A DNA stretch of 64,000 nucleotides from positions 23,913,483-23,977,482 of the forward strand of contig CP092884.1 of the NCBI GenBank assembly GCA_030710605.1, written 5' to 3'. Of this stretch, positions 1 to 64,000 are shown one piece after another (within the stretch, counting starts at the first letter, position 1; every line of letters starts with the position of its first letter). Position numbers and translations under genes: made by a program. Below the pieces are notes generated by a model. The model searched no databases. It worked only from the letters and a program-made list of their open reading frames with translations, and was not told the DNA's origin. This DNA comes from Cordylochernes scorpioides (lineage: Eukaryota; Arthropoda; Arachnida; Pseudoscorpiones; Chernetidae).

Positions 1-111
1 CATCATTGACTTTTAATGAATGGAAAATAAAAATGAAAATAAACATATGAAAAATTAAAATAACATTTTAAAGGAAATTATGTACAATTAAAAATTGTTT
101 TTGTAACGTCT

Positions 112-530
112 CAATATACTAGGGCCTACCGTAGGAGTAACTTAATGCACAGTAAAACGTAAAAATCAAGAGTATAACACTAACAACCAAAAGGAGATAA
201 AAACAACTCACGATTTGTTAAATAAAATAAAACAGTACTTATCTTTATTGTAGCGTTGGTAGGGATCGGACTCGGGTGATACAGGGATGCGAAGAGAACA
301 GCCAGACACAGAAAAACCACGTAGAAAAACACTTTAATTGTCTCCACACCAATTCTCCACGCTCTGAGCTCCCTCGCATTTCCTTAGTCCCCTCTTATAT
401 ACAGACATGGCCACATTCGCCCAATGAGAAGGCGTGAGAGATTGGTTCACTAACAAACGAGGACAACATTCTTCCCGCTAAAAACTGATCAGAAAAATAA
501 TAACTGAAAATGTTTGTTAATATAATTTGA
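112..530 (-). repeat. 3' LTR of the 112-3175 element
   Basis: Direct copy of 2765-3175 with scattered substitutions and small indels. A TATA-like box sits near 398-410 on the minus strand. Confidence 0.8.
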
Positions 531-963
531 AAAAAAGGTATCCTTCCAAAGAAAAATAATGAACTAACCTATCTCCTAAACATTCCCATTGTCCCGTAAG
601 GAAAACCTCCCGCTGTCGGGTGGAAAAAAACTCACGGGAGCCATGTTATAAATATCAAAAAAAATATATATATACTAAAGAGAGGAGAAGTAGGCATCCG
701 GGTTGTTCCATAAAGGTGCCTTCCATCTTGTTCCTCCCAAAAAGAAATTAACCAAAATATTCTCTGCGCAAACTACGTGAGTTACCATGAGGGATTACCA
801 AGCACACACACATATATAATATTTAATAGGGGACCAATAAGCTCGCATCTGGGACCGGCGAGCATGATAGGTAGAAACTTTGGGAACTGACAGACGCTCA
901 CTTGATGAGAAACCGAACGATCCAATTCCATTCAGTTCTCTCAAGTCCAAGAGCTAAAACTTC

Positions 964-1176
964 TTAACGGCTGTTTCTAAACGCTTTCATCCTATCGACA
1001 TGTACAACTTTCACATCGTTCATGGTGACCCCTCTTACTCTAAGGTTAACATCGGAGACCCTAGCTTCCGCACGGAAAGGCCCATAGACGTTGGAGAAAA
1101 CTTCAGTCTTAGGAACAGCTAGCATTACCAGATTTCCTCTGTCGAAACTTTTGGTATAAGGTGGCCTAGGATTCAT
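964..1176 (-). pseudogene. pol C-terminal remnant
   Basis: A 70-residue open frame carrying the type of sequence found after the integrase core of Gypsy pol proteins: FDRGNLVMLAVPKTEVFSNV, then YGPFRAEARVSDVNLRVRG, then VKVVHVDRMKAF. This small barrel region normally ends the pol polyprotein. Here it follows almost directly after the protease and pre-RT region, which shows that the catalytic middle of pol has been deleted. It overlaps the neighbouring frame by a few bases. The family assignment is by motif; the lack of function is inferred from the missing domains. Confidence 0.65.
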
Positions 1177-1484
1177 AAGCTTTTAGCAGAATTACCTGAC
1201 ATAAACTGTCTGACAGTCACCTTTGCTTTCCGCATCACCCTTAACCGCTCAGCCCAAGTAGGCTTTCTAAAACTATTAACAGACCCAGCGCTACACTCAC
1301 AGTTTATGTTAAACTCAGTAGGTGGCAACTTTACAGCCTCGTTTTCAATGCGTCTCACTGATTTCTCATCTATGGAGCTTGGAACCATTGGTCTATGTGC
1401 ACTGGCAATGCAGCTAAGGTCTACATAATCATGGTCCTCTGGTTTCAAGGAGATCATGTTGCAACGTTCCCGTACAGGAGGCAA
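1173..1484 (-). pseudogene. Pre-RT spacer region of pol
   Basis: A 103-residue frame between the retropepsin frame and the pol C-terminal remnant. It has no recognisable catalytic motif. Its second half (WAERLRVMRKAKVTVRQ) looks like the low-complexity linker often seen between protease and reverse transcriptase. I place it by position only. Confidence 0.4.
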
Positions 1485-1875
1485 CTGGATGGATATTCAA
1501 TCTCCTTATATCATTGAATCCCAGAATCCCGTCGTAGCATTTATCTCCGAGTGACATTAACCATAACCTTATCTCTCCCGGGTCGCTGCCGTTTTCGTTA
1601 CCAACTCTACAGGTTTTAACATGTGTAAGTGTCTGCTCGTTGCCTGTCACTGACACTATACGTAAAGTTTTAAGTGCATCGTCCAAATTCTCCTTCAAGA
1701 CCTTGCACTTATCAGAATCAATAATACTGACTTGGCTTCCTGTATCATTTAATAGGTGCCACATATTGCCGTTAATATTCACCTTAACTATTGGTAGATT
1801 TCCATACTGATCTCCGCCATAAGCACGTATGTTCATAATCTCAGCATTGTCGAGAGTATTGCGGTTGGCAAACAT
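1429..1875 (-). CDS. Retropepsin (aspartic protease) domain
   Basis: A 148-residue frame with the retroviral-type aspartic protease signature LLNDTGSQVSII (active-site DTG near residue 44) and the second conserved segment DGILGFNDIRRLNIH near residue 115. In Gypsy elements this enzyme cuts the Gag-Pol polyprotein inside the particle and works as a dimer. It lies downstream of gag on the minus strand, in a different frame, as is common when pol is reached by frameshifting. The frame runs past the domain into a short tail, so the terminus is probably a decay product. The domain looks intact, but the element around it is deleted. Confidence 0.75.
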   Translation of the reverse strand: MFANRNTLDNAEIMNIRAYGGDQYGNLPIVKVNINGNMWHLLNDTGSQVSIIDSDKCKVLKENLDDALKTLRIVSVTGNEQTLTHVKTCRVGNENGSDPGEIRLWLMSLGDKCYDGILGFNDIRRLNIHPVASCTGTLQHDLLETRGP

Positions 1876-2099
1876 AGAAGACTGTCTTGAGCAATCACTA
1901 GCTATATGTCCTAATCTACACTAAGGTGGACTCAGCTAGATTTCGCCCAACAATTTAGTCAGTTTTTCTATCTCACCTCTAAGGTCTTTAATACACTGCT
2001 CATTTTCGTGCTTTATCCTGTTTACACTGGCACCAAGCATCTTCACCTCACCCATAATGCCATTTATTTCTTCAACCCCTTCTACTGAACATACCCCTT

Positions 2100-2642
2100 T
2101 CATGGGGTAGAACGGTGTTCTACATTGTCTTCCGTGGCCATGACACTGACTGCTTTGTCTATTGATTTAGCCTTACTGCGAACAATAGCCTCTCTATACT
2201 TTTCGAGCACATTTTCGAGGAAAATTTCGAAAACTGAACTATCGTCAAATCTGTACTCTACTTTATCTCTAATGGCCAAGAATATTTTATTAAAAACCAT
2301 AGGACTTTCCCCAACTCTCTGCTTAAGACGTTCTATTAATTTAAGGGATTCCCTAATACCACGCGCTTTCTTAGGGTACAATATGTTCAGTTTACTAACA
2401 ATACTCTCGAAACTGCTATCGTTACGGATACCCATCTCCTCTAAGCTCAACCTAACTTGAGGGGATAAAGCTTCGAACATGAGCAATGCTTTGACCTCAG
2501 GATCCCATTTGACTACTCGAGCTTTAAGCTCGACTTCCCGAATGAAAGACTCGAGATCAACCCCATTAAACACTGACAGGTTGAGCATTAAGTTCACAAA
2601 CATGATGGAGTACAATAATAACAATAATAATAAACCACTCAA
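2100..2642 (-). CDS. Gag capsid-like protein (Gypsy type)
   Basis: A 180-residue frame. After an LLLLLLLYSIMF stretch that reads through a triplet repeat (2605-2640) and is probably not authentic, it has a helical capsid-like body: VFNGVDLESFIREVELKARV, then LSPQVRLSLEEMG, then FESIVSKLNILYPKKARGI. This matches the general pattern of Gypsy Gag, where FXG is followed by a helix-rich retrotransposon Gag domain. No zinc knuckle is visible in this frame. It lies between the 5' LTR and the protease, as expected for gag. The true start codon cannot be fixed. Confidence 0.65.
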   Translation of the reverse strand: MSGLLLLLLLYSIMFVNLMLNLSVFNGVDLESFIREVELKARVVKWDPEVKALLMFEALSPQVRLSLEEMGIRNDSSFESIVSKLNILYPKKARGIRESLKLIERLKQRVGESPMVFNKIFLAIRDKVEYRFDDSSVFEIFLENVLEKYREAIVRSKAKSIDKAVSVMATEDNVEHRSTP

Positions 2643-2764
2643 TTAATGAAAATAAAACCGCACGTAAAAAATAACAGAAATTTACACGTGCAAACACCAG
2701 TAATCCTGGCAGGCTCGCCAATGACAAAGGTTACTACTTTTGCGGGTTATCACAAAAAAAAAAA

Positions 2765-3175
2765 CAATATACTAGGGCCTACCGTAGGATCAACTTAATA
2801 CACAGAAAACGTACACTCAAGAGTATAAAACTTACAACCAAAATGAGATAAAAACAACTCACGATTTGTTAAATAAAATAAGACAGTACTTATCTTTATT
2901 GTAGCGTTGGTAGGGATCGGACTCGGGTGACACAGGGATGCGAAGAGAACAGCCAGACACCGAAAAACCACGTAGAAAAAACACTTTATCTCCACACCAA
3001 TTCTCCACACTCTGGGCCCCCTCGAATTCCCTTAGTCCCCTCTTATATACAGACATGGCCACATTCGTCCAATGAGAAGGCGTGAGAGATTGGTTCACTA
3101 ACAAACGAGGACAACATTCTTCCCGCTAAAAACTGATCAGAAAAAAACTGAAATGTTTGTCAATATAATTTGACA
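2765..3175 (-). repeat. 5' LTR of the 112-3175 element
   Basis: Direct copy of 112-530. Read on the minus strand it starts TGTCAAATTATATTG, has a TATATAAGAGGGG box near 3040-3055 and ends near GGCCCTAGTATATTG. Confidence 0.8.
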
Positions 3176-3602
3176 ATGTGTATATAATTTTATCTCTTGT
3201 CCTTCTTTATTGTTCATAAATACCTTTAAGTAATAAATAATCTTCGTAATTATCAGCCTTCTTTCTCTTCTACGAATCTATAACTTTCCCAACAAAAACC
3301 TTTGAAAGAATATTAATTCTAAATTTCACCTATTTTTGTGACATAATTGCCGTACTTCAGGAGAGCAGAGAATAGCGACATCAATAAGCCTGTTGACAAC
3401 ACATGTTGACAGTGAGTGTCGCGACACATGTCCCACACATGTCACCTGTCATCTCTCTGCAGCAGACGGTTTAAATAATTGATAGGTCGTAGCCGTTAAT
3501 AGCATAGCGTCAAGTCAAAAAATGATTGCATCGGATTAGATAGTTCCCCTAGAACAATCATTATACTCTATAATATATATATATATATTTATTTTTTAAA
3601 TA
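3176..3602. other. AT-rich spacer, nothing recognised
   Basis: No coding frame and no terminal repeats that I can identify. A dyad-rich stretch with repeated ACACATGT words (3395-3450) is the only structure. Confidence 0.5.
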
Positions 3603-3700
3603 AAAAGGCATATTTTGTGTGGATCAAAATATCATTCAATTTACCAATATTTCACAGTTGGCTGAACGCCAACCTTTATCGAGTATTAAAACATTTTAAA
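3603..3700 (-). repeat. Penelope terminal fragment
   Basis: Contains the same string of blocks as the ends of the Penelope elements elsewhere here: GGCATATTTTG, GGATCAAA, CCAATATTTC and a GGCTGAACGCC hairpin. It is closest to the arm of the inverted repeat at 35029-35223. Confidence 0.6.
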
Positions 3701-3883
3701 GTGTGTCAACAACAAACTCAGCGCCACATAACGTCAATAGAATTAAGTTTTAAAATATTTTTGCTTAGATTCAATGGGAAGGAAAAATAAATTAATATAT
3801 ATATATATATAAATTTGTATTATGGACAAAATAAATTTTGCAAAATAAGGGTATGAATATTTTTGAATATTAACAAAAATTTT

Positions 3884-4449
3884 ACAGTTCTCACAAAGTA
3901 CAGGTAGTCGTGGTCGAGGCAGAGTGGAAAGCTTGGGAATGTCCATACACAAAAACGAAGACACAGTTGCACTAAGAAAGTTCCATGAACAGATAAAAGT
4001 TGAGCTAGGAGCGAAAGATGGATATAGAAGATTTCTTACTGGTCTACATGATGGATGAGATGGACCTGGAGTACAACCGACGAGGGCTCACGCAGATGGT
4101 GAACTGACTGTATTTATAGGTTAAGACGGGGGCCTTATGCGACAGGGGCGTGGATCGTCTGGTGAAATTCTACTGGCGCCGTGGCAGTGTCCAAATTTAG
4201 ATCTTGTTGTTTTGTGACTTCCATCTATCTCGAATTTAGACGTTTTTGACTTCTAGCTCTTTAGCTCAACTCTTAATCTATTACAGAGTTTTATTTATTT
4301 GTCCTCAGTTTGTACAAATTACAATACACATGATAATGTAATGACACATGTCAATCATGCGTATAATCATTTACAGATGTGTTTCTATTATACAACATGA
4401 AAATATTGTTATATGGTATATACAATGGGGTTTTTGTTTTAAATTACCA
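3884..4449 (-). mobile_element. Partial LTR, family of 9826-14327
   Basis: On the minus strand it starts TGGTAATTTAAAAC at 4449. It shares U3, the core promoter (CTATAAATACAGTCAGTT near 4100-4120) and part of the transcribed region with the LTRs at 9826-14327 and 14340-15020. It stops abruptly at about 3884, where the other copies continue. It preserves the uninterrupted form of the site occupied by a LINE in the 9826-14327 copy. Confidence 0.7.
4100..4122 (-). promoter_or_regulatory. LTR core promoter: TATA box plus initiator
   Basis: CTATAAATA is followed immediately by CAGTCAGTT, which contains the arthropod-type initiator TCAGT. The pair is kept in the copy near 10116-10133. The TATA-to-initiator spacing is shorter than usual, so the exact start site is uncertain. 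Confidence 0.5.
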
Positions 4450-5795
4450 TAGATGGGCCCCGGGAGTGATAGGGTTTATCCGGGTTTAAGCGGGTAAAGC
4501 CTCTCTAACACAGGTAAGTAATTAAAATTTATTTTAATTAATTTAAACTGTGAGGGTTAAATAGGGCTATAACAAGATGATTTGTTTGGATATATAAAAG
4601 GGAAATAAAAATGACATTTTTGTTTGATTTTAAAAAAATATTATGATTAAATAAAATGATGACATAAAAATTCACATTCTAAGAGAATATTGGCGGGCGT
4701 TGGAAAGGGTTAGCAGTTGAAGAATATGCAATTGTAAACATTACATTTGCATTTAACATTTTTGTTAAAGAAAAGTTGCTCATTAATATGATTGAGAAAG
4801 GAGTGAAATAGAGCCATGTGATAAATAGAATTGTTGTAGCGACAGTAGGTGTTCTGACTTGACTCGAAATCAAAGGTTGATTGTGGTCCGCTAGAGCTGA
4901 AAAAAAAAGTTGAAAGTTGAAAAAAGTGAACGCTTTGTGCATGCGTGGGTAATGTGCTCTGCGGATGATTGAAATAAACTCTTGAAACGTGTTCAGGCCA
5001 GAAGTTGAGATTTGTAAATCTGGGGAACTCTGTTCAAAGAGTTTGTTGAAATTACGAAATAAAAAAAAAATGTCAAGCAGTACTATCGTTTTTCTACGTT
5101 GATGTGAAGAATAGAAAAGATAGTAATAATAAAGTATAGGGAATTGGTTAAAGAATATGATTGTTGAAAACGATTGTTGTAGATGCCCGATAGTTGATGA
5201 TATACATTGTCATATAATAAAGCAATTTAAACAAATATAAAATAGAGTTAATAAAAAGATTTAAATATGATTGCGGGTAAAATAAAAAGTGTAAGTGGAC
5301 AAAATCAAACATGTAATATATAAAAGGTATAATAATTAAGAATTAAAAATGAATTTGAAACAATTCAATGTTTTGCAATACTAAAATAATATAATGAAAA
5401 TAAAAGTAAATTTGATAAAAGTTTTTTTTTTTCAATGTGTTGGATTAAAAATTGATTATATAATTGAAAGGTAAAAATAAAAACAATTATTCAAGATTTT
5501 ATACAAAAATTAGCATATAATTAAAGGTTATTAATGATTGGATAAATGATAGGTAATGGAAAATTGAACAAAAATAGTCTCTTTTGAAGAAAAGTTACAA
5601 CTGTGGTGTGTAACTAGATCATATCCCATTGGTAAACATCGGTGTTTTTAAGACTCTCTGAAACTGGGAATACGTGAAATGACATTTTAATTTGTCCAAA
5701 ATGGTGATATGTAGAGAATGATTTCTCTTTTGCGTCATAAAGTCTATATAAGACATAACATTGGTGATATCAATTAACATGTAAAATGTTTAACG
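4450..5795. other. AT-rich noncoding stretch
   Basis: About 1.3 kb with no supported gene. The only long open frame (4679-4942, minus) has no recognisable domain and overlaps simple sequence. I see no terminal repeats. Confidence 0.5.
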
Positions 5796-5797
5796 TA

Positions 5798-7117
5798 CAA
5801 GGTATGTCCCATAAGTTCCCGGACTGGGTCCATAAAAAAAAAGGTAAGATTTTTTAAAAATTTTTTATTAAAACTTTTCAAAGTAATCCCCCCTTTCTTC
5901 AACGCACCAGCGCCATCGTTTCTCCCAATTGTCGAAACAGTTTTTATAGGCCTCTTTTGGAATGCTCTTCAATGCCAGCAGCGAATTTTCTATTATGTCT
6001 TCCCTGGTGTCAAAATGTCTTCCTTTTAGAACTGCTTTGAGTTTGGGGAACAGGAAAAAGTCATTTGGTGCGATGTCTGGGGAATAGGGTGGTTGAGGTA
6101 GGATTTCTGTCCCGTTTTTCGCCAAAAAACTCGTCACCAAGTGCGCTGTGTGAGGGCGGAAATTGTCATGGTGTAGGATCCAGTCACCATTAGTCCATTT
6201 TTCTGGCCTTTTTTTTCGAATCGCTTCCCTTAGACGGCGAAGAATGCTCAAATACATTTCCTTAATAACTATTTGGCCTGCAGGAAGATACTCTTGATGA
6301 ACAATGCCCTTGTTATCCAAAAACGCGACCAGAAACACCTTGTTTCTGGATTTCAATATCCTGGATTTTTTGGGTCTAGGCTCACCCTGACCTCTCCACT
6401 CGGCAGATTGACGCTTGGTTTCAGGGTCATAGCCATAGACCCATGTCTCGTCGCCTGTGATTATCTTGTCTTTCCATTCCGGATCCGTTCTTGTCATTTC
6501 CAGCATGTCCTCACAGGTTGCAAGCCGACACAGTTTTCGCTCATTAGTGAGGAATCTTGGGATGAATTTTGCAGGAGTCTTTTTGAGCCTCAAATCTTCG
6601 GTTACGATCCTTCCAATCGTTGTTTTAGAGATGCCTGTGTCTTGCTCTAGCTCCAGCAAAGTGGTTCGAGGATTTTATTTTATCAAATCGGTGATTTTTT
6701 GCACATTTTCATCAGTCCTTTGAAATGTTGGGCGTCCTTGACGAGGATCATCTTCAATGGAAATTCTGCCAGCTTTAAATCTAGAATGCCATTCAAAAAC
6801 AGTTGTTCTCTTTGGGGCGTTATTGGGGAATGCTTTATTAAGCATTTCAAAAGTGTCGGTTGCTGATATTTGAAGTTTCACACAAATTTCTATGCAAATC
6901 CTCTGCTTCAATTTTTGTTCCATCGTAAAATCGCCGCAGCGCAAGGTGTAACCTTTAAATAAATTAGAATAACTTTGGCGCGCGCGCACGTACCGCCTCG
7001 ACATTGGTACCACCGTGTTGCCAGATATTTTTCTATAATAAACTGTCAAAATTATTTACATTTTTCATTTATTTATTTTTTATGGACCCAGTCCGGGAAC
7101 TTATGGGACATACCTTG
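5798..7117 (-). mobile_element. Mariner DNA transposon (DD34D), near intact
   Basis: A 1320-bp element flanked by TA dinucleotides at 5796-5797 and 7118-7119. The inverted repeats begin CAAGGTATGTCCCATAAGTT and match over at least 40 bp without a difference that I can see. It holds a single transposase frame on the minus strand. Perfect inverted repeats and only one lesion in the coding region indicate recent insertion. Confidence 0.92.
5868..6923 (-). pseudogene. Mariner transposase, one in-frame stop
   Basis: The enzyme cuts the transposon out and inserts it at TA sites in the nucleus. I choose the ATG at 6923 (MEQKLKQRICIEICVK), which gives about 350 residues, the usual mariner length; an upstream ATG at 7049 would add an atypical extension. 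An N-terminal helix-turn-helix region is followed by RFKAGRISIEDDPRQGRP, a second helix-turn-helix (TGISKTTIGRIV) and the catalytic domain. The catalytic triad is visible: TGDETW, HHDNFRPHTA and SPDIAPNDFFLFPKLK. There are 34 residues between the second and third aspartates, which defines DD34D mariners. A TAA codon at 6675-6677, after TDLIK and in the same frame, is the only break I found. The catalytic residues are all present. Confidence 0.9.
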
Positions 7118-7119
7118 TA

Positions 7120-8512
7120 TGTTGTGTTGTGATTAAGGCGTTGGTGAGATGTGTGAGAAAACCTAAATGGTTAGTGTGAAACATGTGTTTAAAAAAATGG
7201 CGATTATGAAGATAGCGGTCAAGAAGATCTGCCTTGAGGGGGGAGATAGGACATGTCCAAAGATAGCAGTGACCTGGGGGAATGACGTCATAAAGGGCGT
7301 CCACTTTCTGTCTTTCTCGGTATCGTCGGGTGGTTCTATTTATGGTATGGTCAAACATGTGGGATGGTTTGCTATGTTTGTCATTTACTTGAAACTGACT
7401 TTCTTCTTTTGTTGAGTTTGGCATATATCTTGCCTATTTAAAAATATAGTTTTCTCGATGTTCGTAGTTGTTGTGTTTTCAAAGTTGTTTAGACTTAGTA
7501 AGATTGTTATTCGATGATTTCAGGCTAGAAGTGAGTGAATGTGCGACTTTCGACGTGGACATGCTTTAAGGTGAGATGTGTCACAGGCCTGAAGGCGTCT
7601 TTGGCCTGAAAAGTAAAAAGGTTTTGTGGTGTGGCGCTGTGACACGAAGTGGAAGTGATTTGGAAAGGTGTCACGTGAAGTCGTTGTTTTGGCACAAAAA
7701 CCAACAGTTTCACCATGAATAATAAATTTAATAAAGTCATTGGTGGTGATTGTATGAAATACATCGAGAATTTTTGACTGTTAGTGGATATGGCACGTTT
7801 ATTGTGAAATATTTTTAATGTTTAGTGGGGCGACGTTATGGAGCTTGTGTGGCTCGAAATTGAATTTGTTCTTAAAGTCGCGCACTAATAATTGTTGCCA
7901 AATGGAGATAGTTATTTGATGGTGTTGTAACGTCTGTTGAGAGAGATGTCTGGTTGATTAATTATGCATGCAAAAGGAAAAGACGAGGGAGTGTGTTTTT
8001 CCGCGAATATTGACTGGTTTTGGGGAAGGACAGTTGTTTTTTCTAGTTGTGATTTTGAAGATATTGTCTCTCAGGAGATAAATCACAGAATATTTCTGAT
8101 ATTAAAAAATACGTTTCACCTATGTTGATTTATATTTAAAATTTTGATTTTTTTATCATTGATTATGGTAGCGTAAAAATGATATTTGTAAAAGGGCAAT
8201 GTCGTGATAGTCACAAGAATATTTTGAATTGTGGTGTTTACTTAAAATGGCGAATATGACAATTATTTTTGAAATTTTTTAAAAAAGTATTTTATTAAGA
8301 AATGGGTGTTTTGGTATAAAGACAACTAATAAAAAAACAAAAATAAGTTTAGAATTATGATGAATGAGAGATTTTTAAAAATAATAATAATGATTTTTTT
8401 TAATTTGTAGATTTGGATAGTACAATTTTAGGTAAATTTTGGAAAGACATGTAAAATTAGTAAATTGGTAAAAATGCGTGATGGCGAATTTTTTTTAAAA
8501 GTAAAATTAAGT
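7120..8512. other. AT-rich noncoding stretch
   Basis: About 1.4 kb without a supported gene or terminal repeats. Short frames at 7101-7424 and 7525-7764 (minus) and 7167-7415 (plus) show no domain. Confidence 0.5.
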
Positions 8513-9095
8513 AAAAATGCAATATAACAGCGGTATGGTAGATTAAACTGGCGAAACCGCTGGGAGGGTTCACCACTGATGAGCCAGGCCCTCCCTTTAA
8601 TTTTTTCATCGCAGTAAGGACAGTAGAAATTGTTTTATTTAAAAAAAAAAGAATAATACGCCACTAAAATAGTTTTATAATTTGATAACAGATGGCGCTC
8701 TAGTACATCATAACATTATTGTTCTAATAAAAGACACAATTTGATATTTGCGGAAGAGCGATTGCTCGAAGCATATTATATATTTATAATTATATTTAAT
8801 TCTGCTGTCCTAAAATCTTATGTCCATAGTTCTTCTAAAATACCCATTCCAAGATTCTTACAACGGTCACCTATAAAAGGAAGTTCCAAAAATGCAATAT
8901 AACAGCGGTATGGTAGATTAAACTGGCGAAACCGCTGTGAGGGTTCACCACTGATGAGCCAGGCCCTCCCTTTAATTTTTTCATCGCAGTAAGGACAGTA
9001 GAAATTGTTTTATTTAAAAAAAAAAAGAATAATACGCCACTAAAATAGTTTTATAATTTGATAACAGATGGCGCTCTAGTACATCATAAAATTAA
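8513..9095 (+). repeat. Tandem pair of structured repeats, period 379 bp
   Basis: The block 8513-8712 recurs at 8892-9090 almost unchanged. Each copy contains CTGGCGAAAC, then about 20 bases later CTGATGAGCCAG, then a pyrimidine-rich tract, CAGTAAGGACAGTAG and GATGGCGCTCTAG. Related copies lie at 20650-21160, 32335-32640 and 59995-60400, and as an inverted fragment at 33857-34048. The region between the two copies (8713-8891) is also part of the unit, since it recurs in the other family members. No protein is encoded. Confidence 0.75.
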
Positions 9096-9299
9096 GTGTA
9101 ATAACTTGAAATTTATAATCTGATTAAAATTTAAAGTAAATTTGATAAATGAGAGTGTGAAAGTTTTAAAAATTGAATAAAAAATGATATAAAAAAGGTA
9201 AAAGTTGATTTTAAAATGCCTGAAGTGAAAATATAAATACAAATATTATGGGGAATCAAGTTGTGAACTTGAGGATAACGTTATGGTAGATTTATAAAA

Positions 9300-9825
9300 A
9301 CTTCCTGTTTATGATAGTTCAGTCAGGAGACTTGGTCTTGGCTTGTTGTCCTGCTGACGTGGAAGTCGCTCCATGTAGGGCTTGTAGAAGCTTGTAGCTT
9401 CTGTAAATCTGATTGCGTCTTGTCGCCTTGAGCATTGTCTCGACGAAGTCAGTCCGAAGGTGGGTAACTTGTCACTGGATTTGCGTCATTCTGCTCCTCG
9501 ATTTCCATGACTTGCGGGAATTTCGACTGTGTCGTTGGGCGGGCCTGCGGGGGTCCCTTGGGGCGTCGTTTCCTCCGTAAATATCTCTTGTTGGGGGAGA
9601 GATTGCTTGGTCGTTTCGTTGGAATGGCCGGTTTGTTCCTCCATCTTCGCTTTTTCTCGCTTCTATCTGAACAGGCTTCTTACCTTCTTCGTTTTGGTTA
9701 TCCTGTCGATTAACTGTGTTGAGGTGAGGTCCTGTTAACTCTTGTAGAATCCTGTCGACTAAAATTGTGGTGAAGTATCCAGTCGACTTGAACTATGGTG
9801 TGAGTCCCTGTAACTCTCGCTATAC
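9300..9825 (-). mobile_element. Internal leader and gag start of an LTR element
   Basis: Continues on the minus strand from the LTR that ends at 9826. It contains degenerate tandem units with TCGACAGGAT or TCGACTGGAT (9710-9790), the same leader words found after two other LTRs here. A 52-residue frame (9486-9644, minus), starting MEEQTGHSNETTKQSLPQQE, could be the start of gag. It breaks, and further open sequence continues in another frame. The rest of the element is absent. Confidence 0.45.
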
Positions 9826-10115
9826 TGTGTTGACCGAGAGGAACAGTCAGGATAAGGAGTTTTCTAGTATCTCTCTGCACCTTGGAAGACCTTTTACAGT
9901 TCTCACAAAGTACAGGCAGTCGTGGTCGAAGCAGAGTGGAAAGCTTGGGAATGTCCATACACAAAAAACGAAGACACAGTTGCACTAAGAAATTTCCATA
10001 AACAGATAAAAGTTGAGCTAGGAGCGAAAGATGGAGATAGAAGATTTCTTACTGGTCTACATGATGGATGAGATGGACCTGGAGTACAACCGACGAGGGC
10101 TCACGCATATGGTGA

Positions 10116-10133
10116 ACTGACTGTATTTATAGG
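10116..10133 (-). promoter_or_regulatory. LTR core promoter, second copy
   Basis: TATAAATA followed by CAGTCAGTT on the minus strand, identical to the copy at 4100-4122. Confidence 0.5.
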
Positions 10134-10196
10134 TTAAGACGGGGGCCTTATGCGACAGGGGCGTGGATCGTGAAATTGTACTGACGGTTTCCATAT

Positions 10197-10208
10197 TTAG
10201 ACCTTGTT
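10197..10208. repeat. Target-site duplication, left copy
   Basis: TTAGACCTTGTT, repeated exactly at 14073-14084 on the other side of the LINE. The uninterrupted site is seen in the LTR copy near 4197-4209 with one substitution. Confidence 0.9.
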
Positions 10209-10471
10209 TTTTATTTATTATTTTTATTTATTATCATTTACAAAGCACGCGATATCCGTCTTGGATATTTGCATGCATACACAAGTTTGGGAGCTTATTT
10301 ACAGTAATTATTAATATGATTTTAGTTATTATAATAGAAATTATTAACATATTTGTCAGTTAGTTAACGATTTAATTACCCTATAATGAATATTAGTGAA
10401 CATCACAGATAAGAACAGAAATTTAGAGCTATTTACAGCATATAACTATATATCAGTTATTACAGCCCAGG

Positions 10472-13400
10472 CTATCTATTACTAAAAAACATTCTACAAA
10501 ATCTATTAAAATTTATATACATATATCTATTATTAAATATTTGATTTAGACAATTTATATTTATTTGATTTTTGACTCTCAAGTCCTCTACAAGTCGACA
10601 GTCCGTTAAAATATGTACAGGATTTTCTTCTTCTGCACCACATGAGCATTTAGGCGAATCCGTCTTTCTGACTTTGTACAAATATGATCTAAAGTTACCG
10701 TGTCCAGTAAAAAATTGGACACTGTAAAAATTTGGCTTGACATATTTGGGTATTTGGGAGTCAGTGAAGAAGGACTTGAAAGTGGTATTAGTCTTCTCAT
10801 AGTATTTCTGCATTTTTTCCCTTATATAATTAGAAATTATATTCCTACTTGAAGAATCAAATCGGTTGTAATTTATTTCGGTTTTCAACATGTTAGATTC
10901 AATATAATCAGTAAGTTTGGGGACTTGTGCAAGTATGTGTGTACAGTCCGATGATGTTGTACTGTAGGCCTGTATACAATGTTTTAATATTTTATATTGA
11001 AGAGAATTTAGTTTGTCCTTAGACTTTTTGTTTATGAATGGATACCATACTGAATAACCATAAGTAATTGTACTTCGATATAATGTCTTATACAATATCA
11101 GTCTTCGTCTAAAGTCTAGACCCCATGCTTTCTTTGTCAGGCCAAATAGGTATCCACTAGCTCTAGTTACCTTTATGATCATTTCATTAACGTGAGGCGT
11201 AAAGTCCAGTTTGCTTCTGACTCGGTGATTTTTAATAGTCACTCCTAGGATCTTAAGTTCTTCAACCGGTTTAATTAACTTGCTACATGAGACTATTATA
11301 TCGCTATTGCATTTATATAAATATAATATTTTTGTTTTTTCATCTGACAATTTTAATTTACGACTTTCACACCACTTATTGATTTTTCTTAATACATTAT
11401 CTATTGTCTTTCTTAGTTGTTCAGGAATTTTATTCCAACATATTAACGTAATATCATCTGCATATCCTATTGTTTCACAATTATCATCCAGACTATTATT
11501 CAGTATCTCATTAATAAGAATATTCCATAATGTGGGAGACAGTGGTCCTCCCTGTGGACATCCTTTACTTAGTTTCTTATTAATTTCAGTTGAGGAAAAT
11601 CTAAATCTTATTCTTCTATTATCAAAGTATGATTGTAGAAGTTTTATCATTGAAGCCTGCACACCATCTTCATCTAGTCTTTTCATCAAGGCCGGCCACC
11701 ATGCATTATCAAACGCTGCACTAATATCCACTGCAATTATTGCTGCATATTCACTTGTTTTATGTTCTAACGCAATTTTTATTATTTCAGTTAGTGCAGT
11801 AATAGTAGATTTCGATCTTCTAAAGCCATGTTGTCGATCACTTAGTAAATTAAAATCTTCATAATATTTTATTAATCTATTATTAATTATTTTTTCAAAT
11901 ATTTTAGAAATGTTGGAATTAAGACATAAAGGTCTATAATTTTTATAGTTATTAAAATCTGTTTTTCCAGGTTTCGGAATAATTATTGCCTCTGCTCTTT
12001 TCCATTCAGCAGGATAGTATTGTAGGTCTAAACATTTTTGAAATAGTTTCACCAATATAGGAGCTATAAATTGTTTAGTGTGCCTTATCATGTTGTTAGA
12101 GATGTTGTCTATTCCGGGAGATTTCTTTGGATTTAATTTGTCAATTAAGTCGTTAACTTCAGTAATCATAACCATCGGTTTTTCTTTATTGAGTAGTTTT
12201 AAATTATAATTTCTTATACTTTTATGGATGTTTGTATCTTCTTCACATTTATCATCTGGAAATAAGTTATTCAATAATTCCTCGCCCTTCTGCAAACATT
12301 CCATATCAGTATTACCCTCCAAAATTTGCATATTTCTCTTCCGATTAGATCCACTTTTGATGTTTTTATACACCTTATATAAGTTTCCATAAGGGTTGTT
12401 CGATTTGTTTTCCTCCAGAAAAATTCTCCAGGATGCTTTCCTAGCTTTTTCTATTTCCCGTAAATACTTATTTCGTATGCTTTTATAGTATTGTTTAATA
12501 TGATTAGGGCAATTTTTGTTTCTATAGTAACAGTTCCTAAGATAATGACAGTGATCCTTTAGAAGCTGTAAATTCGTATTCCACCACTTATTACTAATAT
12601 TATTTTTTGTTGTCATATTATTATTTACTTTGAGTGAATTATGTGCTGCCTCAATCAGTATGTTCGTAAGTTCTTTTACCGTTTGATCAATCATTTCTGG
12701 TGTATCCACTATGTCTAGTAAGTTTTCAATTTTTTCTCGTTCAGTACTGTTAATTCTCTGGCTAAAACTTAACCAGTTCGCATTTTTCTCATTAAATTTC
12801 CAAGTGGAATAATATTTTTCTGAACTAAATTGTTCGTTTGTATATATTTCAAAAGATATAGCTACATGATCTGAAATTTGCGATATTTGCTGTGTCTTCC
12901 AATTTCTGATCGCCGCAATTGCCTGTTTATTTGTTAGTGTGAGATCAATCACACTTGCATCACGACACGTGAAAGTTTTATTATTATGGATAATTAAGTT
13001 TATTTCATCTATGATAGGGATCAGTCTATGTCCATTATAATTTTTCCTGATATCATACCATAACGGAGCTCTGGCATTGAAATCGCCGCAAATTATCACC
13101 GGTATATGTAAATTTGTATTAATTAACTTCTTCATAAATTCCTCGTGCTCACTTTTCATTGAATTCGGATGTATATAAATGTTGGAAAGATATATTTTCT
13201 TACTTTTTGTTTGTATGGTTATAGTTGTAGCGAATGAGTTAGTGAATTCTGTACTTAATTGAATTTTTAAGGTGCTATTTCTTACAATTATTGCCGTATT
13301 TATATTGGGACTGTTCATCAATTGATATTTTGTACAAGGTCCTGGAAATATCACCTCCTCTTTGATTATATAAGGTTCTTGTATCATTACTATATCTGCA

Positions 13401-13507
13401 TTTCTAATTTCATCAGATGCACAAAGCTCATTTATGCAATTTTTGCTTTTTCTAGTATTTTGTTGAATAATTTTGATTTTGTCAATATATAGTTTTCGGC
13501 CCATCAT
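10472..13507 (-). CDS. LINE ORF2: endonuclease plus reverse transcriptase
   Basis: An unbroken 1011-residue protein. Residues 1-225 form an apurinic-type endonuclease (IQEP near 42, GDFNA 141-145, SDHVAI 212-217), which nicks the target. Residues about 440-730 form the reverse transcriptase: AVDISAAFD 592-600, KGCPQGGPLSP 648-658 and the catalytic GYADD 681-685. The C-terminus has a cysteine/histidine motif (CSCGAEEENPVHILTDC) typical of R1/Jockey-group LINEs, and no RNase H domain. The start MMGRKLYIDK lies 12 bp after the ORF1 stop, a usual spacing for coupled translation. All catalytic motifs are present, so it could be active if expressed, but the element has lost its 5' end and promoter. 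The exact clade cannot be settled without a tree. Confidence 0.95.
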   Translation of the reverse strand: MMGRKLYIDKIKIIQQNTRKSKNCINELCASDEIRNADIVMIQEPYIIKEEVIFPGPCTKYQLMNSPNINTAIIVRNSTLKIQLSTEFTNSFATTITIQTKSKKIYLSNIYIHPNSMKSEHEEFMKKLINTNLHIPVIICGDFNARAPLWYDIRKNYNGHRLIPIIDEINLIIHNNKTFTCRDASVIDLTLTNKQAIAAIRNWKTQQISQISDHVAISFEIYTNEQFSSEKYYSTWKFNEKNANWLSFSQRINSTEREKIENLLDIVDTPEMIDQTVKELTNILIEAAHNSLKVNNNMTTKNNISNKWWNTNLQLLKDHCHYLRNCYYRNKNCPNHIKQYYKSIRNKYLREIEKARKASWRIFLEENKSNNPYGNLYKVYKNIKSGSNRKRNMQILEGNTDMECLQKGEELLNNLFPDDKCEEDTNIHKSIRNYNLKLLNKEKPMVMITEVNDLIDKLNPKKSPGIDNISNNMIRHTKQFIAPILVKLFQKCLDLQYYPAEWKRAEAIIIPKPGKTDFNNYKNYRPLCLNSNISKIFEKIINNRLIKYYEDFNLLSDRQHGFRRSKSTITALTEIIKIALEHKTSEYAAIIAVDISAAFDNAWWPALMKRLDEDGVQASMIKLLQSYFDNRRIRFRFSSTEINKKLSKGCPQGGPLSPTLWNILINEILNNSLDDNCETIGYADDITLICWNKIPEQLRKTIDNVLRKINKWCESRKLKLSDEKTKILYLYKCNSDIIVSCSKLIKPVEELKILGVTIKNHRVRSKLDFTPHVNEMIIKVTRASGYLFGLTKKAWGLDFRRRLILYKTLYRSTITYGYSVWYPFINKKSKDKLNSLQYKILKHCIQAYSTTSSDCTHILAQVPKLTDYIESNMLKTEINYNRFDSSSRNIISNYIREKMQKYYEKTNTTFKSFFTDSQIPKYVKPNFYSVQFFTGHGNFRSYLYKVRKTDSPKCSCGAEEENPVHILTDCRLVEDLRVKNQININCLNQIFNNRYMYINFNRFCRMFFSNR

Positions 13508-13519
13508 TCTGGAAGTTTA

Positions 13520-14070
13520 TTAGTGGCCCGCATCTTCTATATGTGTAGAATAGTCTGTTCTTTGTATTATAATTTGCATCTCTTTTTTATAGATTGGGCA
13601 GTCTTGACTATTCGGTTTATGCTCCAAATCTCTATTTCTAAAATGTGGATGTTTGACGCAGTTGCAGCATTTAATTGTAGTCGAGCATTCGTGTTCTCCC
13701 TCTTTTTCACATTTAATACATTTTTTGGGATTGGGACAGTTATTCCTCTTATGATTAGGATTAAATAAAAAGCAGTTCTGACATTGATTCACTAATATTT
13801 TATCTTTAATATCGCTTCGTTGAATATCCGTGTAAATTTTTCCATTTCTCTTCATAATTTGGTAGACTCTAGGTGAAACCCTCAGTACTACATCTTGCTC
13901 TGCTCTATTGGTTTTCATTGGAAATAGCACTTTGATCTCTTCACTGAGTTGAGAAAGTTCAGGGTTCATCTCACATAACGTTGTCGATAAATTAGCTAAG
14001 TTTGTCATCTTGTTGACTGATTTTATGATTATGTTTGGATCTCTTAGTTTTGGCTTGTATATTTTACTGC
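13520..14070 (-). pseudogene. LINE ORF1 C-terminal part (zinc-knuckle RNA-binding protein)
   Basis: The first ATG gives 162 residues (13520-14008), but the frame stays open upstream to the 5' junction near 14070 and matches the older copy there (KIYKPKLRDPN against KIYKPKMRDPT). The annotated ATG is therefore internal and the protein is a truncated ORF1. It has three cysteine/histidine knuckle segments: CQNCFLFNPNHKRNNC, CIKCEKEGEHEC, and CCNCVKHPHF ending in C. ORF1 proteins of this group coat the element RNA and assist target-primed reverse transcription. The missing N-terminal half is seen in the copy at 19485-19883. Confidence 0.85.
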
Positions 14071-14072
14071 AC

Positions 14073-14084
14073 TTAGACCTTGTT
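14073..14084. repeat. Target-site duplication, right copy
   Basis: Exact partner of 10197-10208. Confidence 0.9.
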
Positions 14085-14339
14085 GTTTTGTGACTTCCAT
14101 CTATCTCGAATTTAGACGTTTTTGACTTCTATCTCTTTAGCTCAACTCTTAATCTATTACAGAGTTTTATTTATTTATCCTCAGTTTGTACAAATTACAA
14201 TACATATGATGATGTAATGACACATGTCAATCATGCGTATAATCATTTACAGATGTGTTTCTATTATACAACATGAAAATATTGTTATAAGTTATATTCA
14301 ATATGGGGTTGTTGGTTTAAATTACCATATATATATATA

Positions 14340-15077
14340 TGATATTTTAAATCAACAACCCTATATTGTATAATACTTATAACAAGATTGTCATGTTGTA
14401 TATAGAAACACATCTATAAATAATTATACGCATGATTGACATGTGTCATTGCATCACCATATGTAATGTACTTTGTACAAACCGAAGATAAATAAATAAA
14501 ACTATGTAGTAGATTAAGAGCTGAGCTAAAGCAAGATCGAGATAGAAATCCAACAACTCTAAAGAGGAATTTAGCAGGTCGTTCCATCAAGGCAAAGGGT
14601 GTAGAATACCGCAGACGCCCCACGCCCTTTGCACCCGCTCAAAGTCCATTCTCCCCCCTCGGCAGAGATATATAAGGCCTCTGCCCTAGCCGAAAAAATA
14701 TAGTCACTTCACCATCAGCGTGAGCCCTCGTCGGTTGTACCCAGGTCCACCTCATCGACCATGTATAACAGTAAGAACTCTTCTATCTCCATCTTGCTCT
14801 TAGCTCGACTTTTATCTGTTCACGGAACTTTCCTACTATTACTGTGTCTCTTCGTTTTTGTGTGTGGACATTCCCAAGCTTTCCACTCTGCCTCGTTCAC
14901 GACTGCCTGTACTCTGTGAGAACTGTTAAAGATCCTCCAAGGTGCAGAGAGGAACTGGAAAACTCTCCACGCCCTGACTGTCCCTCTTGGTTAGTACAGG
15001 TTTGACCCTCGGTTATCACAGCTATAGCGAGAGTCGACAGGATACCTCATCACAGATAAGTCGACAGGATACCTCAT

Positions 15078-15078
<1 letters not shown>
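14340..15078 (+). mobile_element. LTR with leader repeats, inverted relative to its neighbour
   Basis: Plus-strand copy of the same LTR family: starts TGATATTTTAAATC at 14340 and ends ATCACA at about 15020. It is followed by two leader units containing AGTCGACAGGAT (near 15033 and 15060). A TATATAAGG box lies at 14669-14677. It diverges from the other copies around the promoter (14570-14690), so it is a subfamily variant. A short frame from 14761 (MYNSKNSSISILLLARLLSV) reads like a signal peptide, but it is inside the LTR and ends after about 55 codons; I give it no function. Confidence 0.7.

Positions 15079-15160
<82 letters not shown>
15079..15160. repeat. (CA)n/(TA)n microsatellite
   Basis: CACACACA runs into a long TA run and a T tract. 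Confidence 0.95.
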
Positions 15161-15162
<2 letters not shown>

Positions 15163-15455
15163 TTACCAGTTGCAAACAAGACACGCTATATCCGATCTGG
15201 ATAATTGCGCATGAAACTATTTACAATAATTCATATTGTAGTAGAGTAGGTAACAGAATTATCAAATAGAAAATAAACAATTAAGAAAAAGAGCATTGAA
15301 TAAACATATACATTAAACAAATAAGCAACAACATAATCAGATAGAAGAAATCGCAAGGTAGTAGTTATTTACAGTATGTTAAGCAATGATGGAAGTTGAT
15401 TTAATGAAATTATCTGTAATAATTAGTATCGTGGAGAGAGAAAGTTGATCAAGTT

Positions 15456-15525
15456 GAGCTATTCACAATGATTTTTATTCTAAATTAACTTATTAATTAT
15501 TTACATTGATGTAAATCAAGTCGCA
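15456..15525. repeat. 70-bp target-site duplication, left copy
   Basis: Matches 19947-20016 with 5 differences in 70 bases. Starts GAGCTATT and ends CAAGTCGCA. Confidence 0.8.
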
Positions 15526-15849
15526 TTTTATTTATTTATTTTATTTATTTATTACAAAACACACGTGGATATTTGCGTGTAAATGTTTAATCCATTTTAT
15601 GTACATAGTTTTAAGTATATATACAAATTATTTATATTTTTAGGAAAAGAGTGGAAGTTATTTAAATTAACATTTTAAAGCAAATATTTACAAGAAATAA
15701 AGATCATTTACACACATATCATAAAATGTCTAATATATCTTAAGAATTACAACCACTAAACAAGTGGCACAAATATAGAACATTCCAAAACAATAACATC
15801 AATAAAAAATACTATACTAATTAAGACTAGAAATTTCAATTCTTAATGT

Positions 15850-18800
15850 AATTCAGGTCCACGGCATTTGAGATAGTGTCTACAGAATATGTTAAAATTT
15901 CTATATTCTTCTTTACTGGAAACCATTTGGCTTAAACTAGAACTGTTCATTTGACATTGTACTCTCAAATCTGCAACAAGTGGCCACCGGATTTAAATAT
16001 GCTCAGGGTTGTGATCTTCTTTGTCGCATAAGCAGATTGAAGAATCAATTCTGTCAATTTTGTATAAGTATGTGTTGAAGTCGCCATGTCCCGTAAAGAA
16101 TTGTATATTATAAAATTTTGTTAGTATAAATTTGGGTAATCTTGAGTTTTAATAAAATTCTCTAAAATTATCATTAGAATCTTCATAGTATTTTTGAAAC
16201 TTTTCATTTATAAAGTTGGATATTATCATTCTTTTTGCTGGATCATTTCTATTATAATCTATTTCAACTTTAAGTATATTTGACATAATGAAATCCGTAA
16301 TTTTAGGTATTCTTGCGAGAACATATGTACAATTCGAAGATGTTGTATTATAAGCGTGTATACAGTGTTTAAGAATTTTATACTGTAGTGAATTCATTTT
16401 GTTTTCAGATCTCGTGTTTATATATGGGTACCAGATTGTTGAACCATAAGTTATCGTGCTTCTAAATAAGGTCTTATATAATGTTATTGATCGCCTACTA
16501 CTTTGTTAAACCAAGAAGATATCCAATAGCTCTAGTTGTTTTTGCAATAACACTGTCGATGAGAGGCATAAAGTCTAATTTGTTATTGTTTCGATGATTT
16601 TTGAAAGTCAATCCTAATATTTTTAGGTATTCAAATGGTTTGACAAGATTATCATGCAAGTTAATTGCATCGTTTTTGCAATTAAATAAATGTAAAATCT
16701 TTGTTTTCTGTCTTGATATTTTAAGTTTGTTGTTTTCGCACCACATATTTATTTTTCTTATTGAATTTTCAATTCTTATCTTAAGATTTGTTACATCTGT
16801 ATTCCTACATATTACCGTTAGATCATCTGCATATCCAATAAATTCACTATTAGGTTCCTGAAAGTTGGTTAATAGATCATTAATTATGATTTTCCAAATT
16901 GTCGGAGATAAGGGTCCTCCTTGCGGACATCCTTTACTTAGTTTTTTGGTGAAATCATTCGAAGAGTACCTAAATCTTATCTTCCGGTTAGTGAAGTAGG
17001 ATTTCAAGAGTTTTATTATTGATGCTGGTATATTATCCTCATCGAGTCTTTTTTATCACCATTGGCCACCAGGTATTGTCAAAAGCTCCACTAATATCTA
17101 TTGCAATTATAGCCGTATACTCCTTGGCTTTGTGTTCTAATGCAGTGTGAATTATTTCAGTTGATGCAGTTATAGTTGATCGAGATTTTGTAAAACCATG
17201 TTGACGATTACTGAATAATTTCATTTCCTCGTAGAATTTGATGTTTTGTTCTTTATTATTCTTTCAAATATTTTCGAAAGATTTGAATTTAGACATAAAG
17301 GTCGATAGCTGCTACAATCTTTGTAATCGGATTTACCCGGCTTTGGAATAATCAACGCTTCTGCTTTTTTCCATTCATCAGGAAGGTAACTTATATCCAG
17401 ACACTTCTGATAAATTTTAGTTAATAGTGGTACCACGAATTGTTTCGCATGTATTATCATATTATTAGAAATGTTATCTATTCCTGGAGATTTCTTCGGA
17501 TTCAATTTTTGAATAATAGCGTTTACTTCATTGATTGTGATTATTAGTTCTGTTGTATTCGAAAGACTTAATGCATATTTCCTTATATTTGTATGTGTAT
17601 TCTTATCTTCATCTGGGTTGTCATCAGGAAATAGAGCCGCTATTAATTCCTCAGTTGTCTGTTGTTGTTCTTGATATGTGTTTGTTTCTAATATTTGTAG
17701 TTGTTTATTCGAGTTACCTTTTAATATTTTGTATATTTTGTATAAATTCCCATAAGGATTGATAGAATTATTTTCTTCTAGAAAGGTCCTCCACGCTATT
17801 CTTTTGGGCTTTTTAATCTCTCGTAAATATTTATTTATTGTTCTTTTAAATAACTCTATTAAAGATTCTGAAGGATTTCGAGTTCGGTAATAAATATTTC
17901 TTATATAGTGAAAGTAGGTTTTTAGAATCTCCAGTTTTGTATTCCACCAGTTAGCTGCACCACAATTTGGAGTTACATTATATTTTAGTTTCAGTGTGGA
18001 ATAGGCAGATTCAATTATAATCTCCGAAAGTTATTTTATTATTTGACCAACCTTTTCTGGTATGGATATATTAACCGATACGCTTTCAATCTTTTTCTTG
18101 TCAGCGTCATTCACATTCTGTGTGAATCTTGGCCATCTGTTTTTTTCTCATTAAATTTCCAAGTTGATATATAGGGTTATGGTTGAAAATTGTTCAGTCA
18201 TACATACATCAAATAGTATCGCAACGTGATCAGATATTTGGGAGATTTGTTGTGTACACCATTTCATTATAGTTGTAAAAGCTTTTTTATTTGTCAATGT
18301 CAAATCAATTGAACTGGCATTCCTGCATGTTGGTGTTTTATCATTGTGTATAATTAGATCAGTAACATCGATAATGGGAAATAATCTATGGCCGTTATAA
18401 TTTGTCTTTAAATCATACCATAACGGAGATCTCGCATTGAAGTCTCCACAAAGAAATCAGAGGTGTATTCCTGAAATTAGTAATTAATTCTTTTAAAATT
18501 GATTGGTGGTCTTTGTTCATAGAGTTGGGGTGTATATATCTGTTAGAAATTATTAATTTTTGTTTTGTATAAACTATATTAGTTGTTGCGAAAAAAATTG
18601 TGAATTGAGTAATTAATTTCGTTTGAAGACTACTATTATTAATGATAATAGCTGTATTTACACTTTGAGTGTTTTCTATTTGATATTTATTAGCTGACCA
18701 TGGAATAATTACTTCTCCATCAATTGTATAGGGTTCTTGTACAAAATTATATCTGCTGTTTTAATTTCATTGGAAGAATTAAGTTCGTTTATACATATAA

Positions 18801-18855
18801 TACTTTTCCGCACATTTTGTTGTACTATTTTAATCTTATCAATTTGCATATTATA
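15850..18855 (-). pseudogene. LINE 2 ORF2 remains
   Basis: The sequence is collinear with the 1011-residue ORF2 of LINE 1 but broken by stops and frameshifts. Recognisable parts on the minus strand are: an endonuclease region around 18140-18840; a reverse transcriptase N-terminal part at 17221-17505 (MNPKKSPGIDNISNNMI, YRPLCLNSNLSKIFERI); IIAIDISGAFDNTWWP at 17039-17224; KGCPQGGPLSPTIWKI and the catalytic YADDLTVIC at 16498-17007; and a C-terminal part at 16149-16397. Frame changes occur near 17040, 17220 and 16500. The motifs are preserved but no full-length product is possible. Confidence 0.88.
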
Positions 18856-18899
18856 AATTAAATTAAAACATCGGGAATAATGATTTTAGGCTAATTAAT

Positions 18900-19883
18900 T
18901 GTTTTGACTTTCTATGTCCGGACTTTTGTAATCAGTTCGTTGTATTATTAAATCAATTTGCTTACTGTATATAGGACATTCTTTTTAATTAGGTTTATGT
19001 TCTAAATTTCTATTTTTGAAATAAGGATGTTTTGAATAATTGCAGCAATTCATATTATTTGAGCATTGGTGTTGGCCCTCCAGACGGCATTTGGTGCATT
19101 TTTTTGTATTTGGGCAATTGTTTTTGAGATGGTTAGGGTTGAAGTCAAAGCAATTCTGGCATTGGTTTACCAGTACTTTATCCCGCACTTCACAGCGTTG
19201 AATGTCCGTATATATTTTGTTATTTCTATTGATAATTTGGTACACTCGCGGAGAAACTCTCAACACGATGTCATGTTCTTGTCTATTGGATTTAATAGGA
19301 AAAAGTACTTTAATTTCGCTTTCTCAGTCATTCAGTTTTGAATTCATCTCGCATATAATAGTTGGCAAGTTTAAGATGTCAGTAATTTTATTGACCGAAT
19401 TGATAACTACAGTTGGGTCTCGCATTTTAGGTTTGTATATTTTACTCGAAGAATTGATTTCATCCGATTTCTTAAAGCTCTCAATCAACTGATCAATGAT
19501 TTTTCATCAGGTAATTTTATGATTGTGCCTTTCTTTGTATTGATAATTTTGGTAATTTTTGCTTTATTACCTTCCTGGCGTAGCTGTTTTACATAATCAC
19601 TTACTTTTTGGTGAATGGAATATATATTTTGCATATCATTAGCTGTAATTATTAAAGTTTGTTCTTTGGTTGCATGTCCTTCCTTCTGAATAGATTTATC
19701 TATTCTGCTTTTGACTATTTCTGCATATGTATCTTTATCCTTATTAGATTTAGCTATTTTCGTCAAGTCTCCCTTGATATAATTAAATTTAGTCTCTAAG
19801 CATTTTTGTATTTTGTTTACATTCTGGTCTAATTTTATAATTTCAGATACACTATCCTTTAGCTGCTTCATTGTTCCTTTCAA
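18900..19883 (-). pseudogene. LINE 2 ORF1 remains
   Basis: Two frames together cover a nearly full ORF1. 19485-19883 (132 residues) is the N-terminal half: a lysine- and glutamine-rich region likely to form a coiled coil (MKGTMKQLKDSVSEIIKLDQ), followed by an RNA-binding-like segment ending KKGTIIKLPDEKSLIS. 18985-19266 (93 residues) holds the zinc knuckles CQNCFDFNPNHLKNNC and CTKCRLEGQHQC. A frameshift lies near 19480. The knuckles match those of LINE 1. This copy shows that ORF1 in this family is at least about 320 residues long. Confidence 0.8.
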
Positions 19884-19946
19884 GTATCCTATGTCATCTT
19901 AGATTTTTCTTATTGTTTTCATATTTATCTGAAAATATCTGTAAAT

Positions 19947-20016
19947 GAGCTATTTACAATGAGTTATATTCTAAAGTAACTTATTAATTATTTACATTGA
20001 TGTAAATCAAGTCACA
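19947..20016. repeat. 70-bp target-site duplication, right copy
   Basis: Partner of 15456-15525. Confidence 0.8.
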
Positions 20017-20399
20017 TAGTAGTATAGTTCCTCAAGCTGGATGAATCTCTCTATTTATTATAAAAAGTCTGCAGAACCTATTAAATTTCGTATATCTTTC
20101 CCTATTATGAACTATTTGACCCAGGTAGGTTCTTTCCATCTTGCTCTGCTGTCTTAGGTAAATATAGAGATAATCCATTATAATCAATTGATATATAAAC
20201 AAATATTGAACAATATTGTTGACATATTGTTTGTTTTTATTTGACTATATTGTCCTGTTTTTCTAGGCTACAGAATCGAAAATAATTTAAAAGTAACAGA
20301 TCCAAGTATTTTATTTCCAGTAAAGAAATGTATATTAAATTCAATACCTTTATTAGATATAGGATAAATTATATAGCAACAAATATCTTTTTGAAAACT

Positions 20400-20640
20400 T
20401 ATAATTTATAATATGCTTCTTGTACATATTTCCAGGCACTTCTTTCTTTTGTACACAGTTCTTTTTTCTCGTTTTTCACCTCTCTTTCTCATTGTTAACA
20501 TCATATGACTATTCTATAAACTGCCTAAAATTTTTGTATATATATATGTATAGACAAATGTAAAGGCATACATGTATGACAGCGCAAGTGTCCCTAGGGG
20601 GACATAGCGCTTTAAATTGAAATAAAATAAAAAAATGTGA
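20400..20640 (+). mobile_element. LINE 3' tail with terminal hairpin
   Basis: Shares its sequence with 36330-36570 (plus) and 61015-61260 (minus). It ends in a hairpin (AGCGC, GTGTCCC, then GGGGACA and GCGCT), then TTTAAATTGAAATAAAATAAA. Ending in a hairpin plus a TTGAAATAAA tail resembles the LINE fragment at 31290-31665. No coding part is present. Confidence 0.6.
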
Positions 20641-20649
20641 AATATATAA

Positions 20650-21160
20650 ATATTAATACAAAGCAATAACGCGCCATCTATATATAACAAATAAAAACAT
20701 TATAAGATATTATCTTTCAAAAATAAATCAAACTTCTACTGTCCTTACTGCGATGAAAAAATATTGGGTGGGCTTGGTTCTTCAGTGGTGAACCCTACCA
20801 GCGGTTTCGCCAATTTAATCTAACAGACCGCTTCTTTAGAGCTCTAATACTGTATTGGATCATTCTGCTTATATACTCTACACTGGAGGGTAGAATCTTA
20901 GAAATGGTATTTAAGCAAATTATGGACATAGGCTTTTAGGACCGTAGAATTACATTTACATGTTTACATCGAGCAATGCTCTTCCGCAAACAATAAGGAC
21001 AAGTTAGGCACAAATTAATAGTGAGCAATAACGCGCCATCTATATATGACAAATGAAAAACGTTATAAGACGCGATTGTTTCTTCTAAAAATCGATCAAG
21101 CCTCTGCTGTCCTTACTGCGAAGAAAAAATATTTGGAGGGTTTGGCTCATCATTCTTATA
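20650..21160 (-). repeat. Structured repeat, tandem pair, period 363 bp
   Basis: Minus-strand relatives of 8513-9095. The GCGCCATCTATATAT block occurs at 20671 and again at 21034. The first unit has CGAAACCGCTGG followed by CTGAAGAACCAAG; the stem flanks have changed from CTGG and CCAG to TTGG and CCAA, so pairing is kept. The second unit is cut short near 21160. Confidence 0.7.
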
Positions 21161-22720
21161 AATATGAAATATTATTATAATATCATCTATGTATGATGCA
21201 TTAGCGCGCCATCTGTTATAAGAAATATAAACTATTTTCGACTCGTATAATTCTTTTTGAATTAAATCATTTTTTTAGTGTCCTTATTGCACACACAATC
21301 ATAAAATAAGTACTTGCCAAAAACATGTATGGGTTCTCGTTCTCTTGCAATTATATATATTGTCGCGCTTGACCCCCGCGTTTCTTCGCGACGTCGCCGC
21401 TTCCTCCTCCGTGAATCACCTATCCAGGCTCTGTTGCTCTACCTCTTCAGCTCTACTCTGCAGACAACCCAGAGACCTTTTGAGAACCACTACTCGAGTG
21501 GATCTCTTTTCCTCTGGCAGTATCTCTCGGCCTTACCACAGGTGGGGGGGACACGAGAGACTTATCAGAAGAGTAGCGACTGTGGTGTTGGCGAGAGAGT
21601 CATAACAGCAACCGGCACCAAGACTTCTAACACTTTTCTCTTTTCATTGTCATCTTTAAACCACATTAAATGTAACTCGAATATCATTTAACGGGCATTT
21701 TTACTATGATACATCCCAGGGATAATATCAACGGATATTTACAATCATTAGCCCCAGAAAACAGAACTACAGCAGTCGGCGATATACACACTAGTTCCAG
21801 ACGGGAAATAGGCGAAAACGCTATCTATTGGCGGAGGTTGTACGCGACAATATAATAACAAGGGCATACCCTGACCGCTCACATGAGCATTTCAGATATC
21901 AGAGCGCCATCTAGTGGAACAAAAATAAACTAAACGTTGCCTACTAAAATTATCATATGAGTCGTTAGGATATTCCTTTTTTTTTTCTTTTTAATATCAA
22001 CACCTGATCATTTTTATATTTTTCCTAATTTTTCACACACATTCAATATATATTTATATTTTTATAAATTCAATTGCCATCTATCGATAAAATTTGTAAC
22101 AAATAAATTTACTAACAATGTTTTTCCTTTTAATAACGACAAATATTATCTCTATAAACCTTACTGCAATGATATAAGTTGGAGTAGGGTCTATAGAGAT
22201 AATATTCGATGGTATTGAAAATAAACACATTGCAAGTATATCTATTTGTTACAATTTTATTTATTTATATTTTTTGGCGAAAAATAATTATCCTTAATAA
22301 CTATTTTTAGTGGCTATAGAGCCACTTGATAAATCAAGAATGGGTATTTGGCCAATTCTGGAATAATTAAAATCAATGAATAGTTGATATTTATTCATAC
22401 AGATGGCGCAATCCATCAGCAACATTTAGTTGCACGATAAGAAGGTGCCTTTTCCATTAGTAACTATTTTCAATTTAAAATATACTTAATAAGAGATAAC
22501 TATTTATCATTAAAATTAGTTTTCTTGATATATATAACTAATTTTTATATACGAAAAACTTGTCTTGATAATATATAATTCTTATTGAAAATATTTTGAT
22601 GAAAAAATATTATCAAAAAATTCGTCTGAATCCAGAATGTGCGCATATGGATATAAATTGATTTTATTGTGTTTCAAGTCAACACCTAAAATATCATAAA
22701 ATTCCATTAGAATATAAAAC
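21161..22720. other. Repeat-rich noncoding stretch
   Basis: A GC-richer island (21345-21610) has open frames on both frames of the plus strand but no recognisable domain. 21895-21920 holds GCGCCATCTAGTGG. 22300-22440 is a copy of the short repeat seen at 60695-60920 (AGATGGCGC, then a GCAAC/GTTGC hairpin). The rest is AT-rich. Confidence 0.45.
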
Positions 22721-22721
22721 G

Positions 22722-23030
22722 TTTATTTTATTATCCCTAGTACACGTGGTACAGCTATGATAATCATGGTGGGTAGAAGTTGGCGACTGCTTTTACTGTA
22801 AGTGCATCACATATCTACATATGTGAAAAGCAGTTTGACATTTGCACTTACAAATGTGTCAGAGCCCCGTTTAGTTACTTGTACTCGCTGATTAGGTTGG
22901 ACTTTTGCAAGAATCGGGGGCCATTGGAGCATTTTTTTTAATCAGAAAAAGTGTCCAATGCGGGATTCGATCCCGGCTCGTAGCAGTCGAAAACCAGCGG
23001 TTTAGACCACTCTTCCACCGACCCCTTCAT
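22722..23030 (-). mobile_element. tRNA-derived SINE
   Basis: About 310 bp, read on the minus strand. The head has a box A-like TGGAAGAGTGGTCTAA and a box B-like GGGATCGAATCCC (22955-23028). The body is shared with 46347-46655 and the tail ends near the ATAATAAA-like tract at about 22725. Transcription by RNA polymerase III from the internal boxes is what the family does; activity of this copy is unknown. Confidence 0.75.
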
Positions 23031-23712
23031 ATATACACACGTAAAGTTCTTAACAAATTTTATATTTTCGGTATACATTTCATCAGACAGTTTATCTCAA
23101 ACAAAATTAATATTCAGCAGAAATCTGATGAGAAAGACTAAATTAGTTAGTTTAGTTAATTATTTAACTTAGCAACAAATAAATTCCAGACAGAAGATAA
23201 TCAAAGAAAACTATTAAACATCACTGATTGAAAGAAAAATACAATTTGACTAACGTCGAACAAATATTTAATTAGCGGATAGCAAACTTAAGTGGATAAA
23301 AGTGTATGTCTAAGAAAAAGTTTAATATAATCTATATAATTATTAATTTATATAAAGCAAAGGCAAATTACTCTATGATTATATCTAGACATACTTAATT
23401 ATAAAAAAAAAACATGCCTATCAGGGATCAATTTTAAGAGGAAATTTCATTTATCCTAATTGGATAAAATGGATATTAATTTATTAATTAAAAGGCAATG
23501 ATTTGCAAAATTGTATCTAATTATGGTTTAAAATATTTATCAAATGATATTAATTATGTATATATATATATATATTTCCTGATCGTGCAACTAAAGGTTG
23601 CTGATTGCTTGCGCCATCTATCGGAATAAATATCAACTAATCGTTGAATTTTAATTTTTCCAGAATTGACCAAATACGTTTATAATTAATATATATATAA
23701 ATATTTATATAT
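23031..23712. other. AT-rich stretch with one short repeat
   Basis: Mostly simple AT-rich sequence. 23578-23670 is a further copy of the GCGCCATCTATCGG repeat seen at 60695-60920. No gene. Confidence 0.45.
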
Positions 23713-24140
23713 ATCTAAAGAGACAAGGATCACCTCTCCCGTCAAAACCAGACGCCATCTATTGACCGTCGCCGCAAACTAGTGGCCTCGTGTCGGTGAC
23801 AAAGCCACAACACCAGCTTTGGCAAACTGGAAAGCGTCCACCTAGAGACCATGGTTTGGGGTAATGGCCCTCGTCAGCCTAGGGCAAACTTTATTCCATC
23901 AGATCCACACGGAATCTAATGGAATCTTGACAATCTGCCGAAAAGGTGTTTAGCTGGCAAATTGACTGGGCCAAATCTATGGCTAAAATATAGATGGAAA
24001 TTTTGCCGGGAGGATATTGATCTAAAGAGACAAGGGTCGCCTCTCCCGTCAAAATAGACGTCAAAACCAGACGCCATCTATTGACTGTCGCTGCAAACTA
24101 GCGGCCTCGGGTCTCTCTCGGTGACAAAGCCACAATCTAT
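23713..24140 (-). repeat. Retrozyme-like repeat, partial tandem, period 307 bp
   Basis: The block ATCTAAAGAGACAAGG at 23713 recurs at 24020, followed in both by CTCTCCCGTCAAAA and GACGCCATCTATTGAC. The first unit is about complete and carries the hammerhead-like motif at 23841-23883; the second is cut off by the LTR element at 24150. Other copies lie at 47500-47760 and 59095-59335 (both plus). Confidence 0.75.
23841..23883 (-). ncRNA. Hammerhead-like motif (degenerate)
   Basis: Stem I strands CCTAGG and TCTAGG pair over 6 bp (one G-U). The core CTGACGA is intact, the short stem III reads ACC-AT-GGT and the cleavage triplet is GTC. Stem II has lost a base and G12 of GAAA is a C, so this copy should be inactive. 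Confidence 0.6.
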
Positions 24141-24149
24141 ATATATATA

Positions 24150-24518
24150 TGTCATAATATATGCTCTTCCAGGAATAATAAGGTAAACCTACAGTCAACG
24201 AGAGAGAGACTCGATAGAAGGCAACTAAGTTACGGCCATTTTGGCCACATTCCTGAGGGGGCTTTTCTGGGAACCCTGCAGGACTATTTTTGGATAGTCG
24301 GGGGGTGGTACACACAACAAACGGTCGTTCAGCGGCTTTTCTGGGAACCCTGCAGGACTATTTTTGGATAGTCGGGGGGTGGTACACACAACAAACGGTC
24401 GTTCAGCGGGAAGCTCCTCGCGCCCGTCTCTCTCGCTGGCTGCCTGGGTTATTTCATCTACCAACTCGTCGTGTGATTATTTCTCTACTCACCACATTAT
24501 TATCACTATATTGTCACA
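24150..24518 (+). repeat. 5' LTR with internal duplication
   Basis: 369 bp. A segment of about 75 bp, from GGCTTTTCTGGGAACCCTGC to CGTTCAGC, occurs twice in tandem (about 24259-24408). The 3' LTR has one copy, which explains the length difference. Confidence 0.82.
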
Positions 24519-24522
24519 TTGA

Positions 24523-24640
24523 AAGTCGACAGGATAATCACAGAAGAGTCGACAGGATCATCACAGAAGAGTCGACAGGATCATATCACAGAAGAGTCGA
24601 CAGGATCATATCACAGAAGAGTCGACAGGATAAGACCTGG
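24523..24640 (+). repeat. Tandem leader repeat, AGTCGACAGGAT units
   Basis: Five units of 22-25 bp, each with AGTCGACAGGAT followed by a short TCATCACAG-like spacer. They occupy the position of the primer-binding site. Similar words follow the LTRs at 9826 and 15020. Confidence 0.8.
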
Positions 24641-26796
24641 CCGGGAAGTAAATCCCTCATATACCAGAGTATATGAAGAAACAAGAAGCCAAGCCACGAT
24701 GATCGGCCAAACCCAACTCAACTGTAACCACTCCTCTTCGAGCGCTCAACCCCTTCCTCGCCAACTTTTGAACCGTGATCCCGAAGAAGTATTCACCTAC
24801 GACGGAGATGGAGCTGCCACGCACTTCTTCCAGCACTAGACCTGCCCAAGAACGATCGCCGCGCCAGAGCAGGACACCTTCCACCACCATGGACTCCGCC
24901 TTACCCCTGCCGCTACTGTGATGTACAACAAAAGTACGCACAGTGTCACAGACAGAACTCTCCCGAAGCTCAATGAACTTACCTGCGCCCTAAACCAACA
25001 TAACTCGTGAGTGTAATTGTTTTAACTCCTACCATTCATTCTTTAAATAAGTCATTCCTTGTAAATTGTCCCAATATTTTCATAATTAGCTCAATATGTG
25101 TGAATATGTAAAAATGTTTAATATTTCCATTTATTCTCTCCACGCCTATTAACAATGATTTTATACTCCATACTATATTTATCTAGATATTTGTAACTCA
25201 TTTAATTAGTTACCTTACCAGTAGAATTTAACAATCGTCGTTTTAATTAAATAATTTCCATTTTAACGTAACTTAAAAAAAATGGAATTCTACCTATTAA
25301 TGCTTTACGATTTTTACTATTAACAATATATTTTTTATTATCAATTTATCTATAAAAATACGCCTCCAGCACCTGAACTTTTGTATACCTATTTGTATAT
25401 GACCTCTCCTACTTGTAAGCACGACTCACGAAAAATAATTTCTTTCCCTTACCAACTCAAAATTCACCCTGTAATTCAGGCGTCGAAGAATTCCAACCAC
25501 CACGTGAGCCTTGCTTACAACCAACCCTTGGTGACTCTTATCTATCTTCCCCTTAATGTCCCACTCATTCTTACAACCTTGTCACCCTTATACCAGCTCA
25601 GGGCCTTTATATAATTATTGATTAATCAATTATCGAACATTATTACAAACAATATTGTCATTTCAAAATCCTAATCTTCGCCCTTCATTTATGATAATAT
25701 ATTTCGTAGTTCATCTCTAGCCTATCCACCGACCCACACCATCTAGCCAATGGTGTGTTCGTCACAGGATGCAGATTGACTAACTGCTAGATATTTATCA
25801 AACCCTTTTTGTTCGCACTTGAACAATCTGCATCGAGCGGCACAGTTCGCTTCTTCTTCTCGCGCCACACGTTCGCCACACGGACCCTGTCTTCAAATCT
25901 ATGTTTGTCCATTGTCCAAACCAGCACGATATAGCCTACCTTCGATATTTCCCACGGAGGTACGTTAAACATCGTCGCTGATTCTGTCCGGTCCGTCATC
26001 ATTTCGCGCAGACATGGGTCTTACTTTCAACCCACCGCGAAATCATCGCCTTGCACAAGCTCCCACGAAGGTTCAAACACCTCGTGTCCGAGCAGCTTGT
26101 CACTTGTAACGGACAACGCCGTCCTCGTCCCAATTTTTGGCACTGTGCGCGCATACTTTCCGCAAATTAAATATAAGTCCATTCGACTTCCTCACCTACA
26201 CATGGGACTTTTCCCCTCGGACTCGCTACACAAGTAACTGCATAGATAAGTTAGATTGGCCCAGGGCAAGTTTCCCCTCGCTCTGTTCGCCAAGGTTCTA
26301 ACATTGTATGTAGTTTTATATTTACCTCAGTCCTGAGCTCACACAATTGCCAAACTCAATCTCATTTCTCGTACTCTACACCCATAGCATAGAAAGTCCA
26401 TGACAAGTTTCCCCTTGCCATGTCCGCCTGAAAAATATCTTAAAGTGTAGAGTTCCCCAGTCTTAATGATCTTCAGAATTTCATCATATGTATGTGACTC
26501 TTCTTCTCGTTGTTCACACTCCTCCATATCATTTACCTTATAATACATTAGATTTTGTTGTATATAGCCTTTTATAACCTTGATATTTGCAAGAATTTCC
26601 TTAAATATCAAACTCTCCGGTGTTGTAAAACTGCTTGTAAATAATATTTACTTGTACTATACAATATTTTATTTACATAAAACTATGTCACCATAACCTT
26701 AATTAATTTCAACTGTAAATTTATTTTATCTATCCCTGGCTTCACCAGCTTTAAGTATACTCAAACCATGTTCAGCCTTCTTCAACGGGGGCCATA
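24640..26796. other. Interior of the short LTR element
   Basis: No known domain found. A cysteine/histidine stretch PYPCRYCDVQQKYAQCHR can be read near 24900-24960 (plus), but it stops after a few codons. A GC-richer part (25690-26330) has a minus-strand frame at 25787-26002 with no recognisable motif. Both could be captured host or gag sequence; I cannot tell. Confidence 0.4.
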
Positions 26797-27091
26797 TGTC
26801 ATAATATATGCTCTTCCAGGAATAATAAAGTAAACCTACAGTCAACGAGAGAAAGACTCGATAGAAGGCAACTAAGTTACGGCCATTTTGGCCACATTCC
26901 TGAGGTGGCTTTTCTGGAAACCCTGCAGGACTATTTTTGGATAGTCGGGGGGTGGTACACACAACAAACGGTCGTTTAGCGGGAAGCTCCTCGCTCCCGT
27001 CTCTCTCGCTGGCTGCTTGGGTTATTTCATCTACCAACTCGTCGTGTGATTATTTCTCTCCTCACCACATTATTATCACTATATTGTCGCA
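26797..27091 (+). repeat. 3' LTR
   Basis: 295 bp. Direct copy of 24150-24518 without the 75-bp duplication. Confidence 0.82.
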
Positions 27092-27099
27092 TATATATA

Positions 27100-28645
27100 T
27101 TGGGTTGGGTTGGCCAAATATCAGGGAACAGGCTAAATCAATGTTTATTTGATTTCTGTTCCACCAGATGGCGCTCTGCCTTCTGTAAAGCACATGTGCT
27201 CCTGGTCAGGATATGCCATTTTCAATATTGATTTCAACACCTGATATTTTTATCTTTTATTTTTTTCTTTTGTTTTTTAATATATATATATAGAAATAAA
27301 AAAAGGCATATCATGACCAGGAGCGCATGTAATTTTCAGAAGGCAGAGCGCCATCTGGTGGAACAGAAATTCGTGGATGGCTATGCTTGATTTATCAAGA
27401 AATTGAGTTCGCCAAATATCAGGGAACAGGTTAAATCAATGAATAGTTGAGTTCTGTTCCAACTGATGGCGCTCTGCCTTCTGAAAAGCACATGTTCTCC
27501 TGGTCAGGATATGCCTTCTTTATTTTTAATATCAACACCTGACCTACTTATCTTTTATTTTTTTCTATTGATTTTTCATATATTTATGTAATATTGTTGC
27601 AAATGTGATCCTGCTGACGTATGGATGAACAGACAGTCGTGTACGTGAGGCGAGTGTTGATGTTCTTCCCACACGCGGACAGCAAGAAGCAGAGGCAGGG
27701 CTAGATGTTAGCACAGAGAGTGATCGGGGACAGCCCACGGGACAGAGGTAGAGGCCATGACACAAGCTTGGATGCCTATCACCGAGACATGGAGAGAGAG
27801 AGTGTAAGAGACAGAAGCCGCCTGCCGATGGCCACACCCTAGAACATCTGCTGCTGACCCCCCGCCAAAACCTGTCCTGTTTACAGGGGTCGTCTATAAA
27901 GAGTCCCTAGGGGCCCACATGGCCTGGACGTTGCCTTTTTCCTCCCCTCTGTCCCTGCCACCAGCTGACCGCTCTCTCTTTGGATCTTTATTTTGACGTC
28001 ATCATTTTTAGTTTGAATACAAATAGTTTATATACAGAACATGGGCTGGTAGTAAATAGAAAGTGTCATTATTATACAGTTTAAAGTATACTATATATAT
28101 GAAAAAAACAATAGAAAAAAAAGATAAGTAGGTGACCACACAAGTGGACCACGAGCACATGTGCTTTTTAGATGGCAGAGCGCCATCTAGTGGAGCAATA
28201 AAAAAACTAGACCTTTATTTAGCTTGCTCCGTGATATTTGGCCAACCCAATTTCTTGACCACTGCCACTGCGACCAAAAAGATTTTTGGTCCCAGGGACT
28301 TCTTTAGAAAACAAGAAATGGATATTTAAGGCCAAAAAAGCACATGTGCTCGTGGTCAGGAAATGCCTTCTTTATTTTTAATATCAACACCTGACACACT
28401 TATTGATATCTGTTCCACTAGATGGCGCTCTGCCTTCTGAAAAGCTCATGTGCTCCTTGTCAGGATATGCCTTTTTTATTTTTGATATATATATATATAT
28501 ATATATATGAAAAAACAACAGAAAAAAATAAATAATAAGTGGGTCGGGTGTTGATGTTAAAAATGAAGAAAGCTTATTTCTGTTCTACTAGATGGCACCC
28601 TGCCATCTAAAAACAGGATAGGCTTTCTTTATTTTTAATATATAT
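27100..28645. repeat. Cluster of short repeats with CTCF-like motifs
   Basis: Several copies in both orientations of one small repeat: GGCCAAATATCAGGGAAC, then GTTCCACCAGATGGCGCTC, GCCTTCTG, AGCACATGTGCT, TGGTCAGGATATGCC and ATATCAACACCTGA. Copies are near 27110-27260 (plus), 27300-27370 (minus), 27410-27550 (plus), 28130-28260 (minus), 28330-28400 (plus), 28405-28480 (plus) and 28575-28640 (plus, decayed). Pairs face each other across TA runs, as in foldback elements. 27600-28000 is a GC-richer insert with no recognised gene. Confidence 0.65.
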
Positions 28646-28652
28646 ATATATA

Positions 28653-29511
28653 CTAGACGAATGGCCCGGGCAACGCCCGGGGTTTACCCGAGTGCGAATA
28701 TATTCTAAAAACGTTGTCTTGGGTGGTCGCTATAGACATGGTGGTCTGTATAGACAGGTGTATGTATCACACAGCCGATAACAGGGTTGTCTAGAGTGGC
28801 CGCTATAGACAGGGTGGTCTGTATAGACAGGTGGATGTATCACACAGCTGATAACAGGGTTGTCTAGAGTGGCCGCTATAGACAGGTGTATGTATCACAC
28901 AGCTGATAACAGGGTTATCTGGAATGGCCGCTATATACAGGGTGGTCTGTATAGACAGGTGGATGTATCACACAGCTGATAACAGGGTTGTCTAGAGTGG
29001 CCGCTATAGACAGGGTGGTCTGTATAGACAGATGTATGTATCACACTGCTGATAACAGGGTTGTCTAGAGTGGCCGCTATAGACAGGGTGGTCTGTATAG
29101 ACAGGTGAATGTAACACACAGCTGATAACAGGGTTGCCTAAGGTGACCGCTATAGACAGGTGTATGTATCACACAGCTGATAACAGGGTTATCTGGAATG
29201 GCCGCTATATACAGGGTGGTCTGTATAGACAGGTGGATGTATCACACAGCTGATAACAGGGTTGTCTAGAGTGGTCGCTATAGGCAGGGTGGTCAGTGGT
29301 CGCTATAGACAGGGTGGTCTGTATAGACAGGTGGATGTATCACACTGCTGATAACAGGGTTGTCTGGAATGGCCGCTTTAGACAGGTGTATGTATCACAC
29401 AGCTGATACCAGGGTTGTCTAGAGGGGGGCAGGGCGGACACGTGTTCGCCGGCAGCCAATGGGCGCGCATTCTATCCGTGAGCTTCAGAAAAAGGCAATT
29501 AAATAAGTAGA
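28653..29511 (-). mobile_element. Helitron (non-autonomous) filled with a minisatellite
   Basis: On the minus strand it starts TCTACTTATTTAATTGCC after an A at 29512 and ends in CTAG at 28653, followed by T. About 10 bases before CTAG is the terminal hairpin CCCGGGC/GCCCGGG. TC at the 5' end, CTRR with a nearby hairpin at the 3' end and insertion between A and T are the Helitron hallmarks. Nearly all of the interior is the minisatellite at 28722-29425. Confidence 0.8.
28722..29425. repeat. Minisatellite, 73- and 55-bp units
   Basis: Ten copies of a unit containing GTATCACACAGCTGATAACA and TGTCTAGAGTGGCCGCTATA. Successive GCTGATAAC words lie 73, 55, 73, 73, 73, 55, 73, 98 and 55 bp apart. The short units lack an 18-bp module GGTGGTCTGTATAGACAG. 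Confidence 0.92.
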
Positions 29512-29608
29512 TAGTATGGCGAGTCCTTACAGGACGGAAGTGTCCTAATAAAGCTGTTGTTGTATATATATAATTTTAAAATGCCTATTTTGGATCAAAA
29601 AGTTTTAT

Positions 29609-29652
29609 TTCCAATATTTCGTGTGGCAACTCGCCAAAACTTCTTCGGGGAA
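29609..29652 (-). ncRNA. Hammerhead-like motif (U4 mutated)
   Basis: Stem I GGAA/TTCC, core CCGAAGA, GGC/GCC hairpin, GAAATATT. The change at U4 should prevent cleavage. Confidence 0.5.
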
Positions 29653-29726
29653 CAAGATTGTTTTGAGATGCTCGCGTATGAAAACATACTCGTGAATTGA
29701 TACGCGAGCATCTCAAAACAATCTTG

Positions 29727-29769
29727 TTCCCCGAAGAAGTTTGGCTAGTTGCCACACGAAATATTGGAA
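29727..29769 (+). ncRNA. Hammerhead-like motif (U4 mutated)
   Basis: Mirror image of 29609-29652. Stem I TTCC/GGAA, core CCGAAGA, TTTGGCTAGTTGCCACA hairpin, then GAAATATT. Confidence 0.5.
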
Positions 29770-29979
29770 ATAAAACTTTTTGATCCAAAATAGGCATTTT
29801 AAATAATATAATATATGGATGGCTCTATTTTCAAACATATATATATATGATGATTGATGATTGATATGATTGATATGATTTATCATTCTTATCAGTTTGC
29901 TCCTTAAGTTTTAAATGTAGAATCACTGTTATATTTTTATTATATAGTTTTTACACTATATATATATATATATATTAAA

Positions 29980-30065
29980 ATGACAGCCTATTTTGGATCA
30001 AATAGGGTTATTAGAATTTGATATTTCGACGAGGCTGTTCGCCTATCTTCTCTCTCGCCTATCCG
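29980..30065 (-). repeat. Decayed Penelope terminal fragment
   Basis: Blocks CCTATTTTGGATCAAA, GATATTTCG and AGGCGAACAGCCT keep the order of the other Penelope ends. The core is lost. Confidence 0.5.
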
Positions 30066-30159
30066 TGTGATGCACGAGAACATCAACAACATCCGCACAG
30101 AAATGGACAAGTAACACTTACATCGCCCGCACAAGTCCATCTAGGGACTTTTCCATCTC

Positions 30160-30240
30160 TTCAGATGCGGGATTCGATTCCGGGTCATAGCGATCGAAAA
30201 CCAACGATTTAGACACCCTTCCACCGACCCCTTCACATAT
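30160..30240 (-). mobile_element. SINE head fragment
   Basis: Shares GGAAGGGTGTCTAAATCG and the box B-like CGGAATCGAATCCCGC with the SINEs at 22722 and 46347. Only the tRNA-like part remains. Confidence 0.65.
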
Positions 30241-30904
30241 ACATACGTAAAGTTCTTAACATTTTTTTTTTAATTTTCGATATAAATATTATCAGTCGGT
30301 TCATCTTAAACTAAATTAATATTCATCAGAAATCTGATGAGAAAGCACATGTGGGTAAGTTAGTTTAGTGGTGGATCTGTTAAGTCAAGATGTGAGTCCC
30401 GGATATGTACAGGTTATAGATACTGTAGTGAGCAGATAGTTAAAGAAAGGTTATGAAAGTATGAAGTGAAAGGGTACATTAGTGTTATAATACAGTTACA
30501 AGTTCATGGGCAGCCAGGGGAATTATGGGAGGGTTTAATTATTTTATTTGTTTATTTATTATTGTTTTTTTTTTCATTATTATAATATTGCCACGTAGAA
30601 AATTAGGGAAGACCAACTTCGGGATGAGACAATAATTTATTTCAGGCAAGAACAAACTATGAATGATAAACAAAAGATAAGGAATGAGGGAAGTTTACAG
30701 AGTAAATATCGCGAAATTGATAATCTGTTATTAAAATTAAATAATACTTCGCTATAATATCTTTATGGTTAAAATTATAACCATTGATACCTCCAGATTT
30801 ATTTTTGTGATACACGAGACGTCTTGATTATATAACATAGGTTGGTGTGACCAAACATTCAAATGAATTATTGTAACTTCATAATAAAAATGCTATATAT
30901 ATTT

Positions 30905-31130
30905 GACTAGTTTTGTTTTAACTGTAAGTATGATTATGGTATTTCTATCTTCCTATTGATGTTATTTTCATCTTCTATAGATAATTAGCCGTTCAGAAAT
31001 ATTATTGTGTGTTTATCCTGTACATTGTTGTATGAAACTATTGTATTATCAAAATCTGGTAAAGGAGGGCTAATCATCTATAGAAGATAAAAAATAGCAC
31101 CAATAGGAAGATAGACCACATGCTACAAGT
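30905..31130. pseudogene. Penelope C-terminal fragments, head to head
   Basis: 30905-31065 on the minus strand reads YNNVQDKHT, then LSIEDENNINRKIEIPQSYL. This is the end of a Penelope protein, compared with YNNIQDKHS in the main copy at 40029-41948 and with SIEDKNSINRKVDIPQLYL at 56969-57083. The plus strand at about 31070-31120 carries the last part again. A further piece (NRKIEIPQSYLQL) lies at 31664-31715 (plus). All are remnants of element ends. Confidence 0.65.
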
Positions 31131-31289
31131 ATAATGAGATTATTTTTAAGTGCAAAAATGGATAATTTATTTGTAAAAACATATCATTTATTCTAAAGCT
31201 TTTTCCCGTTAGGAATTTCATCATTTTTCCGTTCTAACATTTATACTACTCAGTTTTACAACGAACCACGGAAATTTATGGGATTTTTA

Positions 31290-31665
31290 GCAACAATTGG
31301 AGCGGTTGAGGACTCTAGATGTCACTGTGGCAAGGAAATCCAAGACTCGAGACACCTACTGCTGGAATGCCCACTCTTCTTTATCGCAGACAACAGACAC
31401 TAAATAATGTTGTAGATCTATATGAATTTGTAAATACCAGAGATAATAATCATAGATTTAACCATTTTTGTAAATATATTTATGATTATCCTTCTAACCT
31501 GGAAGGATCAGGTTTCTGATATATCTTATTGTTTCTCTCTTTTTTTTTAATTAATTATTTCTTGTATAATATGTTTATAATTCCTCCTGTTTAAAAATAT
31601 AAATCGACGCAATTATCCCTAGTCGGGATAATGGGTTTGGTGTGTTGAAATAAAATTTAAAAAAA
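31290..31665 (+). pseudogene. LINE ORF2 C-terminus and 3' tail
   Basis: One frame reads EDSRCHCGKEIQDSRHLLLE followed by CPLF, the cysteine/histidine motif at the C-terminus of many LINE ORF2 proteins. After a frameshift near 31390 the next frame continues NNVVDLYEFVNTRDNNHRF to a stop at 31519. The 3' end is a hairpin (ATTATCCC, TAGTC, GGGATAAT) followed by TTGAAATAAAAT, giving a clear 3' boundary near 31665. This is a severely 5'-truncated insertion, from a different LINE family than LINE 1. Confidence 0.7.
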
Positions 31666-32334
31666 TAGGAAGATAGAAATACCACAATCATACTTACAGT
31701 TAAAAAAAACTAGGCAAATATATAGAATTTCATTTCTGAAGATACGCTAATTCAATTTAAATGGTTTTGTCACACCAAACTATGTTATATAGAACCACAC
31801 TGCTCGTACATCACGCGGATAATAAGCTTTATGTCTGACCAAACCACTCATCTGATAGACATGAAATTTTAGAAGGCTGCTTAGTATACTAGCGGGAATG
31901 TTTCTTATTTGAATTTGACTTGAAATCAATTTTATTTGCGATTTATTTACAAATTTTCCTATTTCACTCACAAGTAGCGCCGGGTACATTCGCCAGTACA
32001 CAAGGAATCCTACTCACGTGGTCAGGCAATCGTGAAAGAATTCAATAGATTCTAAGAAGACAATATTAAGAAGAAATCAGAATTGACCATATTGAAAATT
32101 CGGTCTGCAATCAATTGAATACTTCTCCATGGCAACGCTAGTCACATACAATGATATTTGTTGTTCATTTTTTTGTTGTAACTATGAAATCTGTTGTTCC
32201 TTATCCCTCATATTCATCAGATATAGCTATACAAACGGCTTCTAGCTTATTATTATATTAAAATTGATATTAAAAAATATTTCTAATCGTCAATATTCCA
32301 TAGAGGGAAAAAATCGAAACACGTCCTTATATTA

Positions 32335-32640
32335 ATACAAATCAATAACGCGTAATGTACATATAACTAATGAAAACATTGAGACGCGAATTTTTATTCC
32401 ACACATCAATCAAACCTATAGTGTCCTTACTTCGATGAAAAAAAATTGGGAGTGTTTGGCTCATCAGTGGTGAACCCACCCAGCGGTTTCGCAAATTTAA
32501 TCTACAACACCGCTTCTTTAGAGCTTTAATACTGTATTGGATCATTCTGCTTTTATATACTGCCCTGAATGGTGGAATCTTAGAAATGGTATTTAAGTAA
32601 ATTATGGACATAAGCTTATAGGACAGTAAATTACGTCCTT
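32335..32640 (-). repeat. Structured repeat, single copy
   Basis: Relative of 8513-9095. Keeps GCGAAACCGCTGG and CTGATGAGCCAAA; the flanking stem bases are changed to TT and AA together. Confidence 0.65.
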
Positions 32641-33372
32641 ATATCTTCAACACTTATGGAGCTTGAAGTTAATGGTTTGTAAACTGACACGAAAGGGACA
32701 GTTAAGAAAGGAGGACTGTATAGCTAGAAAACTGATTAAGAATATTTTAGAGGAAATATAATGTATATAAAATAAATTACATAAAAAAATTCCAGTTATT
32801 TTAAATATATATTTGCATATTATCACAGACACATACAGCTTTATTAAGACCACCGGTCTTATACAAATTCACCATAGGAAGGAAGCATAGATGGAGCTTC
32901 TATAATATTATCAAAATAAATAGTATATTTTTAAACGAATTTAGATGTTAAAAATTATAATTTTCTTTATATATGATTTGATTATTTGAATTTTGCTTGA
33001 AAAAAGCTCTTTTGTTCCATTCTGAATATCATTATTATTGGAACATTTATCTTACATATAGAGATTTAATAGATTTTTATTTTTTATAATAAGTATGATT
33101 CCCTAAATCCCATTTCAAATTTGGATAAATTTCGCTAAAATATTTCAAAGAATCGCCTTGCGTGATATTCAGATTACTTAAAAAAGCTGTACAATTTTGT
33201 TTCTAAATAAATAAAAGGTTCAGTTCACAATTAAGTTATAAATTGCATTGAGACTAGAAATTGTATTAAATCACAAGTTGTCAAGTATATTACATATTCA
33301 TCCTTGCCTTTACAATTCAACAAAATCAAAAAGCAATCCAGGGCTAGTTCTCTTTTAATCACTCTTTATTTG
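32641..33372. other. AT-rich noncoding stretch
   Basis: No gene. A segment of about 75 bp (32829-32905, around TTAAGACCACCGGTCTTATA) recurs at 35770-35850; the repeat is otherwise unidentified. Confidence 0.45.
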
Positions 33373-33840
33373 TCAAGCTTTAGGGCCAATATGTCCTTCA
33401 ACAGGAGACCTAGAAGTACCACTTTCAGCCAATTATACACTTCTGATCTTTATATTTGTTATTAATATAATTCCTTCGGCATAATTATAAATAAAAGACA
33501 ATTCGCTGAGGAAAGAGTTTCTTCTATATATAACGGCAATACAAGCTTTCGGGCTCAACAGCTCTTCGACAGGTATAGCTTCGTTACTGAGGTTTTTTCA
33601 GTTAAATTCAAAAAACTTTAGTAGCATAGTTATACTTGTCGAAGGGCTGTTGAGACCGAAAGCTTGAATTGCCGTTATATATAGAAGAAACTCTTTTCTC
33701 AGCGAATTGTCTTTTATTTATAATTACGCAGAAGGGATTATATTATTAACAAATATGAAGATCTATACAGAAGTGTATAATTGGCTGGAAGTGGTACTTC
33801 TAGGTCTCTTGTTGAAGAGCATATTGGCCCGAAAGCTTGA
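33373..33840. repeat. Large inverted repeat with hairpin-GAAA motifs
   Basis: Arms of about 220 bp around a spacer near 33606. Each arm has two motifs of the form GTTGAAG or GTCGAAG, a GC-rich hairpin, then GAAAGCTTG. A Penelope C-terminal fragment at 58644-58845 is followed by the same kind of motif, so the arms are probably terminal repeats of that Penelope subfamily. Confidence 0.7.
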
Positions 33841-33856
33841 GGAAAAAAAAACGAAA

Positions 33857-34048
33857 CTATTATAGACGCGTATGATTTTATTTAAAAATTAAACAATATC
33901 TACTGCAATGGAAAAATTAATGGGAGTATTCCACAATGATGAGCCAGGCCCTCCCATTAATTTTTCCATTGCAATAAGGGGGGGCAGTAGATATTGTTCA
34001 TTTTTTTAAAAGAATCATACACGTCTATAATAGTTTCGAATTTTCATA
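33857..34048. repeat. Palindromic fragment of the structured repeat
   Basis: Arms around AAACTATTATAGACGCGTATG and its complement, with ATGATGAGCCAGGCCCTCCC near the centre. It is a foldback derivative of the family at 8513-9095. Confidence 0.65.
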
Positions 34049-34622
34049 ACAGATGGCGCGCTAATGCATCATAAAATAAAAATAAAAACAGTTAGAAGAT
34101 ACCTGGCTCTGGATTTTTTATTGATTTTGTTAAATTGTTATGTTTATAGTGATCTCTGCGAAGTGTTCAAATATTTATTGGTCATGCGTAGTAAACTCTA
34201 ATTATCATAACTAACTCTAACTTACTATATACATACTAATCATGCTTGAATATTTAGATAAACTTCATAGATTCCATTTTAATGAAGGGCCAAAGTTTTC
34301 CTCCATCTCCTTTGATGAAGTTGAGTAAAGGATTTTAAAAATTGCGTCCAATTAGAACCAAAGGTTGTACCCTTTCCTCACCAAGTAAATATTTAGAGTA
34401 TTCCTTCTTCCTTTTCCAGCCGAAAATGAACTCTTCTCAAATTCTATCAAAATATTATGCAAGAGATAGTTACTTGCCTGCCAATGTTTCCTTATTTTAA
34501 CAGAATATGTAGACACATTCGATGTTAATTAGCAGAATATAAACCTTTCGCTCTATTCCAGCAGAAAATAAACCCATTCCGTAGGAAATAGTCCAGTTAA
34601 ATATAAAGTTTTCTCAACGATC

Positions 34623-34931
34623 TTTAACAAGTTTTACCGCAAATATTTCTTTTTTCGGAACGAAAAATAGGTATTTTACTTATTTTAAGGAAAAATAATG
34701 ACTATTCCTATCCTTAGGGATGAAGTATGAAAGGATGAATTGTGAAGAATAATGATGAACGGAATTCCCATCCCTGGACACTTTTATTTTTCCGTTCATC
34801 ATTACACTTCACAATTCATCCTTTCATACTTCATCCCTAAGGTTAGAAATAGTCGTTATTTTCTCCTTAAATAATTAAAATTACGATTTTTCGTTCTGTA
34901 AATAGAAATATTTGCGGTAAAACTTGTTAAA
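34623..34931. repeat. Foldback element with tRNA-like remnant at its tip
   Basis: Inverted arms of about 140 bp (from TTTAACAAGTTTTACCGC and its complement). The tip keeps TCCCATCCCTGGACACTTTT, the edge of the tRNA-like sequence that is complete at 62694-62766. Related pieces lie at 61710-61860 and 62630-62800. Confidence 0.7.
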
Positions 34932-35028
34932 CGTAGTTCTATAATCATAGCCGCATTATATTGTATTATAAACTTTTCTCAAGTTATATCAAAACATTTT
35001 GAAAATAGAGCAATCCATATTTAATTCA

Positions 35029-35223
35029 TTAGATAATAAAAAGGCATATATTGGATTTAATAAAATATTTATTTTGCCAATATTTCGGCTGGCTGAACGC
35101 CAACCTTTATCGAGGCATTACATCAAAGGTGTAATGCCTCGATAAAGGTTGGCGTTCAGCCAGCCGAAATATTGGCAAAATAAATATTTTATTAAATCCA
35201 ATATATGCCTTTTTATTATCTAA
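35029..35223. repeat. Inverted pair of Penelope ends (second palindrome)
   Basis: Nearly perfect arms of about 95 bp around AAAG at 35126. Arms contain GGCATATATTGGATTTAAT, CCAATATTTCGGCTGGCTG and CCTCGATAAAGG. The hairpin and GAAATATTGG are kept but the core is not CTGANGA. Confidence 0.8.
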
Positions 35224-36329
35224 TATCAAAACATGTAAACCAATTCGATGTTAATTAACAGAATATAAACTCTTTCGCTCTATTCCAGCATAAAATAAAC
35301 TCATTTCATTTTTCAGCATAACATGATGCCATTCACTATTGTAGTCAAATATAAACTTTTCCAAAGTCATGCGTAAATTATGCCCCATTTATGACCTTCT
35401 CTACAAAAAAAAATCTAAATAACTTGGATTAAATAAAATACCACAACATCAGCTTCGGAAAACTCGGAATGTACATCTGGAATGAAATATTCATATTATG
35501 GTTCATTTTATTATATGGTGGGTTCTATTTACAGATATACATAAGGAATACAATAGATGCTTATATGTGGCCGAAGAAGTGTTCACCTGGCAAAGTGACT
35601 AGACCAGATTCCATGTCTAAGATTTCCGTCTACTTTAAACATTTTGCACCGATTAAAAATAAACACAATTTCATTTCAAATAATATTATTATTCAATATA
35701 TTTCAATAAATGTGTTAGCCTATTTTCAGGGGAGAGGTTTTTGATGCTATAAAATATTATTATTAACACACATACAGCTTTATTAAGACCACCGGTCTTA
35801 TACAGATTCACCACAGGAAGGAAGCATAGATGGAGCTCCTATACTCCAGGCAGATCAGAACCTAACGCAGAACACAAGTGTGGAATCAGCCGCGTTTTAG
35901 TCTTCGCATTCGGCGATTCTATTAAACTTCCCCGAACGGTGACTGTGGCCTTGTGAATCCGATTATTCTACCTATTTCAATAACCTCTTTTCTCTGATGG
36001 CTTAGATGAGGATTTGTTGAGAGGAAATTGATCTTAAAATAGGATAACAGCCACTCAGTCACGAAGTATATTCCATCTATTGTGACTATCTTTATTATCT
36101 AGCAGATTCAAGTTTGTAGTTAAGCCAGAACATTTGCTTTAATAATTTTAGAACACCTATCTTCAAACCATGGATTTGGGTTCTGGCGCTTGATAATCCA
36201 AGTTACAATTTGAGATATCTACAAGGGATTCATAAAACATTTAGAATTTGTCACCAAGATGATTTTCAGTTGAAATGGTAGGCCATTTACTATGGAAATG
36301 TATAGGCAAAATTTGCCTCTAATCTTAAA
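35224..36329. other. Noncoding stretch
   Basis: No supported gene. Contains the second copy of the unidentified 75-bp repeat (35770-35850). Confidence 0.45.
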
Positions 36330-36570
36330 ATTTATACCGATAATTTATATTATGTTGTTGTACATATTGCCAGATACTTCTTTCCTTTGTACACAGTTCT
36401 TTTTTTCTCGACTTTTCCCTCTTTCTCGTTGTTAATATCATATGACTATTCTATTCTCGGCCTAAAATATTGTAAATGTATGTATAGACAAATGTAGAAA
36501 CATACATGTATGATAGCGAAAGTGTCCCTAGGAGGACATATCGCTTTAAATTGAAATAAATAAATATTGA
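36330..36570 (+). mobile_element. LINE 3' tail with terminal hairpin
   Basis: Same family as 20400-20640. Ends in GTGTCCCTAGGAGGACAT hairpin, then TTGAAATAAATAAA. Confidence 0.6.
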
Positions 36571-37241
36571 TATTAAAAGAGAATGGCTGCCTCTAATAAT
36601 GATACTGTGAATTTGTCAACGACACGAGTCTCATACTTTCTAGAAACGGTCAATCGATGGATTTTTGTGTTAATTTTGATAGGAAAGGTAAGCTTTTGAA
36701 ACTGATTATATTGTTGTACTTATACAGGTGTGTGAGACCATCTTATGTTTGTCTAAATATCTAGTTTACATATAGCTCCAATATATTATAATCAAATCAA
36801 TTTGTAACAAATATTCTTATCTCTTTTCGAAGTTTTTCTTGAAAATGTCAAAATATTGTCAATTCTTGATTTAGAACTAGGAGATAAGATTTTCCTTTTT
36901 TTTAATCCGAGGTAGTTTTGAATACGATGTTTTCATTATATCATCTTCCAATAATACAACTATAAGAAGTCTTGAAATAATTACGAAAGTAGAAACACAA
37001 TTCATTAATAAACGAATTAAAAAGTTTCTTTATTAGTGTAGAATGGAATTCTTTGATATTAAAATAATAAACTTATTGCAAATTTCATGTTTGATAAATT
37101 GTGTTTATAACAAAGAACTTTACCGTCAATTGTATATACTAATCTGAATTCATATTTTATATATATTGCTCTTGAGTATTAAAAGATTCAAACACATTTT
37201 TATCTATAGCTTTCAAGAACTTGAATGTTCGCTCAACGTTA
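36571..37241. other. AT-rich noncoding stretch
   Basis: No gene or repeat recognised. Confidence 0.45.
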
Positions 37242-37243
37242 TA

Positions 37244-38549
37244 CAGAGGGTGTCCACACTTATAGGAAACGAGCGCCCTGTGTAAAAAAGGAACTACAGT
37301 ATTACTTTCTTTTAAAAAATCAACAACGTGGAATTCGAAAAGGCTTAAGCTAATTCTAACACGCAATACATATCTTTTGTTATTTTAAAAAAATGCCCTT
37401 CAAATACAATAATTTCATAAGAGGTTATATTTTAGAACTTTACAGAGCTAATCTTACCTATTTGGACATAATTAAAATATGCAAACAAGATGATATCAAC
37501 ATTTCTAAAAAGGTATTTATAATATTATTCACGACAAAAATATCAAGTTTTTATTCAAAGCACCTACGGAGAAATGGACAAAAGATTATCACCCTATATC
37601 TGTGAGAGCTCCTGCAACTGTCAAAAAAGTGAAAAAATATATTACAAAATAAAATCCTATGCAACAAAGAGATATAGCCAAATTAATAGGAACATCAGTG
37701 TCAACAATAAATAAAATAATTAATAAAGATTTAGGCCTAAAAGCTACAAAAAGGCATGCGGTTCACAAATTGTTTCAGAGCCATATTCGTCAGCGACAAA
37801 CTATCAGCAGATATTTTTATGAAAATTTATTGGCTGCTGATAGATGGAAATTTATTGTTACATATGACGAAGCATGGGTATATTTAACCGATTGCGACAG
37901 AAAAAGAGCTATATACTATCAAAATAGGGTGGAAAAATCTAGGCCATTTTGGGTGAAGGAATGTGCCGAAAGTTACCCCAAAGGATTTATAGTGGCATGC
38001 GGTATATAATATGAAGGAAAATTAAAAATAAGAAAAGTTGAAAGAAATGCCAAAATAAACTTGGAGTACTATCAAAACAACATTTTAGAACCTATATTTT
38101 TAAATGATATTCCCTCTATCTATGAAAAACAGAGCAACAAAGTCTGGTTTCACCATGATAACGCCACAAGTCATACCTCATCTTCAACCCAAGCTTATTT
38201 GGAAGATCTAAGGCAAATAACAGGAATCAACACTATTCCAAAGAACAGAACCCCTGTAAAATATCCTGATTTAGCCCCGATGGATTTTTGCATTTTTGGA
38301 GGCCTTAAAAGAGCACTTGGAAAGAGACACCCTAGGACAATTGAAGGTCTCTGGAAAGTGGTAAAAGAAGAATGGGATCTTTTGAGTATGACCATGATCA
38401 GAAAGTGTCTGCTATCGTGGAAAATCAGGTGCCGTTCTGTAAATAAACAAAAAGGCTTTCAAATAGAACATTTGAAAAATTTCAAATATGGTGTTAATTT
38501 TTAATATTTTATAATAAAACTTGTTTCCTATAAGTGTGAACACCCTCTG
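37244..38549 (+). mobile_element. Mariner-like transposon, DD41D
   Basis: A 1306-bp element flanked by TA (37242-37243 and 38550-38551). The inverted repeats start CAGAGGGTGTCCACACTTAT and match over 27 bp with one difference. It encodes one broken transposase on the plus strand. Confidence 0.9.
37393..38504 (+). pseudogene. DD41D transposase, broken
   Basis: The N-terminal helix-turn-helix region is at 37393-37570 (FIRGYILELYRANLTYLDII). The frame then shifts near 37570. Stops are at 37650-37652 and 38007-38009, the latter in the middle of the catalytic domain. The second DNA-binding region reads MQQRDIAKLIGTSVSTINKI. The catalytic residues are all still visible: VTYDEAW, WFHHDNATSHTS and YPDLAPMDF. 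There are 41 residues between the second and third aspartates. That spacing is the mark of the DD41D (rosa/Visitor-type) group rather than classical DD34D mariners. The element cannot make its own enzyme, but its ends are well preserved. Confidence 0.85.
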
Positions 38550-38582
38550 TATGGATATGAAATGTAAGAGGAAATTACAGCA

Positions 38583-38810
38583 ATACACTCATGGACAAAC
38601 CTTAAGAAAGTGGAAAGTATTTGATGTTGCCAGTCGTCTGCTTTTTTTTTTTTTTTTTTAAGAAGACAAAGAAAATTTTGGTCACACATGGTTATCTCGT
38701 GTGTCTTCAATAAAAGTCACTGTGTATCAAATATCTTTCAGAGTTATTGTTTTAAATCCCGATATACATGTTAAAAAGTACAACTTCCTTAAGTTTTGTC
38801 CATGAGTGTA
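38583..38810. mobile_element. MITE, CACTCATGGACAAA family
   Basis: Inverted repeats CACTCATGGACAAACCTTAA and its complement ending in TGTCCATGAGTG, flanked by TA. A long T tract is in the left half. Relatives: 42511-42719, 57782-57973 and 59680-59885. The TA duplication points to a Tc1/mariner source. Confidence 0.8.
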
Positions 38811-39496
38811 TATATTTTCAAAGCTATTAAATATTTATGCGCATTCGTTTTTTCTTTACTTTTAATAAACAATTTTCTACTAATAATATTTATCATTGCT
38901 GTAAGGGCAGTAAGGGTGTGCTTATCAAAATATAGAAACACTTGCGCCTGTTATTTTATAATTTTTAATCTAGCAAGTATTTGATAAAGAAAATAGTGCT
39001 TTACAATAGTTTATTTCTTTTAAATACATAGCGACTTATGCTTTTAAAGAAGTATTAAATTTAAATATAATTTAGAGGTTTCTCATCAAATTAATTGTAA
39101 AGGAATTTTTAAATACCAAAAAATGAATTAATTTATCTCCAAAAGATAAATATAAACTTCACATCAAATAAAATTATAAATAAAACTATTCAAACATTCC
39201 ATTCTATAGAAATTCAGCGCAAAAAAAAAAAGTTTAAAACAAGCCGTTCAACAAGTTAGGAAAATATTTAATCAGTGATTGGTCAAAAATAAATAAAGTT
39301 AGTCACAGAGTGCAGCGTGTCCAGGCTAATTTGTCTCTCAACGTAAACCAATTAAAGCGATGCCACCTGGCGTTGGCTAATGGAAGCTCCCATCCCTTTT
39401 AATAAAATTGACGTAACCTCTTCTATTGGTCATTTAGCTTCATGTATTCGCCTAGCTATCTTTCCTTGTATATCCTCTAGGATTTAATATACATAA
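38811..39496. other. AT-rich noncoding stretch
   Basis: No gene or repeat recognised. 39300-39420 is slightly GC-richer but without a frame. Confidence 0.45.
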
Positions 39497-39715
39497 TAAT
39501 CTCTCTTTAGCGGACAACCCACTAGCGGACACTTCTCTACAAAGGACAGTTTTCATTTTGCAAAATTACCGTCTTAACTATTAGTTAGGTGTGGTGTATG
39601 TATAGAACACTCCATAACTAAATATTTAGGTTAAAAAAGTCGAATGTTAGTTTAACAAAAGGATTTGCCAACTTGTGCCCGTTTATTATATAAAAAAATG
39701 AATATATATATATAT
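39497..39715 (+). repeat. Direct repeat flanking the Penelope element, left
   Basis: About 215 bp, roughly 90% identical to 41927-42128. Contains GAGGACAC/GCGGACAC and ACTTCTCTACAAAGGACAG words typical of the pogo/Tigger-like MITE at 42134-42310. Confidence 0.7.
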
Positions 39716-39719
39716 ATAT

Positions 39720-41894
39720 TAATTAAAGGGCATATTTTGGATCTAATATAAAACAAACATTTTATTTAATATAAAATTCCAATATTTCAATAGGCTATAC
39801 GCCTAACTTCTTCAGGGCGTTTCTTGTTTTTAAACTGCTTCGGATGATCACGCGATGCCTTCACGCGACGATATATAAAATATTTACAACTCTGGGGCTA
39901 AAATTTAAATATATACACATAAGTATCAATAATAATAGACTATATATACATGATTCATAATAAGTATAATAATAAGAATATGAAAATAATTTTAAATCGA
40001 TTTGAACTGTAAATATAACGGAGGGATGTCAATTTCTATTAATACTGTTGGTATCTTTCATTGAGGTCCAACTTTCTAAAAATAGTCTTGAGTGTTTATC
40101 CTGAATGTTGTTGTATATAATATTTGTATTTTCAAAATTTGGTATATGGTCCTGTTTGAGTGCGTGATCTACTAGAAGTGATAATGGGCTTTCTTCAAGA
40201 GTTTTACCTGTTTCTCCTATGTAGGTTGCTGGGCATGATTTGCATGGAATGCGATATACTCTATTTGATTTAAATTCATGATTGCTATTATGTTTAGTGT
40301 TGGGATGGCGTAAAATTTCTTTCAGATTTGCTGTGGTTTTGTATCGGGTTTTGATATTGTAATTTTTAAGTATTCTTGTTATTCTTTCAATGCCATAATT
40401 GTATGGCAGTGCACAGTATTTATTCGATTCTTCACTATTGTTTGTGGGATTGTTAGTGGGCTTATATATATGTTTCTTGATGAAACTTGGAGGATATTCA
40501 TTATTTTTCATCTCATTGTAAAATATGTTTTGTTCGGATTTAATATTTTTAATATTTGAGGAGCAGTGGGTGGAAATTCTTTTAGAAAGTGTTTTTATAA
40601 CGGATATTTTATGATTAATGGGGCCAAATGAATTAAAATTGAGATATTTGCCTGTATGCGTTGGTTTTCTATATATACTGGTTTCTATTTTGCTATTTAT
40701 TCTGGTGAGCTTGATGTCTAAGAATGCTAAAGAGGTGTTATTTTCTATTTCGTATGTAAAAGTTAAAAATGGCTTTAAACTGTTGAGGAAGGTTAGAATA
40801 TTGTCGAGGTTGCTATTTTCACTGATGCAAATGATGTCATCAATATATCGTTTCCAGGCTATTATTTTGAGATGTTTGGTTGCAATGATAATATTGTCAA
40901 TATGATTCATATAAATATTGGCGAGGGCAGAAGAAATTGGATTGCCCATTGGAAGGCCTTTAATCTGTTTATAATACTGGTTTTTGTAACTGAAATAACT
41001 GAAGGATAAACATAGATCGAGTAAGTCTTCAAGTGCTTCTTTGGAAATCGTTAAATTAAGTTGTGGATTGGTGTCTATAAATTTTGAAATTTCACTAATG
41101 GCTTCTTTATGTGGGATAGACGTGTATAAAGATTCAACATCAAATGAAACCATGTGGTAATTTTGGGGTATCGCTATTCCTTGCATAACCTCTACCATTG
41201 ATGTGGCGTTCTGAACGGTGTGGGGGAGAAATTTCTGAAACGGCGATATTATTGTTGAGAGATATTTAGCTAACGGATAGATTGGTGAACCGGTGTAAGA
41301 GACTATAGGACGAAGTGGGTTATTGGGTTTATGAATTTTCGGTAAACCATAGAATATTGGTAGATCACGTTTTGATGCTCTGATTTTTTCAACAACTTTG
41401 TTATCTAATTTGTGCGTGCGTTTTATTCTATTCAAATTTCTGTTGAAATATTTTATGATATTCTGTAGAGGATTAATAGTTAACAGTTCGTATATTTCTT
41501 TGTCTTTAAGTAATTGCTGTATTTTGCTGCCATAGTCTGCTATATCCATTATCACTGTGTTTTTACCTTTGTCTGAAGGAGAAATTATAATATTATTATT
41601 TTCTTTTAGGAAACTGATGGCTTTTCTTTCCTCATGATTTATATTGGTCTTGTTCTGGCGAGTCAGATTTTTAAGAATAGGAATGACTTCTGTTCGGATC
41701 TTTTCCTTGTTTGAATCTGCAAGGGTTTTGATTGAGGTCTCTATTGATGCAATTGTTCTAGGGATATCGAGTTTCTGGGAAGGAACAAAGTTGAGGCCTT
41801 TGGATAGTAGAGATATGGCTTCTGGAGGAATGGATTGTTTCGATAAATTGATCACATTGTCATTGGTTGTGCTTTGGATTTGGGGTTTGTTACT

Positions 41895-41924
<30 letters not shown>
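39720..41924 (-). mobile_element. Penelope-like element, main copy
   Basis: Carries an open Penelope reverse transcriptase/GIY-YIG frame, a 210-bp 3' UTR and a terminal repeat with a hammerhead motif (39777-39818). The 5' end is truncated at a TA microsatellite (41900-41924). Direct repeats of about 210 bp flank it on both sides. Confidence 0.88.
39777..39818 (-). ncRNA. Hammerhead-like motif at the Penelope 3' end
   Basis: Core CTGAAGA, hairpin AGGC-GTATA-GCCT, GAAATAT, and a 2-bp stem I (GG/CC). The core bases are all present but stem I is weak. It lies about 210 bp after the stop codon of the Penelope frame. Confidence 0.6.
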
Positions 41925-41929
<5 letters not shown>

Positions 41930-41948
41930 AACCTCCATGAGAGGACAC
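40029..41948 (-). CDS. Penelope-like reverse transcriptase with GIY-YIG endonuclease
   Basis: Open for 639 codons. Residues 1-18 are not genuine: they read flanking repeat and a TA microsatellite (IYIYIYIYIW), so the true N-terminus is lost. Reverse transcriptase motifs follow: YGLPKIHKPNNPLRPIVS at 200-217, SFDVESLYTSIP at 268-279, GLPMGNPISSALANIYM at 331-347, the catalytic YIDD at 368-371 and LAFLDIKL at 407-414. A C-terminal GIY-YIG endonuclease starts at VYRIPCKSC (564-572) and TYIGETGKTL (575-584), with the CX2C of the Penelope type. After residue 584 the conserved arginine and EHK part of the endonuclease seems deleted, when compared with the fragment at 58644-58845. Penelope elements use the endonuclease to nick target DNA and prime cDNA synthesis. 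The polymerase looks intact but the endonuclease is probably defective. Confidence 0.9.
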
Positions 41949-42128
41949 TCCTGCTAGAGGACACTTCTCTACAAAGGACAGTTTTCATTTGCAAAATTAT
42001 CATTTTAACTATCAGTTAGGTGTGGTGTATGTATAGAGCACTCCATAACTAAATCTTTAGGTTAAAAAGTCAAATATTAGATTGAGAAAAGGATTTGCCA
42101 ACTTGTGTCTTTTTATTATATAAAGATA
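41927..42128 (+). repeat. Direct repeat flanking the Penelope element, right
   Basis: Partner of 39497-39715, same orientation. Confidence 0.7.
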
Positions 42129-42133
42129 TATTT

Positions 42134-42310
42134 ACATTAGAACCTCCATGAGAGGACACTCCTGCTTGAAGAGACCTCTCTACAAAGGACAGTTTTAATT
42201 TGCAAAATTACCATTTTTATTATTTAGCAACTTTTCAGTGAGAGAACAGCTCTCCCTAAAGGACACTTTGGCCCTGAAATTAGGTGTCCTTTACAGGGAG
42301 GTTCTACTAT
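42134..42310. mobile_element. pogo/Tigger-like MITE
   Basis: The right end reads GTAGAACCTCCCTGTAAAGG on the minus strand and the left end AGAACCTCCATGAGAGGACA. Both are typical Tigger-type termini. No coding sequence. Confidence 0.65.
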
Positions 42311-42510
42311 ATATTTATAATTTTATTTATTATTATTTTTTTACATGTTAAGCGTATTTACGCAAGTTTGGCCTTAAATACTCATTTCTCGATTTCTCAA
42401 GAAGCCTCTGGAACCAAAACCTTTTGGTTTCAACGGTTTCGCCATTTTTCTGCGTTGTTTATGTATCCTTTACCTTTGAGGAATTCTTGATAAATGATTT
42501 TTATAATACA

Positions 42511-42719
42511 TTCATGTACAAAACTTAAGGAAGTGGAATGTCTTTGTTATCGCTGCTCGTCTGTTTTTTTTTTTTTAAGGAGACAGAGGTAATTTTGTTC
42601 ACATTTGGTAATTTCGTATGTCTTCAATAAAGGTCACTGTAATATCTTTCCAAGTTATTTTCTTATTCCCAATATAAATGCTAAAAGGTACAACTTCTTT
42701 AAGTTTTGTCCATGAGTGT
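42511..42719. mobile_element. MITE, CACTCATGGACAAA family
   Basis: Inverted ends CATTCATGTACAAAACTTAA and AAGTTTTGTCCATGAGTG; same T tract as at 38583-38810. Confidence 0.75.
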
Positions 42720-42775
42720 GAATCGATTTTATTTCCACTAAAAAAATTCAAAGTTTTTGTCCATTTTATATTATA

Positions 42776-43903
42776 CTAGCGATACCGGCCACGCGTTGCT
42801 GTGGCTAAGTTGTAATATGTTAAATTAATATTATACTAAACTATTCAGTACAGTAAAGTTAATATTCACTTATAAAGATAAAAATGTTTTAGCCGATCTA
42901 AAGCCCTATGGGATTGAGAATGGAACGTTACGTTAAAATTTGAAAGTGATTTATATATATATAGATAATATAGCCCTTTATAATCACTGCATTAATAAAT
43001 GTCAGTGAACTTGTTTATATGTATTGTTTTTTGTTTTTGAGATATTCTAATAGAACGTTCTCACAATTTTTGTAAAATATTTATATATGCACAAACACAG
43101 AATTTAAAAATATGTCTTAAAATTTGCTATAATTATTGTTATAAATATTATTTTAAAATAATTCGCCAGAAATCGTCCCGGTAGTATACTAAACAACTTT
43201 CCAAAGTTTCATGACAAACATCTAAAATAAAATAATACTTTTAATACTTTGCTACAATATTAAAAAGAGGGGTGCTTAGGTGTTTAAAATGTAAAATGTG
43301 CTCTAAATAGTATTACATAGAGCCTCTTCATAACAAACATATTTGAAATAAACCAATTAAAATATAATAATGCTGTAAAAAAAGACTTTGCTACAATAAT
43401 ATAAAAGAAATGAAAATAAAAAAAGACACCCACGCTGAGCCTCGAACCTAGGTTTGTTATAAATATTATTTAAAAATTGTTTATGTTAATTTTTATTTTA
43501 AAAAGCCTACATTTTAAATAAAATAATATTTTTAATAATTTGCTACAATAATATAAAAGAAATGAAAAAAAAAAAAACACCCGCGCTGAGCCTCGAACCT
43601 AGGTTGTGGGGTACGAAGCTGTGTACCTAACCTATAGGCTAAGCTTGACATTACAAATACGCTCATGCGAGGCTATTTCAGGCCATACGCCTTCCGCGAG
43701 GGGGCGCTGATTGCGAGTGAATTTACGTTTTATAGTAAATAAAAATGCAACGAGAGGTTATTTCTAAAGAGAGTAATTAGCCAGAAACCATCCCGGTAGT
43801 ATACTAAACAACTTCCCAAAGTTTCATCACGATCGCGGTTGAGCGATGTAGAAGATTATCACTTACGGACGGACCAACAAACATTCATTTTTATATATAT
43901 AGA
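42776..43903 (-). mobile_element. Helitron B, non-autonomous
   Basis: On the minus strand it starts TCTATATATATAAAAATGAA at 43903 and ends CTAG at 42776, followed by T. A GC-rich hairpin (CCAC...GTGG) precedes the CTAG. Two copies of a tRNA-like segment lie inside. It directly abuts the 3' end of Helitron A at 43904. No protein is encoded. Confidence 0.75.
43585..43655 (-). other. tRNA-like sequence inside Helitron B
   Basis: Box A-like TTAGCCTATAGGTTAGG and box B-like GGTTCGAGGCTC in the right order and spacing. A truncated second copy is at 43428-43455. It is probably a captured tRNA-derived sequence, not a functional gene. Confidence 0.45.
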
Positions 43904-44135
43904 CTAGTAGAAAAGCCCGTCCAAGGACGGGATCGGCTAGAGAAGGTGGATTCCTAATTTTATTTCTCACATTCCTTTTTGATACTTAATAATATGTAAT
44001 CGGAAGCGTTCGAGGTAAAATAACGTTCATGGTCCGTCAGGGATCGATCCCCTTCCGAGCGTTGCAACATTTTACCTTTCGGGTCATTTTATTGATATTT
44101 TTTTAATTAACATTTTTACTTTAAAAGAGGTGAAC

Positions 44136-44424
44136 TTACAATGAATACATTTCTTTGTAAACAACATTTTTGGTGAAGCAAGCTGAACTATTTTCAAGAA
44201 GCCTTCCTTGCTTGCTTCCGTGGATTATTTTTATTTTAACACACTTAGAGCTTTTCACCCTAGAAAAAGCAACATATAACTGACCATGGCTAAAAACTGG
44301 TTCAGGTAAATAGATGCCAACCATTTCAAGGGTTTGGCCTTGTGATTTATTCATTGTCATAGCGAAGGCTAATTTTACAGGGAACTGTCCCCTTCTGAGA
44401 ATGAAAGGAATCTCAGAATGTTGA
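44136..44424 (-). pseudogene. Helitron helicase C-terminus (Pif1-type)
   Basis: Reading from about 44424: [18 protein letters not shown], then the annotated start [20 protein letters not shown] and [16 protein letters not shown]. These are the last helicase motifs of Pif1-type enzymes in Helitron proteins, which unwind DNA during rolling-circle transposition. The Rep nuclease and the rest of the helicase are missing. The frame differs from that of the N-terminal part upstream, so the two pieces do not form one protein. Confidence 0.85.
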
Positions 44425-44893
44425 CGGAACGGATGTTTTCCATGAAGTTCTTTGAAAGTTGATGCTTTCCAGTCATTAAACTTTCAAGTAGTTCAGAGGT
44501 TTGAATCGGTTCAAGTTCGACTTTTCCTTTGGAACAGCATTTATGAAAAGTTTTACTGTATGTCGTTTGTTCCAATTCGAAATACTTTGCTCTACATTTT
44601 GGGCAAACTTGATCAAATTGGCCACAAAGGTGCAGGGGAATTTGATCTTCCTCGAAACATGTCCCTGTTGGCAAAGGTAGATTATCTCCCTGTCGAATTC
44701 TTTGCATCCTCAGCCTACTGTTTTCCCTTTGAAGGGCTCTTTGATTTTCGCTCATATTCATTCGGTATTGCCGTTGTTGTTCATTATGCCGTTCTCTTAC
44801 GGGTGAATTTAAACGTCTTTGTCGCTGCTGTTCAATACGACGTTGCTTTGCTTCGATGGCCTCAACAATAGAAAGGGCTCTTTTAGGAGACAT
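44375..44893 (-). pseudogene. Helitron Rep-helicase N-terminal region
   Basis: 172 residues. The first 75 are arginine- and glutamine-rich (IEAKQRRIEQQRQRRLNSP), probably a coiled coil. They are followed by the Helitron N-terminal cysteine motif: CGQFDQVCPKCRAKYFELE and FHKCCSKGKVELEPI. This region precedes the Rep nuclease in autonomous Helitrons. The frame ends in sequence belonging to the helicase end, read out of frame, which marks the deletion joint near 44424. Start MSPKRALSIVEA is plausible as the true N-terminus. Confidence 0.8.
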
Positions 44894-45395
44894 TGTTTAT
44901 AAAAATAAAATAATCAAGCTAAATTAAAAAAATAAAATTATTTAAAAAATATTATTCCTCAAATATTCACCGAATAAATTACCGAAAGCAAAAAAATGAC
45001 TAATAAGGTCAGAATAGAATAAAATAAAGGATGAAAACAAAAACCAAACAGACCTACAGCCGGCCACGTCACTTAACTACGTAACTTGAACACGTGACTT
45101 AACAACGTAACTTGAACACGTGACACAGAATGGACCAATCCTATTCGGCTTCAACGAACAAACGCTTTATTATATGTGACAACTCAATCCAGAATTCTTT
45201 AAAATTTTCATATAACAAAACAGCCCAAGACAATACAGTGTACTCCGCTTATAACGAAGTCGCATTATCCATGACAATCACTTTGTTATATCCGAAGTTT
45301 GTTATATCCGCAGTTGGAAAAAAAAATGTTTTGTACCAATAATTTTATTTACTATTCAACTCAAAAGAGCAACACAAAGATCAATAACAACCTCA

Positions 45396-45752
45396 TCAGG
45401 TGTTTTTGGAGAAGTAGTTTGTGATTTTCTTTTGACATTTAGAAGTCAGTAACAAGTGCTGAACACTCTTTTCGATGTTGTCCAAGTCTGACAGATGCCT
45501 ATGAAGAGACTTGGACTCATCCTGACATTGAAGAAACAATCGCAGAGTTTGAATGCTCTCCAAGACCTCTTTTGGATGCGGAATGTGGACAATTGGGTCT
45601 ACTTCTTCATCAACTTGGTCCGTTTCTTCTTCTTCTTTTGCTTGAAGAATGCTCTCGACAATTTCTACATCGGATAACATGGCATTTGTAACGACGTCAT
45701 TGTCAGCGTCAGCATAAGAATCGAAATCCATCTCTAACGGTTTCTCCCGCAT
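45396..45752 (-). pseudogene. Tigger transposase C-terminal region
   Basis: 118 residues, acidic and glutamate-rich in the middle (VESILQAKEEEETDQVDEEV), then a helical tail ending CQKKITNYFSKNT. Such acidic tails after the DDE domain are usual in Tigger proteins; the QKKITDYF-like ending is characteristic. The DDE catalytic core is absent, so the piece is non-functional for cleavage. Confidence 0.7.
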
Positions 45753-45933
45753 GCAGAGCTTGTTGGTGGATCTTCTCAGAGTTCTTTATTATGGTGCTGA
45801 GCGACGACTGTGGGATATTATGTTTCTGGGCAACATCTGTCTTTTTCTTCTTCTCCACTTCAATCTCTCTTAGGATTTGCAGCTTGACTGACAGAGATAG
45901 TGAGTTTCTTGTTTGTTTTCGTTCTCCTGCCAT
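45709..45933 (-). pseudogene. Tigger transposase N-terminal DNA-binding domain
   Basis: 74 residues starting MAGERKQTRNSLSLSVKLQI. The segment EKKKKTDVAQKHNIPQSSLS followed by TIIKNSEKI is the first CENP-B-type helix-turn-helix of pogo/Tigger transposases, which binds the terminal repeats. It overlaps the C-terminal piece in another frame, which places the internal deletion near 45740. Confidence 0.82.
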
Positions 45934-46346
45934 GGTAAACGTTAATAAAATATAAGCGTTTATTAAACAATTTAATTTTGTTTAAATTATGTAAAAAAAT
46001 ACTTATAATATGTTTGCATATTTTAAAATTGTATATTATTAACTTATTTGTTGTGTATCATTAAATTTGTGTCATTCATACGTTGTAATTTGATATATAT
46101 TATGCATAATATATTAGTCAATTATAATGGTAAATGAGGAAACTTCGTTATAAACGGATAAAATAAAAATCTATACATGCAAATCACTTCGTTATAAGCG
46201 AAAATTCTTTATATCCGACTTCGCAATATCCAGAGTTCTTTTAATGGTTTAAGCCCTTCTTTTCTTTCGTGCAGACAATTTCATTCGCTATATGCGGAAT
46301 TTCGCTATAACCGACTTTGTTATAAGCGGAGTACACTGTATTAGTG

Positions 46347-46655
46347 GGGGTCGGTTGAAGGGTGTTCTAAACCGTTGGTTTTCGACCGCTACTACCCGGA
46401 ATCGAGTCCCGCGTTGGCGACTTTTTTCTTATTAAAAAAAATGTTCCAATGGACCCCACTCTTGCAAAAGTCCAACCCCACCAGAGAGTGCAAGTAACTA
46501 AACGGGGATCTGTCACACTTGAAAGTACAAGAGTCGAACTGCTTTTCACATGTGTAGACATGTGGTGCATATACAGTAAAAGCAGTCGCCAACTTCTACC
46601 CACCATGATTATCATGGCCTGTAGCATATATACTAGGGATAATAATAAATAAAAC
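46347..46655 (+). mobile_element. tRNA-derived SINE
   Basis: Same family as 22722-23030, here on the plus strand. Head with TTGAAGGGTGTTCTAAACCG and box B-like GGAATCGAGTCCCGC; body ends with AGGGATAATAATAAATAAA. Confidence 0.78.
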
Positions 46656-46659
46656 AATT

Positions 46660-47499
46660 TTAGTGACATTTTCAGAATAAACTGGCAAAACTTCCAGCAA
46701 GCCCTCTACATAGTGCCATTTCACTATTCGGTTACATACTCTCTCTGGAAAGGTTAGAATTGTGCAATAATTATCCAGTTCATTTTATATGTTCGATGCG
46801 GACTTCGATCCCGAAAGTTGAAGTTTAAATTATATTCCATGGTAGAGTGTAAAGACGGATAATTAATGTCACATGGTGATTTTACGTCTATTTTATATAT
46901 TCGGCGCCCTTTGCTTTTAAAGTTCAACTAGCCGAATGACCTGAGCCAACTTCGGGTTTTACCCTAGTGCGTATAAATATTTAAAATGTTTTTATTCAAA
47001 TATTATTCGTTACAATTATAAATAGGCGCCGTGGATGTCACTCTTGTGAAACGTCACTCTACAAACTGTTCACGTTCAGCCTGGAGTACACACGCGAATG
47101 TTTCCAGCAAGTGATTTCTTACCCCTACCCTTACGTCACTTTTGTCAACCGTCCCGCTCCACCTTCCTCACACATCAATCCCCGTCGCGCCGTGTGGGGG
47201 CCCCACGTGGGCCATCCTCCCATAGCTGGATTTCACCCAACTTCCCCAACTTTACTTCTCTCAGTTACCGCAGTGAGGCGCTGGTTGCGAATGAAATAGA
47301 GAAATTTGTTAATAACTCCAAAGATATTCGAGATAGAAACCTGACAATTTACCTATAAGTTTTTCTATATTCAACTCTATATACTGTTAATATTTCAGCC
47401 AAATTAGTTACGTATTGTGGAAGTCTATGGCCGACAAACATATATAAACACGGGGAACTTTTAATATATATGATTACCTCCAGGAAAATTTTCATCTAT
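46660..47499. other. Noncoding stretch with a GC-rich island
   Basis: 47030-47300 is GC-rich and open in two plus-strand frames (47098-47358, 47111-47299). Neither shows a domain. The rest is AT-rich without a recognised repeat. Confidence 0.4.
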
Positions 47500-47765
47500 A
47501 TTACGGCTATAGATTTCTCGCCCAGCCACTTTATCAGCTAGACACCTCTTTGGCAGATTGTAAATATTTCATTAAGTCCCGTGTGGACATCATAGAATGA
47601 AGTCCGTCCTAGAATGACGAGGGCCATTAGCCCGAAACCATGGTCTCTAGATGGATGCTTCTCAGTTAGCCAAAGCTGGGTTTGTCGCTTTGTTACCGAC
47701 CCGAGGCCGCTAATTTGTAGCAACGGTCAATAGATGGCGTCTAGTTTTGAAGTCTATTTTGAATC
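47500..47765 (+). repeat. Retrozyme-like repeat, single copy
   Basis: Plus-strand relative of 23713-24140, sharing the hammerhead region, CAAAGCTGG, CGAGGCCGCTA and CAATAGATGGCGTC blocks. Confidence 0.7.
47607..47651 (+). ncRNA. Type I hammerhead ribozyme motif, best stem II
   Basis: Stem I CTAGA/TCTAG pairs 5 bp; the core is ATGACGA (C3 changed to A). Stem II GGGC/GCCC around CATTA is perfect. GAAA is intact, the palindrome ACCATGGT forms the short stem III, and the cleavage triplet GTC ends at 47645. Confidence 0.7.
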
Positions 47766-47869
47766 GAGAGGCGAACTTAGCTTTTTTAGATCAATTTCCA
47801 ACTGGAATATTTTCCGACTATATATATATATATGTTTGAAAATAGAGAGCAATCCATATATCACAATAT

Positions 47870-48125
47870 TTAAAAAATGCTTATTTTGGATCTTAAGTTT
47901 TTATTTCCGATATTTCGTGTGGCAACTCGCCAAACTTCCTCAGGGAACAAGATCGCTTTGAGAAGCTCGCGTATCAATTCGCGAGTATATATAACTGCTA
48001 TAAAATTTAAATATCTGCAATCTACAATATGCATGCCTATGAATATAATTAATAATAATAAGATAGTATGTAAAACATTAATATATAGAGAAATAAGTAA
48101 ATATACACATTTAAAATAAAAGAAT
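47870..48125 (-). repeat. Penelope terminal repeat with 3' UTR
   Basis: Nearly the same sequence as 57115-57385, in opposite orientation. It includes the hammerhead at 47905-47947 and a UTR part with GCATGCCTATGAATATAATT. No coding part remains. Confidence 0.75.
47905..47947 (-). ncRNA. Type I hammerhead ribozyme motif with intact core
   Basis: Stem I TTCC/GGAA (4 bp), core CTGAGGA, hairpin with TTTGGC-GAGTT-GCCACA, GAAA, minimal stem III (ATAT) and C as the cleavage base in ATC. All conserved core bases are present. One extra A follows the core, as in all copies of this family. Confidence 0.7.
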
Positions 48126-48171
48126 TGAAGATCAGCAATTTGCCATATATATACATATCTCTATATATACA

Positions 48172-48490
48172 GGGTGATCCAAAAGTCCCGCACAACTTTA
48201 AAAATTAATAACTCCGCGAATATTTGCGCTAGAGCAATGCGGTAAACACCATTGTGTTCAGGATGCAATGGGATTTTTTATGGCAAATAATGAAAAATTC
48301 GAAATTGATTTTAGTTACAACTTTATTCGCTAGAGATGGCGCTCTACCAGATTCAGCGGCCAAATTGTTAGATAAATTGAAAAATATAACTGAACGACAG
48401 GTATTTTTCCTTTTTGAATACCAGGAAAGAACCCAAATAATATCAAATGATAAATTAATAAAACAACATTTCGCCAAAAGTTAGAAGAAA
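48172..48490 (+). mobile_element. Possible mariner-like end fragment
   Basis: CAGGGTGATCCAAAAGTCCC after TA resembles mariner-superfamily termini. No partner end and no transposase are visible. AGAGATGGCGCTCTACC follows at 48333. Confidence 0.35.
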
Positions 48491-48699
48491 TGGTTAACTA
48501 TTTTTAAATACAATCTGAGATATGTAAAATAGGTATATGCAAATTAAAACATGTAGCAAAAAAAAAAAAACTGATATTTTAGATGCGGTTTGCTGGAATC
48601 ATCTCAGCTATTTAAATTTCGAAAATAATAATTTTCTATTTTTTAAAATTCAACTCTCTCTCAGTATCGATTATATTTATTTTAATTCATTTGAAAAAT

Positions 48700-50460
48700 A
48701 TTTATCTATCTCTGATGATTTATTTTACTCTGGAATGCCGTTGTTGTTTTTGTCGTGTCCAATAAAGAGCCTCAGATGTCTCCATGCATCTCTATCACAG
48801 CAGTAGCAGCATTGTCCACTATCTTGGGTGTGTAAAGTAGCTGCTCTGGGTCTAAATCAATTTTATGCAAGGCTGCAGGCATGAGAATATGTGGGTAGGT
48901 GTTAGTTCCACACCAGGACAGTTGTTGCATGTTCTATAGGTTCTTGTGCCATCTAGATGTATTGTCATCTTTTATAATGTTTTGTTCTAAATCTTGTTAT
49001 AGTTTTGTCATTTTTCCCTCGGAGTTTATTTCACATTTTGATCTTTTCTTATTTTTTGTTCAATTATCTTGTATTTTGCAAAAGCATTAGTGTTAAATAA
49101 TGACATTTGTTCTTTCCTTTGGCTCAACTTTCTGGCTTCCTTTGCAAATTCAACTGCCATTTCATTACCCCCGATCCAAACACTGGCAGCAATCCATTGT
49201 CGAATGCAGTTATTCTCCAATGATATCAGTTGAGTAAGTAACGAGTGTATTTTCTGTGTGATTATAGTATTGCCCTTCTGAATTGCTTCTAGATCGGATA
49301 TGAAGTCGTTGTACGGTATATTATAATTCCTTCTGCTTGATGCAGGGATGGTTGGTTAAGGCATACATCAAGAGATTTCCAGATAGCTGTCAGTTCATAA
49401 GTGAAGTTTGACGAAATCTTTCTTGATACTTCTTTGATTTTGATATATGTTCCATCTTGTGTATTATGTTAATTCCAGCTCCTCCATTACTTATGGTAAG
49501 GTCTGATGATCCATCTGTATATGCTGTTAGATAATTTATCTGATCGCATAAACCAATTGTGTCAAGTCCTTTCTTCTTAAGTATGTTTTTGTTCTCTTTT
49601 TTTATTGCAGGGTTCATTCAGGTTAAGATTGATGATTACATTTGATGGCAATGGGGTAGGAAATATTGGTTATTCTCGAATTTGAAATTCATTATGTTTC
49701 ATATTTATGCTCTTTCTAATATTGTTGTCGTACTGAAGTGTTGAAGATCTTTTGAGCCTTTCTTTTTGTGTCCAGTTTAAATAGGTTCTATGGGATATGT
49801 GTTCGGTTTCTTTAGTTTTTAAGCTATTGGTAAATTTTATTGTTTTTAATTGTCTTCTGCTTTCAAATAGGTCTAGACCACATTCTCTCTGAATTTTCTA
49901 ATTGTTGGTATTTGAAACAGAACCAGTGATTAATTTGGCCGCTTTTGCTTGAACACTGTCTAGTCTTCTTTTTAGTGATGAACTTGAGGGAGCCCAAACA
50001 GGTGTTGCATATTCCATTATCGGCCTTATTTAGGTGATATATGTTGTTCTGAGAATTTTGGGTTTTGCTCCCCAATTTGTTCCACATAGCCTTCTCAGAA
50101 TGTTTAGGTTTCTGGTAGCTCTATTTGAGGTGCTAATGATGTGTTCTGTAAATCGCAATTCCTCATCAAGTATCACACCTAGGTAATTTGGAGATCAAAT
50201 TTTATCAATTATATGGTTGTTTATGCTTATTTTGGAGTTAAATGCATGCCTTTTTTCCTGTCAGTGAAGGAGACCTATAGGTTTGTGTTTATTGGGTTTA
50301 TTGTCATTTTGAGTTTCATTGCCCACTTCTCCAGTCCTCTCATTGATGTGTTCAGTATTTTTCTGATATTTCTATACTGCTACCTGTGTGCCATATGGCT
50401 ATATAATCTGCATAACAGGCAACTTTTGTGTCTTCAGTGAGGTAAGGATGGATGATGTTA
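48700..50460 (-). pseudogene. LINE 5 reverse transcriptase end and RNase H
   Basis: Broken by many stops. Near 50390 the minus strand reads CYADYIAIWH, the catalytic YADD box with its last aspartate changed to tyrosine. 49863-50087 is the thumb region (MWNKLGSKTQNSQNNIYHLN, WSRPI). 49390-49617 contains an RNase H start, YLTAYTDGSSDLTISNGGAG. The end near 48860-48900 has HNCPGVELTPTHIL, the usual C-terminal motif. An RNase H domain distinguishes this LINE from the LINE 1 family. Confidence 0.7.
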
Positions 50461-50465
50461 AAGTT

Positions 50466-50635
50466 GTGTCGTAATTAGATGTACAACAACTCAAACTTGA
50501 CCATGACTTTTTTTTTTAGCTCTTATTCCTTTCGTTTGGCCAACAAAAAATTTTCAATTTATATACACATATATTCTTACATAATGAGACTACAAATAAT
50601 GCAAATAATCTTCATCTATTTATATACACAACACA
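50466..50635 (-). repeat. Gypsy 3' LTR
   Basis: 170 bp, TG at one end and CA at the other on the minus strand. Confidence 0.8.
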
Positions 50636-50973
50636 TCTCCCCCCTTAATAATACTCCAGTCGGTCTGGGGGTTTCCTGGCACTCTGAGGTCTAGGACTGC
50701 GGACTGGCACTTGCACAGCGGCAGGCTCCGGTTTAGGAGTGCAAGAGAGCACGTGCACAGCAGCAGTCTCCTCCTTGTTTCCTGATGTAACCACTGGAAC
50801 CTCCTCTTCACTTTATTTCTGACTTCCACCTACAGGCTTCTCTCCTGATGTTCGAGGAAGTATCAAATTTCTTGTCTCCACTTGTTTCTTTCTCACAGGT
50901 CGCAATTGAATGATATGCCTCTTATTCACGACGCCCTCGCAACTTATAAGTTAGTCACGGTAGCTCAATAATT

Positions 50974-51660
50974 TCAAAATGGTACCTTTTTCCATTTAGG
51001 TCCAGTTGCATAGTTGCGGAAATAAACCTCGCAACCTGTAGTAAACTGCTCCTGCCTTCTTACGGCCTCATGGAATACCTCTCGCGGATTTCCCATCTTG
51101 GTATTAAATTCGTGAATCTTGATCTTAAACTTCTCTTTATTAGCAGTTCCGCGGGGGAATTCCTTTATTACAGTTTGGGGGAATGCTCTATGAGCAAATA
51201 TGAATCTTTGTAGATTCGTCTCTAAATCATCCTTCCCATTATTCTTTCTCAAAATGTTTTAAACTCTCTTACATATCTCTCAGCTAAACCATTTTTACTA
51301 GGATTATACGGACTGGTCTTAGTGTGCCGTATACCATTCATTTTGGTAAATTGCTCGAATTCACCGGAGACAAACTGTCTTCCGTTATCTGTAACCAAAA
51401 ATTAGGGCAATCTAAATCTGGAAAGAAATTCTCTAAGATGATTTATAATCGTTTTGCTGGTAATATCTTTGATGATAAAAAATTCTTACCACTTTGAGTA
51501 TGCGTCCACGAGAACCAAAAACATTCTTCCCATGAACGGACCCGCTAGATCAAAATGAAGTTGATGCCATGGTTTTTCGGGCCAAGTCTATTCCGAGATG
51601 GTAGCCGGGGGCATGCTTCTCGATTCTTGGCATACTCTACATTCTCTAGATAATTCCTCG
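50974..51660 (-). pseudogene. Gypsy integrase core and tail
   Basis: Read in shifting frames on the minus strand: PWHQLHFDLAGPF followed by FLVLVDAYSKW (first catalytic aspartate region), then FLVTDNGRQFVSGEF (second aspartate), then GIRHTKTSPYNPSKNGLAER (the glutamate that completes D,D,E), and the frame 50974-51252 with FIFAHRAFPQTVIKEFPRGT. Together these are a Gypsy-type integrase, which inserts the cDNA into the genome. Stops are present between the pieces, for example after YSKW, so it is inactive. Confidence 0.8.
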
Positions 51661-51663
51661 ATG

Positions 51664-52452
51664 TTACTGTCTATGCCTGGCCATCAGAAAATACCGTCTG
51701 GCAATCATCTCCGTTTTAACAATCCCCATGTGTATTTCATGGAAGTCATTTAAAATTAAAGGTCTTAATTTTTGGGAAATTACCACTCTTTCACGCCATT
51801 GAAGACAACCAAACTCCAAACTTAATTCCTCATTGATATTATAATAAGGAGCTAGTGGGTTTTCCCTCGGTACCCTTGTGAATTTCCAGTTGCCTTCTAT
51901 AACATTCCTTAATACTTGGGGCGTCTCATATGCCACCTCCATAAAAGAGAACGGTACCTCATTCAACTTCCTGAGAAGTACCTGGTCTTCATCAAGAGAC
52001 TCCCTGACACTCGATTCTAAAGGAAGACGTGACAATGCGTCAACATTGGAATTATCACTAGTTTTTCGAAATTCCACAGTATAATTAAATGCAGCTAATT
52101 TTAAGGACCATCTTTTAATTCTGGATGATCCACATATGGGAATTGGTTTATGAGGTGAAAATATATTAATTAAGGGTCGATTGTCTGTGACCAATACAAA
52201 TTTTCGTCCCAGTAAGTATTGTCTGAATTTCTCAACGCCAAAAGTTATGCTCAACGCTTTATTTTCTAGTTGAGAGAAACGTTTTTTCGCTTTAGTTAAT
52301 GTTCTAGAAGCAAAAGCTATAGGGCATTCTTCCTTTCTATCATGTCTATGACTCAGAATTACGCCTAGTCCATAGTCCATTAATAATGATTTACAATTTT
52401 TTAATAACATTTGATATTCTTTCGTCCAATTCCATCTACAATTTTTATTCAA
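51664..52452 (-). pseudogene. Gypsy RNase H and integrase zinc finger
   Basis: A 262-residue frame. It begins in the reverse transcriptase-RNase H connection (CKSLLMDYGLGVILSHRHD). The RNase H-like domain follows with PIAFASRTLTKAKKRFSQLE, KALSITFGVEKFRQYLLGRK and FVLVTDNRPL. The linker has SRIKRWSLKLAAFNYTVEFR and NVDALSRLPL. The integrase zinc-binding helix HEIHMGIVKTEMIARRYF closes the frame. This arrangement is of the K02A2.6-like Gypsy type common in arthropods. The frame itself is clean but is cut off from the polymerase upstream. Confidence 0.88.
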
Positions 52453-52506
52453 AAGTTGATAGAATAGGCTAAAATGTTTGCTATATTCTTTATGAATCTA
52501 TAATAA

Positions 52507-52700
52507 TTAATTAAGAGTCCTATGAAAGATCTTTATCGCGAAACATTCTTTAGGTTCAGGCGCCTCTATCACTGCTTTAATTTTATTTTCTAAGGGATGC
52601 AGTCCATATTTATCCATTTTAAACCCTAAATATTCAACCGATTTCTTTTTAAATTTACATTTATATCTGTTTAACTTTAAACCTTTTTCTAGCAATCATC
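52507..52700 (-). pseudogene. Gypsy reverse transcriptase, thumb remnant
   Basis: GLKLNRYKCKFKKKSVEYLG followed by FKMDKYGLHP: the segment just after the reverse transcriptase active site of Gypsy pol. A further piece with VACYIDDILVAGKDFEDHEQ can be read on the minus strand near 52695-52785, which includes the catalytic YIDD. The front of the polymerase is gone: 52790 joins directly to the zinc-knuckle region. Confidence 0.75.
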
Positions 52701-52763
52701 TAAACACTAGATCCAACTTTTGTTCATGATCTTCAAAGTCTTTTCCTGCAACCAAAATATCAT

Positions 52764-53700
52764 CTATGTAGCAGGCCACAAAGAATATTCATCTACTGTT
52801 AAATTTATTGTGGCATCAGTTTCGCCCTGTACAGAATATATAGAGTCCTCTTGTACATATTTACATCCCCACATTTTTTTACTAGCTTTGCAGACCCTAC
52901 TTAAATGACCCAGTTTTTTACATTTTAAAACAAGTCTTTGTTCTATGAGGGCAAACAGAGGCCACGTGTGAATGTCTTTCGCCACATCTATAACACATTA
53001 TTTCTCCCCTTTGCCTGAAAGACCTTTGCTGCACCATACTATTATTGTACTCGCCCTTTTTATCTTTTCCATTCACAGGGGATATCTTGGCCACTAATTT
53101 ATTTTGTAATTCTCTTGTATTTATCTCCGCCAGTTCGAACGAGATCGCCACTGCAAAACTTTATCCAGGGTGACATCGTCGTTTTCTTGTAGTAGCTTCT
53201 TTTGCAGGCTTTCCAACTTGATTCCAGCCACAAAACGGTCTCGCATCATGGTTCCCAGCATTTCGCCAAAATTACAATTTATTGCTAAATGTTTCAATTC
53301 TCTAAGATATTCCGAAATTTATTCTCCTTCCTGTTGAATCATCTTTAAAATTCTGCATCGCTGTGGTATCACTTTCTTCTTTGGATCCAAATGCAGCTTA
53401 ATTCTTTGAATGATAGTATCATAGGGTTGATCTTTCATTAGACCAGAAAGAAAATGTCGTTTCCCTGCTTCAAAGTTTCAGAATCTGGTAGCGAGGTAAA
53501 AATCAGCACTTTAATCTCCTCCTTCAGATGCCAAAAAGAAAGCATCAAATTTTTGTACAAAAAGATCGAAGTGTCCTCCACTGGGCTATAGCATCTAAAA
53601 GGTACTATTAACTTTGAACTTGTCATGCTGATCTTTTCTACTCCTTTGTTTTCTTGATCCAGATAGTTTAAAAGATGTAGTTGTTATACTTGCATAGACG
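52764..53700 (-). pseudogene. Gypsy gag with zinc knuckles
   Basis: Frames at 53438-53626, 52918-53151 and 52764-52985 cover a decayed gag. The zinc-knuckle pair is clear: CYRCGERHSHVASVCPHR, then CKKLGHLSRVCK, with a frame change between them near 52920. Upstream sequence has capsid-like helices. Gag forms the particle and the knuckles bind RNA. After the second knuckle the frame reads SIYSVQGETDATINLTVDEY and then the RT part, so protease and the front of RT have been deleted. Confidence 0.75.
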
Positions 53701-54299
53701 CCGTTTTCCTCAGCTTTTTACTGACTCTGTAGATCCCGCATCCTCGTCGCCACTTTTGTTGTGTCGTAATTAGACGTGCAAGAGCTTAAACTTGACCATG
53801 GCCAACAACAATTACATTATTTTTTAGAGTCCTGCCTTCATTCGTATAGCTGAGTCTGGAAGTGCTTGAAAGATATTCATCAATTATTTCAGCCATCTGT
53901 TTGTTCGTTCTCGCTATTCATATCGGTTAGAGTATTGGAGGATTAGTGTTGGTTTTGATGGTTTTATAACACTAATTATATTCCAATGATGGCTTTCCTT
54001 TTTTGGATCCATTTTTTTCGCAGAATTCTGCTCATTTTTCTTGTTTGAATATCCAAATTTCTTGTTCTATTTTGTGTCTAATTTCAATGAGTTCCTTTAT
54101 GATTTCTTCTGTTTTATTTGTTTTAAGAAGTTCATTGATATTGTCTCTCTCTGCAATCATTGCCTCGATATTGTGTTCCTTCCAGTAAAGTATTCACAGG
54201 TCTTTACGTCTACCTCTAAGTATCGATACTTTTGCAGCTTTGGATATGTTCGAAGATAATTTTTCCAATTTTTTGCCAATCGTTCTGTGATTTAATTCT

Positions 54300-55070
54300 T
54301 CGTTGTACAGTTCTTCAAGATTTTCTGTGAATATTTTTCCAGTGTTCTTTTAATCTGTTGGAAATTCTCAATTTTGAATTTTAGGGTTTGTTAAAATTGG
54401 TCTGTGGTCACTGATTGCACTTTTCAGAATTTTCCATTGTGTTGTGGGTGCGATGTTGTAATTTAACGCTGTGATGTCTATTGCGGATTCTGTGCCTGTG
54501 GACTCGGATAGATAGGTGTTATTTTCGTTATTTAACGGTGTAAGGTCGAGGTCTGTTAGCATATCCTCAACCTGCTGACCTTTGTTATCCTGGACAGGTG
54601 ATCTACAAGTTGGTCTGTCAGCGTTAAAATCACCAAGTATGATTGCGATATCCGAAGACACTTCACTTAATGTCTCTATCAGGCCTGTATTGATGCTAGT
54701 ATTATCGTGGTGATAAACATTTATGATTGTAATTGTTTTATCTGTAAGATAGATTTCTATTGCCTGAGCTTCTGTCGTGCTTTCTCTAGGCTTACTATGA
54801 TTATAGGCGATTTCCTTAAATTTAAATTTCTAGAGTTTTAATCAAAACGGCAAGTCCTCCTCCGAATTTTCCCGGTCTGTCCTTTCGTAGTGTTGGATAA
54901 TCTTTGATATTGAATCTCAGATTCTTATTCAATTTTGTCTCCTGAGGACAAGTAATATGTACATTGTTGTCACAGAGAAGACAAGTCAGCTCTTTATTTT
55001 CCTCTGTATGCCATTTATATTGAGTTGTAGTAGATTGAATTGTGTCCTCGTAGTAGATTTCTCATCATGA
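54300..55070 (-). pseudogene. LINE 5 endonuclease domain
   Basis: The minus strand reads ETKLNKNLRFNIKDYPTLRK, then DRPGKFGGGLAVLIK, then (frame 54368-54661) IAIILGDFNADRPTC and SAISDHRPIL. These are the motifs of the apurinic-type endonuclease of LINEs: the catalytic glutamate region, GDFN and SDH. A stop-rich stretch near 54780-54840 breaks the frame. The domain arrangement matches the N-terminus of ORF2. Confidence 0.8.
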
Positions 55071-55147
55071 GCTCGAGCTGCAGCTCCTGACGCGGCAATT
55101 ACCCCGGACGCGGTAGCATTACTGGAGATATCAGTTTTGCTCCTCAT

Positions 55148-56375
55148 TTGAAAATGGGTGCCGTTGCAACGTTAGTCATCTTGGAAACGAACCAGAATTT
55201 GGTCAAATATTCCAAGGGTCCAGGGGGGACCGAAAGGAGGTGTGGTCGGACTTCTCCCCTTCCCCCTGGAATGCCGTCACTACAGGATAAAGCACTCTTG
55301 GTGAATTTTTTAAATTGGGATTCAGAATCTGCCACTGAAGCTTTACGAGCGTTTCGTTCCTTTAAAGATATTCGAAGCGGTAAAGGACCAATGAGTTGCT
55401 ACTCTCTAAAGCGATTGATTAAAAGTTTTGAGGAAATTGGATCTCTGGAAGCAAAACCTCGGAGTGGAAGACCATCGACATGCAAGTCAGTGGCTGTTAC
55501 GGTTTTGCAGAATGCTGAAGCTATTGAAACGTTATCCACGTATGGAGAAGTAAGTGCTAGACAAGTTTCTCGATAAACGGGGATTTCGTATGGAACAGTT
55601 TGGAGAGAACACACATTTAGAATTTTTCTATAAAAATACCCTAACAAAATTCAAAGTTTTCACGAATTGAAAGTCAGCGATTTTGATAAGCGTCAAGAAT
55701 TCGCTGCATGGGTTTTCCGGCAAATTGATATTGATGAAAACTGGCTGTCAAATGTTCTAAGAACAGATGATGCTCACTTTTATCTAAAGGAGGAATTTAA
55801 CATTCAAATCTGCCTCATTTTGGCAACAGAAAACCCTAGGATTTTTACAGAAATACGACTTCATCAGCACAGAGTTACAGTTTTGTGTGGGTTCACTTCT
55901 TCTTTTATTATTGGGCCATTTTTCTTTGAAAAAATCAATGGAAGAATTTTAAAAACCGTTTTTCTAACTGGTGAACGTTATGTTCAACTTTTGAGAGAAA
56001 AGGGTATTCCCATATTGCAGGACAGAAAAGCACTAAGCGAAATAACATTCATGCAAGATGGAGGACCTCCTCATATCTCCCGCGGTGCCAAACAATTGCT
56101 GAAGGATATGTTCGGTGAAATTCGTTGATAAGTCGCCACTTCATATACCAGTGGCCTCCAATATCACCAGACTTGACGCCTTACAATTTCGGTTATGGGG
56201 GTACATTAACTCGCGTTTTTATCGATGCCGGACTACCACATTGGCCATGTTGAAGGCTCCTATCAGATGGCACGTTTTATAAATTTCAACTATTTAATTG
56301 TGACCATTCTGTCATCTATCGTCTGCAGGCGGTGTTTGAGAATGAAGGGCGCCACATTGAGCAAGGATTGTGACC
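55148..56375 (+). pseudogene. DUF4817-type transposase (mariner superfamily), decayed
   Basis: N-terminal DUF4817 region: LVNFLNWDSESATEALRAFR, SCYSLKRLIKSFEEIGSLEA, then KPRSGRPST, in the frame ending at 55576. A TAA at 55574-55576 and a frameshift separate it from the second frame (55667-56128): LRTDDAHFYLKE (first aspartate region) and ITFMQDGGPPHISRGAKQLL (second aspartate). After the stop at 56126-56128 another frame reads WPPISPDLTPYNF, where the third catalytic aspartate is replaced by asparagine, and AVFENEGRHIEQGL. The family is abundant in arachnids and some other arthropods. I could not identify its terminal repeats. Not functional. Confidence 0.82.
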
Positions 56376-56954
56376 TAATACAAGAGAGAAGGCAGTTACC
56401 TCATGTGTTATATTTTGCAGCTCTTTGTTTTGGGTTATGGGAATAATAAATGCTGTCCTCACATCTTGACTCTTTTTTTTTTCTGTGAACAGTAATATTT
56501 TGTTTGTCATTTGCCCACATCTTATATTATGTCGTGCAGGCCAAAGTGTTATAACTTCTCGAAAAACACTGGTATACACAATTTTATCCCTTATGTTTAG
56601 TTTATCGCTTTTCGCTCATTAGAAGAAATAGCATAAGGAATATTCTCTGTCCCCCCCCCAACTTTAGAAATTTTGCGCAAAAAATAATACAAAATGATTT
56701 TACTACCACATTTTTCAACGCAAAAGGTCGATTTGAAAATGATTTTTTTGAGGGGATACATTTTCAAAATTTTGTACAGTATAATAAAAAATGATAACAT
56801 TTGACAAACCCATAGGATATTTGGAATAAAGTACGACAAATATATTTATCAATTTATAAATGTTTGAAATGTGAATTATCCATTGTTTCTTGAACTTTAG
56901 GCAGGAGGGTTTGTAGAGTTAATTAAATTCTGTGGAGGATAAAATGACAGTTTT

Positions 56955-57392
56955 TTTTTTCTGGCATTCAGGATAAACATTCAAGGCTTTTTCTAGAAAT
57001 CTGGACCTCAATAGAAGATAAAAACAGTATCAACCGAAAGGTAGACATTCCCCAATTATACTTACAATTTAAAACCATATAGCCCACTACTATACAGGTA
57101 TATATGTATATTTATGGCAAATTGCTGATCTTCAATTATTTTATTATAAATGTATATATTTACTTATTTCTCTATATAATAATATTTTACATACTATATT
57201 ATTATTATTAATTATATTCATAGGCATGCATATTGTAGATTGTAGATATTTAAATTTTATAGCAGTTATATATACTCGCGAATTGATACGCGAGCTTCTC
57301 AAAGCGATCTTGTCCCCTGAGGAAGTTTGGCGAGTTGCCACACGAAAATCGGAAATAAAAACTTTATGATCCAAAATAAGCATTTTAAAAAT
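56955..57392 (+). mobile_element. Penelope C-terminus, 3' UTR and hammerhead
   Basis: 56969-57083 encodes QDKHSRLFLEIWTSIEDKNS followed by INRKVDIPQLYLQFKTI and a stop. This is the Penelope C-terminal end, compared with QDKHSRLFLESWTSMKD in the main copy. The 3' UTR (57115-57300) and the terminal repeat with a hammerhead motif (57312-57354) follow in the same direction. This shows directly that the hammerhead belongs to a Penelope 3' end. Confidence 0.82.
57312..57354 (+). ncRNA. Hammerhead ribozyme motif in a Penelope end
   Basis: Core CTGAGGA intact, hairpin TTTGGC-GAGTT-GCCACA and GAAA intact. Stem I is TCCC/GGAA with one mismatch and stem III has one changed base (AAATC instead of ATATC). 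Confidence 0.65.
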
Positions 57393-57781
57393 AAATATAT
57401 ATATTTATATCTACCACAATGTTTTACACGTGCGTTGACTAGCGAAAGATTGCCAGTGGGTTGAGGTTAAAAAAGAAAAAAAGATTTAAAGCTTAGAGAT
57501 TGAAAAATTGATATTGTATTTTAAAGTTTGAAACAACGGAAAGTTTTTCTTTTGGATTTTCTGACATATCTCATTTATTGGGGATTGGGTTTTGGATTTC
57601 TTATTTTTCCAATAGAAATGTGGTTTTTCTATTCTTGTTGGATGTAGTAATATACATATACGTATAGATGTAAAATATATATGGCCCACTGACAAATTTC
57701 TTTATTTATTAAAACTCTTATTTTTATATTTGAATCAGACTAGTTTAAATCTATGTTTCAAAACGAAGATTTAGTTTATAT

Positions 57782-57973
57782 ACACTAACGGACAAAACTT
57801 AAGGAAGTTGTATTTTTAAGCATGTATATCGGGATTCAGACAATAACTCTGAAAGATATTACAGTGAACCTTTATTGAAGACATATTAATTTCCTTTATC
57901 TCAATAAAAAAAAAAACGAATGACTGGCGACATCATAGACTTTTCCCTTCCTTTAGTTTTATTCATGAGTGTA
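57782..57973. mobile_element. MITE, CACTCATGGACAAA family
   Basis: Ends CACTAACGGACAAAACTTAA and TAGTTTTATTCATGAGTG. Confidence 0.7.
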
Positions 57974-57984
57974 TATTTAAGAGA

Positions 57985-58145
57985 TTGATGAAAAATCGTC
58001 GATATCCGATTAATGTGACCCGGGATCGAATCCAGCATTCAGCAGTTTTTCCTGCTCCATATTTTTTCATGAATCAAACCCCCATCAGTAAGTGCTAGCA
58101 ATCAAACGGGTCTCTGACACCTTGTAAGTGCAGAATTTAAATTGA
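57985..58145 (+). mobile_element. SINE fragment
   Basis: GGGATCGAATCCAGC box B-like word, then AATCAAACGGGTCTCTGACA body sequence shared with the SINEs at 22722 and 46347. Confidence 0.55.
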
Positions 58146-58314
58146 TTTCTACATTTAATAAAGTCAACAAGCAATCCAGAGTGAAGATTCGTGCATGTTA
58201 TACTTCTAGATGCTCCTGTTGAACGACATGTTGGCCAGAAAGCTAGAAACTTGGCTTGTTGATTTCATTAAATTTGAAAAGGGAAAAATAGAATTCAGGT
58301 AAAAGGTTTCTTTC

Positions 58315-58855
58315 AATTTAGGTTTCGCAAGCTTTCGAGCAATTCTTTGCTCTTCAACGGGCGAATACTTTTATGCACAATATCTAAATAATCTTTATAC
58401 AAAATAATAGAAAAAATGTGTTATTGGCATGTGCCCTCGTGGGCGTACATCAGACTGTTAATAGCTAAAATAATAGATATTGTAATATTTCTTCATATAT
58501 ATACACAAACAATTATATAGATAATTTGCCAAGGATATTGTTATATTGGGTTGGGAGGTCTATATTTTCTATTGATGCTATTTATTTTTGATGATACCAG
58601 TGCTTCCAGGAATAATCGTTGTTGCTTGCTTTTTATGTCGTCCTATTAGGCTATTGCTTGTTTGAGATTGAACGTGTATTCAGTGGTGCAGGTGTGTTGA
58701 TAAATTAAGGATCTATTGACTTTGTATCCCATGTTTCTCTTATGTTCTGTTAGTCTAGTCTCTATTGTCCTAATTGTTTCTCCTACATATGTGGCATTGC
58801 ATTGGTTACATTTGACAGAATATATTGCGTTTGATTTTAGTAGAGGATTTCATTA
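58315..58855 (-). mobile_element. Penelope GIY-YIG fragment and terminal hairpin
   Basis: The minus strand from 58845 to about 58644 reads NAIYSVKCNQCNATYVGET, then IRTIETRLTEHKRNMGYKVN, and a stop: a Penelope GIY-YIG endonuclease with both the CX2C and the arginine/EHK part. Downstream at 58341-58370 is GTTGAAGAGC, a loop, then GCTCGAAAGCTTG, the same motif type as in 33373-33840. This is a different subfamily from the main Penelope copy. Confidence 0.75.
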
Positions 58856-59094
58856 AATTAGAATTCTTGAATGGACGTGTATAGCTTTACACATGTGTGT
58901 AGATATGTATTGTGACTACAGTATCTGGATTCTAGGATAGGCAGAAATGGAAAAAATTGAAATCTCCAAGATTTATTACTGGTCTGGAATATTAAGAATA
59001 TAATGTAACGGTAGAAAAAGTAATAAGTATGACTTGATCGAGGTAAGATATAGCCTTCTGAGACAAAGCAGACGAGAAGAACCAGCAAGTTTGG

Positions 59095-59335
59095 ACAATG
59101 CCGCGTTGCCAGCCAAACACATATTTTTCAGATTGCGAAGATTCCATTAGATTCCTTGTGGATCTCATCGCCCTAGGCTGACGAGGTCCATTATCCCGAA
59201 CCCATGGTCTCTAGGTGGACATTGTCACCGTCCCGAGGCCTTTAGTTTGCGGTTACGATCAATAGATGGCGTCTAGCTTTGACGTCTATTTTGACGGGAG
59301 AGGTGACCTATATCTTTAAATATATCAATGTTTTC
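59095..59335 (+). repeat. Retrozyme-like repeat, third copy
   Basis: Collinear with 47500-47765. Contains a hammerhead motif at 59172-59215 and CAATAGATGGCGTC. Confidence 0.7.
59172..59215 (+). ncRNA. Hammerhead motif with intact CTGACGA, degenerate stem II
   Basis: Stem I CCTAGG/TCTAGG, core CTGACGA, stem II reduced (GGTC/TCCC), GAAC in place of GAAA, cleavage triplet GTC ending at 59209. Confidence 0.6.
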
Positions 59336-59679
59336 TCGGCAAATTTTCCAGCTTACTCTTAGAGCTCTATCCCGTTTATTACGGTCTTTTTTTATTGGTT
59401 CCGGCCCCAAGTTACAGCCAGCTTCTAAATATTTTATTTTGGTCAGTATTTATTTTCCATAAGAACAGATGACCATAAAACCCACTGATTCGACGAAATT
59501 CCAGACTTCTTGGTAGTGGCCTGTAGATAATTATTTTATTTTCTCATATTTCTTTTTGAATATATCTTTTGGTTTCCCACTTATAGTGCGCTAATGGTCG
59601 AATTGCTAGAAAAGCATTATAACCAAGTTTTACTCTTGTAAGTCTATACAAAACTAAATATATAAAAAACATAATATAT

Positions 59680-59885
59680 ACATCATGGATAAAAATAAAA
59701 TGAAAAGTATTTCAAATCGCCGGTTGTCTGTTTTTTTTTTTTTTTTTTTTAAGGTGACGGGCAATTTTGTTCACACTTGGTTATCTTGCGTTTATTCAAT
59801 AAAGGTCACTGTAATATCTTTCAGAGTTATTATCTGAATCGCGTGTACATGCTAAAAGGTACAACTTCCTTTTCATGAATGTATT
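59680..59885. mobile_element. MITE, CACTCATGGACAAA family (decayed)
   Basis: Keeps the T tract, TCAATAAAGGTCACTGTAAT and AAAGGTACAACTTCCTTT; both ends are damaged. Confidence 0.6.
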
Positions 59886-59994
59886 TCTAGATAGTTTTAT
59901 AAAACTAAATTTAACACATGGTAATCTTTATCTATAAATCATGTAAAACATAGCAATGCTCAAAGCTAAAATAACTGTTATTTTTCTTCACTGA

Positions 59995-60400
59995 AATATA
60001 TTATCATGCATTAGCGCGCCATCTGTTTTGAAAACTCGAAACTATTATAAAGGCGTATGATTATTATAAAAATTAAACAAATTATACTGCCCTTAATGCA
60101 ATGGTAAAATTAATGGGAAGGCCTGGCTCATCAGTGGTGAACCCTCCCAGCGGTTTCGCCAGTTTAATTTACCATACAGCTGTTATATTGCATTTTTCGA
60201 TTTTCCTTTTATAGTGATATTGATGCTAGACTCTTAGAATGGGTATTTTAGATGAACTGTGGACATAAGCTTTGAGGACAGTAGAATTACATACATTTAT
60301 AAATATATAATATGCTTCCAGCTAAGGGCAGTAGAAATTGTTTAATTTTTAAAAGAATCATACGCGTCTAAATTAGTTTCGAATTTTCACTGGAATATAT
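59995..60400 (-). repeat. Structured repeat, single copy plus partial
   Basis: Relative of 8513-9095, opposite strand. CTGGCGAAACCGCTGG and CTGATGAGCCAG are both intact. A partial second unit starts near 60325. Confidence 0.7.
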
Positions 60401-60694
60401 ACTAGGGTTGCTAACATTTCAACAGAAGACAATTTTAAAATATATATAATGCCTACAATAATGCAATTTTTTTACGTTTGTTCAATTTATTCGAGTCAAA
60501 ACTGTTTGGTGAGAATTTTAATTTAAGATATTCTGTATGAATAAATATATGAACATATTTGAATACAAAATAGTAATATAAATTGTTATATAAATCTTTT
60601 ATGGATTATTCAAAGTCGATACAATATGTGAATGGAGGTTGTACCTATATAAAATACACATTGGATACATTACGAAAGAAAAAAAAAAGTATCT

Positions 60695-60920
60695 CCTTAT
60701 CGTACAACTGAAAGTTGCTGATTGTTGGCGCCATCTATCGGAATAAATATCAACTATTCTTTGATATTTAATTATTCCAGAATTGGTCAAATACCCATCT
60801 TTGATTAACCATAATTTGTCTAGTTTTCTGGAATCGTTTTTTTTTTTAATCAACGAATAGTTGATATTTATTCTGATAGATGGCGCCAGCCATCAGCAAC
60901 TTTTAGCTGCACGATACGAC
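60695..60920. repeat. Foldback repeat with AGATGGCGCC hairpins
   Basis: Two inverted arms around 60800: GTACAACTGAAAGTTGCTGA plus GGCGCCATCTATCGG on the left and their complements on the right. The right arm has a perfect GATGGC/GCCATC hairpin followed by a GCAACTTTTAGCTGC hairpin. Confidence 0.75.
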
Positions 60921-61014
60921 TATACTTTTTTTATTTCGTAATTTATGCACCTAATCCCAGTAAAATATCACATTTGTACTATTTCACATAAGATACATGT
61001 AAAATTAATATATT

Positions 61015-61260
61015 TTTTTTCAATTTAAAGCGATATGTCCCCCTAGGGACACTTGCGCTGTCATACATGTATGACATTACATTTGTCTATACATATATAT
61101 TTACAATAATTTTAGGCCGTGAATAGAATAGTCTTATGATATTAACAATGAGAAAGAGAGAAAAAACGATTAAAAAAAGAACTGTGTACAAAAGAAAGAA
61201 GTGTCTGGCAATATGTACAATCAACATAATAAATTCTCATTTTTTAAAATATATTTGTTG
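61015..61260 (-). mobile_element. LINE 3' tail with terminal hairpin
   Basis: Minus-strand copy of 20400-20640; TATGTCCCCCTAGGGACACT hairpin near 61033-61052. Confidence 0.6.
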
Positions 61261-62144
61261 CTATGGTATTTAAAATATATCTATGAAAGGTATTGAATTC
61301 AATATATATTTCTATACTGGAAATGAAAATACTTGGATTTATTACTATTAAATTATTGTCGATTCTACAGTTTTGAAAAACAGGACAATATATTAATTGA
61401 ATAATGCAACATGTTTCTTGGAGATGGGTTTCTTTTGTGGAAAGGAAACATCTTCAGAAACTTGTTTTATTATTTAATTTATATCCAGTATATTTGAATA
61501 AATTAAAATAAAATTTTTAAAGGATACATGAGAAATATCTTTCTTTCTTATCTCCACTCAATCATATTAGGATAGGCCTTTGATGGTGTCTGTTTGACAA
61601 ACATCATGACTGGGTGAAGTAGAATGCGTCTGCCTTTGTCATTAAGACAGGGAGCACTACTCAGTGGCAGGCCAACTAAGCTCCGAAAGAATCTGATTAG
61701 CTCCGATTTATCTTAAGGAGAAATAACGATTATTCCTATCCTTAGGGATGAAGAATGAAAGGATGAATTGTGAAGAGTAATGATAAACGGAAAAATAAAT
61801 TGTCCAGGGATGGGAATCGAATCCATAGTGTTCCGCAGTGTTAGACAGGAAATTTTCTTTCGTGAAGAATCCTTGATAGATTTTCTACTCAGGCCTTACT
61901 GATAACAACCCAACTTATCTACAGTAGAAAATAAGAGGGAATTCCGAAGTTTGGAATCTGACCTTTTCTTTTAATTGATTTTTCTATTAAATTGTAATAT
62001 TTAGAATTAAAGCATTGCTATTTAATATATAGGAAACTAACACGCGATCTATATATTCTAGTGTGGTATTTATTATTCTATCAAGAGATTTATTTAATTC
62101 ATAAAAAGTTCGATATCGTAAGGCGAAAAGTTAGAAAAAATTAA
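61261..62144. other. AT-rich stretch with one foldback fragment
   Basis: 61710-61860 is a partial copy of the tRNA-like foldback family, including GGGATGGGAATCGAATCC. No gene. Confidence 0.5.
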
Positions 62145-62225
62145 AGAGTCGGTGGACAAGTGGGTAACACCCTCGATTCCCGACAGTCATGAACCGGAAT
62201 CGAATCCCGCTTTGGACCCTTTGTT
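62145..62225 (+). mobile_element. SINE head fragment
   Basis: GTCGGTGGACAAGTGGGTAA box A-like region and GGAATCGAATCCCGC box B-like region. Confidence 0.6.
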
Positions 62226-62693
62226 TTAATATGTGAATAACCTTCACATAGTATATATTATATATACTATAGACTTTCTATCAAAATAGTATTAATTGTT
62301 GCAAATATCATAAACTAGGTTGTTCTTGTTGAGCGGTACCTAATAAAATGATTTTGAAACAAAAAAAGCTAGAAAAATAGGAAAATATGTTTCTTCTGTG
62401 GAAGGGCAGTGGTGCTCAAGAGTTCGGCAAAATAATAAAATACTTTAAAAGAAACCTCTAGACTTATGATTTCGCGATTTTTATGAATTTGTTCAAGGGG
62501 ATTATATTATATATATATAATATTAATATTATATTTAAATATAAAACACTTAAAGTTTCACCGCATAAGTTTCTTTTCTGTGAAAAATCAATATTTATTT
62601 CAAAGATAAATATTTACTATTTCTAACTTTTTTTGGATGAAGTATGAAAGGGTGAAAATATGAAGAGTAAAGGCGAACGGAAAAATAAAAGTG

Positions 62694-62766
62694 TCCAGGG
62701 GCGGGAATCGAACCCAACAACCTTCCGCTTACCGGGCAGATGCCATGTCCACTAGGCTACCCTGGA
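62694..62766 (-). tRNA. tRNA-like gene with full cloverleaf, inside a foldback repeat
   Basis: 73 nt. The acceptor stem TCCAGGG/CCCTGGA is perfect (7 bp). TA follows at positions 8-9, and there is a D arm with GCCTAGTGGACATGGC. The anticodon stem TCTGC/GCGGA has 5 bp with one G-U pair; the loop CCGGTAA gives anticodon GGT (threonine). The T loop TTCGATT has a mostly paired stem. Position 33 is C instead of the near-universal U, and no CCA is encoded. It is flanked by inverted GAACGGAAAAAT and ATTTTTCCGTTC, so it is more likely the tRNA-like head of a repeat than a working gene. Confidence 0.5.
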
Positions 62767-62803
62767 CGTATTTTTCCGTTCGTAAATAATACTTAAAGTA
62801 ACT

Positions 62804-63064
62804 TATAATACATTATAAAGGACTGCGGCGTATGATTATAAAACACTTAAAGTTTCACCGCATAAGTTTCTTTTCTGTGAAAAATCAATATTTATTTCAA
62901 AGAGAAATATTTACTATTTCTAACTTTTTATTTTATTTTTTAAGTTAGAAATAGTAAATATTTCTCTTTGAAATAAATATTGATTTTTCACAGAAAAGAA
63001 ACTTATGCGGTGAAACTTTAAGTGTTTTATAATCATACGCCGCAGTCCTTTATAATGTATTATA
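62804..63064. repeat. Perfect palindrome, arms about 120 bp
   Basis: The left arm starts TATAATACATTATAAAGG and the right arm is its complement, with no difference that I can find; spacer of about 18 bases at 62934. Half of the arm also occurs at 62546-62632. Confidence 0.9.
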
Positions 63065-63236
63065 TTTAAATATTTATATTCTGCTATTCTGTAAACTTAC
63101 TTGATTGGCTATATTTTGATTTAAAATTTTATTTTCTCTTGCAATAAGTAAAATTCGAGTCATCCTGAAGTTTTTCTTTCCTTTGTCAGTTTTGTCAGGT
63201 TTGACAACCTTACATTTTGATGGAGATGCTGGGTAG

Positions 63237-63548
63237 TTTAGGGAAGACAAACTGAACATCGCCGAAAAGACCTTGAGCCTTGAGTTTTATGATCTACATT
63301 TTCCACTACTGACTCCAGGATTCCCCCGTTGTGTGAAAGCCAAGACTTCCCTCCTAGAAAGCGATGTCCCTATTGACAATACAACGAAAAGGCCGCTCTT
63401 CATGCCGCAAGAGAAAGAATGCAAAGATACTAGGGACAAACTTCCAAGACTCCGAAGAGAATTCTTGCTAGAAACACGTCAGATCCATGTCAATATCTAC
63501 AATATTTTCAAGCTGTGGGTCACAGCTCCAATAAGAAAGGAACTATGT
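63237..63548 (+). CDS. Candidate host exon, unknown protein
   Basis: An open stretch in one frame running from an AG at 63235-63236 to AAG|GTATTC near 63549, which could be splice acceptor and donor. It reads FREDKLNIAEKTLSLEFYDL and goes on to VTAPIRKELCSK. It has a more even base composition than its surroundings and no transposon-like motif. I do not recognise the protein. The upstream pyrimidine tract is weak. It could also be an unrecognised mobile-element fragment. Confidence 0.35.
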
Positions 63549-63559
63549 AGCAAGGTATT

Positions 63560-64000
63560 CATTATTTTATCAGCAGTTTATCAAATTTGATCTTTATATA
63601 TCTGCGCGCGCTACTCTATAACAAGTTTCCAAATTCTATTTTTACATCGCAGACCTAATTGATTACATTATAATTACCCTTTGAGTAGTTTCAAAACACT
63701 CTCCCCCTCCCTTAAAAAAAAGGCTTTTTTCAATACTAAAAGCAGAACCTTCAGAATATATTGTGCATAATTGAATTTTTTATTATATGAAATATTTATT
63801 TTATAAAAAAAAAAAAATTAACAATTTTCTGTTTTTACGGGTTATTTTTGTTTTAAGTGCAAATTAAAAGGGATGAATTATATTTTCAAATTGCATTAAA
63901 ACAAATATTATTTATATTTTCTGTGTAATGAAACGTCTCTTCTTATTCTTTCTTATCTCCACTCAATCATATTAGGGTATCAAGTTTGTAGAGCTTGTTG
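63560..64000. other. AT-rich end of window
   Basis: No gene seen. It would be intronic if the candidate exon is real. Confidence 0.4.

Follow-up and report, generated by a model that had tools for sequence, protein, structure and literature searches.

How does a small non-coding repeat that carries a hammerhead ribozyme spread through an animal genome? The question is raised by a 64,000-nucleotide stretch of the genome of the pseudoscorpion Cordylochernes scorpioides (contig CP092884.1, positions 23,913,483–23,977,482, hereafter the window), which contains three decayed copies, A, B and C, of a repeat that can be aligned with one another over ~300 bp. A reading of the letters alone (the original prediction) took them for members of a retrozyme-like family bearing a type I hammerhead; what it missed, and what is new here, are the ends of the insertions, which point to the machinery of Penelope-like elements (PLEs). 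A literature search, beyond whose reach most subscription papers lay, found none naming both a hammerhead ribozyme and a pseudoscorpion, two pairing the ribozyme with arachnids and no title on the ends of retrozyme insertions; the match found that joins the terms retrozyme, Penelope-like and target-primed was PMC7229834.

A repeat family with a conserved hammerhead core

All three hammerhead-like copies were found at their predicted positions, each with defects of its own (Table 1). The inner hammerhead of copy B runs CCTAGA ATGACGA GGGC CATTA GCCC GAAACCATGGTC TCTAGA, with stem I composed of an outer GTCC/GGAT and an inner CCTAGA/TCTAGA part, stem II at 47621–47633, GAAA at 47634–47637 and the palindrome ACCATGGT at 47637–47644; its core reads ATGACGA, with C3 changed to A. 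Pairing in stem I is kept despite base changes, as had been predicted, base pair 1.1/2.1 being U-A in copy B and U-G in the other two copies. The predicted 307-bp period is correct for copy A but too short as a unit length, because the second pass of this copy has deletions; undamaged natural units measure 319–321 bp. A descriptor allowing at most one core mismatch matched exactly A and B in the window, with a mean of 0.13 matches in 150 dinucleotide shuffles and two matches reached in 1 of 150. The only match to a strict pattern in the window, at 61408–61457, was rejected as a chance site (0.36 expected). Other repeats of the window include a tandem array at 28713–29386 with periods of 73, 128 and 274 bp, adjoining PLE pieces, and two perfect 74-bp direct repeats at 24260–24409 within a longer repeat also present at 26794–27073.

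Table 1. Features of the window and, for the tRNA-headed repeat, of further loci.
Feature	Position	Strand	Remarks
Copy A	23713–24135	−	~1.35 units, partial tandem, S-type 3′ end
Copy A hammerhead	23841–23883	−	CTGACGA core intact; stem II lacks one base; G12 changed
Copy B	47473–47823	+	~1.1 units; same as L001 1414–1764; ends at site T, adjoining (AT)n
Copy B hammerhead	47602–47656 (inner part 47608–47651)	+	expected cleavage after C47645
Copy C	59090–59353	+	diverged, internal deletion, end near site T
Copy C hammerhead	59172–59215	+	defects in stem II and GAAA
Weak old repeat piece	35441–35623	−	62% identity
Weak old repeat piece	36606–36696	+	67–69% identity
PLE frame (stop-to-stop)	40029–41984	−	reverse transcriptase and GIY-YIG-like C-terminal part
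PLE 3′ end with 'tail'	47816–48116	−	abuts copy B 3′ end at (AT)n 47819–47833
PLE 3′-end pair, head-to-head	29570–29848		29570–29682 minus without tail, 29686–29848 plus with tail
Second PLE 3′-end pair, head-to-head	34985–35218		minus with tail, plus without
tRNA-headed repeat	62401–62780	−	
tRNA-headed repeat	34629–34970		
tRNA-headed repeat	62837–63031		
tRNA-headed repeat	L005 423–961		
tRNA-headed repeat	L019 419–680		
tRNA-headed repeat	L014 1826–2028		

Across the 2.62-Gb genome, the 32-nt motif with one base left free has 9,251 exact matches (0 for the reversed pattern), and 16,603 when the stem II region is a free stretch of 8–20 nt (1 in the control); since the motif is intact in thousands of genomic copies, it is not due to chance. 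A typical intact copy reads CCTAGA CTGACGA GGGC CATTA GCCC GAAACCATGGTC TCTAGG with outer stem I GTCC/GGAC, and both CTGACGA and GAAA are intact in 33 of 39 copies examined (40 loci, repeats of a locus included). The type I core CUGANGA ... GAAA ... UH and stems I and II are therefore present in the family, each window copy lacking a part. No protein is encoded, as predicted: in two natural units no ATG frame exceeds 49 codons. The GC content, 0.480 in the L005 unit and 0.494 and 0.498 in two others, is below 50% and not below 45%. Two subfamilies, alpha and beta, differ within positions u12–u61 of the unit. One retrozyme insertion recurs at ~8-kb spacing in L003, L004 and L007 (contig C24, 163.31–163.33 Mb), and so seems to lie inside a larger tandem repeat.

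Conservation was analysed in 35 loci, picked for their similarity to copy B and not for having an intact motif. Minority bases occupied 3 of 420 cells (0.7%) at the 12 core positions, fewer than the 83 of 2,900 (2.9%) in the remainder of the queried region (Fisher p 0.007) or the 51 of 1,575 at non-core hammerhead positions (p 0.003). Four stem I pairs were changed on both sides (mean of 1.4 in shuffles, 17 of 500 reaching 4) and stem I covariation was 0.121 versus 0.100, with none of 500 shuffles reaching 0.121; this control is not a probability because the copies are related. With the structure slid by +1, five pairs were changed on both sides, but only 37% of cells were paired compared to 94.6% in the structure itself. 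No paired (compensatory) changes occurred in stem II in the same sample. A preference for the core bases and paired changes in both stems, among copies genome-wide, had been named as the test of the original prediction: in the sample analysed, the core is spared and paired changes occur in stem I, which supports the reading of the family as retrozyme-like and of its hammerhead as type I.

A hammerhead that more likely works as a dimer

In a single strand, stems I and II form, and helix III has only two pairs with a 4-nt CAUG tip; the hand-set single hammerhead has an energy of −17.4 kcal/mol against a minimum of −23.9. The minimum-energy folds of single strands contain stems I and II and no helix III in L005, L021 and copy B, and those of A, C and one old copy do not have that stem I/II arrangement. 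No stable loop-closed helix III formed in one strand, compared to eight pairs when two strands pair. Co-folded without constraints, two strands are joined by the palindrome ACCATGGT into a double hammerhead, in which helix III is 8 bp long and the CUGACGA and GAA strands are open. Its energy is −55.0 kcal/mol for L021 and L022 (versus 2 × −23.9) and −47.0 for B, values that come without a shuffle control. The palindrome that had been read as a minimal stem III is thus present, but the helix III that it gives in one strand falls short of what a good single hammerhead needs, and so the ribozyme more likely works mainly as a dimer. Candidate partners for tertiary contacts between loops 1 and 2 are an internal loop in stem I (2/1 nt) and a loop 2 of 5 nt. 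Rfam hammerhead models gave no match in the window (whole and as three stretches), in eight loci at gathering level or in an intact copy with the E threshold raised to 10, and a scan of viral contigs with a degenerate motif likewise gave none.

Sm-alpha of Schistosoma, with which the original prediction compared the family, has a fuller helix III than this repeat. It is alike in being a small non-coding repeat with a type I hammerhead (PMC6155905). Amphibian satellite and axolotl hammerheads share the very short helix III, the palindromic tip, the expected dimer and a unit of ~330–350 bp (PMC7229834) and differ in sequence, in forming tandem repeats and in their vertebrate hosts. The dimer mode has been described for newt and axolotl hammerheads (PMC6155905, PMC7229834), and dimeric PLE hammerheads appear in the title of a study cited in PMC7761336.

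Most insertions are head-to-head pairs with two different 3′ ends

We collected 60 insertions of at least 120 bp from 55 loci, shorter ones being dropped; rows L001, L004, L007, L011 and L028, which duplicate another locus or represent the copy in the window itself, were left out of the counts. Forty-two insertions are minus-plus, that is head-to-head, 16 are plus only and two minus only, and none is plus-minus (tail-to-tail), both outer ends being the 3′ region of the unit itself. The tandem arrangement of the original prediction thus holds for copy A, a partial tandem, but most insertions examined are inverted pairs and not simple direct tandems. Neighbours no more than 1.5 kb apart among the 145 genome matches listed comprise 14 (−,+), no (+,−) and four same-strand pairs (three of these 319 bp apart), and the first 100 matches listed contain 12 neighbours versus ~1 of any kind expected by chance.

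The outer ends fall at two sites, T at u86–101 (mostly u91–97, ~u94) and S at u47–68 (mostly u57–63, ~u58). Where both ends of a pair could be classed, one was S and the other T in 32 of 34 (Fisher p 1.2e-5; 25 T/S, 7 S/T, 1 T/T and 1 S/S, the last two having equal ends), and 8 of the 42 pairs have an end outside S and T. The same rule held in 12 of 12 pairs among twenty loci taken in order along one contig. S-primed tracts are the longer ones (median 304 versus 140 nt; 23 of 32), in loci chosen by the hammerhead, which is nearer S.

Insertions lie in AT-rich DNA, with an AT content of 0.83 in the flanks versus 0.63, and in 22 of 34 a run of (AT)4 or longer starts or stops no more than 25 bp from an end, versus 5.8% of random pairs. 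Matches between the two flanks of at least 8 nt with at least two G/C were found in 6 of 34, compared to 0.18% of mismatched pairs (permutation p 1e-4), and the target-site duplications are ~8–14 bp, clear where G or C is included (L040, L051, L006, L044) and, like those of metazoan non-LTR retrozymes, longer than 4 bp. At 7 of 56 loci (B, L029, L036, L039, L056 and L058, with L059 called by eye), a retrozyme end has a PLE 3′ end at most a few tens of bases away.

A template read beyond one unit

Tracts longer than one unit make up 23 of 58 plus and 7 of 44 minus tracts (lengths are spans, and the long plus tract of L009 probably joins an older neighbour), and the cleavage site is spanned by 16 of 44 minus tracts. 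Inner ends at u230–245, around the cleavage site, occur in 4 of the 44 minus tracts and in 1 of the 58 plus tracts, so there is no clear stop there. Tracts beyond one unit and read-through of the cleavage site argue, together with the uniformity of L022, for a template that either had not been cut or had been religated, in the form of a circle or of a uniform multimer. L022, the longest stretch seen, has more than five units in two orientations, in segments 97.6–100% identical to each other; all seven of its passes of the diagnostic region are beta, and the six that reach u64 share an uncommon variant otherwise seen in one pass of L020. A single subfamily is found throughout 27 of 30 insertions (p 9e-6 against an assumed 51%). 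Subfamilies are mixed in the other three (L002, L005, L033), a result not expected from a pure monomer circle. Weighted raw identities, 0.953 within versus 0.894 between insertions for plus-minus and 0.905 versus 0.902 for plus-plus comparisons, were not relied on, being affected by spurious pairs with neighbouring old copies and by over-extended junctions; uniformity therefore rests on L022, L030 and the subfamily count.

The three mixed insertions would suit the same element if its template came from a genomic array transcribed into a linear multimer and was never a circle, and one unit can indeed be exceeded without circles. Such a template is somewhat improbable in view of the 27 uniform insertions, of the seven beta passes of L022, six with the same uncommon variant, and of animal retrozymes being known as circles (PMC7229834).

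Retrozyme insertions resemble those of Penelope-like elements

PLEs are present in the window. The frame at 40029–41984 reaches upstream through (AT)n at 41897–41925, with a further (AT)n at 39702–39719 beyond the 3′ end, and its best protein match is a predicted protein of C. scorpioides (98% identity, 57% of the query). Pfam made no GIY-YIG call in its C-terminal part, which we take to be GIY-YIG-like from its motif. Thirteen head-to-head PLE pairs, called by eye and in part from loci (L061–L072) chosen for a tail on one end, carry the tail at one end only in 11 cases (p 0.02) and at both ends in two (L062, L063). Five of them were met in passing (the two in the window, L029, L036 and L039) and eight came from the tail-chosen loci (L061–L066, L069, L071); of those 12 loci, L067 and L070 (no partner end), L068 (an apparent chimera) and L072 (flanks as in L071) were dropped. 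L068 711–1527 is a retrozyme insertion whose right end is a 26–30-nt PLE tail and neither S nor T; since L069 shares the right flank, this is ambiguous between a nested insertion and a cDNA begun on PLE RNA that switched template to the retrozyme RNA. By eye, the PLE 3′ regions at 39781–39817 and ~47905–47947, both on the minus strand, have a hammerhead-like motif, CTGANGA(A)-stem II-GAAATAT(C/T), with no helix III, in keeping with descriptions of PLEs.

Retrozyme and PLE insertions are alike in anatomy: both have inverted ends, a tail on one of them and an AT-rich target. Published PLEs share the head-to-head inverted ends, the tail on one, the AT-rich targets and partial tandems (PMC3846280, PMC11167929), and also have a hammerhead upstream of two start sites. 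In rotifers, inverted head-to-head pLTRs have a tail on one and target-site duplications of 8–10 bp (PMC3846280). The purified PLE protein of the anole (Anolis) starts reverse transcription at two adjacent sites that delimit the tail; when given AT-rich DNA, it cuts both strands and extends them (PMC11167929). Retrozyme insertions look as this behaviour would predict, with the difference that strands showed no difference in start site in the anole assay whereas the two ends of one insertion here almost always differ. PLEs encode a reverse transcriptase and a GIY-YIG endonuclease and the unit encodes nothing; it works like a PLE but is not one. Its tail, of 36 nt, is unrelated in overall sequence to the PLE tail.

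The rotifer paper attributes inverted pLTRs to self-priming on an antisense template, and not to two-end priming (PMC3846280). Here too, with the same element and PLE helper, inverted pairs might arise by self-priming on one cDNA or on an antisense template, and short palindromic matches were seen by eye at some inner junctions (L013, L027). This is unlikely, given that the outer ends show a constant difference, S at one and T at the other in 32 of 34 pairs, that both abut target DNA with duplications, and that a purified PLE protein cuts and extends both strands (PMC11167929).

The likeness also raises the possibility that the unit is itself a deletion derivative of a PLE, a free pseudo-LTR whose hammerhead is the PLE's own and not of retrozyme lineage. 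The parts have the same order, hammerhead and then two start sites; the PLE 3′ regions here carry by eye a CTGANGA-stem-GAAATAT motif like a minimal PLE hammerhead; the start of the beta tail, TATGGATTG, resembles the PLE tail by eye; and helix III is minimal, as in PLE hammerheads (PMC6155905, PMC7761336). The PLE motif, however, lacks three parts of the unit's hammerhead, namely the inner stem I of 6 bp, the outer helix and the bases of helix III, and PLE protein pieces, which lie near or abut L024, L029, L039 and copy C, are continuous with the unit in none of 42 sequences. BLAST of PLE references against the unit gave no match, which also leaves recognition of the unit by a PLE protein unexplained. 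Taken together, these points make such a descent decidedly doubtful.

Twin priming by LINEs also produces inversions, and twin-primed LINE copies have one 3′ end. LINE frames are present in the window, and a SINE mobilised by a LINE with ordinary twin priming might give inverted copies, yet both outer ends here are 3′ ends, unlike in ordinary twin priming, and the targets are (AT)n. No head-to-head neighbours were found with two LINE probes, a small sample of a handful of copies, or for an unrelated dispersed repeat (end of 37500–38900; 16 sequences), and we consider a LINE origin very improbable. A tRNA-headed repeat failed as a negative control, having the same head-to-head shape (five pairs among 16 segments) and 3′ ends of two lengths; it is probably another passenger of the same machinery, and the shape therefore marks the machinery and not retrozymes. 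In L019 this repeat has an apparent duplication, AGTATAACAGTATA. A foldback or inverted-repeat DNA transposon with a chance resemblance to a hammerhead would account for two ends that are inverted copies of one sequence, but is scarcely credible with arms that are unequal and exceed one unit, scattered inner junctions, ends differing by 36 nt in a fixed way and a spared core.

Proposed mechanism and implications

We consider it probable that the repeat is a non-autonomous, non-LTR retrozyme of animals whose hammerhead is of the dimer type, and that it is copied from a circular or multimeric template and mobilised by PLE machinery through priming at two ends. The insertion shape suggests spread by a Penelope-like enzyme: the ends, orientation and duplications are features of the insertions themselves, and from their likeness to PLE anatomy we infer the enzyme, which would be a PLE protein, and the order of steps. 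Transcripts of the 319–321-bp non-coding unit would carry a type I hammerhead acting chiefly in dimeric form, the 8-nt palindromes ACCAUGGU of two units pairing with each other in a structure that is computed and whose activity is presumed. Cleavage and host ligation would yield circles, by analogy with published retrozymes, and circles or uncut multimers would serve as template, as indicated by the tracts that are longer than one unit and continue across the cleavage site. A PLE reverse transcriptase-endonuclease would then cut both strands of AT-rich DNA in a staggered manner, giving rise to the target-site duplication. Both target ends would prime, one cDNA starting from site S and the other from T, 36 nt apart on the template, and the two cDNAs would grow towards each other and join into a head-to-head insertion with two 3′ ends.

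Metazoan non-LTR retrozymes (PMC7229834, Cervera and de la Pena 2020) are alike in their non-coding unit of 170–400 bp, type I hammerhead and thousands of copies, and in having duplications of more than 4 bp, insertions exceeding one unit and PLEs in the same genome. They are described as tandem repeats, whereas here we find mostly head-to-head pairs with two defined start sites, and their GC content is given as below 45–50%, versus ~0.49 here. According to a review from the same laboratory, no motif betrays the helper element (PMC7761336). As for mobilisation in trans, a host gene was moved by a PLE, and no cross-mobilisation was seen between rotifer PLE types (PMC3846280).

More broadly, animal hammerhead retrozymes may be parasites of PLEs, a PLE protein dimer loading one circular RNA, cutting both strands of AT-rich DNA and starting cDNAs at S and T of the same circle, and also moving the tRNA-headed repeat, a proposition on which we are evenly divided. 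If it is true, every insertion records both start sites. The insertions that could be read bear the signature of PLEs, their start sites being resolved to within a few bases and the intact motifs of the family numbering in the thousands, and they make the question of the helper, open for animal retrozymes, directly testable. Moreover, the rule of one S end and one T end is one that any model of PLE integration must explain.
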